A stretch of 64,000 bases of DNA from contig JAQUGR010000002.1 in assembly GCA_028683955.1 (NCBI GenBank), forward strand, positions 62,001 to 126,000, in the 5' to 3' direction. The stretch comes from Bacillota bacterium (GTDB lineage: Bacteria > Bacillota > TC1). The notes under the pieces are model-generated. The model worked only from the letters and a program-made list of their open reading frames with translations. It was not told the DNA's origin and did no database searches. Made by a program: the position numbers and the translations under genes. This document shows, piece by piece, positions 1 to 64,000 of the stretch (positions are counted from its first letter, which is position 1; each line of letters opens with the position of its first letter).

Positions 1-893
1 ACAGGATGTTCTACTTGAATTCTAGTATTCATTTCAATAAAGTAGTGCTTTCCATATTTATCAACAAGAAATTCCACAGTCCCAGCACTAAAATAGTTTA
101 CTGCTTTTGCGGCAGTAACAGCATCTTTATAGATAGCAGCTTTAACATCAACATCTAAAAGAGCTGGTGATTCTTCAATCATTTTTTGATGCTTTCTTTG
201 AATTGAGCAATCTCTTTCTCCTAAATGAATAGCATTTCCAAATTTATCAGCTAGGACCTGAACTTCTATATGTCTAGGTTCTTCAATAAATTTCTCTAAA
301 TAAATCCTATCATCTTTAAAAGCCATTTCTGCTTCTGATTTGGCTTGATGATAAGCATGGTCCAATTCAATCTCGTTATAAGCAATACGCATACCTCTGC
401 CACCACCGCCACCAGATGCTTTAATCATAACTGGATAACCAACCTTCTCACTTAAAACTTTCGCTTCATCCAAACTATTAAGTACACCTTCAGATCCTGG
501 TGAAATGGAAACTCCTGCTGCCATCATAATTTCTTTAGCTTTAGCTTTATTTCCCATATTTTCAATCATTTCTGATGTTGGTCCAATAAAATTAATATTA
601 CACTGTTCGCACATCTTGGCAAAAGCAGCATTTTCTGATAAAAATCCATATCCTGGATGGATGGCTTCAGCTCCAGATAAGATAGTTGCATTAAGTATAT
701 TTGAAATATTCAAATAGCTATCTTTAGATGATGCCTTCCCTATGCAAATAGCTTCATCCGCTAATTCTTTATGAAGAGCATCTTTATCTCCTGTCGAATA
801 AACAGCTACAGTTTTAATCCCCATCTCTCTACAAGCACGGATAATTCTGACAGCTATCTCTCCTCTGTTAGCAATCAATATTTTTTTAAACAT
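1..893 (-). CDS. accC: Acetyl-CoA carboxylase biotin carboxylase subunit (partial, C-terminus beyond window)
   Basis: Biotin carboxylase of the acetyl-CoA carboxylase complex; it carboxylates the biotin on AccB with ATP and bicarbonate, the first step of fatty-acid synthesis. About 297 residues of a usual ~450 are present; the 3' end lies outside the window. Translating the minus strand from 893 gives MFKKILIANRGEIAVRII, then HPGYGFLSEN near residues 79-88, a conserved ATP-binding Lys in GNKAKAK near 116, and the glycine-rich ATP-grasp loop KASGGGGGRGMR near 158-169. The ATG overlaps the accB stop by one base (TAATG), so the two subunits are probably translationally coupled in the order accB-accC. 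The family assignment is clear from the sequence. Confidence 0.96.
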   Translation of the reverse strand, partial: MFKKILIANRGEIAVRIIRACREMGIKTVAVYSTGDKDALHKELADEAICIGKASSKDSYLNISNILNATILSGAEAIHPGYGFLSENAAFAKMCEQCNINFIGPTSEMIENMGNKAKAKEIMMAAGVSISPGSEGVLNSLDEAKVLSEKVGYPVMIKASGGGGGRGMRIAYNEIELDHAYHQAKSEAEMAFKDDRIYLEKFIEEPRHIEVQVLADKFGNAIHLGERDCSIQRKHQKMIEESPALLDVDVKAAIYKDAVTAAKAVNYFSAGTVEFLVDKYGKHYFIEMNTRIQVEHP

Positions 894-1354
894 TATTTTA
901 CTCTCACTTTAAATATTTTTTGGCCGAATTCAACCATATCTTCATTTTTAACTAATATTTCAACAATTTCTCCATTAAGCTCTGATTCAATTTCATTCAT
1001 TAGTTTCATAGCTTCCAAAATACAAACAACTTGTCCTTCTTCAATAACAGAGCCTACTTTTACAAATGGTTCTGATGCTGGATTTGAAGAACTATAGAAG
1101 GTTCCTACTATTGGTGATGTTATATAGGCTATACCACTTTCTTCTTCTGGAGCTAGGACTACACCACTATGTACAGGTGCATGAACAGGTGCTGCTTGTT
1201 GTGCTACATGTTGACTATAGACTGGTGCACTTTGCATAACAACATTTGATTCTTTAGAAATTTCTACTAATCCTTCTTCTGTTTCTACAACTAATTTGCT
1301 AATTGAAGAATCTTCAAGTCTATCAATTAGTGTTAAAATATCTTTTAATTTCAT
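893..1354 (-). CDS. accB: Acetyl-CoA carboxylase biotin carboxyl carrier protein
   Basis: Biotin carboxyl carrier protein (153 aa, normal length) that shuttles carboxyl groups from AccC to the carboxyltransferase. It has an N-terminal helical region (1-35), a flexible Ala/Pro/His/Gln/Val-rich linker (about 36-70), and a C-terminal biotinyl domain whose EAMKLMNE motif places the biotinylated lysine at about residue 117. An AAAGGAG ribosome site precedes the ATG. It is the first gene of a minus-strand accB-accC operon. No FapR-like operator was recognised upstream. Confidence 0.97.
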   Translation of the reverse strand: MKLKDILTLIDRLEDSSISKLVVETEEGLVEISKESNVVMQSAPVYSQHVAQQAAPVHAPVHSGVVLAPEEESGIAYITSPIVGTFYSSSNPASEPFVKVGSVIEEGQVVCILEAMKLMNEIESELNGEIVEILVKNEDMVEFGQKIFKVRVK

Positions 1355-1445
1355 TTTTTACTCCTTTTATTTGTTAATTTTTATTCTCGAAGCCTTTTAT
1401 TTATCGCTTCTATAATTTTTAATACTTTCAGCCTGCTATTAAAGA

Positions 1446-1474
1446 CAAAAAGCTCCTAGAATAAATCCTAGGAG
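1446..1474 (-). terminator. Intrinsic terminator of the 67-aa membrane protein gene
   Basis: The arms CTCCTAG and CTAGGAG (1453-1459 and 1468-1474) form a hairpin that, read on the minus strand, is followed by CTTTTTG. The stem overlaps the stop codon of the small gene at 1468. It separates that gene from accB. Confidence 0.75.
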
Positions 1475-1671
1475 AAATTTAAAATAGTTTTTAATTGGGT
1501 AATGAAACCAACTTTGCCTTTAGCAAAGATAACATGACCAACTAGACCGTGTAATATTATTATTAATCCGGCCATCAGCATAACTAAAATTTGTAGGAGA
1601 TGAGGGATTGTTGCAACAACAACCAGACATTCTACAAAAAGTGCTGTTTTAATCAGATCTTTTAGTTTCAT
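1468..1671 (-). CDS. Small two-helix membrane protein, function unknown
   Basis: A 67-residue protein that I do not recognise. It has a short cationic N-terminus (MKLKDLIKTA), two hydrophobic stretches (about 10-30 and 32-52) and a basic tail, so it is probably an inner-membrane hairpin protein. A strong GAGGAGGA ribosome site sits 6-13 bases before the ATG and an intrinsic terminator overlaps the stop, which argues for a real monocistronic gene. The size and topology would also fit a holin-like or stress-membrane peptide, but no motif supports either. Confidence 0.7.
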   Translation of the reverse strand: MKLKDLIKTALFVECLVVVATIPHLLQILVMLMAGLIIILHGLVGHVIFAKGKVGFITQLKTILNFS

Positions 1672-1970
1672 GAAAATTCCTCCTCAAAGAAGAAATAGCC
1701 TATGTTCTCATACTTGATATAAATAATAAATAATAACGATAAAATGTTTAAGTAATGAGAATACTAATTTGTTTTCTTCTTTTTAATATTTGATTGGTTT
1801 AATCTTTAAATTAGAAACACAGCTTTATAACTTCACACTCCCTTCATTATTAAAATAAAACCTATACCAACAATACACCTATTGTTGGTATAAATCATCT
1901 ATAACTATCTATATTGAAATTTTGTAAATAACTATTTTAATCTATTTGCTACACCATTATAGCATATTTT
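1672..1970. other. Gene-free spacer (~300 bp) between lipA and the small membrane protein gene
   Basis: It holds the lipA terminator (1850-1891) and presumably the minus-strand promoter of the small membrane protein gene. An imperfect inverted repeat around TTCTCAT / ATGAGAA lies at roughly 1705-1770. No credible reading frame or RNA gene was seen. Confidence 0.5.
1850..1891 (-). terminator. Intrinsic terminator after lipA
   Basis: A perfect 12-bp inverted repeat, ATACCAACAATA (1864-1875) and its complement (1880-1891), with a 4-base loop. On the minus strand it is followed by a T-rich run (GGTTTTATTTT). It lies about 80 bases downstream of the lipA stop. Confidence 0.8.
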
Positions 1971-2837
1971 CTAGTTTTGTTCATCAAGTAGTATTTTTGT
2001 TTGTTCGGCATTATAGGAGCTTCTCACAAAAGGTCCAGAAGAAACATGTTTGAAGCCCATCTCATAGGCTACCTTTTCATAATCTTTAAAAATATCTGGG
2101 TGTACATACTCCTCAACAGGAATATGTTTTTTTGAAGGTTGTAAATATTGTCCAACTGTTAGAAAATCACAACCCACTTCTCTTAAATCAGCAAATAATC
2201 TTATTACTTCTGCTTCAGTTTCCCCTAATCCAACCATAATACCTGATTTAGTAAAAATCTTAGGGTTCATTTTCTTAACATTTGCTAGTACCTCTAATGA
2301 TTGTTTGTAATCAGACATTGGTTGAACTGTTTTATATAGGCTAGGTACGGTTTCTACATTATGATTAATTATTTCAGGTGCTGCTGCTACAATTTTAGCC
2401 AATGCCTCAACATTACCTTGTAAATCTGGTATTAATACCTCAATACTTGTACCTTTATTTAGTTCTCTAACTTTTTCAATACATTCAACAAAATGGTCAG
2501 CTCCACCATCTTCTAAATCATCTCTAGTTACTGAGGTTATTACAACATGTCTTAATTTCAATTCTTTTGTAGCCTTGGCTAAATTCGCTGGTTCATTTGG
2601 ATCAATCGGAGTTGGTTTTCCTGTTTCTACATCACAGAAACGACAATTTCTTGTACATTTACTACCCAAAATCATAAAAGTGGCGGTTCCTTTATTAAAA
2701 CATTCCATTCTATTTGGGCAGGTAGCTTCTTCACATACAGTATGTAATGATAATCCTTTTAAGATTCTTTCTACCTTATTAATATGTTGTGGGTCCTGAA
2801 ATTTTATTTTTAACCAATCTGGTTTTCTTTGTTCCAT
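1971..2837 (-). CDS. lipA: Lipoyl synthase
   Basis: Radical-SAM enzyme that inserts two sulfurs into the octanoyl chain on lipoyl domains. Cys35, Cys40 and Cys46 ([12 protein letters not shown]) bind the auxiliary, sacrificial Fe-S cluster; Cys61, Cys65 and Cys68 (CTRNCRFC) bind the SAM cluster; and the C-terminal RSSYNA motif supplies the conserved serine ligand. At 288 aa the length is normal. The start lies inside the end of lipB (28-base overlap) with AGGAG ahead of it, so the two are coupled. The likely local substrate is GcvH (22734-23105); no 2-oxoacid dehydrogenase genes are in the window. Confidence 0.97.
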
Positions 2838-3517
2838 ATTTCTACTTCTCCTAACATTTTTTCTTTATCTTCTATTTTAAAAGTTATTTTAAATACTTCT
2901 TCTATAGACTTTATTAAATTTTTCTTGGCTTCGTCCATATTCTGGACTTCATCTTGCAATTTACTTAAAGATGTAACTCCCTTTCCTATAATACCACAGG
3001 GGGTAATTACATTAAAGTCATCAAGATCAGTATTAACATTGTAGCCAAATCCATGCATGCTAATGCCTCTTTTTATTGCGCAACCAAGGGCTGTAATCTT
3101 TTCTTCCCCCACCCATACCCCAGGGTATTCCTTTTCTCTATGGGCTTCTATATTATATGATTTTTTTAATAAGTTAACAAAAATCTCTTCCAAAAGGAAA
3201 AAGAAATCCTTAACACCTTTGCCATAATCATGTATGTTGAAGATAAAATATCCTACTAGTTGCCCGGGACCGTGATAGGTAACGTCTCCACCACGATTTA
3301 TATGCTCTACTTGAAAGCCTTTTTCTTCTAGGAATTTTTTTGGCACTAATATATTATCAGTGTTACCTGAATTGCCTATAGTTATGACTTTTTTGTGTTC
3401 TAACAACAAAAAGGTATCTTCTATTTTCTCTTCACTTCTCATTTTTAAAAGGTTAGTTTGTAGTTCAAAGGCTTGGGTATATGGCACTTCCCTGCCTAAG
3501 TCAATTAATCTTGCCAT
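2810..3517 (-). CDS. lipB: Octanoyl-ACP:protein N-octanoyltransferase
   Basis: Transfers octanoate from acyl carrier protein to lipoyl-domain lysines, the step before LipA. The protein (235 aa) shows [12 protein letters not shown] (75-86), Lys140 in EEKITALG and the acyl-accepting Cys174 in TPCGI, all hallmarks of LipB rather than of the LipM/LplA family. It is the promoter-proximal gene of lipB-lipA and diverges from the iron-uptake operon across 139 bases, so the iron regulator there might also influence this Fe-S-dependent pathway (inference). Confidence 0.96.
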
Positions 3518-3567
3518 CTTCAGTCACCTTCCTAATCCAATATATTATAGCAAATTGAAACAATAAA

Positions 3568-3636
3568 TAAAAGTTAAAATTATTAAACTTTTAGTTGACT
3601 AAATAAAGTTAAAAATGGTAAACTTAAATAAAGTTA
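3568..3636. promoter_or_regulatory. Candidate DtxR-type operator cluster in the lipB / feo divergent region
   Basis: The palindrome TTAGTTGACTAA (3591-3602) has the TTAGTNNACTAA symmetry of DtxR/IdeR-like boxes. It is surrounded by alternating AAGTT and AACTT half-sites (AAAGTTAAA near 3570, 3605 and 3631; AACTT near 3586 and 3621). Because the next gene encodes a DtxR-family protein, autoregulation by Fe(II) is the simplest reading. This is inferred from the sequence only. Confidence 0.5.
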
Positions 3637-3656
3637 AATGAAGGCAGGTATTTTAA

Positions 3657-4310
3657 ATGGAAAAGTTAAATATCAATAACCAGGATATTTTAGAAACTAT
3701 ATATGAATTGGAAAAAAGTAAAGGTAAGGCTAGATTAACAGATATTGCCTTAAAACTAGATTTTTCTAAATCTAGAACTAATCAGGAAATTAAAAAGTTA
3801 ATTTCCCTTGGTTTAGTTAATGAAGATAAGTATGGACCTATTGTACTAACCAAACTAGGTATTTTTGAAGCTGAAAGAATTATGTTTACACATCTATTAA
3901 TCAAAACATTTCTTAAAAACCATCTTTTGCTTGATGAAGAAACGTCAGAAAAGGATGCTTGTGCAATAGAACATATAATAAGTGAGGGTACTATTAAGGC
4001 AATAGTCAGACATTTAGAAAAGGATTTGGATAATATCGGGGACTTTAACCTTAAAGAAGCAGAAGAATACCTTGTTAAGAAAAAAAGATTAAGTGAATTA
4101 AAAGTTGGGCAAAAAGCTATGATATTAAAAATCGAAGGACTAAGAAGTATTAAAAAACGTATTATGGAATTTGGCATAATTAAAGGTGAAATCATTGAAC
4201 TTATTGGAGTAGCTCCATTTGGAGACCCTCTTAGTTTCAATCTTAATGATTTTAATCTTTCACTGCGAATAAAAGAAGCTGATAATGTTATAGTAGAACT
4301 AATCGATTGA
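3657..4310 (+). CDS. DtxR-family iron-dependent regulator fused to a FeoA domain
   Basis: A 217-aa two-part protein. Residues 1-140 resemble DtxR/MntR repressors: an N-terminal winged helix-turn-helix (NQDILETIYELEKSKGKARL through TDIALKLDFSKSRTNQEI) and a metal-binding dimerisation segment with LLLDEETSEKDACAIEHIIS, where Cys, Glu and His are typical ligands. Residues about 145-217 form an SH3-like FeoA domain (LKVGQKAMILKIEG, RIMEFGIIKGEIIELIG). It directly precedes feoB, so it is likely the Fe(II)-sensing repressor of its own operon with a built-in FeoA module that could contact FeoB. No separate feoA gene is present. The ATG is preceded by AAGGCAGG. Confidence 0.88.
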   Translation: MEKLNINNQDILETIYELEKSKGKARLTDIALKLDFSKSRTNQEIKKLISLGLVNEDKYGPIVLTKLGIFEAERIMFTHLLIKTFLKNHLLLDEETSEKDACAIEHIISEGTIKAIVRHLEKDLDNIGDFNLKEAEEYLVKKKRLSELKVGQKAMILKIEGLRSIKKRIMEFGIIKGEIIELIGVAPFGDPLSFNLNDFNLSLRIKEADNVIVELID

Positions 4311-4321
4311 AGGGATATATT

Positions 4322-6451
4322 ATGGATAAAAGAGAAATAGATCAAAGATGCAATAAAAGAAATCGTCCACGATTACACAGACACCATAATTTAAATAACA
4401 AGGGATATAGCTTTACAGAAAATATGCAAACTTCCCATCAATTATTTAATAATAGCGGTCTCAATAAAAAAGAAATTGATTTGATAGGAAATCCCAATAG
4501 TGGAAAGACTACAATCTTTAATATTTTAACAGGTTCAAATGCAAAAGTTGGCAATTGGCCTGGAGTTACTGTAGAAAAAAAAGAAGGGGCCCTAATAAAT
4601 AACCCTGAGTTTCAGATAGTTGATCTACCTGGTATATACAGTTTAAGCGCATATTCAGATGATGAAAAAGTTGCTAAAAACAGCCTATTAAAAAAACCAT
4701 CAATAGTTGTTGATATTTTAGATAGCTCAAACCTTAAGAGAAATCTTTATCTAACTATTCAATTGTTGGAAATGAATCAAAATGTTATCTTGGGCTTAAA
4801 TATTATGGATGTTGCTAAGAAAAAATACAAAGAGGTAAAATTAGATGTTTTATCAGAGTTGTTAAATGTGCCAGTTATTCCTTTAGTCGCTCAAAAGGGT
4901 GAAGGTGTATATGATTTAATTAATGCTATTGTTGACTATAAGGTTCATGAAACTGTAGAGTTTAGGCTACCCTATGGTGGAGAACTTGAAGAGCATATAA
5001 CTAATCTGGAAGCTTTATTAGCAGAAAGAAAAGTATCTATTTCAGGTTACACTTATAGAATGTTGGCCATTCAAGCACTTGAAGGTGATGAAATAGTCCG
5101 TTCATTGTTAATGCCTTATGGTTTAGACGATTTTATTCAAAAAGAAATAAATCATTTAAAAAGCATATTCAAAGATGACCTAGAAATGGTCTTTATAGAA
5201 AAGAGATATGGGTTTATTGAAGGTTTATTAAAAAAAGTAATTATAAGAAAAAAAACAATTGAAAACTCTCTTGGGACTTCAGATAAAGTAGATAAAATTG
5301 TTTTAAATCCTATTCTTGGCTTATTTATCTTTTTTGGAGTTATGTTTGCCTTATTCCAAATAACCTTCTTTTTTGGAGATTATATAAAAAGTTTTCTAGA
5401 GATGATTATTGGTGTCATTGGAACTTTTATTGCTGCATCTGTAGACAATAAAATTTTAGAATCTTTTTTGAATGATGGTGTATTAAGTGGTGTTGGAACG
5501 ATAATAACTTTTTTACCAAACTTAGTTTTACTGTTTTTACTCCTTACTTTTTTGGAAGATATTGGATATATGGCTAGAGCAGCATATTTGATGGATCGAT
5601 TTATGAGATTTTTCGGACTTCAAGGTAAGGCCTTTATTCCTCTAATTACTGGTTTTGGTTGTTCAGTACCAGCTGTAATGGCTACAAGAACACTTGAAAG
5701 CAAGGCTGATAGATTTACAACAATCATGATTGCTCCTTTAATATCATGTAGCGCTCGACTCCCTGTTTATATTTTGTTTATTTCAGCATTTTTCCCTAAT
5801 AATAAAGGTTCTATGTTGTTTTTAGTCTATATGTTAGGAATAATCTTGGCGGTAAGTATGGCTAAGATATTTAGAAGTACTTTCTTTAAATCTGAAGCAG
5901 CACCTTTTGTTTTAGAGCTTCCTCCATATCGTATCCCTACAGCCAAAGCAACTTTTATTCATACTTGGGATCGTGTTAAGGAATTTTTATCTAGGGCAAG
6001 CACTCTTATTTTGGCTATGGTTATTATTATTTGGGCTCTTTCCATCTTACCTTTAGGTGTTGTGTATGGATCTAGAGATAGTCTTATTGGTATTGTAGGC
6101 TCAACCATTGCCCCAATTCTTAAACCCGTTGGTTTTGGCACTTATGAAGCAGCTTCTGCTTTAATATCTGGTATAGTCGCAAAAGAGGTAGTTGTTTCTA
6201 CTCTTAGCACTATTTATGGTGCTCAAGGAGGTGGCTTGGTTCATGCATTAGCTACACAATGGACTCAGTTGCAAGGTTTTTCTTTTATGTTAATGAGTGC
6301 AATTTATGTACCTTGTCTTGCTACTCTAGCTACAATAAAACAAGAAACAAATAGTTGGAAATGGATGTTTTTTGTTATAGCCTATACTTCTGTGCTAGGT
6401 TATTTCGTTTCTTTTGTAGTGTACCAGGTAGGTTCGCTATTAGGATTTTAA
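4322..6451 (+). CDS. feoB: Ferrous iron transporter B
   Basis: GTP-gated Fe(II) importer of the inner membrane. The ATG at 4322 is chosen over an upstream TTG because GAAGGGA lies 6 bases before it; the product is 709 aa. The G domain has G1 GNPNSGKT (56-63), G3 DLPG (101-104) and G4 NIMD (160-163), followed by a helical insulation domain and a polytopic membrane domain containing the conserved GFGCSVPA and two Gate regions. The odd part is a roughly 50-residue N-terminal extension rich in Arg, His and Asn with one Cys (HRHH near 19-22) ahead of the G domain. It lies 11 bases after the DtxR-FeoA gene, in one operon. Confidence 0.96.
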   Translation: MDKREIDQRCNKRNRPRLHRHHNLNNKGYSFTENMQTSHQLFNNSGLNKKEIDLIGNPNSGKTTIFNILTGSNAKVGNWPGVTVEKKEGALINNPEFQIVDLPGIYSLSAYSDDEKVAKNSLLKKPSIVVDILDSSNLKRNLYLTIQLLEMNQNVILGLNIMDVAKKKYKEVKLDVLSELLNVPVIPLVAQKGEGVYDLINAIVDYKVHETVEFRLPYGGELEEHITNLEALLAERKVSISGYTYRMLAIQALEGDEIVRSLLMPYGLDDFIQKEINHLKSIFKDDLEMVFIEKRYGFIEGLLKKVIIRKKTIENSLGTSDKVDKIVLNPILGLFIFFGVMFALFQITFFFGDYIKSFLEMIIGVIGTFIAASVDNKILESFLNDGVLSGVGTIITFLPNLVLLFLLLTFLEDIGYMARAAYLMDRFMRFFGLQGKAFIPLITGFGCSVPAVMATRTLESKADRFTTIMIAPLISCSARLPVYILFISAFFPNNKGSMLFLVYMLGIILAVSMAKIFRSTFFKSEAAPFVLELPPYRIPTAKATFIHTWDRVKEFLSRASTLILAMVIIIWALSILPLGVVYGSRDSLIGIVGSTIAPILKPVGFGTYEAASALISGIVAKEVVVSTLSTIYGAQGGGLVHALATQWTQLQGFSFMLMSAIYVPCLATLATIKQETNSWKWMFFVIAYTSVLGYFVSFVVYQVGSLLGF

Positions 6452-6462
6452 AACATATACAA

Positions 6463-6502
6463 AGAGGGTAGAATCAAATAATTTGATTCTACCCTCTTTT
6501 TT
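6463..6502 (+). terminator. Strong terminator after feoB
   Basis: A 16-bp stem starting AGAGGGTAGAATC (6463-6478 with 6482-6497) and a 3-base loop are followed by TTTTTT on the plus strand. The convergent minus-strand gene ends at 6512, so the hairpin may stop transcription in both directions, although the minus-strand T tract is short. Confidence 0.88.
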
Positions 6503-6511
6503 ATTTACTTT

Positions 6512-7579
6512 TTATTTCTTAATTTTAATTGTTGAAATATTTGATAACATTATCCATTTTCTAATTATAGGAGTATATAACATTTTATTCTTCAATATTT
6601 TAATAAACAATTTTCTTCTTAGAGGTTTTAGTAATTTTGAATAATACTTTACAGATAAATTATCATTATTAAATACTTTGGCTAATAAATGTCCACTATC
6701 CATTGCGTAACTAAGACCTTCTAAAGAACTAGGACTAACAAAACCTGCAGCTTCTCCAATCAAGAAAATACCATTACCACCATAGCATAACTCTTTGACA
6801 GAACTAGGACACGAAACCTGACAAACCTCTCTATCAGTCAATTCACCAAATATATGACCGTCCTTTATCATTTTTGTCTTTAATTTTTCAAATCTAACCT
6901 TACTATCAGTCTTAGGAAAAGCAGCACCAAGGATTTCATGCACACCTTTGTAATTTAACCAACCATAGGAATCAGTTATATCTTTATCAAAAATTGTCAT
7001 ATAACTTGGAGATTTTTTATCACTTTGATACCATTCTTGAATACAAACATACTGCCGTATAGTTACATTTTTAAAAAATTTTTTTCTTACAAGTGATTTA
7101 GAACCGTCACCACCAATAAGATATTTTCCTTTTATATTAAATTCTTTATTATCAATAATATAACTCACATTATAGTAATCATCTATTTTATCAATATTTG
7201 TAACAACAGCTTTTTCAATTTGTCTAATTTCAGGATTTGCCTTAGACATTAGCCATAAATCAAATTGACTTCTATCCATGTTCATATAGAACCTTTGGTA
7301 GAATCTTTCTATATCCATTCCCATATCCCTAGCTTTAACTGAAAATATTTGAGGATCAACTAATACATTTAGAGGTAATGATAAATTTAACTCAGCCAGT
7401 TTCTTTTGAGCATCAGGAGCAAGTAAACCACCACATGGTTTTATAAAACCTTCTCCACTTAGGCTTTTTTTATCAATACAGATAGTCTTATATTTACTAC
7501 CATCTAATTCTTTAAGAAATATTGAGCTAGCAGGACCCATGCCGATAACAATAATATCATATATATCTTCTCTACTCAT
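6512..7579 (-). CDS. Geranylgeranyl reductase-family FAD-dependent oxidoreductase
   Basis: A 355-aa flavoprotein of the p-hydroxybenzoate-hydroxylase/geranylgeranyl-reductase fold. It shows the dinucleotide motif GMGPASS (13-19), PCGGLL (48-53, the substrate-channel motif seen in archaeal-type geranylgeranyl reductases), GDGS (157-160) and GEAAGFVSPSSLEG (275-288, FAD pyrophosphate binding). The substrate cannot be read from sequence; isoprenoid lipid or quinone double bonds are plausible. GGAGGG precedes the ATG. It is a single gene, convergent with feoB, with a perfect 24-bp palindrome upstream. Confidence 0.8.
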   Translation of the reverse strand: MSREDIYDIIVIGMGPASSIFLKELDGSKYKTICIDKKSLSGEGFIKPCGGLLAPDAQKKLAELNLSLPLNVLVDPQIFSVKARDMGMDIERFYQRFYMNMDRSQFDLWLMSKANPEIRQIEKAVVTNIDKIDDYYNVSYIIDNKEFNIKGKYLIGGDGSKSLVRKKFFKNVTIRQYVCIQEWYQSDKKSPSYMTIFDKDITDSYGWLNYKGVHEILGAAFPKTDSKVRFEKLKTKMIKDGHIFGELTDREVCQVSCPSSVKELCYGGNGIFLIGEAAGFVSPSSLEGLSYAMDSGHLLAKVFNNDNLSVKYYSKLLKPLRRKLFIKILKNKMLYTPIIRKWIMLSNISTIKIKK

Positions 7580-7651
7580 ATTCCCTCCATGTTGACTAAG
7601 ATTAACTTTATTCTACTACATAATGATTTAAAAAACTAATATAACTAACAT

Positions 7652-7675
7652 TTCCTACTATATATATAGTAGGAA
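7652..7675. promoter_or_regulatory. Perfect 24-bp palindrome upstream of the FAD reductase gene
   Basis: TTCCTACTATAT is followed immediately by its exact complement, with no spacer. It lies 73 bases before the start of the minus-strand FAD reductase gene and downstream of the 3D-protein terminator. Neither strand has a T tract after it, so an operator for a dimeric regulator fits better than a terminator. Confidence 0.45.
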
Positions 7676-7685
7676 TAAATAACAC

Positions 7686-7720
7686 TTAAAAAAATTAGGT
7701 AGAGTTTCCTCTACCTAATT
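7686..7720 (-). terminator. Intrinsic terminator of the 3D-domain protein gene
   Basis: AATTAGGTAGAG (7693-7704) pairs with CTCTACCTAATT (7709-7720) around a 4-base loop. On the minus strand a run of T follows (complement of 7686-7693). The stem overlaps the stop codon at 7715. Confidence 0.88.
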
Positions 7721-8434
7721 AACTACATATACTTTTACAGTTCTTCGTCCGAATTGAATACATTCATCATATGTATCCATGAAAATATCTAATTGACTAC
7801 TATGACCAATTCTGTCTTTAACTACAAAATAACCATAACCTTCTATGTAGATCTTTGTACCTAAAGGTACTAAATTACAAGCTACAGCCCCTTCATAAGG
7901 TAATTCACCATTTGCCATGTTATTTCCTGTTGAAGTGTAGGCCGTGCTACTTAAAGCTCCTAGATATTTCATTGTGCTAGTTGCCGGTTTTGTTGGTGTA
8001 GTAGTTGTTATTGTTTTTGTTGGCGTTTTTATTGGAGTCGTTGTTGAAATTTTGGCAGTTGTCGTATTTTTAGCCAAAATATTCATTTGAGCCTTTTCTA
8101 TTTCAAGTCTTGCAGCATCTTGAGCTGCTTTTTGTTTAGCAATTTTTTCCGCTTCAGCAGCTTTTTCGGCTGTCTCTTTGGCTTTTATATCTTCTAATAT
8201 TACTTTTTCTTCTGTATTCTTTGCTACATTAAATTGCTCTTCTAATAATTTCATCTTGTTATTTTCAGATTCGATATATTTTTGATTGGCTTCTGATGCG
8301 CTACTATATGATAGTGCACCTACTAATGACAATGCTCCAAACAAAACAGTTAGCATTATTAATTTTATATGCTTTCTGTTCTTACTCGCCAAACGATAAG
8401 ATCGCTTGCGTAACATATTGGTAAAGTCCTCCAT
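7715..8434 (-). CDS. Membrane-anchored 3D-domain cell-wall protein
   Basis: A 239-aa protein with a basic cytoplasmic N-terminus, one transmembrane helix (about 23-43), a charged coiled coil (45-120), a Thr/Pro linker (122-155) and a C-terminal 3D domain (about 158-239) containing the aspartates of VKDRIG, QLDIFMD and TYDEC. 3D domains are double-psi beta barrels found in peptidoglycan lytic enzymes such as YocH/YabE relatives and in MltA. The likely role is wall remodelling from the outer face of the membrane. It is the last minus-strand gene before the long plus-strand block starting at rpmH. Confidence 0.85.
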   Translation of the reverse strand: MEDFTNMLRKRSYRLASKNRKHIKLIMLTVLFGALSLVGALSYSSASEANQKYIESENNKMKLLEEQFNVAKNTEEKVILEDIKAKETAEKAAEAEKIAKQKAAQDAARLEIEKAQMNILAKNTTTAKISTTTPIKTPTKTITTTTPTKPATSTMKYLGALSSTAYTSTGNNMANGELPYEGAVACNLVPLGTKIYIEGYGYFVVKDRIGHSSQLDIFMDTYDECIQFGRRTVKVYVVN

Positions 8435-8518
8435 TTTCTTAATAATCTATATGAACTTCTTGATTATATCATTAATAAAATTGTTTTGCAAAATTATAGC
8501 AATAATGTCTAATAAACC

Positions 8519-8548
8519 TTGACATAATCGGTATGATTTTTATATAAT
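8519..8548 (+). promoter_or_regulatory. Consensus promoter of the rpmH operon
   Basis: A perfect TTGACA (8519-8524) and a perfect TATAAT (8543-8548) separated by 18 bases. The roughly 80-base leader contains an 8-bp hairpin (ATGAACTG at 8579-8586 with its complement 8593-8600). This is the clearest sigma-A-type promoter in the window. Confidence 0.88.
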
Positions 8549-8635
8549 TGATGAGAGTATGCACACATATGTAATTATATGAACTGTCAAACCAGTTCAT
8601 TTATTATTTAAACAGCTTAAGGAGGCTAAAAACAA

Positions 8636-8773
8636 ATGAAAAGAACATTTCAACCAAACAGAAGCAAACAAAGAAAAACAAGCGGATTTCTAATTAGAAT
8701 GAGCTCAACTGCAGGTAAAAACGTGATCAAAAGAAGAAGAGCAAAAGGCAGAAAAGTATTAACTGTATCTTAA
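8636..8773 (+). CDS. rpmH: 50S ribosomal protein L34
   Basis: A 45-residue very basic protein beginning [14 protein letters not shown] and ending [13 protein letters not shown], the L34 signature. L34 sits in the large ribosomal subunit. AAGGAGG is at 8619-8625. It is followed after one base by rnpA, the standard rpmH-rnpA pair. Codons are almost all A- or C-ending. Confidence 0.97.
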
Positions 8774-8774
8774 T

Positions 8775-9146
8775 ATGCTTAAAAAAGATCTACGTTTAAC
8801 AAAGAACAAAGAGTTTACCTACATTTATAGAAAAGGTTACAAAATAAAGGGCCGTTATTTTATCATTTATGCCATAAGAGGCAACAAAGAAATGAAAATC
8901 GGCTTTTCTCTTTCTAAAAAAGTAGGCAATGCTGTAATTAGAAATCTTTACAAAAGAAGATTACACGAAATATTTGGAGAATTTCTTCCCGTAATGAAAG
9001 TTAACAAATACGTTGTAGTAGCTAGTCCCTCAATTAATGAGGCAAACTACCAGGAACTACGGGAAGACATTATTACAACGTTGGAAAAAAGTGATTTTAT
9101 TGTTCTGAAGGAGGGTAACAGTGAATATAACCGATATACTAATTAA
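8775..9146 (+). CDS. rnpA: Ribonuclease P protein component
   Basis: Protein subunit of RNase P (123 aa), which supports 5' maturation of tRNAs. The core shows IGFSLSKKVGNAVIRNLYKRRLHEIF; the family's RNR box reads RNL here, an unusual third residue. It overlaps the GTG start of yidC by 26 bases. The yidD gene, usually between rnpA and yidC in Bacillota, is missing. Confidence 0.95.
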   Translation: MLKKDLRLTKNKEFTYIYRKGYKIKGRYFIIYAIRGNKEMKIGFSLSKKVGNAVIRNLYKRRLHEIFGEFLPVMKVNKYVVVASPSINEANYQELREDIITTLEKSDFIVLKEGNSEYNRYTN

Positions 9147-9783
9147 ACTACTTGAGTTTTATCATGATTTCTTTTTTGGCAGCTATGGTATAGCCATATT
9201 TATGGTAATACTAACTATTAAGTTAGTTCTATTTCCATTGACTCTATACAGCCAAAAATCAATATTAAAAACTCAAAAGATACAACCATTATTAAATGAA
9301 ATACGTGAAAAATACAAACACGATATGGATAAACAATCAAAGAAAATTACAGAACTATATGCAGAGCACAATCTGTCTATGTTTTCACCTTTGATGAGTC
9401 TAGTACCAATATTCTTGACTTGGCCGGTAATTATTGCAATCTTTAATTTATTAGGAAAGTATTTTAAAGATCTTGGAGCGGGTTTCCTTTGGATAACCGA
9501 TATCTCTCAAAAGGGTCATTTGGAAGTTGCCATACTAGTTGCAGTAATCCAAATTCTTTCTATGTATATAAACTCAAAAATGATGAATACAAACCAACCT
9601 AAATCAATGCTTTATGTAACAATGGGATTATCAGTGTTTATTGGTTATCTTGCTTATACATACCCCGTTGCCTTGGGAATATACTGGTTTTCATTTAGCT
9701 TAATTGGTATAGTAGAACAAATACTTATTAAAAAAGTATTTTTAAGAAAACATGTAGAGGAAATTAACTCTACCAAAAAATAA
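9121..9783 (+). CDS. yidC: Membrane protein insertase YidC/SpoIIIJ
   Basis: Inner-membrane insertase of the Oxa1/YidC family (220 aa). The GTG start at 9121 has GAAGGAGGG ahead of it. The protein has about five transmembrane segments and no lipoprotein signal, so it is shorter than B. subtilis SpoIIIJ. The conserved groove arginine just before the PL motif is a lysine here (TIKLVLFPL). It is coupled to rnpA by overlap and is followed by jag, its usual partner. Confidence 0.94.
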   Translation: MNITDILIKLLEFYHDFFFGSYGIAIFMVILTIKLVLFPLTLYSQKSILKTQKIQPLLNEIREKYKHDMDKQSKKITELYAEHNLSMFSPLMSLVPIFLTWPVIIAIFNLLGKYFKDLGAGFLWITDISQKGHLEVAILVAVIQILSMYINSKMMNTNQPKSMLYVTMGLSVFIGYLAYTYPVALGIYWFSFSLIGIVEQILIKKVFLRKHVEEINSTKK

Positions 9784-9803
9784 ATAGAATCTAGGTGAAT
9801 TGA

Positions 9804-10511
9804 ATGAACTTTAAAGGTAAAACTGTTGAACAAGCAATAGAAAACGCCTTAAATTCCCTCGGTGTAAGTAAGGATGAATTAGATATAAAAATTATCCAAG
9901 AACCTAGCAAGGGAATATTAGGAATTGGACAAAAGGAAGCCAAAATAGAAGTTTCACTAAAAGAAACACCTATTGAAGCCATAATTGAAGATTTAGTAGG
10001 GGCAAAACCTGACCTAGAAACATTAACAAACGAAATTGAACAAAGCCCTGAGAAAAAAAAGAAAATTGATAAGGCAACTGCCTTTCTAAAAGAAATGATA
10101 AATACCCTAGGATATCAAGTAGAATATTTCATAAGAGAAGAACAAAACTTTGTTATCATAAATCTAAAAGGTAAAAATGCTGGTAAACTTATTGGTAAAA
10201 GAGGAGAAACACTCTACGCAATCCAATATATAGTAAATATCGTAGCAAATAGAAATGATGATACAAACTTAAAGTTCCTTGTAGATATTGAAGACTTCAG
10301 AATGCAAAGGGAAAAAACACTGACAAACTTAGCTAATAAACTTGCCAGACAAGTAAAAGTAGAAGGAAAATCAGTTAGTTTAGAACCTATGAATCCTCTG
10401 GAGAGAAAAATTATCCATATGGCTTTACAAAAAGATGACAGTATAGTTACCACCAGCGAAGGTGAAGAAGGCCACAGACATATTGTAATATCATTAAAAG
10501 CTCAGGATTAA
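9804..10511 (+). CDS. jag: Jag/KhpB RNA-binding protein (Jag-N, KH and R3H domains)
   Basis: A 235-aa RNA-binding protein. It has a Jag-N domain (1-50, starting MNFKGKTVEQAIENAL), a charged linker, a KH domain with GKLIGKRGETL (about 115-145) and a C-terminal R3H domain (about 165-235) ending in GEEGHRHIVIS. It is transcribed with yidC as in most Bacillota, where it is linked to cell-envelope regulation with KhpA. A terminator hairpin overlaps its stop codon. Confidence 0.94.
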   Translation: MNFKGKTVEQAIENALNSLGVSKDELDIKIIQEPSKGILGIGQKEAKIEVSLKETPIEAIIEDLVGAKPDLETLTNEIEQSPEKKKKIDKATAFLKEMINTLGYQVEYFIREEQNFVIINLKGKNAGKLIGKRGETLYAIQYIVNIVANRNDDTNLKFLVDIEDFRMQREKTLTNLANKLARQVKVEGKSVSLEPMNPLERKIIHMALQKDDSIVTTSEGEEGHRHIVISLKAQD

Positions 10512-10525
10512 CTGAGCTTTTTTTT
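10497..10525 (+). terminator. Intrinsic terminator overlapping the jag stop codon
   Basis: AAAGCTCAG (10497-10505) pairs with CTGAGCTTT (10512-10520) and runs into eight T. The mnmE start is only 20 bases on, so this is probably a partial terminator that attenuates transcription into mnmE-mnmG-rsmG. Confidence 0.8.
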
Positions 10526-10540
10526 AAATGGAGATAAAAG

Positions 10541-11905
10541 ATGTTAAAAGAATACACTATAGCCAATATTATAACTCCACTAATAGAATCTGGCATTGGT
10601 ATAATTAGAATAAGTGGAAAACAGTCATTTGAAATAATCGATAAGATTTTCAATGCCTATAATCCTCTTTTCAAAAAAAAAGAAAGCCATAAGGCCTATC
10701 TTGGTATAGTACATAACAGTAATGGAATAAAACTTGATGAAGCATTAGTCCTAATTATGAAGGGACCACACTCATTTACAGGTGAAGATACAGTAGAAAT
10801 ACACTGCCATGGTAATCCGTTCATATTAAAAGAATCTTTAAAAGAAATAATTAAACAAGGTGCTAGAAAAAGTGAAGCTGGAGAATTTACAAGACAAGCC
10901 TTCCTAAATGGAAAACTAGATCTTACTCAAAGTGAAGCAATTCTAGACACTATTAAAGCAAACAATCAAAAAGCACTTAGTCTTTCTTTAAATCAATTAG
11001 AAGGTAGCTTAAAAAATAAAATCGGTCTTTTAAAAGAAGATTTAATTAGCATAATTGCCTATCTTGAAGCCACAATAGACTTCCCAGATGATGAAATTGA
11101 AGAAAGCTATACTAACGATGTAATAAACTCTAGAGTAAACAAACTACTAGATGAAATAAATAAACTACTAAAATCATATAGTCAGGGTAAAATAATTAAA
11201 GATGGAGTTATAACAGTTTTAATAGGACGTCCTAACGTAGGTAAATCATCTCTTCTAAATAGCTTGTTAAATGAAGATAGAGCTATAATTACCCATCTTC
11301 CTGGGACAACTAGAGATGCAATAGAAGAGCAGATCAATATAGGAGACCTTATATTAAATATTGTTGATACTGCAGGTTTTAGAGAAACAGAAGATGTAAT
11401 CGAAAAAATTGGTATTAAAAAAACTTACGAATATATAGATATTTCACAACTAATACTATTTTTAGTCGATGCTACACAAGGACTTACATCAGATGATTTA
11501 CTAATGATAGAATATCTTAATAAGATTGAAAAAAAATATCTCATTGTTATGAACAAGGTCGACTTAATTAAAGAAGAAGACATAAAATCGGAAATTAATA
11601 CTATATATATTTCTGCCAAAGAAGGTTTGGGAATAGAAGAATTAAAAAATAGTATTAAAGACTTATTTATTAAAGATGAAATAGAAGACTACTGTATAAC
11701 AAATTTAAGATACTTTGAAAGTCTGGTTAAGGCCAAGGAAGCCTTAGATATCTTCCAAGAAAGCATAATATCTGGTATAGTTCCAGCAGATTTATTAGCT
11801 ATCGACTTAAAAGATGCCTATATTGCCTTAGCTGCAATCACTGGGGATGATTTTACAGAAGATTTATTGGAAAATATATTTAGCAAATTTTGCATAGGCA
11901 AATAG
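10541..11905 (+). CDS. mnmE: tRNA modification GTPase MnmE
   Basis: With MnmG it installs (carboxymethyl)aminomethyl groups at U34 of certain tRNAs. The 454-aa protein has the N-terminal tetrahydrofolate-binding domain, a helical domain interrupted by a G domain with GRPNVGKSS near residue 229, DTAG, and the invariant C-terminal CIGK. The start has GGAGATAAAAG upstream. mnmG follows with AGGAGG spanning the stop. Confidence 0.97.
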   Translation: MLKEYTIANIITPLIESGIGIIRISGKQSFEIIDKIFNAYNPLFKKKESHKAYLGIVHNSNGIKLDEALVLIMKGPHSFTGEDTVEIHCHGNPFILKESLKEIIKQGARKSEAGEFTRQAFLNGKLDLTQSEAILDTIKANNQKALSLSLNQLEGSLKNKIGLLKEDLISIIAYLEATIDFPDDEIEESYTNDVINSRVNKLLDEINKLLKSYSQGKIIKDGVITVLIGRPNVGKSSLLNSLLNEDRAIITHLPGTTRDAIEEQINIGDLILNIVDTAGFRETEDVIEKIGIKKTYEYIDISQLILFLVDATQGLTSDDLLMIEYLNKIEKKYLIVMNKVDLIKEEDIKSEINTIYISAKEGLGIEELKNSIKDLFIKDEIEDYCITNLRYFESLVKAKEALDIFQESIISGIVPADLLAIDLKDAYIALAAITGDDFTEDLLENIFSKFCIGK

Positions 11906-11913
11906 GAGGAAAA

Positions 11914-13809
11914 TTGAATTTCGTTGATGATTATAAAGTAATAGTTATAGGTGGAGGTCATAGTGGCACTGAAGCAGCTTATGCAAGTGCTAAAATGGGT
12001 ATGTCTACTTTACTATTAACAATCAGCCTTGATTCTATAGGTCTAATGCCTTGTAATCCATCTATTGGAGGACCAGCTAAAAGCCATTTAGTCTTTGAAA
12101 TTGATGCCTTAGGCGGCTTAATGGGTAAAGTTGCTGATAGAACCTCAATACAGAAAAAAATACTTAATAGAAGTAAAGGTCCGGCAGTTTATGCCTTAAG
12201 AGCTCAAATTAATAGATTTCTATATTCAAGGGAAATTATTAAAGAACTAGAAAATCTAGATAACCTTGATATTGTTCAAGGTGAAGCAAAAGATATATTA
12301 GTTAATGACAAGGGTGAGCTCATAGGAGTAAGCCTTGCTAACGGCTTAAATTATAGTGGTAAGAGTATAATACTAGCAACTGGCACCTATCTTTCCTCAA
12401 AAATTATAATAGGTGACATGGTAAAAGAATCAGGACCTAATGAACTAAGTAACAGTAAGTACTTAGCAAGTTCCTTACATAAACTTGGTATTAAAACCCA
12501 TTCCTTTAAAACAGGAACACCGCCTAGAATACATAAAGGAAGCCTGAATATAGATAAACTAGAAATACAACCAGGTGATGCACAAGACTATACTTTCAAC
12601 TTTGAAGAAATAAATGGTAGTCTACCACAGGTAGATTGTTATCTTACTCATACAACAGAGAAAACTAAAAAGGTTATAGAAGATAATATTGATAAGTCAC
12701 CATTATTTTCAGGGATTATAAAAGGGGTTGGGCCAAGGTATTGTCCATCAATAGAAGATAAAGTAATGCGTTTTCCTGAAAAATTAAGTCATCATTTATT
12801 TATTGAGCCTGAAGGACATGATGTAGAAGAAATTTATCTTCAAGGCTTTTCAACAAGCTTACCTGGAGATGTGCAAATAGAAATGGTACACTCTATAAAA
12901 GGTCTAGAGTCAGCCAAGGTAATGAAACTTGGCTATGCAATAGAGTATGAAGTTATTAATGCAACAGAACTTAAACTTACTTTAGAGTCTAAAAAGATAG
13001 CAAACCTATATTTTGCTGGACAGATTAATGGTACTTCTGGTTATGAAGAAGCAGCTGCCCAAGGTTTAATCGCTGGAATTAATGCGGTTTTGAAGTTAAA
13101 AGACCAAAAACCACTCATCTTAGATAGATCCAATGGTTATATTGGAGTATTAATTGATGATTTAGTAACTAAAGGAACAGAAGAACCATATAGAATGTTT
13201 ACTTCAAGAGCAGAATACCGATTATTACTTAGACAATCGAATGCAGATAGACGTTTAACAAAAATAGGGTATGATATAGGTTTAATAAACCAGGAACGTT
13301 ATGAAAATTTTCAAAAGAAGATAGAAACTATTGATAATGAAGTAATTAGATTGAAAAACCTGACTATTGATGCTGACAGGGATGAGGTTATACAGCTTAT
13401 AAATAACTCAAATGGTTCAGCCTTGGAACAAAACATAAAAGCAACTACCTTAATTAAAAGACCAGAGATAAGTTACTTTGATTTAATTAAAATATACCCT
13501 TCTAATCAACTTATAAGCCCAAGAGAAGGTGAAGAGGTGGAACTCTTAATAAAGTATGAAGGTTATATTAAAAAACAAATAGAACAAGTTGAAAATTATT
13601 CTAAAGGTGAGAAAAAATTAATTCCATCATGGCTTACCGATTATAGACTAGTAAAAGGTCTTACAGGTGAGGCAATAGAGAAGCTTAACACAGTTAAACC
13701 TTTATCTATAGGCCAAGCAAGCAGAATATCAGGTATTACACCTGCAGATATACAAGTACTACTAATTTATTTAGAACAAATAAAAAGACAGGAGAAAGAT
13801 AATGTTTAA
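11914..13809 (+). CDS. mnmG: tRNA uridine-5-carboxymethylaminomethyl modification enzyme MnmG (GidA)
   Basis: FAD-dependent partner of MnmE (631 aa). TTG at 11914 is chosen because AGGAGG lies at 11904-11909 and the protein then begins MNFVDDYKVIVIGGGHSGTE, with the Rossmann GGGHSG near residue 13. Other family marks are GPAVYALRAQ, FKTGTPPR and GTSGYEEAAAQG. It overlaps rsmG by 8 bases. Confidence 0.97.
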   Translation: MNFVDDYKVIVIGGGHSGTEAAYASAKMGMSTLLLTISLDSIGLMPCNPSIGGPAKSHLVFEIDALGGLMGKVADRTSIQKKILNRSKGPAVYALRAQINRFLYSREIIKELENLDNLDIVQGEAKDILVNDKGELIGVSLANGLNYSGKSIILATGTYLSSKIIIGDMVKESGPNELSNSKYLASSLHKLGIKTHSFKTGTPPRIHKGSLNIDKLEIQPGDAQDYTFNFEEINGSLPQVDCYLTHTTEKTKKVIEDNIDKSPLFSGIIKGVGPRYCPSIEDKVMRFPEKLSHHLFIEPEGHDVEEIYLQGFSTSLPGDVQIEMVHSIKGLESAKVMKLGYAIEYEVINATELKLTLESKKIANLYFAGQINGTSGYEEAAAQGLIAGINAVLKLKDQKPLILDRSNGYIGVLIDDLVTKGTEEPYRMFTSRAEYRLLLRQSNADRRLTKIGYDIGLINQERYENFQKKIETIDNEVIRLKNLTIDADRDEVIQLINNSNGSALEQNIKATTLIKRPEISYFDLIKIYPSNQLISPREGEEVELLIKYEGYIKKQIEQVENYSKGEKKLIPSWLTDYRLVKGLTGEAIEKLNTVKPLSIGQASRISGITPADIQVLLIYLEQIKRQEKDNV

Positions 13810-14509
13810 AGAAAAACTTGTAAAATACTATGATAACATTACTCCTGAACAATTAGATAAACTTAATGAATATTATATTTTACTTTCAGAGCATTCTAAA
13901 TTATATAACCTCACTGCTATAACAGAAGAGGATGAAGTAGTTATTAAACACTATTATGACTCTCTTATGTTCTATGAAGCACTTGAACTTCAAGGTAAGA
14001 AGAATTTAAAGATACTAGATATGGGAAGTGGTGCTGGATTTCCTGGTTTAGTAGCAGCTATAATGAACGAAGCTTGTTCATTTACTTTAGTTGACTCTGT
14101 TAATAAAAAAATCAATTTCATAAAAATCGTAGCCGAACAGTTACAACTTGAAAACATTACTGCAATACATGCTAGAAGTGAAGCGCTAGGACAAGATTTA
14201 GATTATAGAGAGTGTTTTGATATAGGAGTTGCTCGCAGCGTTGCCTATCTTCCTGTTTTATGTGAATATATACTACCTTTTATTAAGGTTGGGGGTAAAA
14301 TGATTATAACAAAAGAATATCCATATGAAGAAGAGTTGCTGACTAGCAAGAAAGCACTTAAAGTACTTGGCGGCAAATTAATTAAGGATCAAATTTATGA
14401 TTTACCTGTTTATGGCAATAAAAGAGTATTTCTAACCTTCAATAAAGAAAAAAAGACTCCGGCTGAATATCCAAGGAGAGAAGGTATTCCTTCAAGAAAG
14501 TCCATTTAG
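13802..14509 (+). CDS. rsmG: 16S rRNA (guanine527-N7)-methyltransferase RsmG
   Basis: SAM-dependent rRNA methyltransferase (235 aa). It shows HYYDSL, the SAM motif DMGSGAGFPG near 75-84 and the basic C-terminal RREGIPSRKSI typical of RsmG. It is the third gene of mnmE-mnmG-rsmG. Its stop is directly followed by a parS palindrome that can also fold as its terminator. Confidence 0.95.
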   Translation: MFKEKLVKYYDNITPEQLDKLNEYYILLSEHSKLYNLTAITEEDEVVIKHYYDSLMFYEALELQGKKNLKILDMGSGAGFPGLVAAIMNEACSFTLVDSVNKKINFIKIVAEQLQLENITAIHARSEALGQDLDYRECFDIGVARSVAYLPVLCEYILPFIKVGGKMIITKEYPYEEELLTSKKALKVLGGKLIKDQIYDLPVYGNKRVFLTFNKEKKTPAEYPRREGIPSRKSI

Positions 14510-14511
14510 AA

Positions 14512-14527
14512 TGTTTCACGTGAAACA
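14512..14527. other. parS centromere site 1
   Basis: A perfect 16-bp palindrome, TGTTTCACGTGAAACA, the consensus ParB-binding site. With one extra pair on each side and the T-rich tail (14531-14545) it also forms an intrinsic terminator hairpin after rsmG. It sits immediately upstream of parA. Confidence 0.97.
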
Positions 14528-14550
14528 TTCTTTTTTTATTTTTATTATGT

Positions 14551-14556
14551 TATAAT
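14551..14556 (+). promoter_or_regulatory. Candidate -10 element of parA promoter
   Basis: TATAAT lies 33 bases before the parA ATG in an AT-rich spacer just after parS site 1. No good -35 is visible; ParB binding at the adjacent parS could modulate it (inference). Confidence 0.4.
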
Positions 14557-14588
14557 TTAAAATACACAAATAAAAAATAGAGGTAAAT

Positions 14589-15344
14589 ATGAAAACTATA
14601 GCAATAATTAATCAAAAAGGTGGAGTAGCAAAAACTACTAGCACTATAAATTTAGCAGCCTACCTTGCAATTGAAGGTAAAAAGACCCTTATTATTGATT
14701 TAGACCCACAAGGGAATGCAACAAGTGGACTTGGAGTTAACAGATTTGATTTAGCAAGATGTGTTTATGAAGCCTTAATCGATGGAATAACTTATAAAGA
14801 CATTCTTATAACTACTAAAGTTAAAAATTTAGATTTATTACCAGCCACCATTTCACTAGCTGGAGCGGAAATAGAAATGGTTAATATGGAAAGTAGAGAA
14901 TTTTTATTAAGAAGATTAGTAGATGAGATAACTGGTTATGATTATATATTAATTGATTGTCCTCCTTCACTTGGCCTCCTGACTATTAATGCATTGACAG
15001 CTTCAGATCAATATATAGTTCCAATTCAATGTGAATACTATGCCTTAGAAGGATTAGGCCAGTTACTAAAAACTATAAACCTAATTAAACAGGGTCTAAA
15101 CCCAGAGTTAGATCTTAATGGTGCTTTAATGACTATGTTTAATAGTACTCAAAATTTATCATCTCAAGTTGTAGCTGAGGTTAGAGCATTTTTTAAAGAG
15201 AAAGTATTTGATACAGTTATTCCTAGAAGTGTACGATTATCTGAAGCTCCAAGTTATGGAGAGACAATATCAACATATGCACCAACATCAAAAGGTGCCA
15301 TCGCTTATGAAGCATTGGCTAAGGAGGTAATTAAACGTGGTTAA
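14589..15344 (+). CDS. parA: Chromosome-partitioning ATPase ParA/Soj
   Basis: A 251-aa ParA-family ATPase that, with ParB, positions origin regions and, in Bacillus, controls DnaA. It shows the deviant Walker A KGGVAKTT (10-17), DLDPQGNAT, the Walker B DYILIDCPPSLG and the C-terminal SVRLSEAPSYG. No N-terminal DNA-binding extension is present, so this is the chromosomal Soj type. It overlaps parB by 8 bases and is flanked by the two parS sites. Confidence 0.97.
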   Translation: MKTIAIINQKGGVAKTTSTINLAAYLAIEGKKTLIIDLDPQGNATSGLGVNRFDLARCVYEALIDGITYKDILITTKVKNLDLLPATISLAGAEIEMVNMESREFLLRRLVDEITGYDYILIDCPPSLGLLTINALTASDQYIVPIQCEYYALEGLGQLLKTINLIKQGLNPELDLNGALMTMFNSTQNLSSQVVAEVRAFFKEKVFDTVIPRSVRLSEAPSYGETISTYAPTSKGAIAYEALAKEVIKRG

Positions 15345-16188
15345 AAAAGGTTTAGGTAAAGGCTTGTCAGCTTTAATACCAGAAAACGAATCAACAACTA
15401 ATACTGATGGAAAAGTTATTATGCTTCCTATAGACATGATAAAAGCTAATCCTGATCAACCTAGAAAAAGATTTTCACCTGATTCATTAAATGAATTAGC
15501 AGAATCAATTAAAGAAAATGGAATAATCCAGCCTCTAATTGTTACTAAAAAAGATGGAGTCTTTTATTTAATCGCAGGAGAAAGAAGACTAAGAGCATCT
15601 GCATTAGCAGGTTTAACAGAAGTTCCCGGAATAATAAGGAATATGGATGATGTTAATTCAGCTGCGATTGCAATTATAGAAAATATTCAAAGAGAAAATC
15701 TGTCACCAATAGAAGAAAGTATTGCATATCAAAAACTAATAGATACTTATCTATTAACTCAAGAAATGCTAGCTATAAAATTAGGGAAAAGCAGAACTTA
15801 TATAACAAATAGCTTAAGACTTTTACATCTCCCTGGAGAGGTAAAAGCTTTTATTGAAGAAAATATTATTTCTTCAAGCCATGGCAGGAGTATTTTGTCA
15901 GTTCCTAGTGAAAATCAATTAGAGCTTGCAAATTTCATAATTAAACATAAATTAAGTGTTAGAGAAACTGAGGCATTAGTAAAAGATTTTACGATTGATA
16001 AAATAAGACCACATAAAAATGAACTTAAACCAGAAAAAGATGTGCATATAAAAGATGTAGAGCATAGATTAGAAGGTTCATTTGGAACAAAGGTAACTAT
16101 TAAAGGGAAAAATAAAGGTTCAATCACTTTAGATTATTATTCTAAAGAAGATCTTATGAGAATAACTGATCTTTTATTATCAAAATAA
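15337..16188 (+). CDS. parB: Chromosome-partitioning protein ParB/Spo0J
   Basis: A 283-aa parS-binding CTPase. The GTG start at 15337 gives the standard N-terminus (V/M)KKGLGKGLSALIP. Motifs: NPDQPRKRF, GERRLRAS (CTP-binding fold), ENIQRENLSPIEE, and a helix-turn-helix region around MLAIKLGKSRTYITNSLRLL. The C-terminal dimerisation domain is present. Its stop abuts parS site 2. No noc paralogue is seen. Confidence 0.97.
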   Translation: MVKKGLGKGLSALIPENESTTNTDGKVIMLPIDMIKANPDQPRKRFSPDSLNELAESIKENGIIQPLIVTKKDGVFYLIAGERRLRASALAGLTEVPGIIRNMDDVNSAAIAIIENIQRENLSPIEESIAYQKLIDTYLLTQEMLAIKLGKSRTYITNSLRLLHLPGEVKAFIEENIISSSHGRSILSVPSENQLELANFIIKHKLSVRETEALVKDFTIDKIRPHKNELKPEKDVHIKDVEHRLEGSFGTKVTIKGKNKGSITLDYYSKEDLMRITDLLLSK

Positions 16189-16204
16189 TGTTTCACGTGA
16201 AACA
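16189..16204. other. parS centromere site 2
   Basis: A second perfect TGTTTCACGTGAAACA, starting one base after the parB stop codon and about 1.7 kb from site 1. The two sites bracket parAB. Confidence 0.97.
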
Positions 16205-16216
16205 ATTGGGGAAAAC

Positions 16217-17263
16217 ATGCTTACACCATATATCTATTTAAATTACAGAAAATTATTGAATAACATTAAATTTATGGCTGACTTAGCTAGTGAGGCAAAT
16301 ATTGATATGAGACCCCACTGTAAAAGCCATAAAACAGTTGAGATAGCCAAACAACAGATAAGATTTGGCGCATCAGGCATAACCGCTTCAACTCTTAAAG
16401 AAGTTGAAATGCTAATTAAAGGTGGAATAAAGTCTATAACCTTAGCATATCCACTTATTGGTGAAGATAAAATTAATAAGTATCTTGAACTAGCTAAGAA
16501 AGTAGACCTTAGAACTATAGTTCTAGATTTTGAACATGCTAAATATTTAAGTAGTTATTTTAATAGAAAAAACCCTTTGATAGCTTATGTGAAAGTAGAT
16601 TGCGGTTTAAAACGACTTGGTATACAACCTGAAGCAATAGAAGGTACTATTGAAAATATCAGTGAGTTAAACAACATTATAATAATCGGTCTTTTAACCC
16701 ATGGTGGACAAAGTTATAGCGGAAAAGCTTCCTTAAAAGAAGTAGCAGAGATTGAAGCCAGTTCAGTTTTAAGTCATAAACTTCCTTCATTAATAGCTTC
16801 ATGTGGTTCAACTCCAACTGCAAAAGAATTAGTTAAAATAAAGGGATTAGATGAATTAAGACCAGGTAACTATGTCTTTTATGATAATACTATGATAAAT
16901 CTAGGAGTTTGTAATATAGATGATTGTGCTTTATATGTTAAATCAACAGTTTTAGCTATATATTCAGACTACATGGTTATAGATGCGGGTAGTAAGTCGC
17001 TTTCAAGTGATAAGGGAGTTCATGGTAATGATAATATTAAGGGTTTCGGTTTAATTTTGGAAGACCAAAAACTAATTATTGATAGATTATCAGAAGAACA
17101 TGGGATAGTTATTGGACAGGAAATAATTAATTATAAAGTTGGAGATATATTAACAATAATACCAAACCATGCTTGTTCCATTGTTAATCTATTTGATAAT
17201 ATTTATGTATTTGATGGAAATAAACTTTTTGATAGTTATAAAATTAAAGGTAGGGGGCATTAA
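16217..17263 (+). CDS. PLP enzyme of the D-serine dehydratase / D-threonine aldolase family (fold type III)
   Basis: A 348-aa protein with an alanine-racemase-like N-terminal barrel. RPHCKSHKT near residues 33-41 carries the lysines expected to bind PLP, and LTHGGQSYSG, ASCGSTPT and RPGNYVFYD match the D-serine deaminase / low-specificity D-threonine aldolase group. PNHACSIVNL near the C-terminus provides the His/Cys pair that binds zinc in eukaryotic D-serine dehydratase. It could act on a D-amino acid; the substrate cannot be told. It sits between parS site 2 and selA and abuts selA with no spacer. Confidence 0.82.
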   Translation: MLTPYIYLNYRKLLNNIKFMADLASEANIDMRPHCKSHKTVEIAKQQIRFGASGITASTLKEVEMLIKGGIKSITLAYPLIGEDKINKYLELAKKVDLRTIVLDFEHAKYLSSYFNRKNPLIAYVKVDCGLKRLGIQPEAIEGTIENISELNNIIIIGLLTHGGQSYSGKASLKEVAEIEASSVLSHKLPSLIASCGSTPTAKELVKIKGLDELRPGNYVFYDNTMINLGVCNIDDCALYVKSTVLAIYSDYMVIDAGSKSLSSDKGVHGNDNIKGFGLILEDQKLIIDRLSEEHGIVIGQEIINYKVGDILTIIPNHACSIVNLFDNIYVFDGNKLFDSYKIKGRGH

Positions 17264-18655
17264 ATGAAAGAATTATATAGAAAAATTAAAAAAATAGATA
17301 AATTATTACAAATGCCTGAATTTAAGGGACTTAGAGATATTTATAGTGATGCTTATTTAATGGATTCTATTAAAGAAGCAGTAAAAATGGTTCGTACTCA
17401 AATTAATGAAAATATAATTACTGATGAAAATAATATTGATTCAGCAATAGTTTCTGAAACGATAAAAAATATAACACTTGAACAGAAACCCAACCTGCGA
17501 AAAGTTCTAAACTGTACTGGCACAGTACTTCATACAAATTTAGGAAGAGCTATTCTATCAGATAGAGCCAAAGAGTCATTAAATAATTTATCAGATCAAT
17601 ATTCAAATTTAGAGCTAAATTTAATTACTGGTAAAAGAGGTTCCAGGTATGATCATATAACGAGTATTCTTAAAAAACTTACTGGTTGTGAGGATGCTCT
17701 AGTAGTAAATAATAATGCTGCAGCTGTTCTACTTGTACTAACCGCTCTAAGTAAAGGTAAAGAAGCCATAGTTTCAAGAGGAGAACTTGTAGAAATTGGT
17801 GGTTCCTTTAGAATACCAAATGTTATGGATTTTGGAGGAGCAATATTAAAAGAAGTTGGAACAACAAACAAAACCCATCTTTTTGATTATGAAAACGCCA
17901 TTAACAAAGAAACCGGACTATTAGTTAAGGTACATAATAGTAATTACACTATAAAAGGCTTTACTCAATCAATTCCAACTGAAGAGCTTGTACCTTTAAG
18001 TAAAAAGAAAAGGGTGCCAATTTATTATGATCTTGGCAGTGGAGCTCTTTTTGATTTTAGCCCTTATGGTATTCAAGAACCAACTGTCAAATCCTTAATT
18101 AAAAGCGGTGTTGACATACTTTCCTTTAGTGGAGACAAACTTCTAGGAGGTCCACAAGGAGGAATAATTATTGGTAAGAAAAAACTTATTGATAAAATAA
18201 AGAAAAACCAATTATTAAGAGCAATAAGAGTTGATAAATTAACCTTGTCCGCTTTAGAAGGTACCCTAATAGAGTATCTTGATATGGGAAAAGTTAAAAC
18301 TAATAATCCTACTATTAATATGTTAACAGTAGATTTAGTGACGCTAGAAAAAAAAGCTAAAGTTTTACAAGAAATGTTTAAAACAGAAAACATATTATTT
18401 GATATTAAGAAGTTAAATTCCTTATCTGGTGGGGGTTCCCTGCCTGATAAAAAATTTCCATCATTTTGCCTTGTATTAGATGTAACCGAGGATGTAAGCA
18501 TACCTGAATTAGTAGAGAATTTAAGATTTAATAAAATACCAATGCTTGTTAGAGTAAAAGACAATAAACTAATAATGGACTTAAGAACAATAAAAGAAGA
18601 GGATTTCCAAATGCTAGTAGAAGAATTTTCAAAAGTATATAATGGTACAATATAA
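17264..18655 (+). CDS. selA: L-seryl-tRNA(Sec) selenium transferase
   Basis: PLP-dependent enzyme that converts seryl-tRNA(Sec) to selenocysteinyl-tRNA(Sec) using selenophosphate. The 463-aa protein has the N-terminal tRNA-binding region, LNCTGTVLHTNLGRA near 82-96 and the PLP lysine in FSGDKLLGGPQGG near 289-301. It overlaps selB by one base. selD and tRNA(Sec) are not in the window and must lie elsewhere. Confidence 0.97.
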   Translation: MKELYRKIKKIDKLLQMPEFKGLRDIYSDAYLMDSIKEAVKMVRTQINENIITDENNIDSAIVSETIKNITLEQKPNLRKVLNCTGTVLHTNLGRAILSDRAKESLNNLSDQYSNLELNLITGKRGSRYDHITSILKKLTGCEDALVVNNNAAAVLLVLTALSKGKEAIVSRGELVEIGGSFRIPNVMDFGGAILKEVGTTNKTHLFDYENAINKETGLLVKVHNSNYTIKGFTQSIPTEELVPLSKKKRVPIYYDLGSGALFDFSPYGIQEPTVKSLIKSGVDILSFSGDKLLGGPQGGIIIGKKKLIDKIKKNQLLRAIRVDKLTLSALEGTLIEYLDMGKVKTNNPTINMLTVDLVTLEKKAKVLQEMFKTENILFDIKKLNSLSGGGSLPDKKFPSFCLVLDVTEDVSIPELVENLRFNKIPMLVRVKDNKLIMDLRTIKEEDFQMLVEEFSKVYNGTI

Positions 18656-20538
18656 TGAGCTTTTATATTGTAGGTACAGCAGGTCATATAGACCACGGTA
18701 AAACTGAACTATCTAAAGCTCTAACTGGTATACAAACTGATAGACTAAAAGAAGAACAACAAAGAGGTATGTCAATTAAACTTGGCTTTGCGCCTCTAGT
18801 TCTTAATGAAACAATAACCCTAGGTCTTGTAGATGTACCAGGTCATGAAAAATTCATACAACAAATGCTCTCAGGAGCTTCAGGTATGGATTTAGTACTC
18901 ATAGTAATATCAGCAACTGAAGGTATCATGCCACAAACCAAAGAACATATAGATATAATTTCTTTATTGGGAATTAAGAATATCATTGTTGCTTTAACAA
19001 AAAAAAGTCTTGTAGATGATGATTTTTTAGAGTTAGTAACTGATGATGTTAGAGATTATCTAAAAAAAAGGGACTTTATTGACACTCCAATAATTGCAGT
19101 AGACAGTATAACACTAGATGGTATAGCTGAATTGAAAACAAGGTTACAAGAAATGGTAGAAAACTTACCACCTAAAGAACTTGGAAACTTTCCTAGACTT
19201 CCAATTGATAGAGTTTTCACTCTTCAAGGACATGGAACAATCGTAACTGGCACACTTTGGAGCGGAGAGATTTCTAAGGGAGATATGTTAAAAGTCTTTC
19301 CAATTGATCAAAAGGTAAAAGTTAGAAACGTTCAAGTACATAATAATAATGTTGAAACCGCTTTTGCAGGACAAAGAGTAGCCCTGAATTTACCAGATCT
19401 TTCTATTAATGAAATTCCTTCAGGTTCAGTCCTTTTAAAAGAGAATATTATTCAACCAACTTTCAAAGTCTCTGGTATTTTTAACTTACTTAAAGATAAA
19501 CACAGCATGCATAATCTTGAAAAGGTTAGAATACATTTAGGAACAGGTGAAACATCAGGTAAATTAATACTTCTAGAAAGTGATGAAATTTATCCAGGTG
19601 AAAAAAAACTTGCTGGTCTTTATTTAGATAACCCATTAGGAACAATTTTGGGAGATACTTTAATCATTAGAAAAGAAAATGGTAGTGAAACACTAGGTGG
19701 CTTTAGAATAATTGAAGTTTTTCCTAGTAAATTTAAAAGATTAGACAAGTCATTCATAACAGATTTAAAGAAAAAAGCAGAAGGTTCCTTAGATGATAAA
19801 TTATTAGCAATTATTAGTAGATTTCCTTTCATTACTCTTTCAGAATTATCTATGAAAATGGCAATTAGCAAGGATGAAATAAAAGAATTAGTAAATAACA
19901 ATATTGATTTGATAATAGAATTTGAAAACCAATATCTTATATTAGAAAAGAAAAATAGCTTGATAGAAGAGATTGTTATATATCTTAGGTCTAAATTAGC
20001 CCAGACACCACTGGTTGTCGGTGTTAGTAAGGAAGAAATACGATCAAAATTCTTCAAAGACTATAGTCAAAAAACCTTTAATGGTATAATTAAAATAATT
20101 ATTGGTGATAAACTTGAGCTAGTCGGTGAAATCATAAAAGAAACTGGTTATAACGTGAGTTTAACTGATGAAGATACAAAAATAATAGATCGAATTCTTA
20201 CACTTTATAATAAAGATGGCTTGAATTCAAAAAATATTAAAGAAACATCAGAGTTTTTGAAGATGCCTGTTGAGATATATTTAAAATATCATAATTTTCT
20301 CTTAGAAACAGGTAAACTGGTAAAAATTGATGAAAATATTTATCTTTCAAGTACGGTATATGAGGAGGCTATTAAAAAAATCATAGACTATTTCTTAATT
20401 AATGAATTTATTGAGATAAGTAGTGCAAAAGATTTACTTAATACATCCAGAAAATATATAGTTCCTTTTTTGGAACACTTAGACTACAAAAAAATTACAA
20501 GAAGAGTAGAAAATAAAAGGGTATTAACAAGGAGGTAA
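18655..20538 (+). CDS. selB: Selenocysteine-specific elongation factor SelB (atypical G4 motif)
   Basis: GTPase that delivers Sec-tRNA to UGA codons followed by a SECIS hairpin (627 aa). Visible: G1 [14 protein letters not shown]2 region [11 protein letters not shown]3 DVPGHEKF, the EF-Tu-like domains 2-3, and the C-terminal winged-helix repeats that read SECIS. The G4 motif, usually T/N-K-x-D, reads TKKS at residues 115-118 (Ser codon 19006-19008), so the guanine-specifying Asp is absent. The reading frame is intact across the eight-A run there. It is coupled to selA and followed by yajQ with AAGGAGG overlapping the end. Confidence 0.95.
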
Positions 20539-20540
20539 AA

Positions 20541-21035
20541 ATGGCTAAAGATTCATCATTCGATATTGTCTCAGAATTCGATATGCAAGAAATGGACAAT
20601 GCAATTAACCAAACAAAAAAAGAAATAATAACTAGGTATGACTTTAAAGGTTCAAAAGCAGAAGTAAATCTAACAAAAGAATCTATAACACTTTCAGCAG
20701 AAAATGATAGTAAAATTAATGCTATGGTAGATATACTTCAGTCAAAAGCTATTAAAAGAGGCTTATCTTTAAAAATCTTTGATTATAGCAAAATTGAAAC
20801 AACAGCTGGTTCCATGGTTAAACAAACCATAACTTTAAAACAAGGAATTAGCCAAGATATTGCAAAGAAGATAATTAAAGAAATAAAAGAAAGTAAATTA
20901 AAAGTTCAAAGTCAGATACAAGGGGATGTTGTAAGAGTTACTGCTAAAAATATTGATGATTTACAAACTGTAATCGCCATGCTAAAAGAAAAAGATTTAG
21001 ATATTCCTCTACAATTTATAAATTTTAGATCTTAA
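20541..21035 (+). CDS. yajQ: YajQ-family nucleotide-binding protein
   Basis: A 164-aa member of the YajQ/UPF0234 family, starting [21 protein letters not shown] and containing [12 protein letters not shown]; the family binds nucleotides and some members bind cyclic di-GMP. The precise role is unknown here. It follows selB by two bases, with AAGGAGG inside the selB end, so it is probably in the same transcript. Confidence 0.93.
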
Positions 21036-21045
21036 GGAGAATAAA

Positions 21046-21588
21046 ATGGCTATATTTATTGATTTCCTATTACTGGCTATTTATTTTGTGACTGTAATCA
21101 TTTGTTATAAAAGGGGTTTCTTTAGAGGACTTTTAGGTATAGCAAAGATTGTCTTCACATTTATTGGTACATACTATCTACAAATATTATTAAGCCCTGT
21201 ACTAGATAGTTATATACCTAAAAATATTAAACTACCTGATGCTATAAGCGGTAATTTTATAGATCAAATATTCCAAACTCTTTTGAGTAGATTTGCATCT
21301 ACTATAGTTATCTTTATAGCTGTCTTTTTAATAATGACCTTGCTTAGTAATTTTATACTAAGCCTACTTGAAGGCTTTATTCTTACTAAAATAATTAATA
21401 GAATTGGCGGTCTAATAGTAGGTTTATTATTAGGTGTAATAATAGTAATTATTTCAAGTTATATTATTTCAATAATACTACTATATAATAATTCTACAAC
21501 AGGCATAGTTATTATAAATGAATCACATATACTAAAAATATTTGTTGAAAATAATATTCAACTTTTAGTCCAAATGATTAGTAGGTAG
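21046..21588 (+). CDS. CvpA-family membrane protein
   Basis: A 180-aa protein with four predicted transmembrane helices (about 3-20, 26-46, 80-105, 120-150), matching the CvpA/colicin V production family (YshB type). The molecular function is unknown; relatives influence envelope homeostasis. It lies between yajQ and pfkA in a tight plus-strand cluster. Confidence 0.8.
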   Translation: MAIFIDFLLLAIYFVTVIICYKRGFFRGLLGIAKIVFTFIGTYYLQILLSPVLDSYIPKNIKLPDAISGNFIDQIFQTLLSRFASTIVIFIAVFLIMTLLSNFILSLLEGFILTKIINRIGGLIVGLLLGVIIVIISSYIISIILLYNNSTTGIVIINESHILKIFVENNIQLLVQMISR

Positions 21589-21597
21589 GTGAAGAAT

Positions 21598-22644
21598 ATG
21601 AAAAAAATAGGTATACTTACCTCGGGTGGTGATGCTCCAGGTTTAAATGCTGCAATAAGGGGTGTTGTCAAATCTGCAAAAGAACATCATAATATGGAAA
21701 CCATTGGCTTCTATTTTGGCTTTGGAGGTTTAATAGATAATAACTTCACCAATATTAACGATACCTCTGGATTTTTAACAAAAGGTGGAACAATACTTAA
21801 AACATCAAGGATTAAACCATTTAAAGGTGAAGACAAGGATCAAAAATTAAAATCAATACTCCATAATTATAAAAGTCATGATTTAAGTGCCTTAGTTATC
21901 ATTGGTGGAAACGGAACACAAAAAACAGCATATAATTTATCTAAAGAATTAGGACTAAATATCATAACCTTACCTAAAACTATTGATAATGATATTGCTG
22001 GTACAGATGTTTCCTTTGGTTTTTCTTCTGCTGTTGATATTGCAACAGAAGCTATAGATAGGGTACATTCTACCGCCTCATCACATAATAGAGTCATGAT
22101 AGTTGAAGTAATGGGTCATAAGGCTGGCTGGATTGGACTACACGCCGGTTTATCAAGTGGAAGTGACATAATCCTTCTACCTGAAATTCCTTTCTCTTTT
22201 AAGAAGGTTTATGAAGCTATTAATAAAAGAGTTGAACAAAGAAAAAATTCAACAATAATCTGTGTTGCAGAAGGTGCCTTTAGTCATGATGAAATAGATT
22301 TATCACCTTCAGAACTAGCTAGTAAAAGAAAATTTAGAAGCATTGGACAGAGGCTTGCTAGAAAAATTGAAAAACATACACCTTATGAAAGCAGGCTGAC
22401 TGTTTTAGGTTATGTACAAAGAGGCGGTTCACCAAATGCCTTTGATAGAAATTTAGCAACTATTTTAGGTGCAAATGTAGCCAACCTTATAGAAGCTGAA
22501 AATTTTGGAAATATGGTTGGATATATTGATAATAAAGCTAAAACAGTCCCTTTAATTGAGGTAGCAGGGTATCTAAAAATTGTTGAAAAAGAAAATCCTG
22601 TACTTTCCGCTGCAAGATCAATAGGAATATCTTTTGGAGATTAA
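21598..22644 (+). CDS. pfkA: 6-phosphofructokinase (mixed Gly104/Lys124 type)
   Basis: Glycolytic phosphofructokinase (348 aa from the ATG at 21598, preferred over an upstream GTG because GGTGAAG precedes it). It shows LTSGGDAPGLNAAIRG (8-22), IIGGNGTQ (101-108), PKTIDND (126-132) and VEVMGHKAGWI. At the phosphodonor site the ATP-type glycine (GGNG) is combined with the PPi-type lysine (PKTIDND). That combination occurs in group III enzymes, some of which use ATP, so donor use should not be assumed. The Asp normally before that glycine is Asn. Confidence 0.93.
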   Translation: MKKIGILTSGGDAPGLNAAIRGVVKSAKEHHNMETIGFYFGFGGLIDNNFTNINDTSGFLTKGGTILKTSRIKPFKGEDKDQKLKSILHNYKSHDLSALVIIGGNGTQKTAYNLSKELGLNIITLPKTIDNDIAGTDVSFGFSSAVDIATEAIDRVHSTASSHNRVMIVEVMGHKAGWIGLHAGLSSGSDIILLPEIPFSFKKVYEAINKRVEQRKNSTIICVAEGAFSHDEIDLSPSELASKRKFRSIGQRLARKIEKHTPYESRLTVLGYVQRGGSPNAFDRNLATILGANVANLIEAENFGNMVGYIDNKAKTVPLIEVAGYLKIVEKENPVLSAARSIGISFGD

Positions 22645-22687
22645 TATATTTTTTATTAAAAATACTGTAAAAATAAATAAAAACTTG

Positions 22688-22693
22688 TATAAT
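22688..22693 (+). promoter_or_regulatory. Candidate -10 of the gcvH promoter
   Basis: TATAAT is preceded by a poor -35 (CTGTAA) 17 bases upstream. A promoter here would make gcvH monocistronic, since a terminator follows it. Confidence 0.45.
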
Positions 22694-22733
22694 GTAGGTA
22701 TATGTTTTAATTACAATTAGATGGAGGAATAAA

Positions 22734-23105
22734 ATGGAAAACTTGAGATTCACAAAAAACCACGAATGGGTTCGTTTAGAAGGCAACAAAGGCGTTGTAG
22801 GAATTAGTGACTATGCTCAACATGCAATGGGTGACGTTGTATTTGTAGAACTACCCGAATTAGATGCTGTCTTCAAACAAGATGACAACATTGCAACAAT
22901 AGAATCAGTTAAGGCTGTTTCTGATGTTTACTCACCAGTATCAGGAAAAGTTGTTGAAGTTAATACTGACTTAGAAGATGAGCCAGCAGCTATCAACGAA
23001 GATCCTTATAATAAAGGTTGGGTTTTCACACTAGAACTTGAAGATGCATCACAACTTGATTCATTAATGTCAAGCTCTGAATATGAAGAATTTATTAAAA
23101 AATAA
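22734..23105 (+). CDS. gcvH: Glycine cleavage system H protein (orphan)
   Basis: A 123-aa lipoyl-carrier protein with the lipoylation motif ATIESVKAVSDVYSP, Lys60 being the acceptor. A GGAGG site precedes the ATG. gcvT and gcvP are not nearby and the gene has its own candidate promoter and terminator, so GcvH may serve as a general lipoyl donor or carrier, with LipB-LipA (1971-3517) as the lipoylating enzymes. Codons here are richer in C (AAC, CAC) than in the downstream replication genes. Confidence 0.95.
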   Translation: MENLRFTKNHEWVRLEGNKGVVGISDYAQHAMGDVVFVELPELDAVFKQDDNIATIESVKAVSDVYSPVSGKVVEVNTDLEDEPAAINEDPYNKGWVFTLELEDASQLDSLMSSSEYEEFIKK

Positions 23106-23125
23106 TTTAAATTTAATTTAAATTT

Positions 23126-23157
23126 AAAAAAGAACAGGTTTTTACCTGTTCTTTTTT
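23126..23157 (+). terminator. Intrinsic terminator after gcvH
   Basis: AAAGAACAGGT pairs with ACCTGTTCTTT around a short T loop and runs into TTTTTT. It insulates the origin region from upstream head-on transcription. Confidence 0.9.
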
Positions 23158-23454
23158 AATTATAACAAAAAAAATATTTTATAAAATATTTTTATGTTTA
23201 TCGTCAGTAATTTTATATTAGCTGACCATTAGTCCCACCACTTAGACTTTTCCATTATTTCAAGACTTATTGAAAACTTTCCACAAAAAATTACCTCTTT
23301 TTTACAGTTGTAATTGTGGATAAATTTTGTTATCATTTTTTATACACCCTAAGTTATAGGGTTAATCAACACTTCGTATTTTTAATTGTGGATAACTATC
23401 TGTATAACTTGTACATTTATCCACAGCCCTTAATAAATCACAAGGAGTTATGCT
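23158..23454. other. oriC region upstream of dnaA with DnaA boxes
   Basis: This roughly 300-base AT-rich, gene-free region has three perfect DnaA boxes: TGTGGATAA at 23315-23323 and 23387-23395 (minus orientation) and TTATCCACA at 23417-23425 (plus orientation). CTTTCCACA at 23277-23285 is a 7/9 match. Plus-strand composition changes from C at or above G to G well above C at this point (see findings). The boxes overlap the dnaA leader, consistent with origin function and dnaA autoregulation. Confidence 0.9.
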
Positions 23455-24789
23455 ATGCCATTTGAATCAATCAATAATAATTTTACCAAACTTTTAAAAG
23501 AAAAAGTTAGCAATAAAAGCACTTATGATGCTTGGTTTAAAGATACCAATATCATAAAAGTTGAGTATGACAAAGCATATATTTCAGTTCCTAATAGCTT
23601 TGCAAAAAAATTCTTGTCTAAAAGTTATTATCATTTAATAAATGAAGTTGTAAATTTAACATGTGAAAAAGATTTAGATCTTGAATTTGTGGAAAACACT
23701 TCTGAGGAATATGTTAAAATTGTTAATAAAACAAAAAGTCATAATTTATCCAAGAATAATTTAAATCCAAAATATATTTTTGAAGATTTTGTTGTTGGGG
23801 AGAATAACCGTTTTGCCCATGCTGCAAGTTTAGCTGTAGCAGAAAATCCTGCCAAATTATATAATCCATTATATATTTATGGAGGAGTAGGTTTAGGTAA
23901 AACTCATTTAATGCATGCAATAGGTCACCACTATCAAGAATTAAATCCTAAAGCAAATGTACTTTATGTTTCTTCGGAAACATTTACAAATGACCTTATT
24001 AATTCTTTAAAAGATGGAAAAATAGAAAATTTTAGAAATAAATATAGAAATATAGATTTGCTCCTTATTGATGATATCCAATTTTTGGAAAATAAGGAAA
24101 AAACTCAAGATGAATTTTTTCATACCTTTAATACTTTAAAAGACTCAAATAGACAAATAGTAATATCAAGTGATGAGCCACCTTCAAAACTAAAAATTGA
24201 AGATAGACTAACTTCAAGATTCAGCTGGGGTCTTACCACAGATATTAGTCAACCAGACTTTGAAACTAGAGTAGCAATTTTAAGAAAAAAAGCTAGTATG
24301 GATGGAATTAAACTAAATGATGACATTTACTCTATGATTGCTAGTAAAATAACCTCGAATATTAGAGAATTAGAAGGTTCACTACTAAGAGTAGATGCTT
24401 ATGTGACACTTCATAATATAGACAAAAGAAAAATTGATGAAGCTTTTATTGATGAAACTTTAAAAGATATAACCAATAAACAAATTAAAATGAAATTAAA
24501 TGACCAAACTATAAAAAAAGCAGTAGCAACATTTTATGGTATTTCAGTAGAAGAAATGATTTCAAGAAGAAGATCTAGAAACATTTCATTTCCTAGACAA
24601 ATTGCTATGTATTTAATTAGAGAATTAACAGATTTTTCTCTTCCAAAAATTGGAGTTTCATTTGGTGGAAAAGATCATACCACTGTAATGCATGCCTGTG
24701 ATAAAATAGCTATATGCATAGAAACAAATCCAGAAATTAAACAAGTTGTAAATCAAATAAAGGAATCTTTAGAAACTGGAAAGTTTTAA
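23455..24789 (+). CDS. dnaA: Chromosomal replication initiator protein DnaA
   Basis: AAA+ initiator that binds DnaA boxes and opens oriC (444 aa). Domain I is at 1-80, a short linker follows, and domain III has Walker A GGVGLGKTHLM, Walker B LLIDDIQFL and the sensor region. Domain IV ends with the box-recognition motif GGKDHTTVMHA. AAGGAG is 8 bases before the ATG. It is preceded by the DnaA-box cluster and followed by dnaN after 155 bases. Confidence 0.98.
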   Translation: MPFESINNNFTKLLKEKVSNKSTYDAWFKDTNIIKVEYDKAYISVPNSFAKKFLSKSYYHLINEVVNLTCEKDLDLEFVENTSEEYVKIVNKTKSHNLSKNNLNPKYIFEDFVVGENNRFAHAASLAVAENPAKLYNPLYIYGGVGLGKTHLMHAIGHHYQELNPKANVLYVSSETFTNDLINSLKDGKIENFRNKYRNIDLLLIDDIQFLENKEKTQDEFFHTFNTLKDSNRQIVISSDEPPSKLKIEDRLTSRFSWGLTTDISQPDFETRVAILRKKASMDGIKLNDDIYSMIASKITSNIRELEGSLLRVDAYVTLHNIDKRKIDEAFIDETLKDITNKQIKMKLNDQTIKKAVATFYGISVEEMISRRRSRNISFPRQIAMYLIRELTDFSLPKIGVSFGGKDHTTVMHACDKIAICIETNPEIKQVVNQIKESLETGKF

Positions 24790-24944
24790 TTGTGTAAACT
24801 GTTAATAAGATGTACAAGTTACTAACAATTAGTACACATGCTAGAAACCTTGTAGTGTATAGTTTTTTTTAACTTATCAACAATGTTAACAATACTGATG
24901 ATGACTATGACTATAATTTTAAAAAAAAGAAAAGAGGACAAAAA
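24790..24944. other. dnaA-dnaN spacer, possible second origin subregion
   Basis: AT-rich spacer with a near-consensus DnaA box, TTATCAACA (24874-24882, 8/9), followed by a three-base-phased stretch (GATGATGACTATGACTAT at about 24897-24914) and an A-rich tract. In B. subtilis the unwinding region lies in this same spacer. The trinucleotide pattern only loosely resembles DnaA-trios, so unwinding here is a suggestion. Confidence 0.4.
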
Positions 24945-26063
24945 ATGAAATTCACTGTTAACCAAAAAGAATTATTAAACAATTTACTAATAGTGAACAA
25001 AGCCATATCAAGTAAAAATATACAACCTTTGTTAAGTGGAATTTATTTAGAAACTAAAGATGATAATAAATTAATCATCAGAGGTACTGATATGGAATTA
25101 GGAATTGAAAGTGAAATAGGAGCTTTAGTTGATGAAGCAGGAAAAATAGTTTTACCTTCAAAATATTTTGTTGAAATTGTAAGAAAGCTACCAATGGTTG
25201 ATTTAGAATTATCAACAGAAGAGAACAATCAAATAAAAATAGTATATGGTTCTTCAGAGATTAAATTAAATTATTATGAAGGTAGTGAATATCCTTCAAT
25301 ACATGACTTTATTGGAGAATGTGTATTAAAAATAAAAGGTGATGATTTAGTTAATGCAATATCATTATCTCAAGTTGTTGTATCAACTGATATGACAAGA
25401 CCTATTTTTACAGGAATTTTACTAGAAATAAAAAATGATAAATTAAATTTTGTTTCATCTGATACCCATAGATTATGCTATACATATATAGAAAATATAG
25501 AAAAAAATGTTGATGCATGGGAATCTATTGTACCGGCAAAGTCTTTAAAAGAAGTTGCTTATATAATTCATGAAGATGAAGAAATAGAAATTCATATTAC
25601 TTCAAATAGAATCTTGTTTAAATCAAGAAATATAAAAGTAACATCAAGACTTATCGAAGGTAAATTTGTAAATTATGAACAAGTTATACCAAAAGAATTT
25701 AATTCACAAATTAATATTATTAAAAAAAGCTTATTAGACTCACTTGAGAGAGCTTTTGTTTTAACAAGAGATGAAATTAAATCAAAATTAAATACAGTTA
25801 AATTTAATATAAAGGAAAAAGTATTAATAATTTCTTCAAGAGCATCTGAAGTTGGTGATATTTACGAAGAAATACCAATTTATTTACAAGGAAATGAAAT
25901 TGAATTAGGTTTTAATGGAAAGTACTTAATAGAAATATTAAGAAATATTGATGGAGAAGAAATTTCTATAAACTTAAATGATCCTCAAAGTCCTGGAATA
26001 ATAAAAGGGACACAAGGAAATGAAAAATTCATATATTTAATATTACCAGTAAGGTTACAATAA
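24945..26063 (+). CDS. dnaN: DNA polymerase III beta subunit (sliding clamp)
   Basis: Processivity clamp (372 aa, normal length) with three repeated clamp domains and the conserved C-terminal YLILPVRL that forms part of the partner-binding pocket. AAGAGG precedes the ATG. The yaaA-type S4 gene that often sits between dnaN and recF in Bacillota is absent. Confidence 0.97.
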   Translation: MKFTVNQKELLNNLLIVNKAISSKNIQPLLSGIYLETKDDNKLIIRGTDMELGIESEIGALVDEAGKIVLPSKYFVEIVRKLPMVDLELSTEENNQIKIVYGSSEIKLNYYEGSEYPSIHDFIGECVLKIKGDDLVNAISLSQVVVSTDMTRPIFTGILLEIKNDKLNFVSSDTHRLCYTYIENIEKNVDAWESIVPAKSLKEVAYIIHEDEEIEIHITSNRILFKSRNIKVTSRLIEGKFVNYEQVIPKEFNSQINIIKKSLLDSLERAFVLTRDEIKSKLNTVKFNIKEKVLIISSRASEVGDIYEEIPIYLQGNEIELGFNGKYLIEILRNIDGEEISINLNDPQSPGIIKGTQGNEKFIYLILPVRLQ

Positions 26064-26074
26064 TTGAGGTAAAA

Positions 26075-27163
26075 ATGATTTTAAAGAACATATCATTGAA
26101 AAACTTTACAAATTATGAAGATGCATATTGTGATTTTGATGAAAATATAAATATATTTGTAGGAGATAATGCACAAGGAAAAAGTAATTTATTAGAATCA
26201 ATATATTATATATCCACAATTTCTTCATCTAAAAAAAATAAAGATAGAGAATTAATAAAATGGGGCAGAGATTATTTTAGTATTTCTGCCCATTTTTTCA
26301 ATCAACATGGAGAAAACAAGGTATCAGTAAAAGTTGTAGGAAATAAAAAAGAAGTTTATCTAAATAATTATAAAATTGAAAAAAGAAAAGAATATATTGG
26401 ATATCTAATTACAGTTATTTTTAATCCTGAAGATTTATATATAATTAAAGGTGAACCAGCTTTAAGAAGACAATATATTGATAATGAACTTTCTAAAACA
26501 GATGTTGAATATTTTGTTGATAGTATTAAATATAAAAAAGTACTAGAACAAAGAAATATATTACTAAAAGAATATAAAAGAAAAAAAGTAAGTGATGAAC
26601 TAATGGATATTTGGGAAGAACAATTATCAAAATACGGAATTAAAATAATAAATAAAAGATTAGAATTAATAGATCAATTAAAAGAAATTTCTAAAAAAAT
26701 ACACTATAGAATAACAGATGATGCAGAAAATTTACAAATATCATATCAAACAAATATTGATATAGAAAATATTGAAGATAGTTATAGACAATTAATGAAA
26801 AAAAACAGACAAAAAGATATAGAAAGAGGATATACTTCAGTAGGACCACACAGAGATGATTTGGAAATATTAATAAATGGTATTTCTGCAAAAAAATTTG
26901 CTTCTCAAGGTCAACAAAGAACGATATCACTCAGCTTAAAAATATCAGAAATAGAATTTATTAAAAGAAAAACTGGAGAATATCCTATATTGTTGCTTGA
27001 TGATGTACTTTCAGAACTTGATAAAAATAGAAAACATAAACTTTTAGAAGAAATAGAAAACAAGGTACAAACTATTATTACAACTACAGATTTAAATGAT
27101 ATTGAAAATTTCTTTATAGATAAAGGTAAAATAATAATAATACAAGATGGAAAGGTTCTATAA
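26075..27163 (+). CDS. recF: DNA replication and repair protein RecF
   Basis: SMC-like ATPase that loads RecA at single-strand gaps (362 aa). Motifs: Walker A GDNAQGKSNLLE, signature SQGQQRTISLSL, Walker B LLLDDVLSELD. The coding strand is extremely A-rich (36 A, 3 C, 6 G, 15 T in bases 26521-26580). It overlaps recJ by one base; gyrB, the usual next gene, is not here. Confidence 0.97.
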   Translation: MILKNISLKNFTNYEDAYCDFDENINIFVGDNAQGKSNLLESIYYISTISSSKKNKDRELIKWGRDYFSISAHFFNQHGENKVSVKVVGNKKEVYLNNYKIEKRKEYIGYLITVIFNPEDLYIIKGEPALRRQYIDNELSKTDVEYFVDSIKYKKVLEQRNILLKEYKRKKVSDELMDIWEEQLSKYGIKIINKRLELIDQLKEISKKIHYRITDDAENLQISYQTNIDIENIEDSYRQLMKKNRQKDIERGYTSVGPHRDDLEILINGISAKKFASQGQQRTISLSLKISEIEFIKRKTGEYPILLLDDVLSELDKNRKHKLLEEIENKVQTIITTTDLNDIENFFIDKGKIIIIQDGKVL

Positions 27164-28893
27164 TGGCATATGTATGTGAGAATTGTGGAGAATTAACAGA
27201 AGATAATAAAATATGTGATTGTGTTCTTACAATAAAAAAAGATAAATTAAAACAAAGAACGAAAAAATATTATCTAAAAAAGAAAATAGATAATAATATT
27301 GCAAATCAAATACTTAAAACAAGAAATATAGATATAGACTATAAAGATTTTATAGAAGTAGATTTTAATAAAATATATGAAGATAAATTTCTAAATCAAG
27401 AAGAAGCTATAAAAATTATAATGGCAGCTATTAAAAATAAGACTAAAATAGCAATATATGGAGATTATGATGCTGATGGTATAACAGGAACAGCTGTTGG
27501 TTTAAATATATTAAGAGCCTTAGGAGCTGATACAACTTATTATATTAATGATAGATTTACAGAAGGTTTTGGAATTAATCCTACAGGAGTTATAGCTTTA
27601 CATAAAGAAAAAGTAGGTTTAATTATTACTGTAGATAATGGAATTTCTGGTATAGAGGGTGTTGAGAAAGCAAAGGAACTTGGAATAGAAGTTATTATAA
27701 CTGATCATCATGAACCTAATAGTAATAAATTACCAGATTGTCTCATAATAGACCCAAAACAACCAGGTTGTCCATCTATTAATAAAGAAATAACTGGTGT
27801 AGGAGTTTTATATAAAATATTATTAGATATTTGTAAAATAATGGATAAAGAATTAATAGCTAAAAAAGAAATGGATCTTGTTGCATTAGGAACTGTTGCA
27901 GATATGGCCTTACTTCTTGACGAAAACAGGTTAATAGTAAAAACAGGATTGATGATCTGGAATCATCCAAAAGGTAAATATGGAATAAAAAGATTAATAG
28001 AAAAAACTGGTATAAAAAAGGAAATTACTTCTTATGAATTAGGTTTTATTTTAGCACCAATACTAAATGCTGAAAGTAGATTAAAAGGAAGACCAGTTAA
28101 AGGGATAACATTATTAACCTCAAGTGATAAAAATGAAATAGATAAAGCAATTGATGAATTAATAGAAATAAATAATAAAAGAAAAGAAATGCTAGAACAA
28201 CAAATAAAAATTGGTGAAAGTTTAATAGACCCAGATAAATATCTATTTTTTATATTTGATAACAGAATTACTGAAGGTATTGCAGGACTAATTGCTAGTA
28301 GGATTATGGATACTTATAAAAGGCCAACTATAGTTCTTGGAAAAACACATGAAGGGTACTATAAAGGATCTGGCAGATCAATAAAAGAATTTAATTTAAA
28401 AAAAGCTTTAGATAAAAATAATAAATTATTGAAAAACTATGGTGGACATCAATTAGCCTGTGGGCTAACTATTGAAAATGACAACCTTGATTTAGTTAAA
28501 AACTTATTAGAGACTGAGGGTAAAATACAATTAGAGAAAAAGGAATCTATTGAAAATATATATATTGATGCAAAAGTAACAGCTAAAGAACTTAATATGG
28601 AACTAATGGATTGTCTTAATCAACTAGAACCATTTGGTAATGGTTTTAATAAACCCTTATTTTTAATAGAAGATATTAATTTAAATAATATTTTATATAT
28701 GAAGGATATTCACAGTAAATTTACATCAGATGGAATAGAATTTATAGCCTTTAATAAATTATTAGAAAAAGGTAATAAAAGTTCCTTTATTGGTATTCCC
28801 CAAATAAACAGTTATAATGGAAGACAAAGCATCCAATTTATAATAAAAGAAATCCTAGAGGAAGGTACTATAATTTGCGAGTTAGAAAAATAA
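27163..28893 (+). CDS. recJ: Single-stranded-DNA-specific exonuclease RecJ with an N-terminal zinc-ribbon-like motif
   Basis: 5'-3' ssDNA exonuclease of the DHH family (576 aa). It begins with a putative zinc knuckle, Cys5-x2-Cys8...Cys18-x-Cys20 (CENCG, CDC), not standard in RecJ. Then come the DHH motifs GDYDADGITGT, TVDNGISG and ITDHHEP, and the DHHA1 GGHQLACG, followed by an OB domain. The one-base overlap with recF suggests translational coupling of two gap-repair proteins. Confidence 0.92.
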   Translation: MAYVCENCGELTEDNKICDCVLTIKKDKLKQRTKKYYLKKKIDNNIANQILKTRNIDIDYKDFIEVDFNKIYEDKFLNQEEAIKIIMAAIKNKTKIAIYGDYDADGITGTAVGLNILRALGADTTYYINDRFTEGFGINPTGVIALHKEKVGLIITVDNGISGIEGVEKAKELGIEVIITDHHEPNSNKLPDCLIIDPKQPGCPSINKEITGVGVLYKILLDICKIMDKELIAKKEMDLVALGTVADMALLLDENRLIVKTGLMIWNHPKGKYGIKRLIEKTGIKKEITSYELGFILAPILNAESRLKGRPVKGITLLTSSDKNEIDKAIDELIEINNKRKEMLEQQIKIGESLIDPDKYLFFIFDNRITEGIAGLIASRIMDTYKRPTIVLGKTHEGYYKGSGRSIKEFNLKKALDKNNKLLKNYGGHQLACGLTIENDNLDLVKNLLETEGKIQLEKKESIENIYIDAKVTAKELNMELMDCLNQLEPFGNGFNKPLFLIEDINLNNILYMKDIHSKFTSDGIEFIAFNKLLEKGNKSSFIGIPQINSYNGRQSIQFIIKEILEEGTIICELEK

Positions 28894-29519
28894 GAGGAAT
28901 TGAAGAAGAAATTGAAAAAATAGCTGGGGATAAACTTATTTTAAAACCAGAAGACTATAGAGGTAAATGGCATAAAATATTTGGAAACAATAATCCTATT
29001 TTTATTGAAATAGGATGTGGAAAAGGACAATTTATTACTGGACTTTCAAGAATGAATAAAGATATTAATTATGTTGCCATTGAAAAAGTAGAAGAGATTT
29101 TATATAAAACAGCCTTAAAATTAGATAATGATCATAATTTAAGATTATTATTAACAGATGGTAGATTATTAACAGAAATCTTTGATGATAATGAAATTGA
29201 TGGAATTTATTTAAATTTTTCTGATCCATGGCCTAAAAACAGACACCATAAAAGAAGATTAACTTCTATGGATTTTCTTAATCAGTATAAAAGAGTACTG
29301 AAAAAGGATGGTAGAGTAAATTTAAAAACAGATAATTCTATATTATTTGAATATAGTTTAAATACTTTTGCTAAAAGTTGGAGATTAGAAAATATATCTT
29401 TAAATTATATACATTCTAGTCAAATTATTGATGTTGAAACAGAATATGAAAACAAATTTAGAAAAAAAGGGAATAGTATATATAGACTAGAAGCAATAAA
29501 TATAAAAGAAGGTGAATAA
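28875..29519 (+). CDS. trmB: tRNA (guanine46-N7)-methyltransferase
   Basis: SAM-dependent tRNA methyltransferase (214 aa). It shows the SAM motif EIGCGKGQFI and the family's NFSDPWPKNRHHKRRLT. The TTG start at 28875 has GAGGAAGG 9 bases upstream and overlaps the end of recJ by 19 bases. Confidence 0.94.
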   Translation: MRVRKIRGIEEEIEKIAGDKLILKPEDYRGKWHKIFGNNNPIFIEIGCGKGQFITGLSRMNKDINYVAIEKVEEILYKTALKLDNDHNLRLLLTDGRLLTEIFDDNEIDGIYLNFSDPWPKNRHHKRRLTSMDFLNQYKRVLKKDGRVNLKTDNSILFEYSLNTFAKSWRLENISLNYIHSSQIIDVETEYENKFRKKGNSIYRLEAINIKEGE

Positions 29520-29521
29520 TA

Positions 29522-30181
29522 TTGAGCGAAAAAATTTTAGTAGTTGAAGATGATAAAGATATACAAGAACTTGTATCAGAGATTTTAAAATCAGAAGGAT
29601 ACAAAGTATTAACAGCTGGTAACGGTTTAGATGGTTATCAGATTTATAAAGAAGAAAAACTTGATTTGTTAATTCTTGATATTATGATGCCAAAGATGGA
29701 TGGATATCAACTAGCAAAATTAATAAGAAAAAAAGATGAAAAGTTACCTATTATTATGCTTACAGCTCTTGAAGAAGAATATGATGAAATAAAAGGGTTT
29801 GAAATAGGGGCAGATGACTATATAACTAAACCATTTTCATTTAATGTTTTAATTAGAAGAGTAAATGCTTTATTAAAAAGAACAAAAACTGAAAGAAAAG
29901 AAATAATATATAAAAATATTAAACTTGATCTTGAATCCTATACAGTAATAATAGATGGAAAAGAAATAGAATTAACTAACAAAGAATTTGATATTCTTCA
30001 CTATTTAATGACTAATAGAAACAAAGTCGTTTTAAGACAAACATTAATGGATAATATTTGGGGTTGGAATTTCAAAGGTGATTCAAGAGTATTGGATACT
30101 CATATTAAGAATCTAAGAAGAAAACTACAAATAGATTATATAAAAACCTTAAAAGGAGTTGGCTATAAATTTGAAGATTAA
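29522..30181 (+). CDS. OmpR-family response regulator
   Basis: A 219-aa two-component regulator with a receiver domain (phospho-acceptor Asp53 in LILDIMMPKMDG, Lys in YITKPF) and a winged-helix DNA-binding domain ending in RRKLQIDYIKTLKGVGYKF. TTG is the likely start, with AAGGTG upstream. It pairs with the overlapping histidine kinase. Targets and signal are unknown. Confidence 0.93.
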   Translation: MSEKILVVEDDKDIQELVSEILKSEGYKVLTAGNGLDGYQIYKEEKLDLLILDIMMPKMDGYQLAKLIRKKDEKLPIIMLTALEEEYDEIKGFEIGADDYITKPFSFNVLIRRVNALLKRTKTERKEIIYKNIKLDLESYTVIIDGKEIELTNKEFDILHYLMTNRNKVVLRQTLMDNIWGWNFKGDSRVLDTHIKNLRRKLQIDYIKTLKGVGYKFED

Positions 30182-31631
30182 TTTTCAATTTTTACATAGA
30201 CTTAATAAAATTAGAAGAGATATTAATTTAAAGAATTTCTTATTGACTAGTTTTGTACTATTCTTTAGTTTAAGTATGATATTTACAAGTTTATTTATTT
30301 TTATGCCTAATATTTATGTTTCCTATAGACAGAAATTTCTGATAGATAATGCTAAAGAAATAGTCGACCAAATTTCTAAAGAAGATCTTGATTATAATGA
30401 GGCAATTCAAGTTTTAAGAGATTTTGCCTTAAATAAAGATATTTCAGTAATATTATTTTATCGTTCTTCACCAGTATATATTGCTTCAGCAAACTTGAAA
30501 TTTACAAGTACAAAAAGTTCACTGGATGGAAAAGAGGATACAAAAGAAACTATTGATAATAGTCAGGATTATTTTGAAAGTAAACTAATATTAAGAGGCT
30601 ATGTTTATGATGCTTATTTTAGAACTTCAATAGCTAAAGTATCTGAGATTCGTGGAAGTTTAATTTCCTTCCTGCCATATGCCTTAACTATAATTAGTTT
30701 AACATCTCTAATAGTTTCCTATATGTATTTTAGATTAGTTACTAAACCTTTAATCGAATTGAATAAAGTTGCCAAAAAAATGGCTATGTTAGATTTTCAA
30801 ACAAAGGCCAACATAAAAAGGCAGGATGAACTAGGTGAATTGGGAACAAGCTTGAATACATTATCTACTAATCTAAAGAAATCCATGGAAGGATTTAAAA
30901 ATGATATAGAAAAAGAAAAGTTAAGAGATGAACAACGTATAAGTTTTATCGCAACTATGTCTCATGAGTTAAAATCACCGATTACAGCAATCAAGGGACA
31001 ACTTGAAGGTATGATAAATAAAATAGGTGTTTACCAAAATAGAGATAAGTATCTTAATAGATCTCTGGCTATTGCAGAAGACCTTGATAGATTAGTTAGA
31101 GAAATATTAGTTGTCTCAAAACTTGATACAGTAGATTTTATATTTAAAAAAGAAAAATTTAATTTAAGTCCTGTTTTAGAAGAAATAATTAAAGGTCTTG
31201 ATTATATACAAATTGATAAAAAAATTAAAACCATAAAAAAAATTGAAAAAAACCTTATAATCGAAGGTGATGTAAGCTTATTGAAAAAGGCTTTCAATAA
31301 TATCATTGAAAATGGCATGAAGTATTGTCATGAAGATGGGGTATTTATTGTAGAAGCTATAAAATTAAAAGATAGAATTCTAATAGAGATATTTAATGAT
31401 GGAGATTCCATTTTAGAAGAAGATTTAAATGATGAAAAAATATTTACTGCTTTTTATAGAACGGAAAAATCTAGAAACCGAGAAACTGGAGGAAGTGGAC
31501 TTGGTTTACACATTGTTAAAAAAATATTAAAATTACATAAATTCCCTTATAAAATCGAAAATAAGGATAATGGGGTAGTATTCATTGTAGAAATACCAAT
31601 ACCAGCGAAAAACCTTGATATAGTGAAGTAA
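30171..31631 (+). CDS. Sensor histidine kinase
   Basis: Membrane kinase of about 486 aa. TTG at 30171, inside the end of the regulator gene and after AAAAGGAG, is the preferred start, with some doubt. It has one transmembrane helix near 20-45, an extracytoplasmic sensor domain of about 120 residues, a second helix near 170-190, a HAMP linker, the phospho-accepting His in ATMSHELKSPITAIK, and the HATPase motifs NIIENGMKY and GGSGLGLHIVKK. The loop's sequence does not reveal its signal. Confidence 0.92.
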   Translation: MKINFQFLHRLNKIRRDINLKNFLLTSFVLFFSLSMIFTSLFIFMPNIYVSYRQKFLIDNAKEIVDQISKEDLDYNEAIQVLRDFALNKDISVILFYRSSPVYIASANLKFTSTKSSLDGKEDTKETIDNSQDYFESKLILRGYVYDAYFRTSIAKVSEIRGSLISFLPYALTIISLTSLIVSYMYFRLVTKPLIELNKVAKKMAMLDFQTKANIKRQDELGELGTSLNTLSTNLKKSMEGFKNDIEKEKLRDEQRISFIATMSHELKSPITAIKGQLEGMINKIGVYQNRDKYLNRSLAIAEDLDRLVREILVVSKLDTVDFIFKKEKFNLSPVLEEIIKGLDYIQIDKKIKTIKKIEKNLIIEGDVSLLKKAFNNIIENGMKYCHEDGVFIVEAIKLKDRILIEIFNDGDSILEEDLNDEKIFTAFYRTEKSRNRETGGSGLGLHIVKKILKLHKFPYKIENKDNGVVFIVEIPIPAKNLDIVK

Positions 31632-31643
31632 CCATGCTATAAT
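31615..31643 (+). promoter_or_regulatory. Promoter of rpmE inside the kinase 3' end
   Basis: TTGATA (31615-31620), 17 bases, TATAAT (31638-31643) with an extended -10 (TGC before it). It starts the short rpmE transcript ahead of a terminator. Confidence 0.7.
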
Positions 31644-31704
31644 ATTCAGTGTCTGACTATAATTGAAAAAAAATTATAAATATAAATGAAAGAGGTGAGA
31701 ATTC

Positions 31705-31905
31705 ATGAAAAAAGGAATTCACCCAGAGTACAAACAAACAACTATTTCTTGTGCTTGTGGTACAGTGATTGAAACTGGATCTACAAAAGAAAATCTAAAA
31801 ATTGAAGTTTGTTCATCATGTCATCCATTCTATACAGGAGCTAAGAGCAGAATGAGTGATAAAGGTGGTAGGGTAGAAAGATTTAAGAAAAAATACGAGA
31901 AGTAG
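31705..31905 (+). CDS. rpmE: 50S ribosomal protein L31, zinc-binding form
   Basis: A 66-aa L31 with Cys16, Cys18, Cys36 and Cys39 (CAC and CSSC), the zinc-binding C+ type, and the HPFYTG motif. GAGGTGAG precedes the ATG. It has its own promoter and terminator. Zinc-free paralogues replace it under zinc limitation in other species; none is in the window. Confidence 0.96.
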
Positions 31906-31923
31906 AAATATATTCGTAGATGA

Positions 31924-31961
31924 AAAGGGAAGCACTTCTAGGGCTTCCTTTTACTTTTTTT
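31924..31961 (+). terminator. Intrinsic terminator after rpmE
   Basis: A 10-bp stem (31924-31933 with 31943-31952, one G-T pair) has a 9-base loop and is followed by a T-rich tail (TTACTTTTTTT). Confidence 0.8.
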
Positions 31962-31980
31962 AAATAAAGGAGAAAAAATA

Positions 31981-33048
31981 ATGCTGAATAAGCTTGAAGA
32001 AATAAAAATTAAATATGAAGAAATCGGCAGGGAATTAAGTACTCCTGAGATTATTAACGATCAAAAAACTTTTCAAAAACTAATGAAAAAACATAGTACT
32101 ATGGAAGAAGTCGTTAATAAATATATAACATACAAGGAGTTAGCTCAGTCAATCTCCGAATTAAAAGAAATCCTAAAAGAAGAAAATGACCAGGAAATGG
32201 TGGAACTTGCCACAGAAGAACTTGAACAAGCTCAAAAAGATTTAATAAAAACTGAAGAAGAATTAAAAGTTCTGTTAATACCGAAGGATCCAAATGATGA
32301 CAAGAGTGTTATCGTCGAAATCAGAGGTGGAGCAGGAGGAGATGAAGCAGCTCTTTTTGCAGGAGATCTTTTTAGAATGTATAGCCGATTTGGAGAAACA
32401 AAAGGCTGGAAAATAGATATTATGGATTCTCATGAGAGTGATCTTGGAGGGTATAAGGAGATAGTCTTCTCTATAGAAGGTTATGGAGCCTATTCAAAAC
32501 TTAAATATGAAAGTGGTGTTCATCGTGTTCAAAGAATTCCTTCAACAGAATCTGGTGGAAGAATTCATACTTCAACAGTTACAGTAGCTGTTTTACCAGA
32601 AGCTGAAGAGGTTGATATTGATTTAGATCCAAATGATGTAAGAGTGGATTTATTCTGTTCTAGTGGACCAGGTGGACAATCAGTAAACACTACTAAATCA
32701 GCTGTTAGATTAACACATGTACCTACTGGTATAGTTGTTTCTTGTCAGGATGAAAAAAGCCAGATAAAAAACAAAGATAAGGCTATGAAAGTCCTAAGAG
32801 CTAGACTATATGAAAAAGCAATGGAAGAAGAAAATGCCAAGATGGCAAGTGAAAGAAAAAGCCAAGTTGGAACAGGTGATCGTAGTGAAAGAATTAGGAC
32901 CTACAATTACCCTCAAAATAGAATAACTGATCATAGAATAGGTTTGACACTTCATAAACTAGAGGCGATGCTAGAGGGTGACCTTGATGAAATGCTTAAT
33001 GCTATCACTACAACCAAGCAAGCCGAGAAGCTAAATAGCGATAACTAA
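31981..33048 (+). CDS. prfA: Peptide chain release factor 1
   Basis: Terminates translation at UAA and UAG (355 aa). The codon-recognition PxT motif is PST in RIPSTES, and the catalytic GGQ is in [11 protein letters not shown] near residue 230. TAATG overlap couples it to prmC, which methylates this GGQ glutamine. Confidence 0.97.
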
Positions 33049-33896
33049 TGAATATTAAAGAGCTATTAAAAGAAGCCAATTTAAAACTAAAAGTTACTGA
33101 TTATGGAAGATTAGAAGCAGAAGTTATTCTTGCTCATATACTAAAAAAAGACAGGGTATATCTGCATATTAATATTAATCAAGAATTAGAGAAGTGTATA
33201 ATTAATAAATTCTTTAAAAATATTGATGAATTAATAAAGAATAAACCACTTCAGTATATAACAGGTAATCAAGAATGGATGGGCTTAGATTTTATAGTAA
33301 ATGAAAAAGTTTTAATACCAAGGGAAGATACTAGAATATTACTTGAACAAATACTTGCCTTAAAGTCTAAATTTAATGATCCGATAATGGTGGAGATAGG
33401 AACAGGTAGTGGTATTTTACCAGTACTTATAAAAAAGAACTGGAATGAAGCAAAAATCTTTACAACAGAAATTTCCCTGGATACATTAAATATTGCTAGA
33501 GAAAATTTTAAGAATCATAATGTAGAGGTACAATCTTTTAATTGTGATTTTCTTGAAACTATCAAAAAAAATAAGATAAAAGCAGATATAATATTTTCCA
33601 ATCCACCATATATAAGTGAAGAAGAATATTTAGAACTTGACCCAGGCGTTAAAAAAGAGCCATATGGTGCTTTAGTCGGGGGCAAAGATGGATTAGAATA
33701 TTATAGAAGACTGGCAGAAGAATATATTGATGTAGTTAGAGAAACTGCTTATATACTAATAGAATTAGGCTGGGAACAATATGAAGCTGTAAGAGAAATT
33801 TTAGAAAATAAAGGCTTGAAATTTGTTGGGATATATAAAGATGATGGTAATAGAAATAGAGTTTTAGTAATGGAGCATATTAATAATGAAAACTAA
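33048..33896 (+). CDS. prmC: Release factor glutamine N5-methyltransferase
   Basis: Methylates the GGQ glutamine of release factors (282 aa). It has an N-terminal helical domain, SAM motif EIGTGSGILPV and the catalytic NPPYI near residue 185. It sits between prfA and the Sua5-type gene, overlapping both. The spoIIR gene, often near here in spore formers, is absent. Confidence 0.96.
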   Translation: MNIKELLKEANLKLKVTDYGRLEAEVILAHILKKDRVYLHININQELEKCIINKFFKNIDELIKNKPLQYITGNQEWMGLDFIVNEKVLIPREDTRILLEQILALKSKFNDPIMVEIGTGSGILPVLIKKNWNEAKIFTTEISLDTLNIARENFKNHNVEVQSFNCDFLETIKKNKIKADIIFSNPPYISEEEYLELDPGVKKEPYGALVGGKDGLEYYRRLAEEYIDVVRETAYILIELGWEQYEAVREILENKGLKFVGIYKDDGNRNRVLVMEHINNEN

Positions 33897-34935
33897 ATAT
33901 TATGACTTCAGTGAAATTATTAGTGAAGCTGATCTTGATGATATAATAACAGCATATAAAAGGGGAGAAGTAATTGCTTTTCCGACTGAGACAGTTTACG
34001 GCTTGGGTGCAGATATAAACAATGATGAAGCAATTCTTAAGATCTATAAAGCTAAAAACCGACCAAGTGATAATCCACTTATTGCTCATATTGGCAGTAT
34101 AGACCAACTTGAAGGTTTAGTTAAAGTTGTACCAGAAAAGGCAAAGTTATTAATTGATGCTTTTTGGCCTGGACCCTTAACAATTATTTTTAATAAAAAT
34201 AATAATATTTCTAATGTAGCAACAGCTGGCTTACCTAGTATCGGTATAAGGATGCCTGACCATCCTGTCATTGAGAGCATTTTAGTTAAGGGTGACTTAG
34301 TTTTAGTCGCACCTAGTGCCAATATTTCAGGCAGTCCCAGTCCAACTACAATGAAACATGTATCAAATGATTTAGATGGATTAATTTATGGAATTATTGA
34401 TGGTGGAAATTGTGAAGAAGGAATAGAATCAACAATAATAGATTTGACTAGTGAAGTTCCTACCATATTAAGACCAGGAACGATAACGAAAGAAGATATT
34501 GAAGAAGCAATTGGAAAAATTGAATTTGATGAAAGTCTAATAGGAACAGCTGTAGTAATTGCTAAAGCTCCAGGCATGAAATACAAACATTATGCCCCAG
34601 AAGCTAAAGTCTATATTATAGATAATTGCAACAATATCGAGCTTATACTGTTAGAAATAAATAAGGAAAAAATGAATATAAAAAAATGTGCCTTAATATG
34701 TTTTGATGAAAATAATATAAATTACGATACTATAGGGACACCTAATAAATTTTCCTTAGGCAGTCAAAGTGACCTAAAGTATGCCATTAGAAATTTGTAT
34801 CGTATATTAAGAGATTGTGATATATTAGGAATAGAAAATATATTTATAGAAGGCTATAAGGAAGTTGGATTGGGCTTTTCATATATGAATCGCTTGAGAA
34901 AAGCAGCCAATGGAAATTTTTTGAAGGAGAAATAA
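33886..34935 (+). CDS. ywlC: L-threonylcarbamoyladenylate synthase, Sua5 type
   Basis: Makes threonylcarbamoyl-AMP for the t6A37 modification of ANN-decoding tRNAs. At 349 aa it has both the YrdC domain (about 20-205; KAKNRPSDNPL, APSANISGSPSPT) and the C-terminal Sua5 domain, as in YwlC/Sua5 rather than short TsaC. The start lies inside the prmC end. Confidence 0.95.
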   Translation: MKTKYYDFSEIISEADLDDIITAYKRGEVIAFPTETVYGLGADINNDEAILKIYKAKNRPSDNPLIAHIGSIDQLEGLVKVVPEKAKLLIDAFWPGPLTIIFNKNNNISNVATAGLPSIGIRMPDHPVIESILVKGDLVLVAPSANISGSPSPTTMKHVSNDLDGLIYGIIDGGNCEEGIESTIIDLTSEVPTILRPGTITKEDIEEAIGKIEFDESLIGTAVVIAKAPGMKYKHYAPEAKVYIIDNCNNIELILLEINKEKMNIKKCALICFDENNINYDTIGTPNKFSLGSQSDLKYAIRNLYRILRDCDILGIENIFIEGYKEVGLGFSYMNRLRKAANGNFLKEK

Positions 34936-34936
34936 A

Positions 34937-35392
34937 TTGAAGATACTTTTTGTATGTACGGGTAATACTTGTAGAAGTCCTATGGCTGAGGGTATTGCAA
35001 GAGATATGTTTTCTAAAAAAAATATAAGAAACCATTTTGTTCTATCAGCTGGAATACAAAATATTACAGGTGAAGCTGCTAGTGATAATAGTTTTGCGGT
35101 TATGAAGGAAATAGATTTGGATATTAGTGAGCATAGAAGCACATTAGTAAGAAGAGCATTAATTGAAGAAGCTGATAAAATTTTGACTATGACAATTGCT
35201 CAAAGGGATTTATTAACTATTGCCTATTTCGATATAGATAATATTGATAAAAAAGTTCAAACATTAAGTTACTTTGCAAATGGTGAAGATAGAGATATTG
35301 AAGATCCATTTTTTGGTGATTTAGAAGTTTATAGAAGAATAAGAGATGAAATTAAAAGTTTGATTGAAAAAAGCAACTGGGAGGGGAAATAA
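34937..35392 (+). CDS. ywlE: Low-molecular-weight protein phosphatase, YwlE-like (arginine phosphatase)
   Basis: A 151-aa LMW-PTP fold protein. The P-loop CTGNTCRS (Cys7-Ser14) has Thr at position 11, the feature of YwlE arginine phosphatases that oppose McsB, and DPFFGD carries the general-acid Asp. TTG start after GAAGGAG. The order prmC-ywlC-ywlE-rpiB matches B. subtilis. Neither mcsB nor ctsR is in the window. Confidence 0.9.
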   Translation: MKILFVCTGNTCRSPMAEGIARDMFSKKNIRNHFVLSAGIQNITGEAASDNSFAVMKEIDLDISEHRSTLVRRALIEEADKILTMTIAQRDLLTIAYFDIDNIDKKVQTLSYFANGEDRDIEDPFFGDLEVYRRIRDEIKSLIEKSNWEGK

Positions 35393-35832
35393 TGAAAATA
35401 GTAATTGGATCGGACCATGGTGGTTTTGAGCTTAAGGAAACAATAAGTGAATATTTACTAAAAAAAGGTTTAGAGGTTCAAGATGTTGGTGTTTTTGTAC
35501 CAGATTCAGTAGATTATCCTGACTATGCCGAAAAAGTTGGAGTAGCAATTGCAAATGGTGAAGGTGATTTAGGAATTGTAATATGTGGAACTGGTATTGG
35601 TATGTCGATTTCTGCAAATAAAATAGATGGAATTAGATGTGCTTTATGTAATGATGTTTATTCAGCTAAAATGGCCAAAGGTCATAATGATGCCAATGTT
35701 ATTGCCTTAGGTGCAAGAGTTATAGGTAAAGGTGTTGCTCTTATGATTATAGATACTTTTTTAAATTCAAATTTTGAGGGTGGAAGACATAATACAAGAC
35801 TTGGAAAAGTTAAAGATCTTGAAGCGAGGTAA
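35392..35832 (+). CDS. rpiB: Ribose-5-phosphate isomerase B
   Basis: Interconverts ribose 5-phosphate and ribulose 5-phosphate (146 aa). It shows GSDHGGFELK near the N-terminus and the catalytic Cys in VICGTGIGMS. Coupled to ywlE by a one-base overlap after GGAGGGG. Confidence 0.95.
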   Translation: MKIVIGSDHGGFELKETISEYLLKKGLEVQDVGVFVPDSVDYPDYAEKVGVAIANGEGDLGIVICGTGIGMSISANKIDGIRCALCNDVYSAKMAKGHNDANVIALGARVIGKGVALMIIDTFLNSNFEGGRHNTRLGKVKDLEAR

Positions 35833-35836
35833 TTAG

Positions 35837-36370
35837 ATGATTAAAGAATTGGTCGGTGTAGTTACCACATTTTTCGTTATGTTACCTTTTTTATTACTTA
35901 ATAGAAATATCTTTAAGATAAATGATAAAAATAAATTTGCCTTTTTATTTCTAGTTATTAACACAATACAAGGAGCCTTTTTACTACTACTAGCTTATGG
36001 TTTATTTATTGTAGGACAAAAATGTCTAATTGGAATGATTATTGTATTTACAGTTTATCTTTTCTTATTTCTCGTTCTATTATTTACTCATAGAAGAAGA
36101 GTTGCAAAATTAGAAGAAGAAAAAGAAATTAAAGAGGTAACTGAAGAGGATTTAGCAGATATAATTTTTCAAGAAGAATTATTTCAAACTCAAAAATTAG
36201 CTAGAACACAAAGTGTAATTGATAATATAAAGGAAGAAATGGAAGATTCTGCAAATGAAAATATTCTAGAAGAGGATCAATGTACAATGTTAGTTGAAGA
36301 ACCTGATTTTAGTAAAATAGAAAAAGAAGAAGTTTTACGAACTTTAGATGATATATTTAAGGAGATATAG
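35837..36370 (+). CDS. Three-helix membrane protein with an acidic cytoplasmic tail, unknown
   Basis: A 177-aa protein that I do not recognise. Three hydrophobic segments (about 4-22, 33-60, 66-88) end in HRRR, then a roughly 85-residue tail very rich in Glu and Asp follows and is probably cytoplasmic by the positive-inside rule. It lies 4 bases after rpiB and overlaps the next gene, so it is co-transcribed. The tail ends LRTLDDIFKEI, a possible short amphipathic docking helix. Confidence 0.75.
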   Translation: MIKELVGVVTTFFVMLPFLLLNRNIFKINDKNKFAFLFLVINTIQGAFLLLLAYGLFIVGQKCLIGMIIVFTVYLFLFLVLLFTHRRRVAKLEEEKEIKEVTEEDLADIIFQEELFQTQKLARTQSVIDNIKEEMEDSANENILEEDQCTMLVEEPDFSKIEKEEVLRTLDDIFKEI

Positions 36371-37521
36371 TGGTTAAAGAGATACTTACAAAATTAATAA
36401 ATACAAAAAGTTATACTGGTGATGAATCAAACATTGTAACTACTATTAAAGCAATAATGGAAGAACTTTGTTTTGATGAGATTATTGTAGATATAGCTGG
36501 AAATATAATAGGAGCTATTCATGGAAATCATGATGGAGCTACTATACTTTTTGATGGGCATATTGATACAGTTGAAGCTGAAAATATTTTTGAATGGCAC
36601 AATCATAATCCTTTCGATGCATATGAAAAAGATGGTAAAATATTTGGTAGAGGTGCTTCAGATATGAAAGGTGCTTTTGCTGCTATGCTTGTAGGTTTAA
36701 GTTCAGTCGATCGAAATAAGCTTAAAGGAAGTATTTATCTTTCAGGGACAGTTAATGAAGAAGTGGCTGAAGGGTACACTATAAGAGAGGTAACTAATAG
36801 GTTAAAACCTGATCTTGTAGTTATAGGCGAAGCAACAGAGTTAAAAATAAATATTGGCCAAAGAGGAAGAGGTGAAATTTCACTTACTACTTATGGTAGA
36901 AGTGCTCATTCATCAAATCCTGATATTGGAATAAATGCTGTTTATAAAATGAATAAAGCAATTTCAGCAATAATTAATCAATATAAGCCAGGGAAAGATG
37001 TTCTAGGTAAAGGTATCCTTGTATTAACTGATATAATTTCAAGTCCTTATCCTGGGGAATCAGTAATTCCAAGAACTTGTCAGGCTACTTTTGACAGAAG
37101 AGTAATATTAAATGAGACAAAAGAATCAGTACTTGAGTCAATAAGTGATATCTTAGAACCAATCAGGATTGAAGATGTTGAGTTTGAATATAAATTAGAA
37201 TATGCAAAAAATGATTATGTGACATATAAAGATTATAAAATCGAAAAAGATAAATTTTATGCTCCTTGGAAGATAAATAAAAAGAGTGAAGTATTAACAA
37301 AAATATCTAATTCTTTCAAAAATGCAGGCTTGGAATATAAAACGGGATATTATTCTTTTTGTACCAATGGCAGTAGTACTTGTGGAATTGATGGATATAA
37401 AACCATAGGCTATGGTCCAGGTAGAGAAGTTGAGGCGCATATAACTAATGAATTTATTGAAGTTGAACAACTAATGGAAGCTGTTAAGGGTTATCAAACC
37501 TTAGCTTACGTTTTGAGTTAA
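36370..37521 (+). CDS. M20-family metallohydrolase, YgeY-like
   Basis: A 383-aa zinc hydrolase of the ArgE/DapE superfamily. The metal-site motifs are [19 protein letters not shown] and [32 protein letters not shown] and YSFCTNGS...[12 protein letters not shown] match the YgeY group, which is genomically linked to selenium metabolism, in keeping with selA-selB here. The substrate is unknown. GTG start after AAGGAG, overlapping the preceding gene by one base. Confidence 0.83.
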
Positions 37522-37534
37522 AAAGGAGATTAAA

Positions 37535-38932
37535 ATGAAATTATGGGGTGGAAGATTTAGCAAGGATTCTGATCCATTGATGGAAGATTTTCATTCATCA
37601 ATATCCTTTGATAAAAGACTGTATAAAGAAGATATTGAAGGAAGTATTGCCCATGCAACAATGTTGGGAAGTATAGGTGTTCTTGAAAATCAAGAAAAGG
37701 AAAAAATAGTTGAAGGATTAAAGAATATTCTTGAAGAAATAGAAAAAGGGCAAATTGAGTTTTCTCAAAAAGCTGAAGATATTCATATGAATGTCGAAAC
37801 TATACTTATAGATAAAATTGGTGTTGTAGCTAAAAAACTTCATACTGGTAGAAGTAGGAATGATCAAGTAGCAACAGATCTTAGACTTTATGGAAAAAAA
37901 GAAATTGATTTTATTAAAGATTTGATTCAAGCTCTTATAGAAACACTGGTAACAATAGCAGTTGAAAATACAGAAACTATAATGCCTGGTTATACTCATA
38001 TGCAAAAAGCTCAACCTATTACTCTTGCACATCATTTAATGGCCTATGTAGAAATGTTAAAAAGAGATTATGGGAGACTTGAAGATGCCTATAAAAGAAT
38101 GGATGTTATGCCACTAGGCTCCGGTGCTTTAGCTGGAACAACTTTTCCATTAGATAGAGAATTAACTAGAAAGTTATTGAATTTTGCTGATGTTAGTAGA
38201 AACAGTCTTGATGGAGTAAGTGATAGGGACTATGTTGTCGAAATTGAAAGTGCATGTTCATTAATAATGATGCATCTAAGTAGACTATCAGAAGAAATCA
38301 TTATATGGAGTACCGATGAATTTAAATTTATTACACTAGATGACGGGTATTCAACTGGTTCATCAATAATGCCGCAAAAGAAAAATCCTGATGTAGCTGA
38401 ATTAGTAAGAGGAAAAAGCGGACGGGTTTTTGGTCATTTAATAGGTACTTTAGCTATGCTTAAAGGCTTACCTTTAGCATACAATAAAGATATGCAAGAA
38501 GATAAGGAAGCACTTTTTGATACTGTGGATACAGTAAAAAAAAGTTTATTAATTATTAACCCAATGATTGGAACCATGAAAGTAAATAAGGATAAAATGC
38601 TTTATCAAGCAGCAAGAGGTTTTACAAATGCAACTGATGCTGCAGATTATTTAGCAAAGAAAGGCTTGCCATTTAGAGAAGCACATAGTGTAATTGGAAA
38701 GATGGTAGCATATTGTCTAGATGAAAGTAAATCTTTAGATGAATTAAGTTTAGATGAATATAAGTCTTTCTCAGATTATTTTGAGAATGATATATATAAA
38801 GCTATAGATTTAATTACATGTGTTAATGATAGAAGTGTTACAGGTGGACCTGCCACTTTTGAAGTAGAACGACATATTGTAAGCATAAATAAGTGGTTAG
38901 AGGAGATAAATAATGGAAGAAATAGTAATTAA
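37535..38932 (+). CDS. argH: Argininosuccinate lyase
   Basis: Splits argininosuccinate into arginine and fumarate, the last step of arginine synthesis (465 aa). It shows the signature [12 protein letters not shown] near 277-288 and TAGRSRNDQ-like [13 protein letters not shown]. argG and other arg genes are absent nearby. It overlaps murA by 20 bases. Confidence 0.96.
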
Positions 38933-40175
38933 TGGAGGAAAACGCTTAGAAGGCAAGATCTTAATAAAGGGATCAAAAAATTCAATTTTGCCTATCCTAG
39001 CTGCATCTATATTGGCTACTGAAGGGAAATCTGTTATTCATGATGTTCCTAATTTAAAAGATGTTGAAAATTTAATTGAAATCATAGAATATCTAGGAGT
39101 AAAAATCGAAAGAGAAGATCACTCTATTACTATAGATGCAACTTGTATGGACAGATATGATGCAACTATTGATTGTGTTAGTGAATTAAGAGCATCTCTA
39201 TTTTTACTTGGTCCGATTATTGCTAGATTTGGTTTTTCTGAAATTAGCCAACCTGGGGGTTGTGCAATTGGTATAAGACCTATAGATCTTCATTTAAAAG
39301 GACTTGAAGCGCTAGGTGTAGTGTTTGATAAAACTCATGGTGTTATTAAAGGTCAAGCAAACGGACTTAAAGGTGCTAAAATATATCTGGATTTCCCTAG
39401 TGTAGGAGCTACTGAAAATTTAATGATGGCAGCTTCAGTTTCTGAAGGACTTACAGTATTGGAAAATGTAGCTGAAGAACCTGAAATTGTAGATTTAGCA
39501 AACTATTTAAATAATATGGGCGCTAGAATTACTGGTGCAGGTACTAATGTTATAAAAATACATGGAGTACCAAAATTAAAAGGTACAGTTCATACTGTAA
39601 TACCTGATCGTATCGAAGCTGGTACATATATGATTGCAGTTGGAGCAGCAGGTGGGGATGTACTTATTGAAAATGTAATTGCAGATCACTTAAAACCTGT
39701 TTTAGCAAAACTCAGAGAAGCTGGCGTTTCAGTTGAAGAAGAATTTGAAGGGATTAGAGTTAAATCTGAAGGTAGTAGAGGCTGTAAAGGAATAAATATT
39801 AAAACTATGCCTTATCCTGGATTCCCTACAGACATGCAAGCACAAATGCTCGGTATGTTATTATGTGCAAAAGGTAGATCTTTTGTAACTGAGACAATTT
39901 TCGAAAGAAGATTTCAGCATATTGAGGAATTTAGAAAAATGGGTGCTGATATAGTGATGGCAGGTAACACTGTAGCTTTAACTGGAATAGATGAAATTTA
40001 CGGAACTAATGTATTTGCATCAGACTTAAGAGCAGGGGCAGCATTAATAATAGCCGGTCTTTATGCTGAAGGTGAAACTCGTGTAGGTAATGTACAGTTT
40101 ATAGATAGAGGCTATGATAGATTAGTTGAAAACTTAAGTAGTTTAGGTGCTGATATTAAGCGTGTACAAAAATAA
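38913..40175 (+). CDS. murA: UDP-N-acetylglucosamine 1-carboxyvinyltransferase
   Basis: First committed enzyme of peptidoglycan synthesis (420 aa). The fosfomycin-target cysteine is present in PGGCAIG near residue 117; [10 protein letters not shown] at the N-terminus and the C-terminal FIDRGYDR match the family. Its start lies within the end of argH. Confidence 0.96.
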
Positions 40176-40237
40176 TTTGACTATAAATATAAATTCTGTT
40201 AAATTATTAAAGTAATAAAAAGATTAGAGGTAAATAT

Positions 40238-41362
40238 ATGGGTCGTGTAGACAAATTACATAAAAGCAAAACAGGTAATAAAAAAAGTAAAGATAATGCA
40301 TCTATGGATGCTGTTTTAGGTAAACAAGCCAGAAAAATAAAAAACGGGTCAAATATTAAAGGCAAAAAGAAAAAGAAAACTAATCCTTTAAATAGATTTA
40401 TTTTTATCATGGCATTTATATTAGTTGTGCTTGCTGGTGCTTTTATGACTTTTCAATATATGACAAATGGTTCTAAATCACTTTCTTTCATACCAAATTC
40501 ACAAAAGTTTAACGATGGTGAAGTAACTATTCTAATGTTGGGTACTGATGGTAGAACAGAAGTAGATGGCGACAGATCTGATACAATAATATTAGGTAGA
40601 TTTAATTTTAAAGAGGGTTATGTAAGAATGATCTCAATTCCTAGAGATACTTATGTAGAAATTCCAGGTCACGGAAGTGAAAAGATTAATGCAGCCTATG
40701 CATATGGTGGTGTTGACTTAACTAAACAGACTATTGAAAACTTTTATGATATTACCATTGATAGAACAATGGAAGTAAGTTTTGAAACATTTACTGATTC
40801 TGTAGAAAAATTAGGTGGCATAGAAATTGTATGGGATGATGAAGAGCCTTTAATATATGAGCCTTATGGCTTAAATATTCAACCAGGAATAAATAAACTA
40901 GATGCTGAGACTGCATTGAAATTTGTTAGATTCAGAGGTACGCCTACTGCAGATTTAGGTAGAATAGGAAGACAACAATTATTCTTGAAATCATTAGCAC
41001 ATGATATAAAAAGCAAGGCTAACTTGATTCAACAAGTTGATATAATTACTAGCATGTATAAAGGTATTAAAACAGATTTGTCACTTAGTGAAATGATGTA
41101 TATGTTCAATAGTTATAAAGAATTAGATAATTTTAAAATTACAACCTGGATGTCTATAGGTTATTTAGATAAAATTGATGGAGCTTCAGTTATTATTCCT
41201 GAAGATAATGTGGCTGAACTAGCAAGAGGCTTTTTGGATGGGGATTTGGTAACTAGCACTGATAAAGAAGGAGCTATCTTCCCTGAATTAATTAGCCAGA
41301 AAGAAAAAGCTATAGCTCAACAAGAAGATGCTAAGACCATAGCAGAAGAAAATTCAAAATAA
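40238..41362 (+). CDS. LytR-CpsA-Psr family glycopolymer ligase
   Basis: A 374-aa membrane enzyme that attaches undecaprenyl-linked glycopolymers to peptidoglycan. A very Lys-rich cytoplasmic N-terminus (1-50), one transmembrane helix (about 54-74) and an extracellular LCP domain with MLGTDGRTEVDGDRSDTI, SIPRDTYVEI, INAAYAYGG and RFRGTPTADLGRIGRQQ are visible; these Asp/Arg residues bind the pyrophosphate. A candidate promoter (TTGACT near 40174) lies upstream. Confidence 0.92.
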   Translation: MGRVDKLHKSKTGNKKSKDNASMDAVLGKQARKIKNGSNIKGKKKKKTNPLNRFIFIMAFILVVLAGAFMTFQYMTNGSKSLSFIPNSQKFNDGEVTILMLGTDGRTEVDGDRSDTIILGRFNFKEGYVRMISIPRDTYVEIPGHGSEKINAAYAYGGVDLTKQTIENFYDITIDRTMEVSFETFTDSVEKLGGIEIVWDDEEPLIYEPYGLNIQPGINKLDAETALKFVRFRGTPTADLGRIGRQQLFLKSLAHDIKSKANLIQQVDIITSMYKGIKTDLSLSEMMYMFNSYKELDNFKITTWMSIGYLDKIDGASVIIPEDNVAELARGFLDGDLVTSTDKEGAIFPELISQKEKAIAQQEDAKTIAEENSK

Positions 41363-41375
41363 ATAAAAGTAAAAT

Positions 41376-41410
41376 AAAAAGGTAAGGTAACACTTACCTT
41401 TTAGTTTGTA
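41376..41410 (+). terminator. Probable terminator after the LCP gene
   Basis: AAAAGGTAAG (41377-41386) pairs with CTTACCTTTT (41393-41402) around a 6-base loop. The T tract is partly in the stem, so strength is uncertain. Confidence 0.65.
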
Positions 41411-41449
41411 CATTGGTATAATTAAAGGTAGTAAAATTATGGAGGAATA

Positions 41450-42658
41450 ATGAAGTACGTAGTTGTTTTAATAGACGGTGCAGCTGATGATAAAATTGAG
41501 GAGCTTGAAGATAAGACTCCATTAATGTCAGCTTATATGCCAACAATTAGAAATTTAGAAAAAAAAGCCCAGATTGGTACAGTAAAAACTGTGCCTGATG
41601 GAATGACTCCAGGCAGTGATATTGCAAATTTAAGTGTTATGGGTTATGATCCTAAAATTTATCATACAGGTAGGTCTCCTTTAGAGGCACTTTCAGTTGG
41701 AGTTAATATGAAAGCTGATGATATAGCTATAAGAATGAATCTTGTTACTTTAAGTGAAGAAGAGAATTTTGATGATAAAAAAATGATTGATTATAGTGGT
41801 GGTGAAATTTCTACAGAAGAAAGTACGGAACTTGTTAATGCCTTAATTGAAGGTTTTAAAGAGGATAAAGATTATTCTATCTATCATGGTGTTAGTTATA
41901 GACATGTTTTTATCTGGCATGAAGGTAGTTTGTCTATAAATTTAATACCTCCACATAATATAACTGGAGAAAAAATATTTAAATATTTACCTGAAGGGGA
42001 TAATAGTGATTACTTTATTGAATTTATAAAAAAAGGTTATTCTATTTTAAAAGACCATCCAATAAATAAAAAAAGAATCACAGAAGGTAAGAACCCAGCT
42101 AATAGCCCATGGCTATGGGGTGAAGGTAAAAAACCACTATTAGATAAATTTGAAGATCTAAATAATCTAAAAGGTGGGGTAATAAGTGCTGTAGATTTAA
42201 TTAGAGGAATCGGCAAGGGTGCTGGAATGGATGTAATAAATGTTACTGGTGCGACTGGTACAATCCATACTAATTTTAAAGGTAAGGGAGAAGCAGCTGT
42301 AGAAGCCTTGAATAATGGACTTGATTATATGTATATTCATTTGGAAGCTACTGATGAATGTGGTCATCAAGGTGACATTAAAGGTAAGGTTAAATCTTTA
42401 GAACTTATTGATGAATATATAATAAAAAAACTTGTTAATGAAGTAGTAGGTGATTTTAGAATGTTAGTTGTTCCTGATCACAGGACACCTTTAAAAACTA
42501 GAAAACATGATTCTGTACCAGTTCCATATATGCTTTATGATTCAACAAAGGATTTTGGAATGGGACTAGTATATAACGAAGAAGCTGCTTTAACGGGAAT
42601 ATTTATAGATTCAGGTATTAAATTACATAATCTGCTTATTGAAAAAAAGGCTCAATAA
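41450..42658 (+). CDS. apgM: Cofactor-independent phosphoglycerate mutase, archaeal type
   Basis: Converts 3- to 2-phosphoglycerate without bisphosphoglycerate (402 aa, shorter than the ~510-aa GpmI). The alkaline-phosphatase-like metal sites are seen as LIDGAADD at the N-terminus, PGSDIANLSVMGYDP with the nucleophilic Ser, and HLEATDECGHQGD and VPDHRTP near the C-terminus. This ApgM form is best known in archaea but occurs in several anaerobic bacteria. GGAGG precedes the ATG. Confidence 0.93.
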   Translation: MKYVVVLIDGAADDKIEELEDKTPLMSAYMPTIRNLEKKAQIGTVKTVPDGMTPGSDIANLSVMGYDPKIYHTGRSPLEALSVGVNMKADDIAIRMNLVTLSEEENFDDKKMIDYSGGEISTEESTELVNALIEGFKEDKDYSIYHGVSYRHVFIWHEGSLSINLIPPHNITGEKIFKYLPEGDNSDYFIEFIKKGYSILKDHPINKKRITEGKNPANSPWLWGEGKKPLLDKFEDLNNLKGGVISAVDLIRGIGKGAGMDVINVTGATGTIHTNFKGKGEAAVEALNNGLDYMYIHLEATDECGHQGDIKGKVKSLELIDEYIIKKLVNEVVGDFRMLVVPDHRTPLKTRKHDSVPVPYMLYDSTKDFGMGLVYNEEAALTGIFIDSGIKLHNLLIEKKAQ

Positions 42659-42704
42659 TGCTATATTTAACAGGATATAAAAGTGCATTTCGAAGAGGCA
42701 TATA

Positions 42705-43064
42705 ATGATTCCAATTAAAATAATCCTCAGTACAGATGGGGAAAACCATTTCTATAAAGGCATTCTTAAAGAAAATATCAATAACTTTATAATTCAATAT
42801 TTTGATGAAAATCAAGATACTGTTAATATTTGTATTAGCGATATGGATGTGGAAATTAAAAGAACCAATAGTATCATGAAATTTAATAAAGAAATTAATT
42901 GTGATTTTGTTTATGAAACTGAGTTTGGGAATCTATTATTTAAACTTGTAACAAATTCTATGATTATTGAAGAAAAGTATTTTATTATAGAATATTCACT
43001 ATATGATGAATTTGATAAATTAGCACATAAAAATAAATTAAAACTAGAATATATAAAGGAGTAA
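42705..43064 (+). CDS. DUF1934 (YwiB-like) beta-barrel protein
   Basis: A 119-aa protein resembling YwiB, a small lipocalin-like barrel of unknown function that precedes argS in B. subtilis too. The same position here supports the call. The sequence is mostly alternating hydrophobic strands with no catalytic motif. GAAGAGG lies ahead of the ATG. Confidence 0.78.
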   Translation: MIPIKIILSTDGENHFYKGILKENINNFIIQYFDENQDTVNICISDMDVEIKRTNSIMKFNKEINCDFVYETEFGNLLFKLVTNSMIIEEKYFIIEYSLYDEFDKLAHKNKLKLEYIKE

Positions 43065-43068
43065 AATT

Positions 43069-44751
43069 TTGGGTATTATAATTAATCTAGAAAAGAAAAT
43101 TAAAGAAAATTGGAGAAAAGGGATTTCTTTAGGACAAGAAAAATCTCTATTATCCTTGTCAAACATACCTGAGTTTACTTTAGAAGTACCAAAAGACAAG
43201 AAAAATGGAGACTATGCTACGAACATTGCTATGTTATTAAGTAAGATTGAGAAGAAAAATCCTAGAGAATTAGCCATTATTTTAGTGGAATTATATAAAG
43301 AGGTTGATGACACTAATAATATTGAAAAAATTGAAATAGCTGGTCCCGGGTTTATAAATATGTATCTTTCTGACAAGTATTTAGGAGAGATTGTTAGTGA
43401 GGTTCTGATTCAAAAGAATGATTATGGTCATAACAAGCTTCTAAGTGATGAGAAAATAAACTTAGAATTTGTTAGTGCAAATCCTACAGGGTTACTTCAT
43501 ATGGGCAATGCCAGAGGTGCAGCTATAGGAGATACTTTGGCGAATGTTCTGAAAGTACTTGGTGCAGAGGTTACTAAAGAATACTATATTAATGATGCTG
43601 GTAATCAAATAGAGAATTTTGGTAAATCTCTAGATGTAAGATTTAGAGAAGCCTTAGGTGAAAAAGATATTGAGTTCCCTGAAAATGGTTATCATGGTGC
43701 AGATATTTTGGAAACTGTGAAAGGTTATATAAAGAAGAATGGTGATGGACTTATAAGAGTTTCCGAAGAAGAAAGAGTGGCAGAACTTATTAAATATAGC
43801 TTGAGTGAAAAATTAGATCATATAAAAACATATCTTGGTAAGTTTGGTCTGGTTTATGATGTTTGGTATAGAGAAAGTACGATTCATAATAGTGGTGCAA
43901 TTAAAGAAACTATGGATACACTTGAAGCCAAGGGTTTACTTTATGAAAATGAAGGTGCTGTTTGGTTGAAAACTACTAGTATGGGTGAAGACAAGGATGA
44001 AGTTATGATTAGAAATAACGGACTTCCTACCTATTTTGCTGCTGATATTGCTTATCATAAAAATAAATATGATAGAGGCTTTAATAAATTAATAAATATC
44101 TGGGGTGCTGATCATCATGGTCATGTTGCCAGGATGAAAAGGGCTATGGAAGCAATAGGGTATTCAGCAGAAGGACTTGAAGTTATTCTTATGCAATTAG
44201 TTCGTCTCTACAAAAATGGAGAGGTGCTAAGAATGTCCAAGCGAACTGGGACTTATGTAACCTTGGAAGAATTATTAGATGAAGTTGGTAAAGACGCTGC
44301 TAGATATTTCTTTGTTATGAGAAATCCTGATAGTCATCTAGATTTTGATATGGATTTAGCAAAGAGTGAATCAGCAGATAACCCAGTCTACTATATACAA
44401 TATGCATATGCGAGAATTTCAAGTATTTTAAGAAATCTTGATAAACCTGTTGAAGAATTTTTAGATGGGAAAGAACCTATGTATACCTTGGTTATTGAAA
44501 AAGACCTTGCTCTTAAAATTGGAGAGCTGGAAAAAGTATTAATTGATGCAGGTATTAGAAGAGAACCATATAGGATAGCAACTTATGCATTAGAACTGGC
44601 AACTTTATTCCATCAGTTTTATAGTAGTTGTAGAGTTTTAAATGAAGAAGAAGAAGTTAAGAAAAATAGATTGAAGCTAATAGTAGCTACAAAATATACC
44701 TTGGAAAATATATTAGGTATTTTAGGTGTAAGCGCACCGGAGAGAATGTAA
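43069..44751 (+). CDS. argS: Arginyl-tRNA synthetase
   Basis: Class I synthetase (560 aa). The HIGH box reads HMGN in ANPTGLLHMGNARGAAIGD near 145 and the KMSKS box reads RMSKR near 389. The C-terminal DALR anticodon-binding domain is present. TTG is the likely start with AAAGGAG 8 bases upstream. Confidence 0.96.
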   Translation: MGIIINLEKKIKENWRKGISLGQEKSLLSLSNIPEFTLEVPKDKKNGDYATNIAMLLSKIEKKNPRELAIILVELYKEVDDTNNIEKIEIAGPGFINMYLSDKYLGEIVSEVLIQKNDYGHNKLLSDEKINLEFVSANPTGLLHMGNARGAAIGDTLANVLKVLGAEVTKEYYINDAGNQIENFGKSLDVRFREALGEKDIEFPENGYHGADILETVKGYIKKNGDGLIRVSEEERVAELIKYSLSEKLDHIKTYLGKFGLVYDVWYRESTIHNSGAIKETMDTLEAKGLLYENEGAVWLKTTSMGEDKDEVMIRNNGLPTYFAADIAYHKNKYDRGFNKLINIWGADHHGHVARMKRAMEAIGYSAEGLEVILMQLVRLYKNGEVLRMSKRTGTYVTLEELLDEVGKDAARYFFVMRNPDSHLDFDMDLAKSESADNPVYYIQYAYARISSILRNLDKPVEEFLDGKEPMYTLVIEKDLALKIGELEKVLIDAGIRREPYRIATYALELATLFHQFYSSCRVLNEEEEVKKNRLKLIVATKYTLENILGILGVSAPERM

Positions 44752-46388
<1,637 letters not shown>

Positions 46389-46389
<1 letters not shown>

Positions 46390-47660
46390 TGTTTAAAAAG
46401 GAAGAGCTAGAAGAAAAAAAGCTAATTGAATTATATGAGATAGCTAAGAACTTGCAAATTTCTTCATATTATACTTTTCGTAAGAAAGAGTTGATTTTTG
46501 AAATTTTAAAAGTGCTTGCTAAGAAGGAAGCTGATACCTTGACTGATGAAAACAGACCTCGTGCAGAGGGTGTTTTAGAAATTCTTCCTGATGGTTTTGG
46601 TTTTTTAAGAGCTTTTAAATATACTCAAGGTTTAGATGATATATATGTTTCACCTTCTCAAATAAGAAGATTTAGTTTGTTGACTGGGGATAAAATATAT
46701 GGTGTCCTTCGTCCTCCAAAAGATAACGAAAGATATTATGCACTATTAAGAGTGGAAGCAGTTAATGGTTTTGATCCAGAGCTTTCTGCTAAGAGAATAC
46801 ATTTTGATTCTTTAACTCCAATTTATCCTACAGAAAGAATAAAGTTGGAGTGTGTAGAACCATCTATGAGAATGATTGATTTAGTTTCACCAATAGGAAA
46901 AGGGCAAAGAGGTCTTATTGTTGCACCTCCAAAAGTTGGTAAAACTACATTAATAAAAACAATAGCTAATTCGATTACTAAAAATCATCCAGAAATTGAG
47001 TTGATGATACTTCTAATAGATGAACGTCCTGAAGAAGTTACTGATATAGAAAGGTCTGTTAATGCTGAAGTTATAGCTTCAACTTTTGATGAACCTTCAG
47101 AGAATCATGTTAAGGTAACTGATATGGTTTTAGAAAAAGCGAAGAGACAGGTTGAAATGAAGAAGGATGTTGTTATTCTTCTTGATAGTATAACTAGATT
47201 GGCAAGGGCTCAAAATCTGGTAACTCAACCTAGTGGAAGAACTTTATCTGGTGGGGTTGATCCAGCTTCCTTGTATAAACCTAAACGTGTTTTTGGTGCT
47301 GCTAGAAATATTGAAGAGGGTGGAAGTTTGACTATTTTGGCAACTGCTTTAGTTGAAACTGGTAGTCGGATGGATGAGGTTATTTTTGAGGAATTTAAAG
47401 GAACTGGTAATATGGAGTTAGTTCTTGATAGAAGACTGGCTGATAATAGGATTTTTCCAGCGATTGATGTAGTGCGTTCTGGTACAAGGAAAGAAGAACT
47501 TCTTTTAAATGAATCTGAAAGAGAATTTATTTGGAATTTCAGAAAAGAAATTAGTAATATGTCAAATATGGAAGCTACACAAATGTTGTTAGATGCAGTT
47601 TCTAAAACAAAAAACAATGAAGAGTTAATTAAAGCTTTTAAATTGATAGTAAACAAATAA
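46389..47660 (+). CDS. rho: Transcription termination factor Rho
   Basis: Hexameric RNA helicase (423 aa). It has a short N-terminal domain, the RNA-binding cold-shock-like fold (EGVLEILPDGFGFLR), Walker A PPKVGKTTL, Walker B VVILLDSITRLARA and the Q-loop/R-loop region SGGVDPASLYKPKRVFGAARN. An intrinsic terminator follows the stop. Confidence 0.97.
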
Positions 47661-47663
47661 AAG

Positions 47664-47692
47664 AAACACTTGTTGCTACAAGTGTTTTTTCT
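47664..47692 (+). terminator. Intrinsic terminator after rho
   Basis: AAACACTTGT (47664-47673) pairs with ACAAGTGTTT (47678-47687) around TGCT and runs into six T. Confidence 0.88.
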
Positions 47693-47706
47693 TAGGAGTA
47701 TTAGGT

Positions 47707-47958
47707 ATGTCGAATGTATATTATGAAGATAGTAAATTAGTGGTGGATCTTCATCAACTTTTAGTTGATGAGGCGAAAATACTTCTTATACAACAATTGG
47801 ATATGGTGCCATCAAATATTAAAGAGGTTAAGGTTATCCATGGTTTTCATCATGGTGGTGCTATTTTAGACATGTTGAATAACAATTTTAAGCATAAACG
47901 TATAAGTCGGAAATATAGAGGAATGAATAAGGGAATAACTATTTTTTATTTAAAATAG
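47707..47958 (+). CDS. Stand-alone Smr-domain protein
   Basis: An 83-aa protein matching the Smr (small MutS-related) domain: LVVDLHQLLVDEAKILL at the start and KVIHGFHHGGAILDML in the middle, with the second Gly of the usual HGxGxG changed. Smr domains are often nucleases acting on DNA or mRNA and usually accompany MutS2 or PPR proteins; a free domain is less common. TAGGAGTATTAGGT precedes the ATG. Its 3' end overlaps the convergent minus-strand gene by 20 bases. Confidence 0.75.
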   Translation: MSNVYYEDSKLVVDLHQLLVDEAKILLIQQLDMVPSNIKEVKVIHGFHHGGAILDMLNNNFKHKRISRKYRGMNKGITIFYLK

Positions 47959-47963
47959 TTATT
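47934..47963. terminator. Bidirectional terminator in overlapping convergent gene ends
   Basis: AATAACTATTTT (47934-47945) and its exact complement (47952-47963) flank a 6-base loop. Each arm has a run of T or A next to it, and the stem contains the stop codons of both convergent genes. Confidence 0.75.
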
Positions 47964-48370
47964 TGTTTAAGAAAGCCATTATCTAATTTTGATAGGATGG
48001 TAACTCCTTTTTTTATCATTTCCAGGTCTTTGTTGTTTGTTCCATCAATTAACATGGTATAGCCAGTTATGGTATCGTTTAAATAATTAATTAATTGATT
48101 GTTAAATTTAACCATTGTAGATGGCGGTTGAGATATTTTTCCATCATTAGCTGTCTTAATAATTTTTTCATATGTAGCTATTAGTTTTTCAGGATTTTTA
48201 TCTAGTTCTATATTTTCGATGTCTAAGGAATAATTTTTAATTTCATTAATTGTTGATTTTACATTTGCAATATATTGTTCTTCATCACTATCCATAAAAA
48301 CTATGGAAAATAGTATTAGAGAAATTATTGCTATGGCAACTATTATTTTTTTACTTTTATGTATATGCAT
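47939..48370 (-). CDS. Membrane-anchored extracytoplasmic protein, unknown
   Basis: A 143-aa protein (ATG at 48370 with GGAGGT upstream). A basic start (MHIHKSKK) precedes one transmembrane helix (about 8-25), then an acidic linker and a helical outer domain. No lipobox cysteine is seen. I do not recognise the family. It is the only minus-strand gene between 8.6 and 64 kb. Confidence 0.75.
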   Translation of the reverse strand: MHIHKSKKIIVAIAIISLILFSIVFMDSDEEQYIANVKSTINEIKNYSLDIENIELDKNPEKLIATYEKIIKTANDGKISQPPSTMVKFNNQLINYLNDTITGYTMLIDGTNNKDLEMIKKGVTILSKLDNGFLKQITILNKK

Positions 48371-48438
48371 ACTTACCTCCAAGTTAAAATTATTATTGCA
48401 TATTTAATATTATCTTGCAAATTATTAAGGAGTATTTT

Positions 48439-49050
48439 ATGGCTGGTAAAAAGTTTTATGGTGTTAAATTTAATGATGGGAGTACAAAGATTTTTACTGA
48501 TTGGTCAGTTTGTAAAGAAATGATCAAAGGGGAAAAAGGTGTACTCTATAAGGGTTTTAAAACTAGGGATGAAGCCTTGTTTTTTGTTGGTTATAAAAGT
48601 GATAAAATGGTAGAGGAAAATAGTTTTCAAACTGATATAGCCATTTATGTTGATGGTAGTTATCGTGATGAGGTCTATAGTTATGGTTTTGTGGTGGTGG
48701 ATTTAGTTAGGAATGTTGGTATATATGAACAAAAGGGTAGGGGGACTGATGAGGAAGCTGCTAAGTTAAGGAATGTTAGTGGTGAAATGAAAGGTGCTAT
48801 GGAGGCTATGGCTTATTGTTTGAATAATAATATTAAAGAGGCTACTATTTGTTATGATTATACTGGTATTGAAATGTGGGCTCTTGGTTTATGGAAAAGA
48901 AATAATATATATACACAGAGATATTATGATTTTTTTCAGAGCAGGAAGGATAGGTTGACTATATATTTTAAGAAAATAAAGGGTCATTCTGGTGATATTT
49001 GGAATGAAAGAGCGGATATCCTTGCTAAGGAAGGTCTTGACGAGTTTTAA
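48439..49050 (+). CDS. Viroplasmin-domain ribonuclease H
   Basis: A 203-aa RNase HI-type enzyme removing RNA from RNA-DNA hybrids. The ATG at 48439 follows AAGGAG, so an upstream TTG is not used. The N-terminal hybrid-binding (caulimovirus viroplasmin) domain is GKKFYGVKFNDGSTKIF through DEALFFVG. The catalytic DEDD set is Asp in YVDGSY, Glu in SGEMKGAM, Asp in CYDYTGIE and Asp in ERADILAKEG. Confidence 0.92.
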   Translation: MAGKKFYGVKFNDGSTKIFTDWSVCKEMIKGEKGVLYKGFKTRDEALFFVGYKSDKMVEENSFQTDIAIYVDGSYRDEVYSYGFVVVDLVRNVGIYEQKGRGTDEEAAKLRNVSGEMKGAMEAMAYCLNNNIKEATICYDYTGIEMWALGLWKRNNIYTQRYYDFFQSRKDRLTIYFKKIKGHSGDIWNERADILAKEGLDEF

Positions 49051-49134
49051 TTATCTTGCTTTAAAAAATGAGATATTATATAATTAGGAAATGGGAACTG
49101 GTATTACAGTGATTTTTATCCCTGGAGGTAATAA

Positions 49135-49641
49135 ATGATTATAAAAGATAAAGACAAAAAAAAGGAAATGCTTTTTGATGAGACTATTCTTACAAAAGAA
49201 GGTTATGAGAAGCTAAAGGAAGAACTAGAGTTTTTAAAAAATGATAGTAGAGAAGATATTGCAGAGAGAATTAAGGTTGCTATTAGTTTTGGTGATTTAA
49301 GTGAGAATTCTGAATATGAGGATGCTAAAAGAGAGCAGTCATATCTGGAAGGTAAAATTGCTGAATTAGAGAAGAAGTTGCAACATGTTAAGATTATTGA
49401 AGAAGAGCTTGATTCTAAGAAGGTAAAACTAGGTTCTAGAGTTAAGGTTCAAAATCTTGAGACTTCTGATGAGGTTATTTTTACTATTGTTGGTTCTATG
49501 GAGTTTGATCCTGATAATTTGAAGATTTCAAATGTTTCACCTGTAGGTAAGGCTATTCTTGATAAAAAAGTTGGTTCTACTGTGAAGGTTAAGTTACCTA
49601 TTGGAACTATTCAATATAAAATAATTGAAATTATGCAGTAG
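49135..49641 (+). CDS. greA: Transcription elongation factor GreA
   Basis: Rescues backtracked RNA polymerase by stimulating transcript cleavage (168 aa, about 10 longer than usual at the basic N-terminus). The coiled-coil tip has GDLSENSEYEDAK with the acidic catalytic residues; the C-terminal domain has VSPVGKAIL. CTGGAGGT lies 6 bases before the ATG. It pairs with lysS as in many Bacillota. Confidence 0.95.
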   Translation: MIIKDKDKKKEMLFDETILTKEGYEKLKEELEFLKNDSREDIAERIKVAISFGDLSENSEYEDAKREQSYLEGKIAELEKKLQHVKIIEEELDSKKVKLGSRVKVQNLETSDEVIFTIVGSMEFDPDNLKISNVSPVGKAILDKKVGSTVKVKLPIGTIQYKIIEIMQ

Positions 49642-49655
49642 TTTAGGGAGATTAA

Positions 49656-51119
49656 ATGGATACAGAATTAACTGAATTATTACAAATTAGAAGAGATAAG
49701 ATCGATGCTTTAAGAGAAAGAGGCATCGAGCCTTTTAGTGGTCGTTTTGAGAGGACTGATTTTTCATCTGATATTCAGGGTGATTTTGAAAGCTATGAAG
49801 GTAAGCCTGTTATTATAGCTGGTAGAATAATGGCTAAAAGAGAGCATGGTAAGACTGCTTTTGTTAATGTTGCTGATATGTATGGATCTATTCAAGTTTA
49901 TGTGAGAAAAGATAGACTTGGTGATGATGCTTTTGATAGTTTCATTGGTCTTTTTGATATTGGTGATATTGTTGGTGTTGAAGGTGAAGTTTTCAAGACT
50001 CAAAAGGGTGAGATTTCTATTAAGAGCTCTACTATTACTATGTTGACTAAGGGTCTTTTACCTCTGCCTGAGAAATATCATGGTTTGAAGGATGTTGAGT
50101 TAAGATATAGACAGAGATATGTTGATTTGATTATGAATCCTGAGGTTAAGGATACTTTTATAACTAGGAGTAAGATTATCAAGGAGATTAGAAATTATCT
50201 TGATAAAAAAGATTTCTTAGAGGTGGAAACACCTGTGCTTCATCCACTAGCTGGTGGAGCTTCTGCCAGGCCTTTTGTTACTCATCATAATACTTTGGAT
50301 ATGACTTTATATATGCGTATTGCTTTAGAGTTGCATTTGAAGAGATTGTTGGTTGGTGGTATTGAGAGGGTTTATGAAATTGGCAGAGTGTTTAGGAATG
50401 AGGGTATGTCTGTAAGGCATAATCCTGAGTTTACTTTATTGGAGCTTTATCAGGCTTATGGTGATTTGACTGATATGATGAGTATTGCTGAGAATATGAT
50501 TGCTGAGGTTGCGACTAAGGTTTTGGGTACTACTCAGGTTACTTATCAGGAAACTGAGATTGATTTTAAACCGCCTTGGAATAGGATTTCTATGGTTGAG
50601 GCTGTTAATAAATATTCTGGTGTTGATTTTACTAAACTGCAAACTGATGCTGAGGCTAGGGATGCTTGTAAGGGTAAGATTACTATTACTGGTAATGTAT
50701 GTAAGGGTGATTTGTTGAATGAGATGTTTGAGGCTTATGTTGAAGAGCATTTGATACAGCCTACTTTTGTTTATGATTATCCTATTGAGATTTCTCCTCT
50801 TGCTAAGAGGAAGTCTGATGATCCTGCCTTTACTTATCGTTATGAGGCTTTTGTTTTTGGTAGGGAGTTGATTAATGCTTTTAGTGAGCTTAATGATCCT
50901 ATTGACCAAAAGGAGAGGTTCTTGAAGCAAGTTGAGAAGAAGGAGTCTGGTGATGATGAGGCTCAGCCTTATGATGAGGATTTCATTACTGCATTAGAGT
51001 ATGGTATGCCTCCTGCTGGTGGTCTTGGTATTGGTATTGACAGGTTGGTTATGTTTTTGACTGATTCACCTTCTATCAGGGATGTTATTATTTATCCAAC
51101 TATGAGGGATAAGAAGTAG
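49656..51119 (+). CDS. lysS: Lysyl-tRNA synthetase, class II
   Basis: Class II synthetase (487 aa) with an N-terminal OB-fold anticodon domain and motifs 1-3: [36 protein letters not shown], and the C-terminal [14 protein letters not shown]. Coding-strand composition is extreme (1 C, 23 G, 21 T, 15 A in bases 50341-50400), with NNT and NNG codons dominant. A terminator follows. Confidence 0.97.
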
Positions 51120-51169
51120 GTTATTAAATATTTAGATAAATAGTATTAAATATTAATATTAGAATTGTA

Positions 51170-51194
51170 TGAGAGCTTAGGCTCTCATTTTTTT
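51170..51194 (+). terminator. Intrinsic terminator after lysS
   Basis: TGAGAGC (51170-51176) pairs with GCTCTCA (51181-51187) around TTAG and is followed by seven T. It marks the end of the long housekeeping block before the accessory cassette. Confidence 0.9.
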
Positions 51195-51335
51195 GTATAT
51201 TTTAAAATGTGAATATTTTATATTGCATTTATATATTTTGCGTTGTATAATAAAATCAATTTTAAATTGATATATTTAGTATTAATTTAATATTAAATAT
51301 ATTTATTGGTTTTAATAAAGAAAGGGGGTGAAATA

Positions 51336-51740
51336 ATGAAAGCAAAGAAAATAATTAATAAATTAAGTGTCATTCTAGCTATTACTATAGTATCTGTTCT
51401 TATGACTACAGCGACTGTAAATGCGGCTGCTGGGAGTAGAATAGCGAAAGATAGTTTCCCTCAATATTCAATATTTGGATTTCTTGTTTATACTATGGGG
51501 GTAGAAGGAAATTACCACAGCAATGGAACGAAAATTGATACATATTCTACTACTTATGCAAGAACCAGTACTAATGGAACTTGGAGTGTTCACAATAAAA
51601 GTTCATCATGGACATACAAAGGAGTAGTATATGGAACATGTAGGGCATACGCTACTTTCAAGAATGGTCTTGACACAACCTGGGTAAGTTTATCATGGCA
51701 AACACAAGATGAAAGCATTAGTGCATATGCTTACAAGTAA
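51336..51740 (+). CDS. Secreted peptide-like protein of an ABC cassette, unknown family
   Basis: A 134-aa protein starting at ATG 51336 (AAAGGGGGTG ribosome site at 51321-51330). It has a classical signal peptide: basic start, hydrophobic core (about 9-27), and a likely cut after the Ala-rich NAAA near residue 30. The mature part of about 100 residues is rich in Ser, Thr, Tyr, Trp and Gly with a single Cys and repeated aromatic/Thr strands, suggesting a secreted beta structure. It is first in a cassette with two ABC permeases. A bacteriocin-like toxin, signal or substrate are possible; I cannot assign a family. Confidence 0.7.
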   Translation: MKAKKIINKLSVILAITIVSVLMTTATVNAAAGSRIAKDSFPQYSIFGFLVYTMGVEGNYHSNGTKIDTYSTTYARTSTNGTWSVHNKSSSWTYKGVVYGTCRAYATFKNGLDTTWVSLSWQTQDESISAYAYK

Positions 51741-51759
51741 AGGTTTATCAATTTCAAGA

Positions 51760-51807
51760 ATATACGCCCTTGTTTAAGCAAATTACAAGTGCGTATATAT
51801 TTTTATT
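51760..51807 (+). terminator. Hairpin between the secreted-protein gene and the ABC genes
   Basis: ATATACGC with CCTTGT (51760-51773) pairs with ACAAG and GCGTATAT (51785-51798), then a T-rich run follows. As an attenuator it would allow high expression of the secreted protein and lower readthrough into the transporter. Confidence 0.7.
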
Positions 51808-51828
51808 ATTTTGAAAGGATTATATATT

Positions 51829-52713
51829 ATGATAATTAATGCTCAAAATATTATTAAAAATTACAAGAATAAAGCTGTTCTAAATGGAATTAACTTCAAG
51901 GTAAATGAAGGTGAGATTCATGCTATTCTTGGTAAAAATGGAGCAGGAAAAAGTACATTTATTAAAGTTTCTTTAGGCTTGATATTCCCAACTTCAGGAG
52001 AAATTGCAGTTTATGGTGAAAAGCCTGGACATAAAAACACTAAAATTGGATATTTATCAGAGAATATAACTTTGTACCCTCATCTCACAGCTAAAGAAAA
52101 TTTAAAAGTGGCTGCCTACACTGCAGATGAGAAAATATCAGATTCTAGAATATCTGATATTTTAGAAAGAATGTCTTTAAATAATTTAGGTAATAAGAAA
52201 TCAATAGAATTCTCTTTAGGAATGAAAAGAAGATTGCAACTAGCCATGGCAACAATGATTAAAGAAGTTGATTTTCTTATTTTAGATGAACCTACAAACG
52301 GACTGGATATAAATGGTCTTATTTGGTTAAAAAGCTATCTCAAAGAACTTAATAAAAAAGGTGTATCAATCCTCCTTGCAAGTCATTCTATTTTGGATCT
52401 TCAAGAAAGCATTACAAATTATTCAATCTTTGAAAATGGAATTATTGCAAAGGAAGGAAAGTGGATCAATGATCAATCACAAGGATTCGAAATAAAAGTC
52501 GACAAAAACGATGAAATAAGACTTGTAAATATATTGAAACATATTCCAAAGCAGATAGTTAATTATGATAAAGCAAAGATAATTTTAAATACTGAAATGA
52601 ACTTTAAGGAAATTAACCAGCTTTTATTCAAAGAAAATATTATACCTGAAAACATAACAATTATTAAAAATTCATTAGAGAAGGTTTATCTTGAAACCAT
52701 TGGTGAATTATGA
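51829..52713 (+). CDS. ABC transporter ATP-binding protein (NatA/BcrA-like)
   Basis: A 294-aa single-domain ATPase. ATG 51829 is used (GAAAGGA 9 bases upstream) rather than an earlier TTG. Walker A is GKNGAGKS (35-42), the signature is SLGMKRRLQLA, Walker B is FLILDEPTNGLD, and the H-loop is SHS. A C-terminal extension of about 75 residues is typical of the drug/peptide-resistance (BcrA) and NatA groups. It energises the two permeases that follow. Confidence 0.92.
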   Translation: MIINAQNIIKNYKNKAVLNGINFKVNEGEIHAILGKNGAGKSTFIKVSLGLIFPTSGEIAVYGEKPGHKNTKIGYLSENITLYPHLTAKENLKVAAYTADEKISDSRISDILERMSLNNLGNKKSIEFSLGMKRRLQLAMATMIKEVDFLILDEPTNGLDINGLIWLKSYLKELNKKGVSILLASHSILDLQESITNYSIFENGIIAKEGKWINDQSQGFEIKVDKNDEIRLVNILKHIPKQIVNYDKAKIILNTEMNFKEINQLLFKENIIPENITIIKNSLEKVYLETIGEL

Positions 52714-53498
52714 TGTTGAATTATATTAGAGCTGAATGGATAAAGATTATTAAAACAAGATTTCTCTGGATTCTTTTAGGGATGTATACCTTAATATTTA
52801 TTTTATTGTTTTATCAATTTACTTTGAATGAAGGTGCTAATGTAATAGAACCTTTATTGAAGAACTCAATTAATCTATACTCCTTTTTTATAATTATGTA
52901 TTCAGCGTTTCTAAATATTATATTTGCTGTTACCTTAGGTAGTCATATAGCAGCTAATGATTATTCTTATAATACTATACAGACAAATATCCAGTTATCA
53001 GGAAGATATAGGCTTTTTATCTCAAAGCTTTTAGTAATGCTTATATTGGTTGTATTATTCGTATTTTTTATTGCATTAATTGGTATTTTATTAGGATTAA
53101 TACATGAACCAATTGTAAGTATGTTTTCATTATCTGACTTCCTAAAGAGGCTAGCTTTTGGGATTACATCTACATATCTGATGGGTTTATTTGCAATGAC
53201 TGTTGCAACAATTTTTAAAAGCACTTCAAGAAGTAATATTATTTGTATTATTTTATTTCTTGGACAAAGTTTATTACCATATGGCTCACATATGAAATAC
53301 CTACATTATTTAAATCCATATTTTTATGTTTCATATTTTGCCGAAGGATTATTTTCTAATTTAAAAGGACTATCAAATATTACTGTATCTACGATAAATA
53401 CTTTAAATTTTTCACAAAATATTATGCTTATTGTTGGTTACTGTTTAGTCTGTTTTGCTATACAATTCTTAATATTTAATAGAAGGGAGTATTCATGA
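52710..53498 (+). CDS. ABC-2 type permease, first
   Basis: A 262-aa membrane protein with about six transmembrane helices (near 18-36, 58-78, 98-125, 145-170, 175-195, 236-256) and an amphipathic N-terminus (MLNYIRAEWIKIIKTRFLWI), as in ABC-2 exporters of the BcrB/NatB kind. It overlaps the ATPase by four bases and the next gene by four, so translation is coupled. Confidence 0.85.
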   Translation: MMLNYIRAEWIKIIKTRFLWILLGMYTLIFILLFYQFTLNEGANVIEPLLKNSINLYSFFIIMYSAFLNIIFAVTLGSHIAANDYSYNTIQTNIQLSGRYRLFISKLLVMLILVVLFVFFIALIGILLGLIHEPIVSMFSLSDFLKRLAFGITSTYLMGLFAMTVATIFKSTSRSNIICIILFLGQSLLPYGSHMKYLHYLNPYFYVSYFAEGLFSNLKGLSNITVSTINTLNFSQNIMLIVGYCLVCFAIQFLIFNRREYS

Positions 53499-53929
53499 TG
53501 AAGATTAAATTGTTTATAGGATTAATAATATTTTTAGTTATGACAACTAGTGTTATATTGTTCTTTAATATTGTTAATGTAAATACAGGTAAAAGAGATA
53601 AATTTGCTTTAAATATAACTTATCGTGATGAAGAAAGAAAAATACCTATTGGTTTAAATATCATATATGAAATATCAAATAAAAAATTTGAAAGATTTGT
53701 AGTAATGACAGATGAAAATGGCAATCTTCCAATTGCTTATGAAGCAACTATTGAAAAGGGAGCACCTTTAATAAGAATTAATTTAAAAGGTAAGTTTGTT
53801 AAAGAAATTAAAATAATAGAAAAAGATAAAATAAATTTAAAACTTTTGCCTAATACAAGTTATACTTTGGAAATCGTAATTGATTATGGTATTGGAAATA
53901 TTAATCTAAGATGGATGGAGATGGCTTAA
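53495..53929 (+). CDS. Membrane-anchored outer-face accessory protein of the ABC cassette
   Basis: A 144-aa protein with one N-terminal transmembrane helix or uncleaved signal (about 4-26) and an outer domain of alternating strands that looks beta-rich (NIIYEISNKKF, FVVMTDENGNLP, YTLEIVIDYG). No family is recognised. Its place between the two permease genes suggests an immunity or substrate-contact subunit. It abuts the second permease by one base. Confidence 0.7.
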   Translation: MMKIKLFIGLIIFLVMTTSVILFFNIVNVNTGKRDKFALNITYRDEERKIPIGLNIIYEISNKKFERFVVMTDENGNLPIAYEATIEKGAPLIRINLKGKFVKEIKIIEKDKINLKLLPNTSYTLEIVIDYGIGNINLRWMEMA

Positions 53930-53930
53930 T

Positions 53931-54692
53931 ATGTTTGATAGCATAAAAGGGAATATTAAAGCTGATGCATTAATATTATTTAAAAGCAGTTTGATACGCT
54001 GGGCAGTAATTATTTGTATCTTAATAATTTCACTAGTTATTAATACCTCAAATAGTATATTTAGTGATAATTCTGAAATAGGTTATTATACAAATCAGTT
54101 ATTGATAACATCATCACAATTTAATATTATTTTTATAATATTAATAGGGTCATATATTGGAACATGTGACTTTAATTGGCAGACATATAGTTTTAGAGTT
54201 ATTAATTCAAGAAGAACTGTTGTCTGGATATCAAGAGTATTATTGATTTTTATTGTTTCAATTCTATTTATTCTATTAAATATCTTTATTGGTTCATTCT
54301 TTGATTTTCTTGGTGGTTCAATAGAGTTCTTTTCTATAAACTTAATATTTAAATACTTCGTAGTAATTATTGTAGTATTCATGTGGGGTATGTTAGCCTA
54401 TTTTATTGGATCTATTTCCAATAGCTTTGTTGTTGCTTCGACTTTTTCTCTTTGTTTTATTTTATTGGAAAGTTTTGCAGTGAGTTCCTTACCATTAAGT
54501 TTTTCAAGATTATTGCCATTATGGAATCAAAAAAGTTTATTGATTCATTTCTTTGATGTTCCTGAAGGTGCGGTAGCTATAGTTCAAATGAACTCTGGAT
54601 TTTATTTGATATCTTTATGTTATATTATATTATGTATTGTTCTATCATTAGTTTTATCCTATTTTTTAAATATAAAAGTGAAATATAAATAG
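53931..54692 (+). CDS. ABC-2 type permease, second
   Basis: A 253-aa membrane protein with about six helices, built like the first permease (KGNIKADALILFKSSLIRWAVIICILIISLVI at the start). Two different ABC-2 permeases with one ATPase imply a heterodimeric channel. It is last in the cassette; a strong terminator lies 90 bases on. Confidence 0.83.
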   Translation: MFDSIKGNIKADALILFKSSLIRWAVIICILIISLVINTSNSIFSDNSEIGYYTNQLLITSSQFNIIFIILIGSYIGTCDFNWQTYSFRVINSRRTVVWISRVLLIFIVSILFILLNIFIGSFFDFLGGSIEFFSINLIFKYFVVIIVVFMWGMLAYFIGSISNSFVVASTFSLCFILLESFAVSSLPLSFSRLLPLWNQKSLLIHFFDVPEGAVAIVQMNSGFYLISLCYIILCIVLSLVLSYFLNIKVKYK

Positions 54693-54782
54693 AAGATAAA
54701 GTATGAAGGTAATTTTTGTATTAAAGAAATATAATTAAAAATAAAATAGCTAAATCATAATATTTAAGAAACACAAAAGATT

Positions 54783-54827
54783 AATAGGGAAAGAAGCAAG
54801 ATAGATTGCTTTCTTTCCCTATTTTTT
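54783..54827 (+). terminator. Strong terminator between the ABC cassette and dnaX
   Basis: AATAGGGAAAGAAGCAA (54783-54799) pairs with its complement at 54806-54823 with one bulge and runs into TTTTTT. Confidence 0.92.
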
Positions 54828-54836
54828 CACCCTGTT

Positions 54837-54864
54837 TTGTAGTAGAATAATAGTATGTCATAAT
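54837..54864 (+). promoter_or_regulatory. Probable dnaX promoter
   Basis: TTGTAG (54837-54842), 16 bases, CATAAT (54859-54864). It lies directly after the terminator and 20 bases before the dnaX ATG. Confidence 0.5.
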
Positions 54865-54883
54865 TTGTTTAAGAGGAGGCAAA

Positions 54884-56455
54884 ATGAGCTATTTAGCACT
54901 ATATAGAAAACACAGACCTATAAATTTTGCAGCCTTGGTAGGACAAGACCATGTAGTAAGAACACTAAAAAATGCACTAACTAAAAACATGGTAACCCAC
55001 GCATACCTGTTCTCGGGAGTAAGAGGAACAGGAAAAACAAGCATGGCAAAACTACTAGCCAAAGCACTAAACTGCCTTGATTTAGTAAATGGAGAACCTT
55101 GCAATAAATGCATGAACTGCCTAAAAATAAACGAAGGCAACTTCATGGACATTATAGAAATAGATGCAGCCTCAAACAGAGGAATTGATGAAATAAGAGA
55201 CCTAAGAGAAAAAATAAAATTCATGCCAGTAGAAGGCAAAATGAAAGTCTACATCATAGATGAAGTACACATGCTAACAGGAGAAGCTTTCAATGCACTC
55301 CTTAAAACACTAGAAGAACCACCTGGACATATAGTATTTATACTAGCCACAACAGAACCACACAAAATCCCCCTAACAATACTATCAAGATGTCAAAAAT
55401 TTGACTTTCATAAAATACCAAACGATATACTAATCGAAAGATTAAAATACATAGCAGAAGACTGTAATGGAAAAATAACAGAAGATGCACTAATACTAAT
55501 AGCCAAACTAGCAGGTGGTGGATTAAGAGACGCCATAAGCCTACTAGACCAGTGTCTAACCTCCTATGAAGAAGAAGTTACAGTAGAAGACGTAAGCCAA
55601 ATAGCCGGAATAGTAGAAGATGAAAAAATAGTTGAACTATTCCAACAATTAGCAGACAAAAACGTCTCACAAATAATGAGCCTTTACGAAGAACTGAAAA
55701 ATGGCGGCAAAAGCATCGGTCAACTTCTAAATGACATAATAGAAGGACTAAGAAATATACTAATCATAAAAACAGTACCAAACCCAGAACAATTTATAGT
55801 AGCAGGAACAGAGATGATTTCAGACCTAAAAGAAGTTGGAGATAGATTTACAAAAGATCAAATCTTAAACTGGATCTATAAACTAAGCGATGTAGAAAGT
55901 AGAATGAAGTATAGCATTCATCCAGATATACTACTAGAAGTAGAACTACTAAAAGGAAGCACTAGCAATATAGCAGAAGTGAATGAAGAAAAACCAGTTG
56001 AAAATAAAATAGAACAAAAAGTAGAAAATAAAGTAATTAAAAAAACAAATAAAATAGATAAAGAATTACCAACAATCAAAAAAGAAGAAGTGGTAGTTGA
56101 AGAAGAACATAAGGGCGTTAAACTAGATGGTGAAAAACTCTGGCACAGGTTCATAATTGTCCTAGGAGAAAAGAACAAAAGCGTAGAAGCCTACTATAAG
56201 GGCGCAGTTGGTCACGTAATCATGGATAACATCCTAACTATATATTTTGACGAAAAAAAATCCGGCTTTCATAAATCAAGAGCTGAATTACCAGAAAACA
56301 TTGAATTAGCAGAAAACTTATTAAGATATCTAGCAGGAAGAAAAATAAAATTAGTCATAGAATTTTCAGAAGAGCTAGAAAAAAACCAAGATAATAATCC
56401 AGATGATAAAATTGCAGAAATATTTGGAGATAATATAAAATATATTAATGAATAG
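54884..56455 (+). CDS. dnaX: DNA polymerase III subunits gamma/tau
   Basis: Clamp-loader ATPase (523 aa). Walker A GVRGTGKT (45-52), zinc cysteines 64, 73, 76, 79, Walker B IIDEVHML and SRC sensor LSRCQKFDF are present; residues ~360-420 are a Lys/Glu-rich linker and a tau-like C-terminal domain follows. AGAGGAGG is ahead of the ATG. The usual ybaB-recR partners are missing; glmU follows. Coding composition is reversed from lysS: A 25, C 18, G 5, T 12 in bases 55321-55380, nearly all NNA and NNC codons. Confidence 0.96.
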   Translation: MSYLALYRKHRPINFAALVGQDHVVRTLKNALTKNMVTHAYLFSGVRGTGKTSMAKLLAKALNCLDLVNGEPCNKCMNCLKINEGNFMDIIEIDAASNRGIDEIRDLREKIKFMPVEGKMKVYIIDEVHMLTGEAFNALLKTLEEPPGHIVFILATTEPHKIPLTILSRCQKFDFHKIPNDILIERLKYIAEDCNGKITEDALILIAKLAGGGLRDAISLLDQCLTSYEEEVTVEDVSQIAGIVEDEKIVELFQQLADKNVSQIMSLYEELKNGGKSIGQLLNDIIEGLRNILIIKTVPNPEQFIVAGTEMISDLKEVGDRFTKDQILNWIYKLSDVESRMKYSIHPDILLEVELLKGSTSNIAEVNEEKPVENKIEQKVENKVIKKTNKIDKELPTIKKEEVVVEEEHKGVKLDGEKLWHRFIIVLGEKNKSVEAYYKGAVGHVIMDNILTIYFDEKKSGFHKSRAELPENIELAENLLRYLAGRKIKLVIEFSEELEKNQDNNPDDKIAEIFGDNIKYINE

Positions 56456-56465
56456 GAGGCTTTAT

Positions 56466-57821
56466 ATGAAAATAGGTGCAATAATCCTGGCTGCAGGTAA
56501 GGGAACAAGAATGAAATCCAAGTATCCCAAAGTTTTGCATAAAATTTTAAATAAGCCAATATTAGGCTATGTTACAGATGCAGTCAAAGAACTAACAAAT
56601 GTAAAACCAATTATAGTAATAGGACATGGTGGAGAATATATAAAGGAATACTTTGAAGACTCCTATATATATAGAACACAAGAACAACAACTAGGAACAG
56701 GAGATGCAGTAAAAGCAGGAATGGATGCATTAGATGATGAAGATGCTGTAATGGTATTATGTGGAGATGCACCAATGATAACTCTAGAAACCTTAACAAA
56801 AATGACAGAACAATATAATTGTAGTGGAGCTAAAGCGTTAGTGCTTTCAGCAGATGTTGGAAATAGTAAAGGTTATGGTCGAATTATCAGAAATACTGAT
56901 AATGGTTTTGAAAAAATAACTGAAGAAAAAGATGCTAGTGAAGAAGAAAAACTAATAAAAGAGGTAAACTCTGGTACATATATCTTCGATAGGAAACTAT
57001 TAGAAGAAGCCCTTATGGGACTGACAAATCAAAATTCTCAAGGGGAATATTATCTAACAGATGTGTTAGAAATATTTAAAAAACAAGGGTTTGTTGTAGA
57101 AATTTGTAAATCAGATGACGATAAAGTAGTTCTTGGAATAAATAACAGAATACAACTAGAAGATGCAACTCAAATATTAAAAAGAAGAATAAATGAAAAA
57201 CATATGATGGCTGGGGTAACCATAGAAGACTCAGCATCAACTTACATAAGTAGTGAAGTTATTATTGGAGAAGATGTTGTAATTGGACCCAATGTTAGTA
57301 TAACTGGTAATACAATAATTGGAGAAGATGTTGCTATTGGACCTAACACTATAATTAAAGATAGTATTGTTGGAAATGGCACAACTATTATTTCATCAGT
57401 TATTTTAAATAGTAAGTTGGGAAGTGATTGTATTATCGGTCCCTTTGCTTATCTTCGTCCAGATAATGTGTTAGGTAACAGGGTAAAAGTTGGAGATTTT
57501 GTAGAATTGAAAAAGACCAAAGTAGGAGATGGTTCTAAAATACCACATCATAGCTACATTGGTGATGCAGTCGTTGGAGAAAGAGTCAACATTGGCGCAG
57601 GTACAATAACCTGTAATTATGATGGAGAACATAAATACCAAACAATTATAGAAGATGGAGCATTTATTGGTAGTAACTCAAATCTGGTAGCCCCAATAAA
57701 TATAGGTAAAGAAGCCTATATAGGAGCAGGATCTACAATTACCAAAGATGTTCCAATGAGATCTCTAGCCTTAGCTAGAGGAAAACAAATATTCAAAGAC
57801 AACTGGAAAAAGAAAAAATAG
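56466..57821 (+). CDS. glmU: Bifunctional UDP-GlcNAc pyrophosphorylase / GlcN-1-P acetyltransferase
   Basis: Makes UDP-GlcNAc for wall precursors (451 aa). ATG 56466 has TAGGAGG spanning the dnaX stop. The N-terminal domain has LAAGKGTRMKSKYPKVLH and QLGTGDAV; the C-terminal half is a left-handed beta helix of hexapeptide repeats with the catalytic His in KIPHHSYIGD. Composition shifts inside this gene: A/C-rich until about 56820, then G/T richer. Confidence 0.96.
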   Translation: MKIGAIILAAGKGTRMKSKYPKVLHKILNKPILGYVTDAVKELTNVKPIIVIGHGGEYIKEYFEDSYIYRTQEQQLGTGDAVKAGMDALDDEDAVMVLCGDAPMITLETLTKMTEQYNCSGAKALVLSADVGNSKGYGRIIRNTDNGFEKITEEKDASEEEKLIKEVNSGTYIFDRKLLEEALMGLTNQNSQGEYYLTDVLEIFKKQGFVVEICKSDDDKVVLGINNRIQLEDATQILKRRINEKHMMAGVTIEDSASTYISSEVIIGEDVVIGPNVSITGNTIIGEDVAIGPNTIIKDSIVGNGTTIISSVILNSKLGSDCIIGPFAYLRPDNVLGNRVKVGDFVELKKTKVGDGSKIPHHSYIGDAVVGERVNIGAGTITCNYDGEHKYQTIIEDGAFIGSNSNLVAPINIGKEAYIGAGSTITKDVPMRSLALARGKQIFKDNWKKKK

Positions 57822-57831
57822 GAGGCATATT

Positions 57832-58776
57832 ATGGAAAGAGACGGTAGTTTAAAAATTTTTACAGGTAATGCAAATCCTGAATTGGCCAAGGAAATAGCA
57901 CAACAACTGGGAGTACCAGTTATAGATTCTGTAGTTACTCAATTTAGCGATGGAGAAACTCAACTACAAATTAATGAAAGCGTCAGGGGAGCTGATGTTT
58001 TTATAGTTCAACCTACTTCTCAGCCAGTTAATGAATATTTAATGGAATTATTAATAATTATAGATGCAGTTAGAAGAGCTTCTGCAAGAAGAATTACAGC
58101 TGTTATTCCATATTATGGATATGCCAGACAAGAAAGAAAATCAAAAGCTAGAGATCCTATTACGGCAAAATTAGTAGCAAATCTAATAGTTGCTGCAGGT
58201 GCAAGAAGAGTAGTTTCCATGGATCTTCATGCTGGTGCTATCCAAGGTTTCTTTGATATACCTTTTGATCATTTACCAGGAGCTCCGATTTTAGCAGAAT
58301 ATTATAAAAAACTTAATTTAGACAATATCTGTGTTGTTTCACCAGATCTTGGTGGAGTTACAAGAGCTAGAGATCTTGCTAATAGAATTGGTGCAGAATT
58401 TGCAATCATCGAAAAAAGAAGACCAAAAGCTAATGTTTCTGAAGTTTTAAATGTACTAGGAGATGTTGATGGTAAAGACTGTATCTTAGTTGATGATATG
58501 ATTGATACAGCTGGAACAATAACCAAAGGGGCAGAGCTTTTAAAGAAATTTGGTGCTAAAACAGTTAGAGCTTGTTGTACACATGCAGTTCTATCAGGAC
58601 CTGCAATTGAAAGAATTCAAAACTCTTCACTTATAGAAGTAGTTATAACAAATACCATAAGACTACCTGAAGAAAAGAAAATAGAGAAAATCAAAATTCT
58701 ATCAGTTGCACCATTTTTAGCTAAAGCAATAATGAATATACATGGTGATGAAAGTGTCAGCAGACTTATTAAATAA
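57832..58776 (+). CDS. prs: Ribose-phosphate pyrophosphokinase
   Basis: Makes PRPP from ribose 5-phosphate and ATP (314 aa). It shows GNANPELA, the ATP-binding FSDGETQLQI and PYYGYARQERKSKAR, and the PRPP loop LVDDMIDTAGTI. AGGAGG precedes the ATG. It follows glmU as in B. subtilis. Confidence 0.97.
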   Translation: MERDGSLKIFTGNANPELAKEIAQQLGVPVIDSVVTQFSDGETQLQINESVRGADVFIVQPTSQPVNEYLMELLIIIDAVRRASARRITAVIPYYGYARQERKSKARDPITAKLVANLIVAAGARRVVSMDLHAGAIQGFFDIPFDHLPGAPILAEYYKKLNLDNICVVSPDLGGVTRARDLANRIGAEFAIIEKRRPKANVSEVLNVLGDVDGKDCILVDDMIDTAGTITKGAELLKKFGAKTVRACCTHAVLSGPAIERIQNSSLIEVVITNTIRLPEEKKIEKIKILSVAPFLAKAIMNIHGDESVSRLIK

Positions 58777-58822
58777 AATAAGATAATATATAAAATGTAA
58801 GATAAAAAAGACAAAAAGAACA

Positions 58823-58859
58823 TCAAATATCCCCATCTTTTTAAGATGAGGATATTTGA
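58823..58859. other. Long hairpin upstream of pth without a T tract
   Basis: A 17-bp stem (58823-58839 with 58843-58859; one G-T pair) encloses a 3-base TTT loop. No U-run follows on the plus strand; an A-rich stretch precedes it, so on the minus strand it would look like a terminator. Between prs and pth it may be an mRNA processing or stability element. Confidence 0.6.
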
Positions 58860-58891
58860 GTTATGAAAAAGGGAGAGTTAAGGGAGAATTT

Positions 58892-59497
58892 ATGAAACTA
58901 ATAGTAGGCCTAGGTAATATAGGCAAAGAGTACCAACAAACAAGGCATAATATTGGCTTTATGTTTCTAGATTATTTAAAAGATGACTGGGGCTTAGAGT
59001 TTAAGGAAGAAAAAGCTTTTAAAGGATATATTGCCAGTAAAGTAATAGATGGTGTTAAAACCTATTTTCTAATGCCGACTACCTATATGAACCTTAGTGG
59101 GGAATCAGTCCAAGTTTTGTCTAGCTACTATAAGATAGAAATAGAAGATATTTTAGTTATTTATGATGATATGGACTTACCTGTAGGAGAAAGTAGATAT
59201 AAGAAAAAAGGCTCCTCTGGTGGACAAAAGGGTATGGGAGATATTATCCAAAAACTAGGTACAGATAAAATAAGTAGACTTAAAGTTGGTATAGGTAAAG
59301 GCCAGGGCTACTTAACAGGTAAGGATTATGTTTTAAGTAAATTCGACAGTGAAGAATCAATAATTATTAGAGAACAAATAAAAGAACAAGAAGAAGGGGT
59401 ACGCCTCTTTATAAAATCAGGCATAGAAAAAACTATGAATGAAATGAACAGGAAAAAAAATGAACAAAAAGAACAAGATAATCAAGGAAATAACTGA
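58892..59497 (+). CDS. pth: Peptidyl-tRNA hydrolase
   Basis: Recycles tRNA from dropped-off peptidyl-tRNA (201 aa). ATG 58892 follows AGGGAGA; an upstream in-frame ATG is less well placed. The catalytic His is in TRHNIGF near 19, with the Asn of YMNLSG and Asp of YDDMDLP. It overlaps mfd by 38 bases, the conserved pth-mfd pair. Confidence 0.96.
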   Translation: MKLIVGLGNIGKEYQQTRHNIGFMFLDYLKDDWGLEFKEEKAFKGYIASKVIDGVKTYFLMPTTYMNLSGESVQVLSSYYKIEIEDILVIYDDMDLPVGESRYKKKGSSGGQKGMGDIIQKLGTDKISRLKVGIGKGQGYLTGKDYVLSKFDSEESIIIREQIKEQEEGVRLFIKSGIEKTMNEMNRKKNEQKEQDNQGNN

Positions 59498-62400
59498 AAA
59501 AGGTAGTGTTTTCAAGGATCTTTATGAAGGACTGTCTCGTGGAGAAAAAAGTATTGGTGTAACAGGACTTGCTGTAAGTGATGAAGTGTTTTTCTATCAA
59601 GGCTTACAAAAGATTCTAGACAAACCTTTATTTATAGTAAAAGAGCAACAAGAGGCCGAAAGCCTCTTTTTTCTGATGAAAGAATGGCTGGGAGACAAGG
59701 TACAACTTCTACCAAAAAGAAATATTTTACCCTATAGGACCATATTAAAAGGTAGAGAATTAAAGAATACTAGAATAAAAATATTAAAGGAACTTTTAGA
59801 GGGTAATATTGATATTCTAATTTTAAGTGAAGAATCATTTATAGAAAAATATATTCCAGTTGAGGAATTTAAAAAAAATATCCTAACTTTAAAAAAGGAT
59901 ATGATTATAGATAGAAATAAATTAATAGAGGGTTTAGTTAATTTAGGATTTCAAAAGGAGCCTGTTTTAGAGCTTAAAGGCCAGTTTAGTGTTAGAGGGG
60001 ATATTGTTGATATATTTCCTGTAACTGAAGAAAACCCTATAAGGCTGGATTTTTTCGATGACCAATTAGAAAAAATAAAAGTATTTGATATAGAGAACCA
60101 AAGAACAATAAGTGAAATAGAAGATATTAAGCTATATCCAACTTCTGATATATTAGCACCAGATAATATAGAGAATATAGCAGAAAAATTATGGTTAGAT
60201 GCATCTGAGGATATTAGGGATGAATTAGAAATAATGAAGGCTGGAATATTCCAAGAAGAAAATGAAAGATTCTTCCCAGCTTTTTATGATAATTTGGCTA
60301 ATATTCTAGATTATTGTTTTAAAACACCTCAAGTGGTTATTAATAACTATAGTGATCTTCAAGTGAGGAAGGATATTTATTTTGCTTCTTTAATGGATGA
60401 TTATATAGTAGGTGAAAAGGATGGTTTAATACATCCTATCCAAAAAGAGGGTTTTAATAGTAATAATCTTCTTGATATATTTGGAGATAGGCAATTAATA
60501 TATACTGCTTTGTTTGATAGTTTTGAGTCTAATCACGATAGTAATTATCATTATGATAAGAAGCAGATTATATCTTTCCATAGTGATCTTGATGCTTTTA
60601 TGAAAGAGGTTAGAAAATTATTATCAGAGAATATTAGAATATATCTGTTTTCTAGTAGTAAAGACAAGTCTAAAAGTTTGGAAAGTTTTTTTGATGAGGG
60701 TAGTTTAGTTGATCATAGGATAACTTTTCTTGAGGGTTATTTAGAGGAAAGTTTTGTTCTTTATGAGCAAAGAATTGCTTTAATAGGGGAAAAAACTATC
60801 TTTGGTCAGAGTAAAAAAGCAGCTGATAAAAAAGGAAGAAAGAAATTGAATCCTTTTATTGATATTAAAGCTGGAGATTATGTTGTTCATGATGAGTATG
60901 GAATAGCCTTTTATAAGGGGATTGAGCAAAAAAAAATATTAGGTATTGTTAAGGATTATCTTATTTTGCAGTTTCATGGAACAGCTAGATTATTTTTGCC
61001 TGTTGAAAAAATGGATGTTATTGAAAAATATATTGGTGCTGAAGGACATAAGCCTAGATTATCAAATTTAAGTAATAACGAGTGGAGAAAAACCAAGGAG
61101 AAGGTGAGGATATCTGTTAGTGATATTGCTAAAGATCTTCTTCAATTATATAGTCAAAGAAAACAAGCCAAGGGTTTTGCTTATTCTAAAGATAGTAGCT
61201 GGCATAGTGAATTTGCTGATAGATTTCCCTATATTGAAACTGTTGATCAAGAAAAGGCGATAGAGGATGTCAGGAAAGATATGGAACAGACTATGCCTAT
61301 GGATAGGGTCATAATCGGAGATGTTGGTTATGGTAAGACTGAGATTGCTTTAAGGGCGGCATTTAAGGCTGTTATGGATGGTAAGCAGGTGGCTTTATTA
61401 TCTCCAACTACTGTACTTTCTCAACAGCATTATAGGACTTTTATGGAGAGGTTTGAGAATTTACCTTTTAATATTGGTATTATGAATAGATTTGTTCATA
61501 AGAATCAACAAAAGAAGGTGCTTGAGGGTTTAGCTAGTGGTAAAGTGGATATTCTTATAGGTACTCACAGAATTTTATCTAAGGATGTTGTCTATAAGGA
61601 TTTAGGTTTGTTGGTAATTGACGAGGAACAAAAATTTGGGGTAGTTCATAAGGAGAAGATCAAGAATTTAAAGAATAATATTGATTGTTTGGTTTTGTCT
61701 GCTACGCCAATTCCTAGAACTTTACATATGGCTTTAGCTGGTGCTAGGGATATGAGTGTTATTGAGACTGCACCTAAGGAGAGGTATCCTGTTCAAACAT
61801 ATGTTTTGGAGCATGATGATAATATTGTTAGGAATAGTATTCTTAAGGAATTAAAACGAGGTGGTCAGGTATTTTTTGTCTATAATCGTGTTCAGACTAT
61901 AGAGGAAAAAAAGAGGAAGCTTGAAAGTTTGGTGCCTGAGGCAACTATTGGTATAGCTCATGGACAAATGGATGAGAAAACTTTAGAGTCAAGGATGATG
62001 GGTTTTCTTGAGGGTGATATTGATATTCTTTTATGTACTACTTTGATAGAAAATGGTCTTAATATAAAAAATGCTAATACGTTGATTGTTGATGATGCTG
62101 ATAATCTAGGCCTGGCTCAAATATATCAGCTCAAAGGCAGGGTTGGTAGGAGTAATAGGGTGGCTTATGCTTATTTTATGTTTGATAAGCATAAGATTTT
62201 AAGTGAAACTGCTCAAAGAAGATTGAAGGCAGTTAGGGAATTGACGGAGTTGGGTTCTGGGTTTAAGATTGCTATGTTGGACTTGGAAATTAGGGGTGCT
62301 GGCAATCTGCTTGGTAAGGAGCAACATGGTCATATGGTTTCTGTTGGTTTTGATTTGTATTGTAAGATCTTGGAGGATGAGGTTAACAGGTTGGCGAATG

Positions 62401-62831
62401 TTTCTATTGAAGAGGATGCTCCTGTTGAGCTTGATTTAAATATTGATGGTCATCTGCCTGGTAATTATATTGGTGACGATATGGTTAAGGTGGAGATTTA
62501 TAAGAAGATTGCTGATGTTACTAAGAGGGAAGATTTGCTTAGTTTAATTGATGAGGTGACGGATAGGTTTGGTACAATTCCTAGTGTGGCTGAAAATCTT
62601 TTTCTTATGGCTAATATTAGAATTTTGGCACATGAGGCTTTTGTTATTAAAATTAAAAAAGATGGTTTGAACTTTAATGTTTTTATTAAGTCTGGGGAAT
62701 ATAATTTGGAAGAGCTTCAGAAGATTAGACAGAAGTTTAAGGGTAAGGTTATGTTTAATGAGAATTCTATTGTGTTTTTTGGTGAGGGTAAACTTTATCT
62801 TCTGGAGCATTTTTTGAAGGAGTTAAAATAA
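59460..62831 (+). CDS. mfd: Transcription-repair coupling factor
   Basis: SF2 translocase that removes stalled RNA polymerase and recruits UvrA (1123 aa). The N-terminal UvrB-like module, RNA-polymerase-interaction domain (AGDYVVHDEYGIAFYKGI), Walker A GDVGYGKTEIA, DEEQ box VIDEEQKFG, SATPIPRTL and the C-terminal TRG region (LEIRGAGNLLGKEQHGH) are present. Composition changes along the gene from A-rich at the start to 4 C, 23 G, 20 T, 13 A in bases 62221-62280. Confidence 0.97.
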   Translation: MNKKNKIIKEITEKGSVFKDLYEGLSRGEKSIGVTGLAVSDEVFFYQGLQKILDKPLFIVKEQQEAESLFFLMKEWLGDKVQLLPKRNILPYRTILKGRELKNTRIKILKELLEGNIDILILSEESFIEKYIPVEEFKKNILTLKKDMIIDRNKLIEGLVNLGFQKEPVLELKGQFSVRGDIVDIFPVTEENPIRLDFFDDQLEKIKVFDIENQRTISEIEDIKLYPTSDILAPDNIENIAEKLWLDASEDIRDELEIMKAGIFQEENERFFPAFYDNLANILDYCFKTPQVVINNYSDLQVRKDIYFASLMDDYIVGEKDGLIHPIQKEGFNSNNLLDIFGDRQLIYTALFDSFESNHDSNYHYDKKQIISFHSDLDAFMKEVRKLLSENIRIYLFSSSKDKSKSLESFFDEGSLVDHRITFLEGYLEESFVLYEQRIALIGEKTIFGQSKKAADKKGRKKLNPFIDIKAGDYVVHDEYGIAFYKGIEQKKILGIVKDYLILQFHGTARLFLPVEKMDVIEKYIGAEGHKPRLSNLSNNEWRKTKEKVRISVSDIAKDLLQLYSQRKQAKGFAYSKDSSWHSEFADRFPYIETVDQEKAIEDVRKDMEQTMPMDRVIIGDVGYGKTEIALRAAFKAVMDGKQVALLSPTTVLSQQHYRTFMERFENLPFNIGIMNRFVHKNQQKKVLEGLASGKVDILIGTHRILSKDVVYKDLGLLVIDEEQKFGVVHKEKIKNLKNNIDCLVLSATPIPRTLHMALAGARDMSVIETAPKERYPVQTYVLEHDDNIVRNSILKELKRGGQVFFVYNRVQTIEEKKRKLESLVPEATIGIAHGQMDEKTLESRMMGFLEGDIDILLCTTLIENGLNIKNANTLIVDDADNLGLAQIYQLKGRVGRSNRVAYAYFMFDKHKILSETAQRRLKAVRELTELGSGFKIAMLDLEIRGAGNLLGKEQHGHMVSVGFDLYCKILEDEVNRLANVSIEEDAPVELDLNIDGHLPGNYIGDDMVKVEIYKKIADVTKREDLLSLIDEVTDRFGTIPSVAENLFLMANIRILAHEAFVIKIKKDGLNFNVFIKSGEYNLEELQKIRQKFKGKVMFNENSIVFFGEGKLYLLEHFLKELK

Positions 62832-62936
62832 TTTTCACTAGTTTATCACATTAAAATCAGTATATTTATATTTGATTGTAGTAAAGTTAGGTTTATGCTA
62901 TTATTTAGTTTATATAGAAATTCAGGAGGTAGAAAA

Positions 62937-63968
62937 TTGAAAGTTAAAAAAATAATTATAATTGTAATATTAAGTCTAATTGCACTGGCTGTATTAATTG
63001 GAGGAATATTCTTTGTTGCTACAAAGGCTTTCCCAGATAAATTTACGAGTTTTAATGTTATAGCGGTTGTTAATGGTGATAAGATTTATGAATCTGATTT
63101 TAACAATATGGTAAGTGGTCTTTATGGGTCTTCTAATGATGCCACGGAGGCGGAAAAGCAAAGTATATATGAGAGTTTGATTAATACGAAGTTGATTGAA
63201 CAAGAATGTAATGCGAGAAAGCTTAGTATAACTGATAAGGATATAGATGCTTATTTAGAAGAGGTTATTGCTGCTAATGGTGTTGCTAGTAAGGATGATT
63301 TCTATCAGCAATTGGAGACTACTTATGGTTATAATAAAGCTTTTGTTGATAGTTTGATTAAGAGTTCTATGGAAGAGAAAAAATTGTATGATGATGTTAT
63401 AGCTAGTGAGGTTACTATTGATGAGGCTGTGCTTAAAAAAGCTTATGATGATAATCCAAGTGCTTATAAACTAGTTGAGGTTAGTCATATTTTGATTTCT
63501 GTTGATGATACTACGACTCAGGCGGTTGCTTTAGCTAAAGCAAAGGCTCTTATTGTTAGGTTGAATGCTGGTGAGGATTTTGCTGCTTTGGCTAAGGCTA
63601 ATAGTGCTGATACTGGTAGTTCTGTAAATGGTGGTGTGTTGACTGGTTATTTTGGAGCTGATAATACTACTTATGTTGCTGAGTTTGTTGCTGGTGCTGT
63701 GAAGCTTAATAAGGGTGAATATACAAAAGATCCTGTTTTGTCTCAGTTTGGTTATCATATAATCAAGGCTGATGATGTTAAGTCTAGTTATGAGGATGTT
63801 AAGGATAATGTGACTGAGATCATTTATGGACCTATTAAAGAGAAGGCTTTTATAGATTTTGTTGCTAAATTGGCAGAAGATGGTAAGATAGAAAGAAAGA
63901 TGACATTTGATTTGACTAAAGATGAAGCTGATACTTCTAGTAATCAAACTGATACTACTAATCAATAA
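62937..63968 (+). CDS. Membrane-anchored PpiC-type foldase (PrsA/SurA-like)
   Basis: A 343-aa extracytoplasmic peptidyl-prolyl isomerase. TTG 62937 is the start: AGGAGGT lies 7 bases upstream and the protein then begins MKVKKIIIIVILSLI. One N-terminal transmembrane helix (about 5-28) has no lipobox Cys, unlike PrsA. A SurA-like N-terminal chaperone region (NGDKIYESDF) precedes a parvulin domain (VSHILISVDD, SGFGYHII-type SQFGYHIIKADD). The C-terminus is Asp/Thr/Ser-rich. It likely folds secreted proteins after mfd in the same block. Confidence 0.9.
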   Translation: MKVKKIIIIVILSLIALAVLIGGIFFVATKAFPDKFTSFNVIAVVNGDKIYESDFNNMVSGLYGSSNDATEAEKQSIYESLINTKLIEQECNARKLSITDKDIDAYLEEVIAANGVASKDDFYQQLETTYGYNKAFVDSLIKSSMEEKKLYDDVIASEVTIDEAVLKKAYDDNPSAYKLVEVSHILISVDDTTTQAVALAKAKALIVRLNAGEDFAALAKANSADTGSSVNGGVLTGYFGADNTTYVAEFVAGAVKLNKGEYTKDPVLSQFGYHIIKADDVKSSYEDVKDNVTEIIYGPIKEKAFIDFVAKLAEDGKIERKMTFDLTKDEADTSSNQTDTTNQ

Positions 63969-64000
63969 ATTAAAAATATGGTTTAAAAACTTGCATTGCT

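Follow-up and report, generated by a model that had tools for sequence, protein, structure and literature searches.

Organization of the cassette

The window, i.e., the whole stretch of 64,000 nucleotides that was analyzed, contains five closely spaced open reading frames, all on the + strand, which fill the interval between lysS (ending at 51119) and dnaX (starting at 54884). The features of the region are the following:

51169..51188, + strand: intrinsic terminator 3′ of lysS, the upstream boundary of the cassette
51336..51740, + strand: ORF1, 134 amino acids; secreted protein with a predicted Sec signal, candidate bacteriocin
51754..51815, + strand: hairpin in the ORF1-ATPase intergenic region, core stem at about 51761-51798
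51829..52713, + strand: ABC ATPase, LanF/DrrA-like, with Glu at the Q-loop position
52710..53498, + strand: ABC-2 permease 1, with PF12730 above cutoff and a weak match to TIGR03733 (MutG)
53495..53929, + strand: anchored protein, one N-terminal transmembrane segment followed by about 116 amino acids of predicted beta structure
53931..54692, + strand: permease 2, ABC-2 type, with a Pfam match in its homologue only
about 54783..54824, + strand: hairpin with a U tract 5′ of dnaX, part of the chromosomal backbone

The ATPase and permease 1 genes, as well as the permease 1 and anchored protein genes, overlap by 4 nt, while a 1-nt gap separates the latter from permease 2. The GC content of the cassette is 0.24-0.31, compared to 0.31-0.37 in the flanks, and none of the ORFs in the lysS-dnaX interval codes for a modification enzyme, a leader peptidase or a regulator. 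The initial annotation had described a unit of five overlapping or touching genes at 51336-54692, coding in this order for a secreted protein, an ATPase, an ABC-2 permease, a membrane-anchored beta-rich protein and a second permease, with a composition unlike that of the neighbours, without modification, protease or regulatory genes and with a terminator after lysS; all of this is borne out, the beta structure of the anchored protein being a low-confidence prediction. A second terminator, before dnaX, had been proposed to delimit the unit on the other side. A hairpin with a U tract is indeed located there (z -6.1), but it is also present in three relatives of the same genus that have no intact cassette (L044, L045 and L048), and it thus belongs to the chromosomal backbone and not to the cassette. 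Within the genus its stem has changed in sequence, while the structure is kept whatever occupies the lysS-dnaX interval.

The secreted protein

By inspection and hydropathy, ORF1 starts with a predicted signal peptide, composed of a basic start (KAKK), a hydrophobic stretch at residues 10-28 and an A-x-A-type site, with cleavage expected near VNA-AA. The mature part, encoded by about 51426-51737, comprises about 104 amino acids with a pI of 9.0, including 10 Tyr, 4 Trp, 4 Phe, 14 Thr, 14 Ser and a single Cys. The protein had been considered a member of no recognised family, with a mature part of around 100 residues, and profile searches agree: no Pfam or NCBIfam model matched, nor was there a match in the PDB with the single sequence, so that no structural family unrelated to antagonism emerged either. 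The single-sequence model is all-beta, with a pLDDT of 41, a confidence too low for fold comparison. What the Pfam, NCBIfam and PDB scans returned (OrgC, E 0.02-0.1) was far below cutoff and was dismissed as chance.

The ABC pump and the anchored protein

One ATPase co-encoded with two separate ABC-2 permeases, the arrangement typical of LanFEG transporters, is present in the cassette. Pfam cutoffs are reached only by the ATPase (PF00005) and by permease 1 (PF12730). The best NCBIfam model for the ATPase is TIGR03740 (lantibiotic protection, galliderm_ABC), with 173.9 bits against a cutoff of 309.75; the same model ranks first for the homologue from the distant order described below. All NCBIfam scores of the ATPase are under cutoff, with the DrrA/GldA-type models placed just below TIGR03740 and TIGR03608 ranking far down. 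In the Q-loop of LanF proteins Glu replaces Gln, and the same occurs in DrrA/GldA-type ATPases; the invariant E78 of the cassette ATPase, in a YLSEN/YLPEN context, is therefore not discriminating. Permease 1 shows a weak match to TIGR03733, the model for the MutG lantibiotic immunity permease. For permease 2 of the window, neither Pfam nor NCBIfam gave a match, PF12730 being found in its homologue. A simple scan detected six hydrophobic segments in permease 2 and at least four in permease 1.

The anchored protein of the window has no Pfam or NCBIfam match and, as a single sequence, no PDB match, and its single-sequence model is all-beta with low confidence (pLDDT 48). Three of its relatives match PF11589 (DUF3244; best E 2e-6), a beta-structured domain. 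The protein is proposed to be an outer-face immunity subunit.

Distribution and state of the cassette

None of the other nine genomes sampled from the class of the window bacterium contains ORF1, and it is missing from nearly all 399 genomes of the phylum. A clear homologue (36% identity, E 2e-16) is found in G184, a genome of another class, with the other genes of the cassette downstream in unchanged order. A search of the order to which G184 belongs yielded ORF1 homologues in G399, G402 and G404, and the profile of the anchored protein added G401. Among about 420 genomes, the cassette was found in the window bacterium and in only one distant group; judging from context, including the taxon structure and a neighbouring CBM-rich GH5-like cellulase, the latter probably corresponds to Caldicellulosiruptor and a sister genus. 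Weak ORF1 matches in G177, G195, G210, G263, G308, G330 and G397 (E 2e-4 to 0.007) were treated as chance; at the G210 locus (L006) the secreted protein has no adjoining ABC transporter. The match of the anchored protein profile in G183 (E 9e-4) belongs to an operon for ATP synthase and was likewise discarded as chance, and two scans of genome contigs returned no relative.

Identity of ORF1 between the window and the distant class is 34-36%. For the anchored protein, identity across the two lineages falls to only about 20%, with position, length, anchor and profile score in agreement. The gene for the anchored protein occurs in six of the about 420 genomes and is adjoined by ORF1 in five of them and by the last ~9 codons of ORF1 in the sixth, while no genome of this set contains ORF1 without it. 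Consistent occurrence of the ABC genes without the secreted protein, which would have refuted the reading of the initial annotation, is therefore not observed; the search for the same five genes elsewhere recovered them in the same order, with the hairpin, in the distant class. The single copies differ in their state:

Window: open reading frames for all five genes
G402: loss of frame inside the signal peptide of ORF1; all four transporter genes open
G401: only the last ~9 codons of ORF1 left; all four transporter genes open
G399: signal peptide of ORF1 missing; in-frame stop in permease 2
G404: reading frames of ORF1 and of the ATPase broken, ORF1 signal peptide missing and most of permease 1 gone; only the anchored protein and permease 2 still open
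G184: open ORF1; an IS inserted in permease 1 and a frameshift in permease 2

Since the five relatives belong to one order, these losses may not all be independent. The dN/dS values between the lineages are 0.18-0.20 for mature ORF1, indicating that it was under purifying selection until recently, and 0.14-0.30 for the transporter genes; the order, reading frame and low dN/dS that are kept in distant genomes argue that the genes of the cassette are real.

In the window, the hairpin that separates ORF1 from the ATPase gene is stronger than those of shuffled sequences (z -3.0). Hairpins differing in sequence are found at the same position in four relatives (z -4.3 to -4.6). It had been described as an attenuating hairpin: the structure is real and recurrent, while its role as an attenuator is one of two that may be considered, the other being 3′ stabilisation. 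Its placement would permit expression of the structural gene above that of the immunity genes.

The lysS-dnaX interval as an exchange site

Within the genus of the window bacterium, the interval between lysS and dnaX has a variable content. It is empty (116 nt) in G002, it contains a rhodanese-like gene in G004 and, in G001, a membrane protein, a matrixin-like secreted protease and a lipoprotein; in G003 it is occupied by a secreted protein of 131 residues, an ATPase-FtsX ABC protein of 704 amino acids and another protease/lipoprotein pair. The secreted matrixin-like metalloprotease (HELGHxxGLSH) with its partner lipoprotein is thus located at this site in two species (L045 for G001 and L048 for G003). 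At L048:6064-8622, on the - strand, the orphan secreted protein is followed by the ABC transporter, which is a single chain; the hairpin corresponding to that between ORF1 and the ATPase is absent from this locus.

The G003 secreted gene and ORF1 share 87.5% identity in their upstream DNA, and in G003 dnaX is preceded by a decayed remnant of the anchored protein gene (35% identity, E 4e-6, two stops). These two findings point to a cassette that was probably already present in the common ancestor of the window lineage and G003 and that was exchanged in the latter. For the incoming transporter, the best NCBIfam model is TIGR03608 (L_ocin_972_ABC; bacteriocin export, lactococcin 972 type), below cutoff.

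ORF1 and the G003 protein can be aligned end to end with 26% identity, with a BLASTP E of 0.003 in one comparison and shuffle p values for the mature parts of 0.0005 (global) and 0.027 (local). No similarity was found between the distant ORF1 homologue and the G003 protein (shuffle p 0.21-0.68), and HHalign gave a probability of 0.7%; thus, homology of the two secreted proteins is only suggested. The G003 protein has no other relative among the 399 genomes. Plasmid sequences contained no match to ORF1, its G184 homologue, permease 1, the anchored protein, permease 2 or the G003 protein; phages had no match to ORF1, viral contigs had none either, and nothing was found in Rfam.

In G003 (L048) lysS is split in two overlapping frames; the 3′ third of the gene is 98% identical to the window protein and the 5′ part 88%; this is possibly an assembly error or the trace of recombination beside the exchange site.

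Comparison with known systems

One of the closest likenesses is with the LanFEG and LanI proteins of lantibiotic producers (NisFEG/NisI, SpaFEG/SpaI), where an ATPase, two ABC-2 permeases and an outer-face accessory protein are encoded beside a secreted product, and where NisI and NisFEG act jointly in immunity (PMC8538875). The best NCBIfam models of the cassette, galliderm_ABC and, weakly, MutG, belong to this group. Unlike these systems, however, the cassette lacks genes for LanB/LanC/LanM, LanP and LanKR, its product is an unmodified protein of 104 residues with a Sec signal, its accessory protein has a transmembrane anchor and not a lipobox, and all its scores are below the curated cutoffs. 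Indeed, lantibiotic clusters are defined by a modification enzyme and a short precursor with a leader peptide, and neither is encoded by the ORFs between lysS and dnaX. As expected of Sec-dependent unmodified bacteriocins, an N-terminal Sec signal, predicted from hydropathy and inspection, is present here and modification genes are absent.

Among the latter, the lactococcin 972 family (Lcn972, streptococcin B) is similar in that a Sec-exported, unmodified, Cys-poor small protein is followed by predicted immunity/transport genes (PMC11796350), and the ABC protein found at the same chromosomal site in G003 ranks L_ocin_972_ABC first; the window transporter, in contrast, is of the ABC-2 type with two separate permeases. 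Kinship of ORF1 itself with lactococcin 972 was rejected at the sequence level, as no Pfam or NCBIfam model matched and the pairwise shuffle p was 0.42 (sequence checked against 2LGN). The family is further characterised by a beta-sandwich fold and by the inhibition of septum formation through lipid II binding. The roles of the immunity/transport genes accompanying lactococcin 972-type proteins have been verified in no locus (PMC11796350). AS-48EFGH and circularin CirGHI also provide a secondary ABC transporter with extra subunits that serves self-protection and not primary export (PMC8538875), whereas the cassette has no circular bacteriocin precursor and no DUF95 (SpoIIM-type) protein. The cassette probably works like known bacteriocin/immunity pairs; it is filed in none of them, since their defining scores or features are not reached.

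Proposed function and alternatives

Genes, gene order, co-occurrence, hairpin, purifying selection, loss pattern and exchange site mark a cassette that is real, conserved and undescribed. By analogy with the systems above, the reading that we favour, with moderate confidence, is that ORF1 is a Sec-exported unmodified bacteriocin, to which the LanFEG-like ABC transporter and the outer-face protein give immunity; Sec export, killing activity, target, immunity and the role of the hairpin are all points that we infer. ORF1 would be made with a Sec signal peptide and leave the cell by the general pathway, as suggested by the signal itself and by the absence of a peptidase-type ABC transporter or leader. 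The released form would be a basic protein of around 104 residues that carries no modification and probably consists for the most part of beta strands, and it may act on competing bacteria at the cell surface. In the producer, the ATPase and the two ABC-2 permeases would form a LanFEG-like complex removing ORF1 from the membrane or from its target, assisted by the membrane-anchored outer-face beta domain in the part of a LanI-type immunity protein, while the hairpin may keep ORF1 in excess over the pump.

Self-protection is the best-fitting role for the transporter: LanFEG/LanI offers one analogy, and another is the scb locus of pneumococci, from which the functional bacteriocin has been lost in a quarter of the strains (PMC11796350). 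G401 and G402, with ORF1 deleted or out of frame and the pump genes open, would be behaving as immunity keepers do. The opposite arrangement, with the transporter as a dedicated exporter of ORF1 or of another substrate and the anchored protein as export adaptor, would account for the tight linkage and the fixed gene order; it is very unlikely, since ORF1 has its own Sec signal, the transporter lacks a peptidase domain and all four of its genes are open where ORF1 has been lost. Thus, the earlier proposal that the pump protects the producer rather than exporting the protein is sustained by G401 and G402 and by the first rank of TIGR03740, but it meets its main counter-evidence in G184, where an open ORF1 beside broken permeases suggests that a complete pump is not required for survival. 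This can be reconciled with the bacteriocin reading if ORF1 is silent or inactive in G184, or if the anchored protein is sufficient or partly protective. The decay in G399 and G404 also counts against this reading, the damage not being confined to the toxin side, as do the lack of any bacteriocin model matching ORF1 and the below-cutoff NCBIfam scores of the ATPase.

The persistence of the ABC genes without ORF1 in G401 and G402, and of ORF1 without an intact pump in G184, would also be expected if ORF1 were secreted as a signal or decoy that does no harm and the transporter sensed or cleared it, or an antibiotic from outside, like flux-sensing pumps; however, no histidine kinase, regulator or receptor gene is found in the cassette or conserved beside it, and an aromatic-rich protein of 104 residues would be unusual as a signal, which makes such a system unlikely. 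Similarly improbable is a role in surface maintenance, with ORF1 as a wall or surface protein, the transporter handling envelope stress or a lipid, and no antagonism involved. Many ABC-2 exporters of the DrrA/GldA kind, whose models score just below TIGR03740, serve envelope upkeep, and the anchored domain is distantly DUF3244-like; yet the cassette is very unevenly distributed, different secreted proteins occupy its exchange site, and ORF1 was repeatedly lost while the pump stayed, which are rather the features of conflict genes.

A broader and more doubtful proposal can be added tentatively to the bacteriocin reading: ORF1 might be the founding member of a bacteriocin class so far unrecognised, Sec-exported and beta-structured, with its own four-subunit ABC immunity complex, the modules being swapped at fixed sites (lysS-dnaX here and, in the distant order, promoter-bearing repeats after an mmpL-like gene), and the 131-residue protein of G003 might be a fast-diverged relative with a different type of ABC transporter. 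If the bacteriocin reading is right, the cassette would add a new family of secreted proteins, missed by searches that rely on known precursor models and modification enzymes, together with a compact pump and outer-face protein whose role is directly testable. A second, independent pairing of a Sec-exported bacteriocin and an ABC transporter, with natural toxin-minus, pump-plus genomes, would be a useful test case.

Neighbouring modules in the distant order

Repeats of about 420 bp occur in G399 (L017:744-1173, 5218-5651, 9109-9545 and 12565-12895), as well as in L016 and L034. Each combines the last part of an mmpL-like gene with a terminator-like hairpin and a promoter-like site (TTGACA-N17-TAAAAT), and they separate successive modules, among them the ORF1 cassette and a set composed of an MFS transporter, a PqqD-like protein and two radical-SAM/SPASM proteins; the array looks like an arrangement that gives each module its own promoter. 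The latter set is located at L017:1460-5127, directly upstream of the ORF1 cassette, and may represent a RiPP cluster, although no precursor is evident.
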